From the NCBI GenBank assembly GCA_016193065.1, contig JACPSX010000036.1:1-10631 (forward strand): a stretch of 10,631 nt of DNA. The letters are read 5' to 3'. Origin of the DNA: Candidatus Tectimicrobiota bacterium (GTDB lineage Bacteria > JACPSX01). How positions within the stretch are numbered: position 1 is the first letter of the stretch; the number at the start of each line of letters is the position of its first letter. A program made the translations under genes and the position numbers. Below, piece after piece: positions 1-10,631 of this stretch. Below the pieces are notes generated by a model. The model saw nothing but the letters and a program-made list of their open reading frames with translations, was not told the DNA's origin and did no database searches.

Positions 1-270
1 GCCGACCTTCCCGCTCTGAGCGCAACTGCCGGGAGCAGCGGCACCCAACGGGTACCCGACCGGGAGCGGCCAGGGATGGGAAACCGCGCAGCCTAGACCC
101 GCTTGCAGACAGCCGAAAACTTATCGTGGCGGTAGCGGAGGGGTCCCACCCTGGGCGCCCCGAGAAGGGTCGTTGCGGGCACCCGCATGGCGCGGGTACC
201 CACGAAGTGGGTGCGGAAGCAAGGGGCGGGAGGCAGTCCCCTTTGCTATGGAGCCGCAAAAACTGAGATG
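1..270. other. Structured non-coding segment, possible large ncRNA or mobile-element end
   Basis: No reading frame here resembles a known protein, and two of the three plus frames are broken by stops. The stretch is instead packed with stem-loops. These include a 5-bp TGCCG/CGGCA stem (27-43) and ACCC/GGGT (43-53). A nested GGGG-CCCA/TGGG-CCCC hairpin lies at 140-161, then ACCCGC/GCGGGT (181-197), ACCCAC-GAA-GTGGGT (198-212) and a 9-bp stem with one bulged base (218-247). Such density suggests a folded RNA, and it directly abuts a decapitated oxidoreductase gene, as a mobile element would. HEARO/IscB-type omega RNA is one candidate, because those RNAs are long, G+C-rich and inserted in genes, but I could not confirm the family. 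I see no group II intron domain V, RNase P or tmRNA signature. Strand is unresolved because most stems fold on either strand, and the segment continues beyond the left edge. Confidence 0.4.
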
Positions 271-615
271 GCGTGGTGGGGGGGAATTTTGGACGCCGGC
301 ACCTTGATCTACAGCTTCGACCGCGGCCCCGAGGGCACCATTGCGGGTAGGCTGTGGGGCTCCCGGGAGGATTCCAGCAAGGTTGTGGAACTAGGCATCC
401 TCCAGTCTTTGCTCCCTCCCGCGAGCGCTGGTCCCCTCGACGATCTGGTCGGCAAAGTGCTTTTTGCCCGGTTGGGGGAGCGATTTGTACGGGGCATCCG
501 GCACGGAAGGGCCCGCCCTCCCAACTTCGAGGATGGCCTCCGGGCGCAGGAGGTCATCGCTGCGATTTTGCGTTCGGCTGCGGAGGGTTCCCGTGTTCAG
601 CCTGACTACGGATGA
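187..615 (+). pseudogene. Gfo/Idh/MocA-family oxidoreductase, C-terminal remnant
   Basis: The last ~110 residues look like the C-terminal end of a Gfo/Idh/MocA NAD(P)-dependent oxidoreductase. The family-like part begins near residue 34 (about nt 286) with a GTLIYSFDR segment, a typical substrate-domain strand. It ends with the characteristic PNFEDGLRAQEVIAAILRSA helix, which closes most members. The N-terminal Rossmann NAD-binding domain and the catalytic EKP motif are absent, and stop codons at 94-96 and 136-138 block extension upstream in this frame. Residues 1-33, read from the nominal ATG at 187, fall in the hairpin-rich segment and are probably not protein; an ATG at 268 has no Shine-Dalgarno. 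The gene therefore looks 5'-truncated or interrupted, and a run of seven G at 278-284 marks the junction zone. Its stop overlaps the convergent regulator gene by 10 bp. Substrate cannot be inferred. Confidence 0.6.
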
Positions 616-1637
616 GAGCCGGAGGGAAGCCCATCGAGAAGCGCTAGTGCGGCTTCCTCGTCTGTGATGAGAATGTTGCAGTAACCCCCGGTCAGCACAC
701 CACGGATCGAGGGGGCCTTCTTTGCGCCGCCGGCGACGGCAATGACCGATTTGCCGTACTGCCGGGAGAGTTCCCTGAGACGGCTGGCCGGAACGGCCAG
801 CACCCGGCTCGTTAGCTTCCTGAGTTCTTCTCTCTCTACGATCTTCCCCTGGGCATCAAAGGGTTGGTAGTTGATCTCGCCGACCACTTCCAAAGCCAGG
901 AGCTGGTCCGGGCGAACTCCGAAGAATTCTGCCAGGGTGCAGAATCCCGGGGTATCCCTGCCGATGCTCCCGATCCCCAGGAGGGCCACGTCGACATTGC
1001 CGGCCTCCTCCAGGATCCTGCGGATTTCCTGATTCTGAAGGAGGAGCTTTCTTTCCCGGTCGATTTCCTCCAGAGGAGCAATGAGCTGGGCGTGAAGGGC
1101 GTAGGCAGTCACATGGGGACGGTATTTGGCGGCCATCATTCCCACCAGCGTGTTGGGGAAAAGGTCCACGAGGGTCAATGTGCTTTCGGCGGACAGCGGA
1201 TAGATCTTAAGGTCTCGGAAGTGATGCTCTCGCAGGTTCTTGATCGTATGGTAGAGGGTATAACCGCAAGAAAGCCCGACCTTGATTCCGTTGGCGGCGA
1301 CCCGTTCGAAATAGCGGGCCGCTGTCCAGCCCAGCTCCTCCTTGGTGTATTCTCCAAGGCCGCCGGGAATCACCACGGCATCCCTCAGGCCGAACTGCTC
1401 GATGAGAGCCGTTTCCAGTCGGGGGAGCTGGGGGAGGTTGAGTTCCACCCGCACGATTCCTTCGCCGTACGCTCGTTTCAGGAGTCTTGAGACCTTACTG
1501 TGAGAAAGCCCCAGGTGTTGGGCGATCTCCTTTTGATTCTTGTGGTGCCGGTAATACAAGAGGACACAGCTAATCATTTCCTTGAGTTCTTGACCGCTGT
1601 CCATCTCGCGGTGGGGAAGGTGGGCCTGAAACTTCAT
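606..1637 (-). CDS. SorC/CggR-type sugar-phosphate-responsive transcriptional regulator
   Basis: This is a DNA-binding regulator of the SorC/DeoR sensor family (343 aa). Residues ~26-66 form a helix-turn-helix, with NQKEIAQHLGLSHSKVSRLL as the turn and recognition helix. Residues ~69-343 match the SorC sugar-binding domain, including a DVALLGIGSIG segment and a C-terminal VAGGAKKAPSIRGVLTGGY segment that lines the phosphosugar pocket in relatives. The start at 1637 was chosen because AAAGAGGT (complement of 1643-1650) lies 5 nt upstream. The longer in-frame start at 1721 lies upstream of the -10 box of its predicted promoter. The gene diverges from an FBP aldolase/phosphatase, and a palindrome covers both promoters. 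Known relatives such as CggR respond to fructose-1,6-bisphosphate; I infer a similar phosphosugar effector and autoregulation. The SorC assignment is firm, the effector is not. Confidence 0.88.
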   Translation of the reverse strand: MKFQAHLPHREMDSGQELKEMISCVLLYYRHHKNQKEIAQHLGLSHSKVSRLLKRAYGEGIVRVELNLPQLPRLETALIEQFGLRDAVVIPGGLGEYTKEELGWTAARYFERVAANGIKVGLSCGYTLYHTIKNLREHHFRDLKIYPLSAESTLTLVDLFPNTLVGMMAAKYRPHVTAYALHAQLIAPLEEIDRERKLLLQNQEIRRILEEAGNVDVALLGIGSIGRDTPGFCTLAEFFGVRPDQLLALEVVGEINYQPFDAQGKIVEREELRKLTSRVLAVPASRLRELSRQYGKSVIAVAGGAKKAPSIRGVLTGGYCNILITDEEAALALLDGLPSGSHP

Positions 1638-1692
1638 CTTCGACCTCTTTCGGACCGTTCTGCAATTTAGAATGGATACTGAAATTAGTTTC

Positions 1693-1721
1693 TTGACACA
1701 TGGCATTATAGTCAATACCAT
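1693..1721 (+). promoter_or_regulatory. Predicted sigma70-type promoter of the FBP aldolase/phosphatase operon
   Basis: A perfect TTGACA -35 (1693-1698) and a TACCAT -10 (1716-1721) are separated by the optimal 17 bp. Transcription would start near 1728, about 115 nt before the GTG start at 1843. The spacer and -10 are filled by the inverted repeat at 1698-1723, so occupancy of that repeat would block polymerase. Confidence 0.65.
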
Positions 1722-1723
1722 GT
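1698..1723. promoter_or_regulatory. Inverted-repeat operator shared by the two divergent promoters
   Basis: The arms ACATGGCATT (1698-1707) and AATACCATGT (1714-1723) are inverted repeats matching at 9 of 10 positions across a 6-bp centre. The repeat lies between and over the -35/-10 boxes of both predicted promoters. Its place beside a SorC-family regulator gene makes it the most likely binding site for that protein; this is inference from position and symmetry. I saw no second copy in the window. Confidence 0.6.
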
Positions 1724-1734
1724 AAATATTTCAA
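1705..1734 (-). promoter_or_regulatory. Predicted sigma70-type promoter of the SorC regulator gene
   Basis: On the minus strand a TTGAAA -35 (complement of 1729-1734) is followed after 18 bp by a perfect TATAAT -10 (complement of 1705-1710). Transcription would start near 1698 and give a ~60-nt leader to the ATG at 1637. The -10 box lies inside the shared inverted repeat, so binding there should repress the regulator's own gene. Confidence 0.65.
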
Positions 1735-1745
1735 GCTGCCTTCCG

Positions 1746-1785
1746 GCCCTCCTTGTTTCCTTAAATTTTGAAATGTCCGGAGGGC
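1746..1785 (+). promoter_or_regulatory. Possible stem-loop in the FBP-enzyme mRNA leader
   Basis: GCCCTCC (1746-1752) is exactly complementary to GGAGGGC (1779-1785) across a 26-nt A/T-rich loop within the predicted ~115-nt leader. The seven-base stem is G+C-rich, but the loop is long and no U-run follows, so it is not a terminator. The GGAGGGC arm also resembles a Shine-Dalgarno, which the stem would mask. It matches no riboswitch known to me. Confidence 0.25.
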
Positions 1786-1830
1786 AAACCACAAGGTTTC
1801 CGGTGGCAACAACGATTGAGCCGTCTAGAA

Positions 1831-1837
1831 AAGGAGG
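1831..1837 (+). promoter_or_regulatory. Strong Shine-Dalgarno deciding the GTG start of the FBP enzyme
   Basis: AAGGAGG, preceded by two further A residues, sits 5 nt upstream of the in-frame GTG at 1843. It is the best ribosome binding site in the window and favours GTG 1843 over the upstream TTG at 1768, which has none. Confidence 0.8.
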
Positions 1838-1842
1838 TTTCC

Positions 1843-3276
1843 GTGGAAACAGTCCATTCTTACGACCGTGACAAGAAGGTTCCCCTGGAGGCCTATCACC
1901 AGTCCAAGGACGCCTTGAAGGACATGCCCGAGACCACGGTGCAGCGGATTCCCCTGACGAACCTCCCCAATATTTTTTCCTACAGATCGTACGTATTCTC
2001 CCCCAATCCGCAGATGGTGCAGAGGTTCGTGAAAGCTACGAAGGCCGACATCGGCGGGGTCGGAGGACATGTAGTCGCTGCCGAGGAAGTAAAGGCGCTG
2101 GTGACCCAGTTTGTCCTGGAGAACAACAGCTTTCGAGGGGAGCCTATCTTCTCGAGCTTCATCGCCACGCACACGGGAGACGATATCGGGGTGACGGGAA
2201 TCGTCTCGGAAAAGATTCCGCCGGAGGTCGTCGATCAGCTTCTCTGGGATGCCTTGATCGTCGCCACGGAGAAGGCTCGGGAGCTCGGTCTCTACGGGCC
2301 CGGTCAGGATCTCCTTGCCGATTCCTTTACGGGGAATTTGAAGGGGGCCGGGCCTGCTTCGGTCACTCTCCCCTTGCCGGTCCGATCCCACAACCCCTCT
2401 CAAACGGTCCTCCTGTCCTTTGCGGACAAGACGGAACCACCAGCGTTTAATTATTACGCCACCGGAGCCTACCTCCAGCCTCGCTTCAATACCGGGCTGG
2501 TCATTGCCGCCTCTCGGATGAAGCGAGGGTATATCTTTGATATTGTCGACTTGGACACCAAGGCCCAGGCCGTGGAAAGTGGCGTTCACCCCAGGGATGA
2601 GAAGGGGTTGGAATCCAAGATGGAAGAGCTGGGCCATGCCGGGGAACGGGTGATTAGCTTGCGGTCTCCCGAGGATCTCTTTGACATCGAAGCTTTGACA
2701 CGGTCCTCCCGATTCGTGGTGGCGCGAATCTACAGCCGGACTGAAGACGGCGAAAAGGGGGAACTCGGATACGTCGTATCAGCCGAGCGCCTGCACAATA
2801 TCAAGACGAAAAAGGGATTCGTCTACGGTGGTAAGGATGATCCGGTCCTGTTGGCTTTTGCCCAATCGGACTGGCCCGCCCCCGGCGAGATTACCTCTCC
2901 ATGGGCGAACTGCCCCATTGTGCCGGGAGATTGCCGGGGCAGCCATGGTCTTCATATTTTGCCCGTGCCCATTAACTGGCAAACTTCTTTCTGGTCGGGG
3001 CCGATCCTCTCCACCGTAACCTTGAGCATCAACATCCACTCGGGGCGCATTGGTGCCGTCTCCGACCAGTTCGCTCTCGGTACTCCCTGGGACTGGGTCC
3101 GGCATCGAGCATCCTCCCTGATGGTCCAGTTCCGGGCTGCCCACGGCATCAGGCAGCCGGCCACACTTCCCGAAGATGAATTGGAGTACCAGGAGGGCTG
3201 GAAGGAGAGGCGGGATCGTCTCTATAGACAATTTGCCAGCAACGGGGGCCGGGAGCCGGCAAAAATTCTGGGATAG
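1843..3276 (+). CDS. fbp: Fructose-1,6-bisphosphate aldolase/phosphatase (archaeal type, bifunctional)
   Basis: This cytosolic gluconeogenic enzyme condenses DHAP and glyceraldehyde-3-phosphate to FBP and then dephosphorylates it to fructose-6-phosphate, making gluconeogenesis one-directional. The sequence carries the family's blocks in order (GTG numbering): KADIGG with His76 (67-76), THTGDD metal ligands (109-114), GLYGPGQDLL (149-158), ADKTEP (194-199), VYGGKDDP with the Schiff-base Lys331 and catalytic Tyr328 (327-334), and RGSHG (365-369). All expected catalytic residues seen are present, so it should be active. The predicted protein has 477 aa against ~370-400 usual; ~66 residues precede the KADIGG block, where archaeal enzymes have only a few. 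The start is set by AAGGAGG 5 nt upstream. It leads a plus-strand operon with a TPR lipoprotein gene 6-70 nt downstream, and its promoter is overlapped by the SorC-type operator. Confidence 0.88.
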   Translation: METVHSYDRDKKVPLEAYHQSKDALKDMPETTVQRIPLTNLPNIFSYRSYVFSPNPQMVQRFVKATKADIGGVGGHVVAAEEVKALVTQFVLENNSFRGEPIFSSFIATHTGDDIGVTGIVSEKIPPEVVDQLLWDALIVATEKARELGLYGPGQDLLADSFTGNLKGAGPASVTLPLPVRSHNPSQTVLLSFADKTEPPAFNYYATGAYLQPRFNTGLVIAASRMKRGYIFDIVDLDTKAQAVESGVHPRDEKGLESKMEELGHAGERVISLRSPEDLFDIEALTRSSRFVVARIYSRTEDGEKGELGYVVSAERLHNIKTKKGFVYGGKDDPVLLAFAQSDWPAPGEITSPWANCPIVPGDCRGSHGLHILPVPINWQTSFWSGPILSTVTLSINIHSGRIGAVSDQFALGTPWDWVRHRASSLMVQFRAAHGIRQPATLPEDELEYQEGWKERRDRLYRQFASNGGREPAKILG

Positions 3277-3282
3277 AGCCAT

Positions 3283-4026
3283 TTGGACCTCGGTTCCAGC
3301 GGGCTGCTGAAGCCTCGGATCTCCGCATTTCCTCGGGAGGGGACGGATGCCCCGCAGGGGCGCTGTCTCCTGCTTTTCTGCCTACTCCTAGCCATGATTC
3401 TCTCGGGGTGTGCCGTCAACCGCGCGGTCCTGCGTGACCCTCTGAGTCCGGAAGAACACAACGATCTCGGAGTGGCCTACGAGTCCCGCGGAGAAAATTC
3501 GCTGGCCCGGCGGGAATATGAGGCGGCTCTGAATCAAAATCCCGCCTCTCTTGTGGCTCGCATGAACCTCGGGAATGTTCTCCTGAAAATCGGAGAGTGG
3601 AGAGCCGCGGAGTCCGCTTTCGAGGAAGTCGTTGCCCGCAATTCGAATCATGCCGCAGCGTACAACAACCTGGCCTGGGCCCTGATCGAACAGAAGCGCC
3701 GCCTTCCGGAAGCGTTGCAGTTTGCCCAGCGCGCCCTGGACCTGGATCCGGATCCGGGCAGATCTCTTTACTACCGGGATACAATCGGCATGGCCTACCT
3801 CTCATTGGGAAACACGGCCGCAGCGGTTGCCACGTTTCGAGATCTCATTGCGAGGGCGGATGGCAGCTCCCTGGAATTTTTGGGAGAGGTTTATTATCAT
3901 CTGGGGCTTGCCTATGAGCAGGCCGGCGACCGGGTCCAGTTCCTGGAATCTATGCGGAAAGCCAAGGCCTTGCTGCCGGAGGGCGATTTGGCCCGCCGGG
4001 TCCTTGACAAGCTCCAGGGAAATTGA
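3283..4026 (+). CDS. TPR-repeat lipoprotein (start region may contain a frameshift)
   Basis: This is an envelope lipoprotein with tetratricopeptide repeats, probably a protein-interaction scaffold. In the TTG-initiated reading (247 aa) a hydrophobic stretch ends in the lipobox LSGC, with Cys43 as the lipidation site. About five TPR units follow at residues ~56-89, 90-123, 124-158, 163-196 and 202-235, with the usual NxLGxAYxxxG and AxxxFxxAL patterns. The start is uncertain. TTG 3283 lies 6 nt after the previous stop but has a weak ribosome site and puts 27 poorly signal-like residues before the hydrophobic core. A much better site, GGGAGGGG (3335-3342) before ATG 3347, is one frame off; adding one G to the run at 3357-3360 would give MPRRGR directly before the core, an ideal lipoprotein signal. 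The stop overlaps the start of the GT9 gene, implying co-translation. Confidence 0.75.
   Translation: MDLGSSGLLKPRISAFPREGTDAPQGRCLLLFCLLLAMILSGCAVNRAVLRDPLSPEEHNDLGVAYESRGENSLARREYEAALNQNPASLVARMNLGNVLLKIGEWRAAESAFEEVVARNSNHAAAYNNLAWALIEQKRRLPEALQFAQRALDLDPDPGRSLYYRDTIGMAYLSLGNTAAAVATFRDLIARADGSSLEFLGEVYYHLGLAYEQAGDRVQFLESMRKAKALLPEGDLARRVLDKLQGN
3335..3349 (+). promoter_or_regulatory. Strong ribosome binding site and ATG, out of frame with the lipoprotein
   Basis: GGGAGGGG (3335-3342) is followed after 4 nt by ATG 3347. As read, this frame encodes only 14 codons before a stop. One extra G after 3360 would join it to the lipoprotein frame. Confidence 0.5.
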
Positions 4027-5042
4027 TGGACTGCCATCCCGAAAAATTGCTGGTCGTGCGCCGCGGAGCTCTGGGCGATTTGATCCTGACCCTGCCGTTC
4101 CTGAGGGTTTTAAAACAACTCCACCCCCGGGCGGATCTCGAAGTGCTCGGGCCCTTTCATCTGTGGTCGGTCATCGCAGGGGGCTCAGGGTGGGTGAGGC
4201 GGATTCACGACCTGGAGGCATTCAACCTCTCGGCCCTTTACGTCTGCGGTGGGCAGATTCCGCCCGCGGTCCGCGAATTCTTCGCTGCATTTGATGGCAT
4301 CTACTACATCGGGACCGATCCGGAAGGAGTCATCCGCTCCCAACTAAGCCGGCACGGTCTCTCCGACGTGAAGTTCATATCCCCCTTTCCTCCTCCGGGA
4401 GGCTCTGTTCGTGTCAGCGATCACCTGATCGACCAGCTTGGAGACCATGGATTTTCGCCCGCCACCCTGCGGCCGGTCATCTTTCCCGGTGAGGCCAGCT
4501 TGCTCCTGGGGGGAAGGGTCCTCAAAGATCTAGAGCTCCCTGTGGGTCACCCGCTGCTTGCCATTCATCCGGGCAGCGGCAGCCCCGGGAAGAACTGGCC
4601 CCGGGATCATTTCGGGGAAATTATTCGCCGGTGTTTACAGAGGAAGAGGGCAACGCCGCTTGTCTTTTTGGGGGAGGCCGAGGCCGGTGAGATGACCTCC
4701 TGGGCTCGACATCTCTCGGCGGGGAAATTTCCCCTGTTGTGCGATCTTCCTCTGAGTTTGCTGGCTAGCGTCCTGGCGTGTTGCCATCTCTACCTGGGGA
4801 ACGATTCAGGGGTTACCCATCTGGCCGCCGCTCTCCGGGTGCCGACCATCGCCCTGTTTGGTTCCACGGATCCGGCCGTGTGGGGGCCCAGAGGAGAAAG
4901 GGTTGTGATTCTCTCTCCTCCGACTCCTTCCGGAATGGGTTCGGGATCTGCCGGGCTGGAAGTGGAAACAGTCTGGCGGAAAGTTGAAGAAATGTTACGG
5001 GGAATCGTTACGGGCCAGGTTCCTGGGACGGGGTCAGACTGA
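4026..5042 (+). CDS. Glycosyltransferase family 9 (heptosyltransferase-like)
   Basis: This 338-aa protein has the two-domain GT-B layout of ADP-heptose:LPS heptosyltransferases. The N-terminal motif is LLVVRRGALGDLILTLPFLR (about residues 8-27), which binds the acceptor side. A central HPGSGSPGKNWP (about 181-192) is the phosphate-contacting loop. The C-terminal YLGNDSGVTHLAAALRVPTI (about 256-275) is the nucleotide-sugar signature, followed by ALFGSTDP. Family members transfer heptose or related sugars to lipid-linked glycans at the cytoplasmic face of the inner membrane. Donor and acceptor here are unknown; no other LPS gene is visible. ATG 4026 shares one base with the lipoprotein stop (TGATG), so translation is probably coupled; a TTG at 4023 is possible but less likely. 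The 3' end overlaps the convergent membrane-protein gene by 35 bp, with no evident terminator between. Confidence 0.88.
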   Translation: MDCHPEKLLVVRRGALGDLILTLPFLRVLKQLHPRADLEVLGPFHLWSVIAGGSGWVRRIHDLEAFNLSALYVCGGQIPPAVREFFAAFDGIYYIGTDPEGVIRSQLSRHGLSDVKFISPFPPPGGSVRVSDHLIDQLGDHGFSPATLRPVIFPGEASLLLGGRVLKDLELPVGHPLLAIHPGSGSPGKNWPRDHFGEIIRRCLQRKRATPLVFLGEAEAGEMTSWARHLSAGKFPLLCDLPLSLLASVLACCHLYLGNDSGVTHLAAALRVPTIALFGSTDPAVWGPRGERVVILSPPTPSGMGSGSAGLEVETVWRKVEEMLRGIVTGQVPGTGSD

Positions 5043-5877
5043 TTCGGGAGCTGTGGCGGAAATACCCCAGACTATATGAGATCAGAACCACCGTGGAAAT
5101 CCCCATCAAGAAAAGGCTGTAGAGTTGACTGCCGAGCATGTACAGGGGGGATGCTTGCCGGATGGCCTGGGAGAGCCATTCCGAACCTTTGAAGAACAGC
5201 AGGACGGAGAGAGGAAGCAGGGAAAAAAGAAGGATGAAACCGGAAAGACAGGCCATGCCCAGGGCAAAAAGAAGATGGCTCTTGACAAAGAGCAGGACAA
5301 TCTTCAGTGCCGCCAGAGGCCCTACATGCTCCAAGGCCAGCACCGGGCCTGCGAACGGAGAGGCCAGCAGCAGAAAAAGAATCCCCGTCAGCAGGGCTGC
5401 GGTCAGGAGAAACCCGATGAAGAGTCCGAACAGGGCCAGGTACAAAGGCAAGCCGGAGAGCCCCCGGATGAGCTTGAAGGAGGCAATTTCAACGGCGAAA
5501 AGAGTGCTGGAAAGCAGCCAGAGGACCGTGAGCAGGATTGAGATACAAACTCCCAAGCCCAGAAGGCGGGCACTCAGTGGTAGTGCCTCCATCAGCGACT
5601 GCCGCAGGTAAAGGGGACGGGACTCCACCAGGGAAGTGATCAGGGCGAAGAGCCACCCGTACTGGAGGATGGTGAGGACAAAAACCAGGAAATTGACGAC
5701 CAGGAGGCCAGCCGGACCCGAGTCGAGACCGGCACCGGACGGTCCCCTTCCCCAGAGGAGAATGAGGAGAAAAGTGTTAACAGAGAAGAGCAGGAATGGA
5801 GGGACGAAGATTTTCGTCTCTTTCGTGGCCAATTGACAGGCATCCTGAAAATTGCGGGCAACTCCCGTTGGATTCAT
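5008..5877 (-). CDS. Six-helix integral membrane protein of unknown function
   Basis: I do not recognise this 289-aa protein. It is strongly hydrophobic, with about six membrane segments near residues 23-42, 56-83, 103-127, 144-172, 199-228 and 250-272. A short polar N-terminus (GVARNFQDACQLATKETKIF) precedes the first helix, and a hydrophilic Ser/Pro-containing tail ends the protein. The pattern resembles uncharacterised DUF4013 or glycerophosphodiester-phosphodiesterase-associated membrane domains, but I see no diagnostic motif. It lies 46 nt downstream of mreB on the same strand and is probably last in that operon, so a role at the envelope is plausible. The ATG at 5877 lacks a clear Shine-Dalgarno, and translation may depend on upstream mreB translation. 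The 3' end overlaps the GT9 gene tail-to-tail. Confidence 0.7.
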   Translation of the reverse strand: MNPTGVARNFQDACQLATKETKIFVPPFLLFSVNTFLLILLWGRGPSGAGLDSGPAGLLVVNFLVFVLTILQYGWLFALITSLVESRPLYLRQSLMEALPLSARLLGLGVCISILLTVLWLLSSTLFAVEIASFKLIRGLSGLPLYLALFGLFIGFLLTAALLTGILFLLLASPFAGPVLALEHVGPLAALKIVLLFVKSHLLFALGMACLSGFILLFSLLPLSVLLFFKGSEWLSQAIRQASPLYMLGSQLYSLFLMGISTVVLISYSLGYFRHSSRISLTPSQEPGP

Positions 5878-5923
5878 TCCGGTGTATCCAAAACTGGAAG
5901 GAGGGATTTTGTAGGGTGAATCC

Positions 5924-6946
5924 TCAGTTGATACAAACCTTCCCCAGCGTTTTAAAGTTTTCCAAGACCTCTCCGGTTCCGCGTACGATGGCCGTCAGCG
6001 GATCCTTGGCTCTGAAAATGGGGAGCCCGGTCTCCTGGTGAAGCCGTGGCCCCAGACCTTTCAGGAGAGCCCCACCTCCGGCGAGAACGATGCCTCTCTC
6101 GGTAATGTCAGCGGACAGTTCAGGAGAGGTTTTCTCCAGCGCCCGCCTGGTGGATTCCACAATGGCCTTTACCGGTTCGTTCAGGGCTTGCCGGATGAAG
6201 CTATCATCGACCGAAAAGCTGACAGGGACACCCCGGATCAGGTCTCTCCCCCTTACTTGGGTCTGCAGGCGCTGGCGCAAGGGGGAAGCGGAGCCAATTT
6301 CCATCTTCACCCGCTCGGCCTCAAAGGGGCCGATTTGTATGTTTAAGATGCGGCGGATGTGCTGCATGATGGCTTCGTCCATCTCGTCCCCGGCCACGCG
6401 GGTCGATTCGCTGTAGGCGGTGGCTGACAGGGACAGGACGGCCACCTCCGTGGTGCCACCGCCGATGTCGATGACCATACTCCCCCTGGCCTCATGGATG
6501 GGGAGTTTAGATCCGATGGCCGCTGCCATGGGCTCCTCGATGAGGTGAACCTTGCGCGCCCCGGACTGGATGGAGGAATCAATGACCGCCTTTTTTTCGA
6601 CCTGTGTGATTCCCGAAGGGACACAGACGATGACCTTGGGCGGGAACAGATTGGTCCCGCTGAGTACCTTGCGGATGAAGTAGGAGATCATCTTCTTGGT
6701 GATGTCAAAGTCCGCAATGACCCCGTCCTTCATGGGCCGGATGGCCTCGATCGTTTCCGGTGTCTTGCCGTACATGGCCTTGGCCGCTTTTCCGACGGCA
6801 ATGACCCGGCCGTCCACCTTGTTGATGGCCACCACGGAGGGCTCGTTGAGGATGATTCCCTTCCCTCTCATGAAGATCAGGGTATTCGCGGTTCCCAGGT
6901 CAATGGCCAGGTCTTTGGCAAAAAGTCCCCGCAGTTTGCCCAACAT
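5924..6946 (-). CDS. mreB: MreB, actin-like rod-shape-determining protein
   Basis: This is a full-length (340-aa) bacterial actin that polymerises in an ATP-dependent way on the inner membrane and guides lateral cell-wall synthesis. The actin/HSP70 ATPase motifs are intact: phosphate-1 LAIDLGTANTLIF (about residues 13-25), a PSVVAI segment, connect-1-like IEEPMAAAIG, phosphate-2 MVIDIGGGTTEVAVLS and adenosine motif GIVLAGGGALLKGLG near the C-terminus. Length and motifs fit MreB rather than the divergent ParM or MamK filaments. The start is ATG 6946, with GGGGAG about 10 nt upstream overlapping the end of the preceding gene. It is unusual that no mreC, mreD or rodA follows; the neighbours are a GAF-GGDEF protein 6 nt upstream and an unknown membrane protein downstream. 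It could be a second mreB with a specialised partner. Confidence 0.93.
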   Translation of the reverse strand: MLGKLRGLFAKDLAIDLGTANTLIFMRGKGIILNEPSVVAINKVDGRVIAVGKAAKAMYGKTPETIEAIRPMKDGVIADFDITKKMISYFIRKVLSGTNLFPPKVIVCVPSGITQVEKKAVIDSSIQSGARKVHLIEEPMAAAIGSKLPIHEARGSMVIDIGGGTTEVAVLSLSATAYSESTRVAGDEMDEAIMQHIRRILNIQIGPFEAERVKMEIGSASPLRQRLQTQVRGRDLIRGVPVSFSVDDSFIRQALNEPVKAIVESTRRALEKTSPELSADITERGIVLAGGGALLKGLGPRLHQETGLPIFRAKDPLTAIVRGTGEVLENFKTLGKVCIN

Positions 6947-6952
6947 GCTCCG

Positions 6953-8398
6953 TTAACTCCCCTGCACCACGTTGCCCCCCGCGGACTTTGCCGCGGAGAC
7001 TCGCTTCAGGGCGACTTTCAGAAGCTCCGACATGGCGCAGATGCCGTTGGGGTAGCTGGCCACGCCCACGCTCACCGTGGTGTGGACGTCCCGGTGGAGG
7101 GCAGGGAGCAGCGATTCCTCGAACAGCTTTCGGATCTTTTCTCCTGTGAGCAGGCCCTGTTCCAGGGGGCACTTCTGTAGAATTAGAGCGAACCGGTCGG
7201 CCCCGAGCCGGGCCAGGGTGTCTTCGGGGCCGGTGAAGCTCTGCAAACGCCGCGCTACCTGGCGCAGGACTTCGTCCCCCACGGGGTAGCCCAGACGCTT
7301 GTTGATCTGGCAGAATTTGTCCAGGTCGACGATCAAGACGGATACTTCCTGACGCCGGTTCACGCTGGCCAGGGCGGCATCCAGGGATTCCTCAAAGGCG
7401 CGGTAGTTCGCCACTCCGGTGAGGCTGTCGCGAACGGCCAGACGTTCCCACTTCTCGCGGATGAGGAAGTGGGCCAGCACGGTGCTCACCTGGGAGGCAA
7501 CAAGACTGGCGACTTCTTGGTCGTAAGGGGTGAAATAGTTTGGGCAATCTCCCGTCAGACAGATCATTCCCAGAATTTCTTCCGGAGTACTCAGGGGAGC
7601 CCCCAGGAAGGAACGGGCTGCCAGCCGGGGCTCGCGGGGTGTGAACAGATGAACCGGGAATTCCCGGTCTTCCCTCAATTCCGGTAGGTAGAGGATCTGG
7701 TTGTGGCGGAGGACCCACCCGCATAGGCTCTGTTCCGGGACTACCTCCAACTCCGCCTTAGCGGGGAGAGGAATTCCTTGGCTCCCCGCCAGGACCCAAC
7801 GTTTGCCGGCAGGATCAGCCCAGATCACCGCACATCCCCGGTGGTTCACCAACTCCTGGGGCAGGGAGCACAACAAGGCGAGAAAGGCGGAACGGGAGCC
7901 TGCCTTTTGCGTTGACCTCGTGAACTCCCGCAGGGTCGAGACCTCAACCATCCGGGCCGTTTGCATCTGGCCGCGGCGGTCTTTCTCCACCATGCGGGCC
8001 AAGTGCTCGGCAAAATTCCCCAGAATCTTCTGGGTCTTGGGGGTGAAAACGTACTGTTTCTTGCTGTCGATGCACAGAACTCCCAGGACTTCCCTAGATT
8101 GGATGGGGACGGCGAGAAACGATTTGATTTCCTCATTGGTTCTGTACATCTGCAGGGTTGTGGTGTCGTGCTGGAAGTGAGTGGCGTGGAGAGGCTGGCG
8201 GTTCTGTGCAACCCAGCCGATCATCCCCTGCCCGACTGGGATGGAGACAGTTGGTATTACGTTTTCGCTTAAGCTGTGGTTAGCTTTCAGACGGAGGAGC
8301 CCGACTTCAGGATCCAAGAGAAAGATTGCGGTAGTGAAAGATTCCGTAACATTACTAATTAGTCTGACAAGGCTATCGAGATCTTCCTCCAACCCCAT
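6953..8398 (-). CDS. GAF-GAF-GGDEF protein with a degenerate diguanylate-cyclase site
   Basis: This 481-aa cytosolic sensor has a GAF domain at about 10-145 (VPVGQGMIGWV-type motif), a second GAF at about 160-315 (SLCGWVLRHNQ) and a GGDEF domain at about 318-478 opened by DSLTGVANYRAFE. The GGDEF signature reads GADRF (399-403), so the second Gly and the Glu are lost. The upstream DLDKFCQINKRLGYPVGDE block (358-376) lacks the Lys after Phe, the guanine-binding Asp and the His of the usual FKxxND..GH pattern. The place of the inhibitory RxxD site reads GPED. Cyclase activity is therefore doubtful; a nucleotide-sensing or partner-binding role is more likely. ATG 8398 is the only conventional start after the upstream in-frame stop; AAAAGG lies close by. 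The gene ends 6 nt before mreB, so the two are almost certainly co-transcribed. Confidence 0.85.
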   Translation of the reverse strand: MGLEEDLDSLVRLISNVTESFTTAIFLLDPEVGLLRLKANHSLSENVIPTVSIPVGQGMIGWVAQNRQPLHATHFQHDTTTLQMYRTNEEIKSFLAVPIQSREVLGVLCIDSKKQYVFTPKTQKILGNFAEHLARMVEKDRRGQMQTARMVEVSTLREFTRSTQKAGSRSAFLALLCSLPQELVNHRGCAVIWADPAGKRWVLAGSQGIPLPAKAELEVVPEQSLCGWVLRHNQILYLPELREDREFPVHLFTPREPRLAARSFLGAPLSTPEEILGMICLTGDCPNYFTPYDQEVASLVASQVSTVLAHFLIREKWERLAVRDSLTGVANYRAFEESLDAALASVNRRQEVSVLIVDLDKFCQINKRLGYPVGDEVLRQVARRLQSFTGPEDTLARLGADRFALILQKCPLEQGLLTGEKIRKLFEESLLPALHRDVHTTVSVGVASYPNGICAMSELLKVALKRVSAAKSAGGNVVQGS

Positions 8399-8490
8399 GC
8401 ACCTTTTAGTCGTATCTTCTAAGTGCTCGATTTGCGGAGTGAAAAGGCCCCCAAGGCGGCGCTACGCTAACATAGGGCCTGAGGAAATAC

Positions 8491-8507
8491 AAGGGAAAAT
8501 TTCCCCT
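8491..8507. repeat. Near-perfect palindrome AAGGGAAAATTTCCCCT
   Basis: Apart from the central base, seven of eight position pairs are complementary around an A/T core, and the remaining pair is a wobble G:T. It overlaps the weak -35 candidate of the operon, so it may be an operator, but no cognate regulator can be named. Confidence 0.3.
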
Positions 8508-8508
8508 C

Positions 8509-8534
8509 AAAAAACCTCGCCGTCTGCCTCAGCG
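8509..8534 (-). terminator. Possible weak rho-independent terminator of the small orphan gene
   Basis: On the minus strand a 5-bp stem (CGCTG with CGGCG, one G:U pair) and a 7-nt loop are followed 3 nt later by TTTTTT (complement of 8509-8514). It lies about 40 nt past the stop of the 121-aa gene. The stem is short, hence low confidence. Confidence 0.35.
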
Positions 8535-8574
8535 ATGGGATAATCTTTCTCCTGCCGGGAAGTTGCCACGGAGG

Positions 8575-8940
8575 TTATTCCTTGCCTTCCTCCGTTTTGA
8601 TCTTCAGTCTCTTGAGCCAAGCCTGCTCATCAAAGTGCTGGATGCAATGCTCTTCAAAGGCAATTTCCAGGGGTGTTAGCTTTCTCCCGTCGATGTGCTG
8701 TGCGCCGGTAGAAGAGGATTTCGCGGGGACTCCTTTCCCGTAGGCCTCTCGAACCTCGTCCACCTGGATGCCCGTGCTGCGAACTCTGAGCATGAGGACC
8801 AGACATGTATTATCCGTACCCAGCTTTTCCCGGGCAAAATTGGCCAGGGCCTTTCTTACGTGCTCCGATTTCGTGATAGCCTCGGAAATGGCGCGAGACA
8901 AATCCTCCAGCTCCTTGGAAGTTTTTCCCTCTTCGTACAT
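8575..8940 (-). CDS. Small hypothetical protein (121 aa)
   Basis: I do not recognise this soluble protein. It has a charged N-terminal helix (KELEDLSRAISEAITKSEHV), a mixed core that includes TCLVLMLRVRSTG, a flexible Ser-rich linker (AKSSSTGAQHIDG) and a C-terminal amphipathic helix ending in a Lys/Glu-rich tail. There is no signal peptide or membrane segment. ATG 8940 is chosen because AAAGGGGG (complement of 8950-8957) lies 9 nt upstream and because the longer in-frame start at 9042 falls in the -35 box of a strong predicted promoter. The gene therefore seems to be expressed alone, with a ~66-nt leader, although it lies on the same strand downstream of the phosphatase gene. Clean translation signals make it a credible real gene. 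Confidence 0.65.
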   Translation of the reverse strand: MYEEGKTSKELEDLSRAISEAITKSEHVRKALANFAREKLGTDNTCLVLMLRVRSTGIQVDEVREAYGKGVPAKSSSTGAQHIDGRKLTPLEIAFEEHCIQHFDEQAWLKRLKIKTEEGKE

Positions 8941-9012
8941 CGTTACGAACCCCCTTTCCGAGAACGGCTTTGAAAGGTCAGTCCTGGGCTCTGTGCTTTG
9001 AACGTCTGATTC

Positions 9013-9042
9013 AATATAGGTGAAGTTCCAAATGCCTGTCAA
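9013..9042 (-). promoter_or_regulatory. Near-consensus promoter of the small orphan gene
   Basis: The minus strand has a perfect TTGACA -35 (complement of 9037-9042), an 18-bp spacer and a TATATT -10 (complement of 9013-9018), matching consensus at 11 of 12 positions. The start point would be near 9006. Confidence 0.65.
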
Positions 9043-9075
9043 CTGGCAATTCGTTGAAAACGTCTGAGTTGCTTC

Positions 9076-9552
9076 TTACTCCCCGGACTTTAGTTTGGAT
9101 TCGTAGAGCCCCCCCACGGAGTCCGTAATTTGCCGCAGACAGGTCCGGTAATGAGAGATCGGCTTGCCAATGGGGTCGGGGATCTCAACTAGGTGACCGC
9201 GGGGAGAAAAGGAACCGAGCAGGAAGGTCTTGGCTGAGGCCGTGGAGGCTAGGTTCAGAATCTCGTCCACCTGCCAGGTTTCCATCACCAGAATCAGGCT
9301 GGCCCGCTGGATTAATCTGCTATCCAGTTGCCGTGCTTTATGTGCGGAAATGTCTATGCCCGCCTCAGCGCAAACCGCAAGGGCTTCGATGGTAGGACCA
9401 CTTCCGACTGGAGCATGGGTCCCCGCTGATTTGACGACCATGGGAAAGGAACCCATGTCGTCCAGGAGTTTTTGCATGGCCCCTGCCGCCATCGGGCTGC
9501 GGCACAGGTTTCCCGTGCAGACAAACAGGAGAGTGAAGTGGCCCCGCATCAT
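9076..9552 (-). CDS. Low-molecular-weight protein tyrosine phosphatase
   Basis: This is a 158-aa cytosolic phosphatase of the LMW-PTP/arsenate-reductase fold. The P-loop is VCTGNLCRSP, with nucleophile Cys12 and phosphate-binding Arg18, close to the N-terminus as usual. The general-acid Asp126 lies in IPDPIGKP. A typical SAGTHAPVG segment follows the first helix, and an SAHKARQL motif lies at ~69-76. The residue before the second P-loop Cys is Leu16; arginine phosphatases such as YwlE have Thr there and tyrosine phosphatases Ile or Leu, so tyrosine-phosphatase specificity is favoured. ATG 9552 overlaps the stop of the upstream nuclease-like gene as ATGA, which sets the start and implies translational coupling; a second ATG follows directly. 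Such phosphatases often regulate exopolysaccharide kinases, but no kinase is visible here. Confidence 0.9.
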   Translation of the reverse strand: MMRGHFTLLFVCTGNLCRSPMAAGAMQKLLDDMGSFPMVVKSAGTHAPVGSGPTIEALAVCAEAGIDISAHKARQLDSRLIQRASLILVMETWQVDEILNLASTASAKTFLLGSFSPRGHLVEIPDPIGKPISHYRTCLRQITDSVGGLYESKLKSGE

Positions 9553-10556
9553 CGGACCTTGGGACCGAAAAAGTGCTGCAGGCAAAGCCCCATGTTCCCC
9601 ACCAGATCAGGCTCCGCGTTCATGATAAAAAGGCGATCCCCCCATTGGAAAACGTCTCCGCCCGGCAGGCGCACCGGTTCCGGAGTCCCAGCCGTCAGGT
9701 GAGGCTTGGTGGAGAGAACATCGGCAAACATGGGCAGGATCTTGTCCTCCATCCGCAACTGGGTATCCTCCAGGAAAATACCCAGGTCTGGGTCTAAGTC
9801 CCCAATCCGGTCTAGAAAAGCAGATATCTCTCCGCTCTCCACCTGTTTGGGGGGAGAGGACTTCACTTCCACATAGATGGTCTTATTTTCGGCAAGGGCC
9901 AGGACGTCATAATCCCCGCCGTGGGCGGTTCCTTGCAGGCTCAGTCCCCAGCTACTGGGAGTGTAGAATTCCCTCGCTAAGACCTGGGCGACAAACCACT
10001 CCAGAGTGTCTCCGAAACTGTAAACTTCGTCCAGGGCTAACTGGAAAGTCTGGTTTCCTAAATCGGTAATAACCTGGTATTCCTGGAGCACTTCCAAATA
10101 GGACGCTGCTGTCTCGGCCGAGCAGTAGCGGAGAAGATCTTTGAGCCCAAACCGTGTTTTGTTCTTAATCACGTCCCGGAGGAATAACCGGAAGGAGTAC
10201 TTCTTCAGGCAGTCATAGAAGCGATCTTGACCCGTTCGGTCGGGAGCTTTGGGTAGCAAGAGATGTTCCGTCGGATTGAGTCGTTTACAAAGCAATCCCC
10301 GCCGTGCCAGGTACCCGGCAATGGGATCCTGGTGGGGCAAGAGGCTGCGAATCCACTCGATCTCCTGCTTGAGATTGGTGATCTGGCGGCTCGCATCATC
10401 GGGGCTGGGCTGCCGCCTTCTTGGGATCCTTTTGGGCAAGCTTGCCAAGGGGGTGGATTCCTCCAGAGCGCAGTTCAGGTCCAGGTTAACAGAGCCTCTG
10501 GAGACCGTCAAGGATGGGGAACGGAAGGTCCCTGTCCGGTGGCCAAGAATGAACAA
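9549..10556 (-). CDS. PD-(D/E)XK nuclease-like protein with a central winged-helix-like region
   Basis: I do not recognise a named family. In the 335-aa reading the C-terminal half has a PD-(D/E)XK core: TLEWFVAQVLA with Glu186 (motif I), then GGDYDVLALAENKTIYVEVK with Asp217 (motif II) and Glu230/Lys232 (motif III, ExK). All catalytic positions are present, so DNA or RNA cleavage is plausible. Upstream, residues ~57-75 form a charged helix and ~113-178 look like a winged-helix module (FGLKDLLRYCSAETAASYLE). The first ~55 residues are Ser/Pro/Arg-rich. The start is uncertain: TTG 10556 has AAGGAG 11 nt upstream, and a TTG at 10448 also follows a GGAGG. It is coupled to the LMW phosphatase gene by an ATGA overlap. 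Upstream, 10557-10631 holds no recognisable gene. Confidence 0.7.
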   Translation of the reverse strand: MFILGHRTGTFRSPSLTVSRGSVNLDLNCALEESTPLASLPKRIPRRRQPSPDDASRQITNLKQEIEWIRSLLPHQDPIAGYLARRGLLCKRLNPTEHLLLPKAPDRTGQDRFYDCLKKYSFRLFLRDVIKNKTRFGLKDLLRYCSAETAASYLEVLQEYQVITDLGNQTFQLALDEVYSFGDTLEWFVAQVLAREFYTPSSWGLSLQGTAHGGDYDVLALAENKTIYVEVKSSPPKQVESGEISAFLDRIGDLDPDLGIFLEDTQLRMEDKILPMFADVLSTKPHLTAGTPEPVRLPGGDVFQWGDRLFIMNAEPDLVGNMGLCLQHFFGPKVR

Positions 10557-10631
10557 TGAGCCGGAAACTCCTTGCCCATCCCCATCAGTTTTTGCTGTTC
10601 CAACGGAAAGGGGCCTCCTCCCGCCCTTCGC

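Follow-up and report, generated by a model that had tools for sequence, protein, structure and literature searches.

The window, which is the whole 10,631-nucleotide stretch of DNA analysed here, contains a gene for a SorC/DeoR-type regulator next to a divergently transcribed gene for a fructose-1,6-bisphosphate (FBP) aldolase/phosphatase-like enzyme (Table 1). This arrangement raises the question of where the regulator would bind in the 205-bp intergenic region, and with what consequence for the two genes.

Table 1. Coordinates of the divergent gene pair and of the elements between the two genes.
Feature	Position	Strand	Details
SorC/DeoR-type regulator	609-1637	-	HTH and PF04198 sugar-binding domain; ATG at 1637; GAGG RBS-like sequence upstream
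OL position, degraded, TGCAATTTAGAATG	1661-1674	none	Left half kept, right half lost; 7/14 bases match
OR, putative main half-operator, TGAAATTAGTTTCT	1680-1693	none	Flush with -35; centre ≈-42 from plus-strand start and ≈+12 from minus-strand start
Promoter of aldolase/phosphatase gene	1693-1721	+	-35 TTGACA 1693-1698; 17-nt spacer; -10 TACCAT 1716-1721; 10/12
Inverted repeat ACATGGCATT-6-AATACCATGT	1698-1707 / 1714-1723	none	9/10 paired; 6-nt gap
Promoter of regulator gene	1734-1705	-	-35 TTGAAA 1734-1729; 18-nt spacer; -10 TATAAT 1710-1705; 11/12
FBP aldolase/phosphatase-like enzyme	1843-3276	+	GTG start at 1843; PF01950, 6.4e-74

The regulator, the enzyme, and their relatives

The regulator matches PF04198 (1.3e-41; 143 bits compared to a Pfam cut-off of 27), has B. 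subtilis DeoR (8r7y; 3.8e-27) as its best solved relative, and aligns across the HTH and effector domain with DeoR 8r7y and SorC 2w48. As judged from its sequence, it belongs to the SorC family and has an HTH of the DeoR type, not the winged helix of CggR. It scores below the cut-off of the DeoR NCBIfam equivalog (143.5 compared to 420 bits) and has PLSAE/PLSGE where DeoR has QLKGG, with a serine in place of the lysine that we take to be an effector-site residue. The helix motif VSRLL is common to the window regulator, DeoR, and the orthologues, and R51 (our own numbering), the equivalent of DeoR R39, is kept. The recognition helix contains H46-S47-K48 in the window regulator compared to A-A-T in the orthologues, and DNA specificity may have shifted in the lineage of the window.

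The enzyme likewise falls below the cut-off of its equivalog, NF041126 (242 compared to 520 bits), and is predicted to be a member of a divergent, longer subfamily of FBP aldolase/phosphatase-like proteins. Its YGGKDDP segment aligns to YVGKDDP of ST0318 and contains the equivalents of Tyr229 and Lys232, which are presumably the aldolase residues of FBP aldolase/phosphatase. An N-terminal extension of ≈60 residues before the FBPase_3 domain (window 1843-2020) and an insert near residues 238-266 are also present in the Rokubacteria and Tectomicrobia homologues and are unaligned in the solved archaeal enzymes. Glycolysis is plausible and flux in both directions is possible, because the same genome encodes three phosphofructokinase-family matches.

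Searching the genome_contigs collection (84,980 species) with the enzyme as query returned 41 loci, nearly all from Rokubacteria (Methylomirabilota) and one from a Tectomicrobia genome, with identities mostly of 70-81% over the matched part. The Rokubacteria loci with enough sequence have a divergent, adjacent regulator that is 55-68% identical to that of the window. Among 95 Methylomirabilota genomes, 48 contain a regulator orthologue, all within four families, and the enzyme subfamily is also missing from most Rokubacteria without the regulator. The divergent pairing of regulator and FBP enzyme proposed in an earlier note on this DNA is thereby borne out, as the pair and its promoter geometry recur across Rokubacteria. 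As for the enzyme operon proposed in the same note, an extent that takes in the downstream TPR and glycosyltransferase genes is not conserved, since these genes are unlinked to the enzyme gene in Rokubacteria.

Two contigs found in these scans are unusual. One, present in two collections (L046:3-2575 and G368 C222; L182, L187), has two copies of the 3' part of the enzyme gene, covering residues 351-464 and, 1.4 kb on, residues 189-464, which reflects either partial duplication or a faulty assembly. The other is a 3,080-base contig assigned to an Omnitrophota MAG (L050:1-371) that contains the end of the enzyme gene (30/30 residues identical) and the start of a 90%-identical TPR protein, and it probably stems from the window's own lineage, misplaced in the bin of another organism. 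This nearest DNA begins with the end portion of the enzyme gene, and its genome yielded no regulator match, so that the closest lineage provided no intergenic region for comparison.

Interlocked promoters in the window and in relatives

The -10 box of each promoter falls within the -35/-10 span of the opposite one in the window, and the predicted starts at ≈1728 (plus strand) and ≈1698 (minus strand) are ≈30 bp apart. We shuffled the 205-bp intergenic region 3000 times with dinucleotide composition preserved: a plus-strand promoter of equal score appeared in 1.6% of the shuffles and a minus-strand promoter in 0.07%, and both never appeared jointly (0/3000). The promoter pair is thus well beyond chance, which confirms the earlier claim of two opposed sigma70-type promoters interlocked within 42 bp. 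Compared to bidirectional promoters, which are defined by overlapping -10 elements and starts 10-23 bp apart, the -10 boxes here (1705-1710 and 1716-1721) are separate. An Rfam search of the window found no RNA element. Elsewhere in the window, another near-consensus promoter is present at 9013-9042 on the minus strand (TTGACA-18-TATATT; 11/12). Its -35 begins at the first base of the ORF at 8575-9042, and the true start of this ORF is therefore probably an internal ATG (MYEEGKTS).

We compared 44 unique intergenic regions and a thinned set of 32 relatives. CTTGAC is present at the plus-strand -35 in all 44 unique regions, and a TATCCT-like plus-strand -10 follows at 17-18 nt in most relatives. 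An A[GT]TNTA element occurs 10-12 positions from the plus-strand -35 in 31 of the 32 thinned relatives; on the opposite strand it reads TACACT, TAGACT, TACAAT, or TAGAAT and is a predicted -10 box of the regulator gene, corresponding to TATAAT at offset 12 in the window. The minus-strand -35 is weaker but exceeds the shuffles (mean best match 3.00 compared to 1.99; sd 0.16), with nTGACn at a distance of 17-19 nt in 10 relatives, where 0.34 were expected. By these alignments, the interlocked geometry, with predicted starts ≈30 bp apart, is conserved in Rokubacteria. Separately, a different promoter-like element, GGAAACTATTGCAAT...GCATTTTCCTTGAC, recurs in about ten Rokubacteria genomes (L131, L134-L137, L139, L140, and related places); its TTGAC box is preceded by a conserved block.

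The inverted repeat over the -10 boxes

The earlier note had placed a single operator on a palindrome spanning both -10 boxes, where a bound regulator would turn off both promoters and so form a putative switch between glycolysis and gluconeogenesis. The repeat exists, and its right arm spans the entire plus-strand -10; however, its left arm covers only 3 bases (1705-1707) of the minus-strand -10. Shuffles of the 205-bp region contained an equally good inverted repeat (10-nt arms, at least 9 matched, loop of 3-20) in 10.3% of cases, and those of the 60-bp core in 3.5%, so that the palindrome by itself does not stand out from chance. Moreover, alignment beside the orthologous gene pairs revealed no conservation, as complementarity at this position in the 32 thinned relatives is 0.26, the same as background; the earlier note had named such an outcome as counting against its proposal. 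At this position, a few relatives carry different small repeats with differing centres, as tends to happen where two -10 boxes face each other. Genome-wide, ACATGGCATT-6-AATACCATGT gave only matches with 3 mismatches, near the rate of a reversed-pattern control, and no good second copy. The repeat at 1698-1723 is thus real but, as far as the alignment indicates, specific to the window, and we rejected it as a conserved operator.

Binding of the regulator to ACATGGCATT-6-AATACCATGT in the window itself is improbable, given that the repeat is absent at that position in relatives, arises in ≈10% of shuffles, and lacks a good second copy in its own genome. We nevertheless leave this arrangement a small share, because the specificity of the regulator may have shifted: the repeat is genuine and well positioned on both promoters, and the three helix residues that set the window regulator apart from its orthologues would allow a lineage-specific operator.

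A conserved palindrome upstream of the plus-strand -35

A different palindrome is conserved in the relatives. This element, [T/A]GAAA-N4-TTTCA (OL), is centred at -25.5 from the plus-strand -35, has a complementarity of 0.84 compared to a background of 0.25 (sd 0.11), and occurs at a single fixed offset in 31 of the 32 thinned relatives. A second element (OR), which reads TGAAR-N4-TTGCT in the best cases, lies between OL and the -35, 19 bp from OL centre to centre, and is weakly palindromic in relatives (score 0.48). In the window, TGAAATTAGTTTC occupies 1680-1693 immediately before TTGACA, in the same ungapped register as the weaker OR of the relatives. The regulator's predicted operator is thus most likely this upstream palindrome and not the -10 repeat, and it would consist of two parts, with OL clear and OR weak in the relatives.

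OL coincides in part with the first codons of the regulator gene in most relatives, as would be expected if the conserved blocks were merely two strong promoters and a leader or start region to which no regulator binds. We consider this explanation highly improbable. An in-frame stop follows OL in L030, L033, L037, L098, L082, and L083, which puts OL in the leader, where it is still kept; at least three lineages thus have OL in an untranslated leader, and coding is not the reason for its retention. Furthermore, OL is held at a fixed distance from the -35 outside the gene too, it gives AT-rich codons in genomes of high GC content, and its presence goes together with that of the regulator.

This co-occurrence was followed with a composite pattern, the OL palindrome joined to TTGCTTGAC, searched with 3 mismatches allowed in the 95 Methylomirabilota genomes. 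The composite site adjoins the regulator in 48/48 genomes that have it (contigs and coordinates matched by eye). In G364, the contig breaks off within the site. No further composite site was found in the 95 genomes at 0-1 mismatch, and the other matches had 2-3 mismatches and were scattered; the regulator, as judged from these searches, looks dedicated to a single locus. TGAAAN4TTTCNTTGAC gave 190 loose matches in the window's own genome compared to 124 in a control, and no clear regulon. As orthologue and composite site co-occur in all 48 genomes, the local regulator likely controls both genes. In the Tectomicrobia homologue, which has no neighbouring regulator, neither the palindrome nor the minus-strand -10 is present, although GAAATTAG remains before a likely -35.

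Proposed mechanism

We consider it probable, with moderate confidence, that this is an autoregulated SorC-family divergent control region with a predicted OL/OR operator and mutually exclusive promoters. Its promoters, their conservation, OL, and the co-occurrence are findings from sequence; we infer regulator binding, the direction of control, and the effector. The regulator, probably as a tetramer, would bind two adjacent TGAAA-N4-TTTCA-type half-operators at ≈-61 (OL) and ≈-42 (OR) from the enzyme start. The same DNA would correspond to ≈+12 to +31 of the regulator's own transcript, where bound protein could block elongation or promoter escape and so bring about autorepression. On the other side, regulator on OL/OR would contact the enzyme gene's -35, and repression of the enzyme might be relieved by a phosphosugar. 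The geometry further implies that the interlocked region would accommodate one RNA polymerase at a time.

Besides the conserved gene pair, the conserved promoter geometry, and OL with its co-occurrence with the regulator, support for this autoregulated operator comes from the Tectomicrobia homologue, which lacks palindrome and minus-strand -10 along with the adjacent regulator, and from the likeness of the putative operator to that of tetrameric DeoR together with the common VSRLL motif. Against it, the window has a good OR and a degraded OL, the opposite of the state in Rokubacteria, three recognition-helix residues of its regulator differ from the orthologues, OR is weakly palindromic in the relatives, and the 19 bp between OL and OR compares to ≈21-22 between the operator repeats of DeoR and CggR. 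Centres near -42 and -61 would also fit an activator.

These are classic activator positions, and the regulator could repress itself and activate the enzyme from ≈-61/-42, with polymerase exclusion producing a strict either/or flip switch. At bidirectional promoters, an activator of one transcript tends to lower the opposite one, because polymerases compete (PMC12825309). However, the plus-strand -35 comes close to consensus in the window as in all relatives, where an activator is usually not needed, and the SorC relatives studied best, DeoR and CggR, act as repressors. Repression of the enzyme is more likely than activation because of this near-consensus -35, and we regard the flip switch as unlikely, although it is the likeliest of the alternatives. 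If true, it would be a mode of control undescribed for SorC regulators and FBP aldolase/phosphatase genes in the literature that we found.

The autoregulated OL/OR region, as we favor it, predicts that a sugar-synthesis enzyme has a dedicated one-site regulator, with an operator and interlocked promoters, across an order that is uncultured and known only from environmental genomes. Our literature search found no paper on SorC control of FBP aldolase/phosphatase, nor on such control in Rokubacteria. The locus also illustrates how a comparison among relatives can redirect the assignment of an operator from a striking palindrome to a conserved one.

Comparison with known systems

B. subtilis DeoR resembles the window regulator in its HTH type, its sugar-binding domain, and the position of its gene next to the target. 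The DeoR tetramer binds ATTGAACAAAATTTCAAT and a downstream repeat at -60 to -21, and the dra-nupC-pdp operator consists of a TTGAA-N6-TTCAA palindrome with a second half near -35 (PMC11229326). The OL of one relative (L082), TGAAACAAATTTCA, matches the DeoR core TGAACAAAATTTCA at 12/14 positions. Unlike DeoR, the window regulator is divergent from its target, which is an anabolic enzyme, scores below the equivalog cut-off, and has the serine in place of the effector-site lysine; its putative half-operators are 19 bp apart, and the operator would lie about one helical turn further upstream.

B. subtilis CggR, which acts on the gapA operon as a tetramer on two half-operators and responds to FBP/DHAP (PMC11229326), is similar in that a SorC-family protein controls central sugar-phosphate metabolism from two half-operators. 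However, the DNA-binding domain of CggR is a winged helix, and its operator, of the CGGGAC type, lies downstream of the start; neither is seen in the window.

Finally, the E. coli bidirectional promoters share one common -10 and have starts 10, 18, or 23 bp apart (PMC12825309). Like the window pair, they place two divergent promoters in one polymerase footprint, such that use of one excludes the other, whereas in the window the -10 boxes are separate and the predicted starts ≈30 bp apart.
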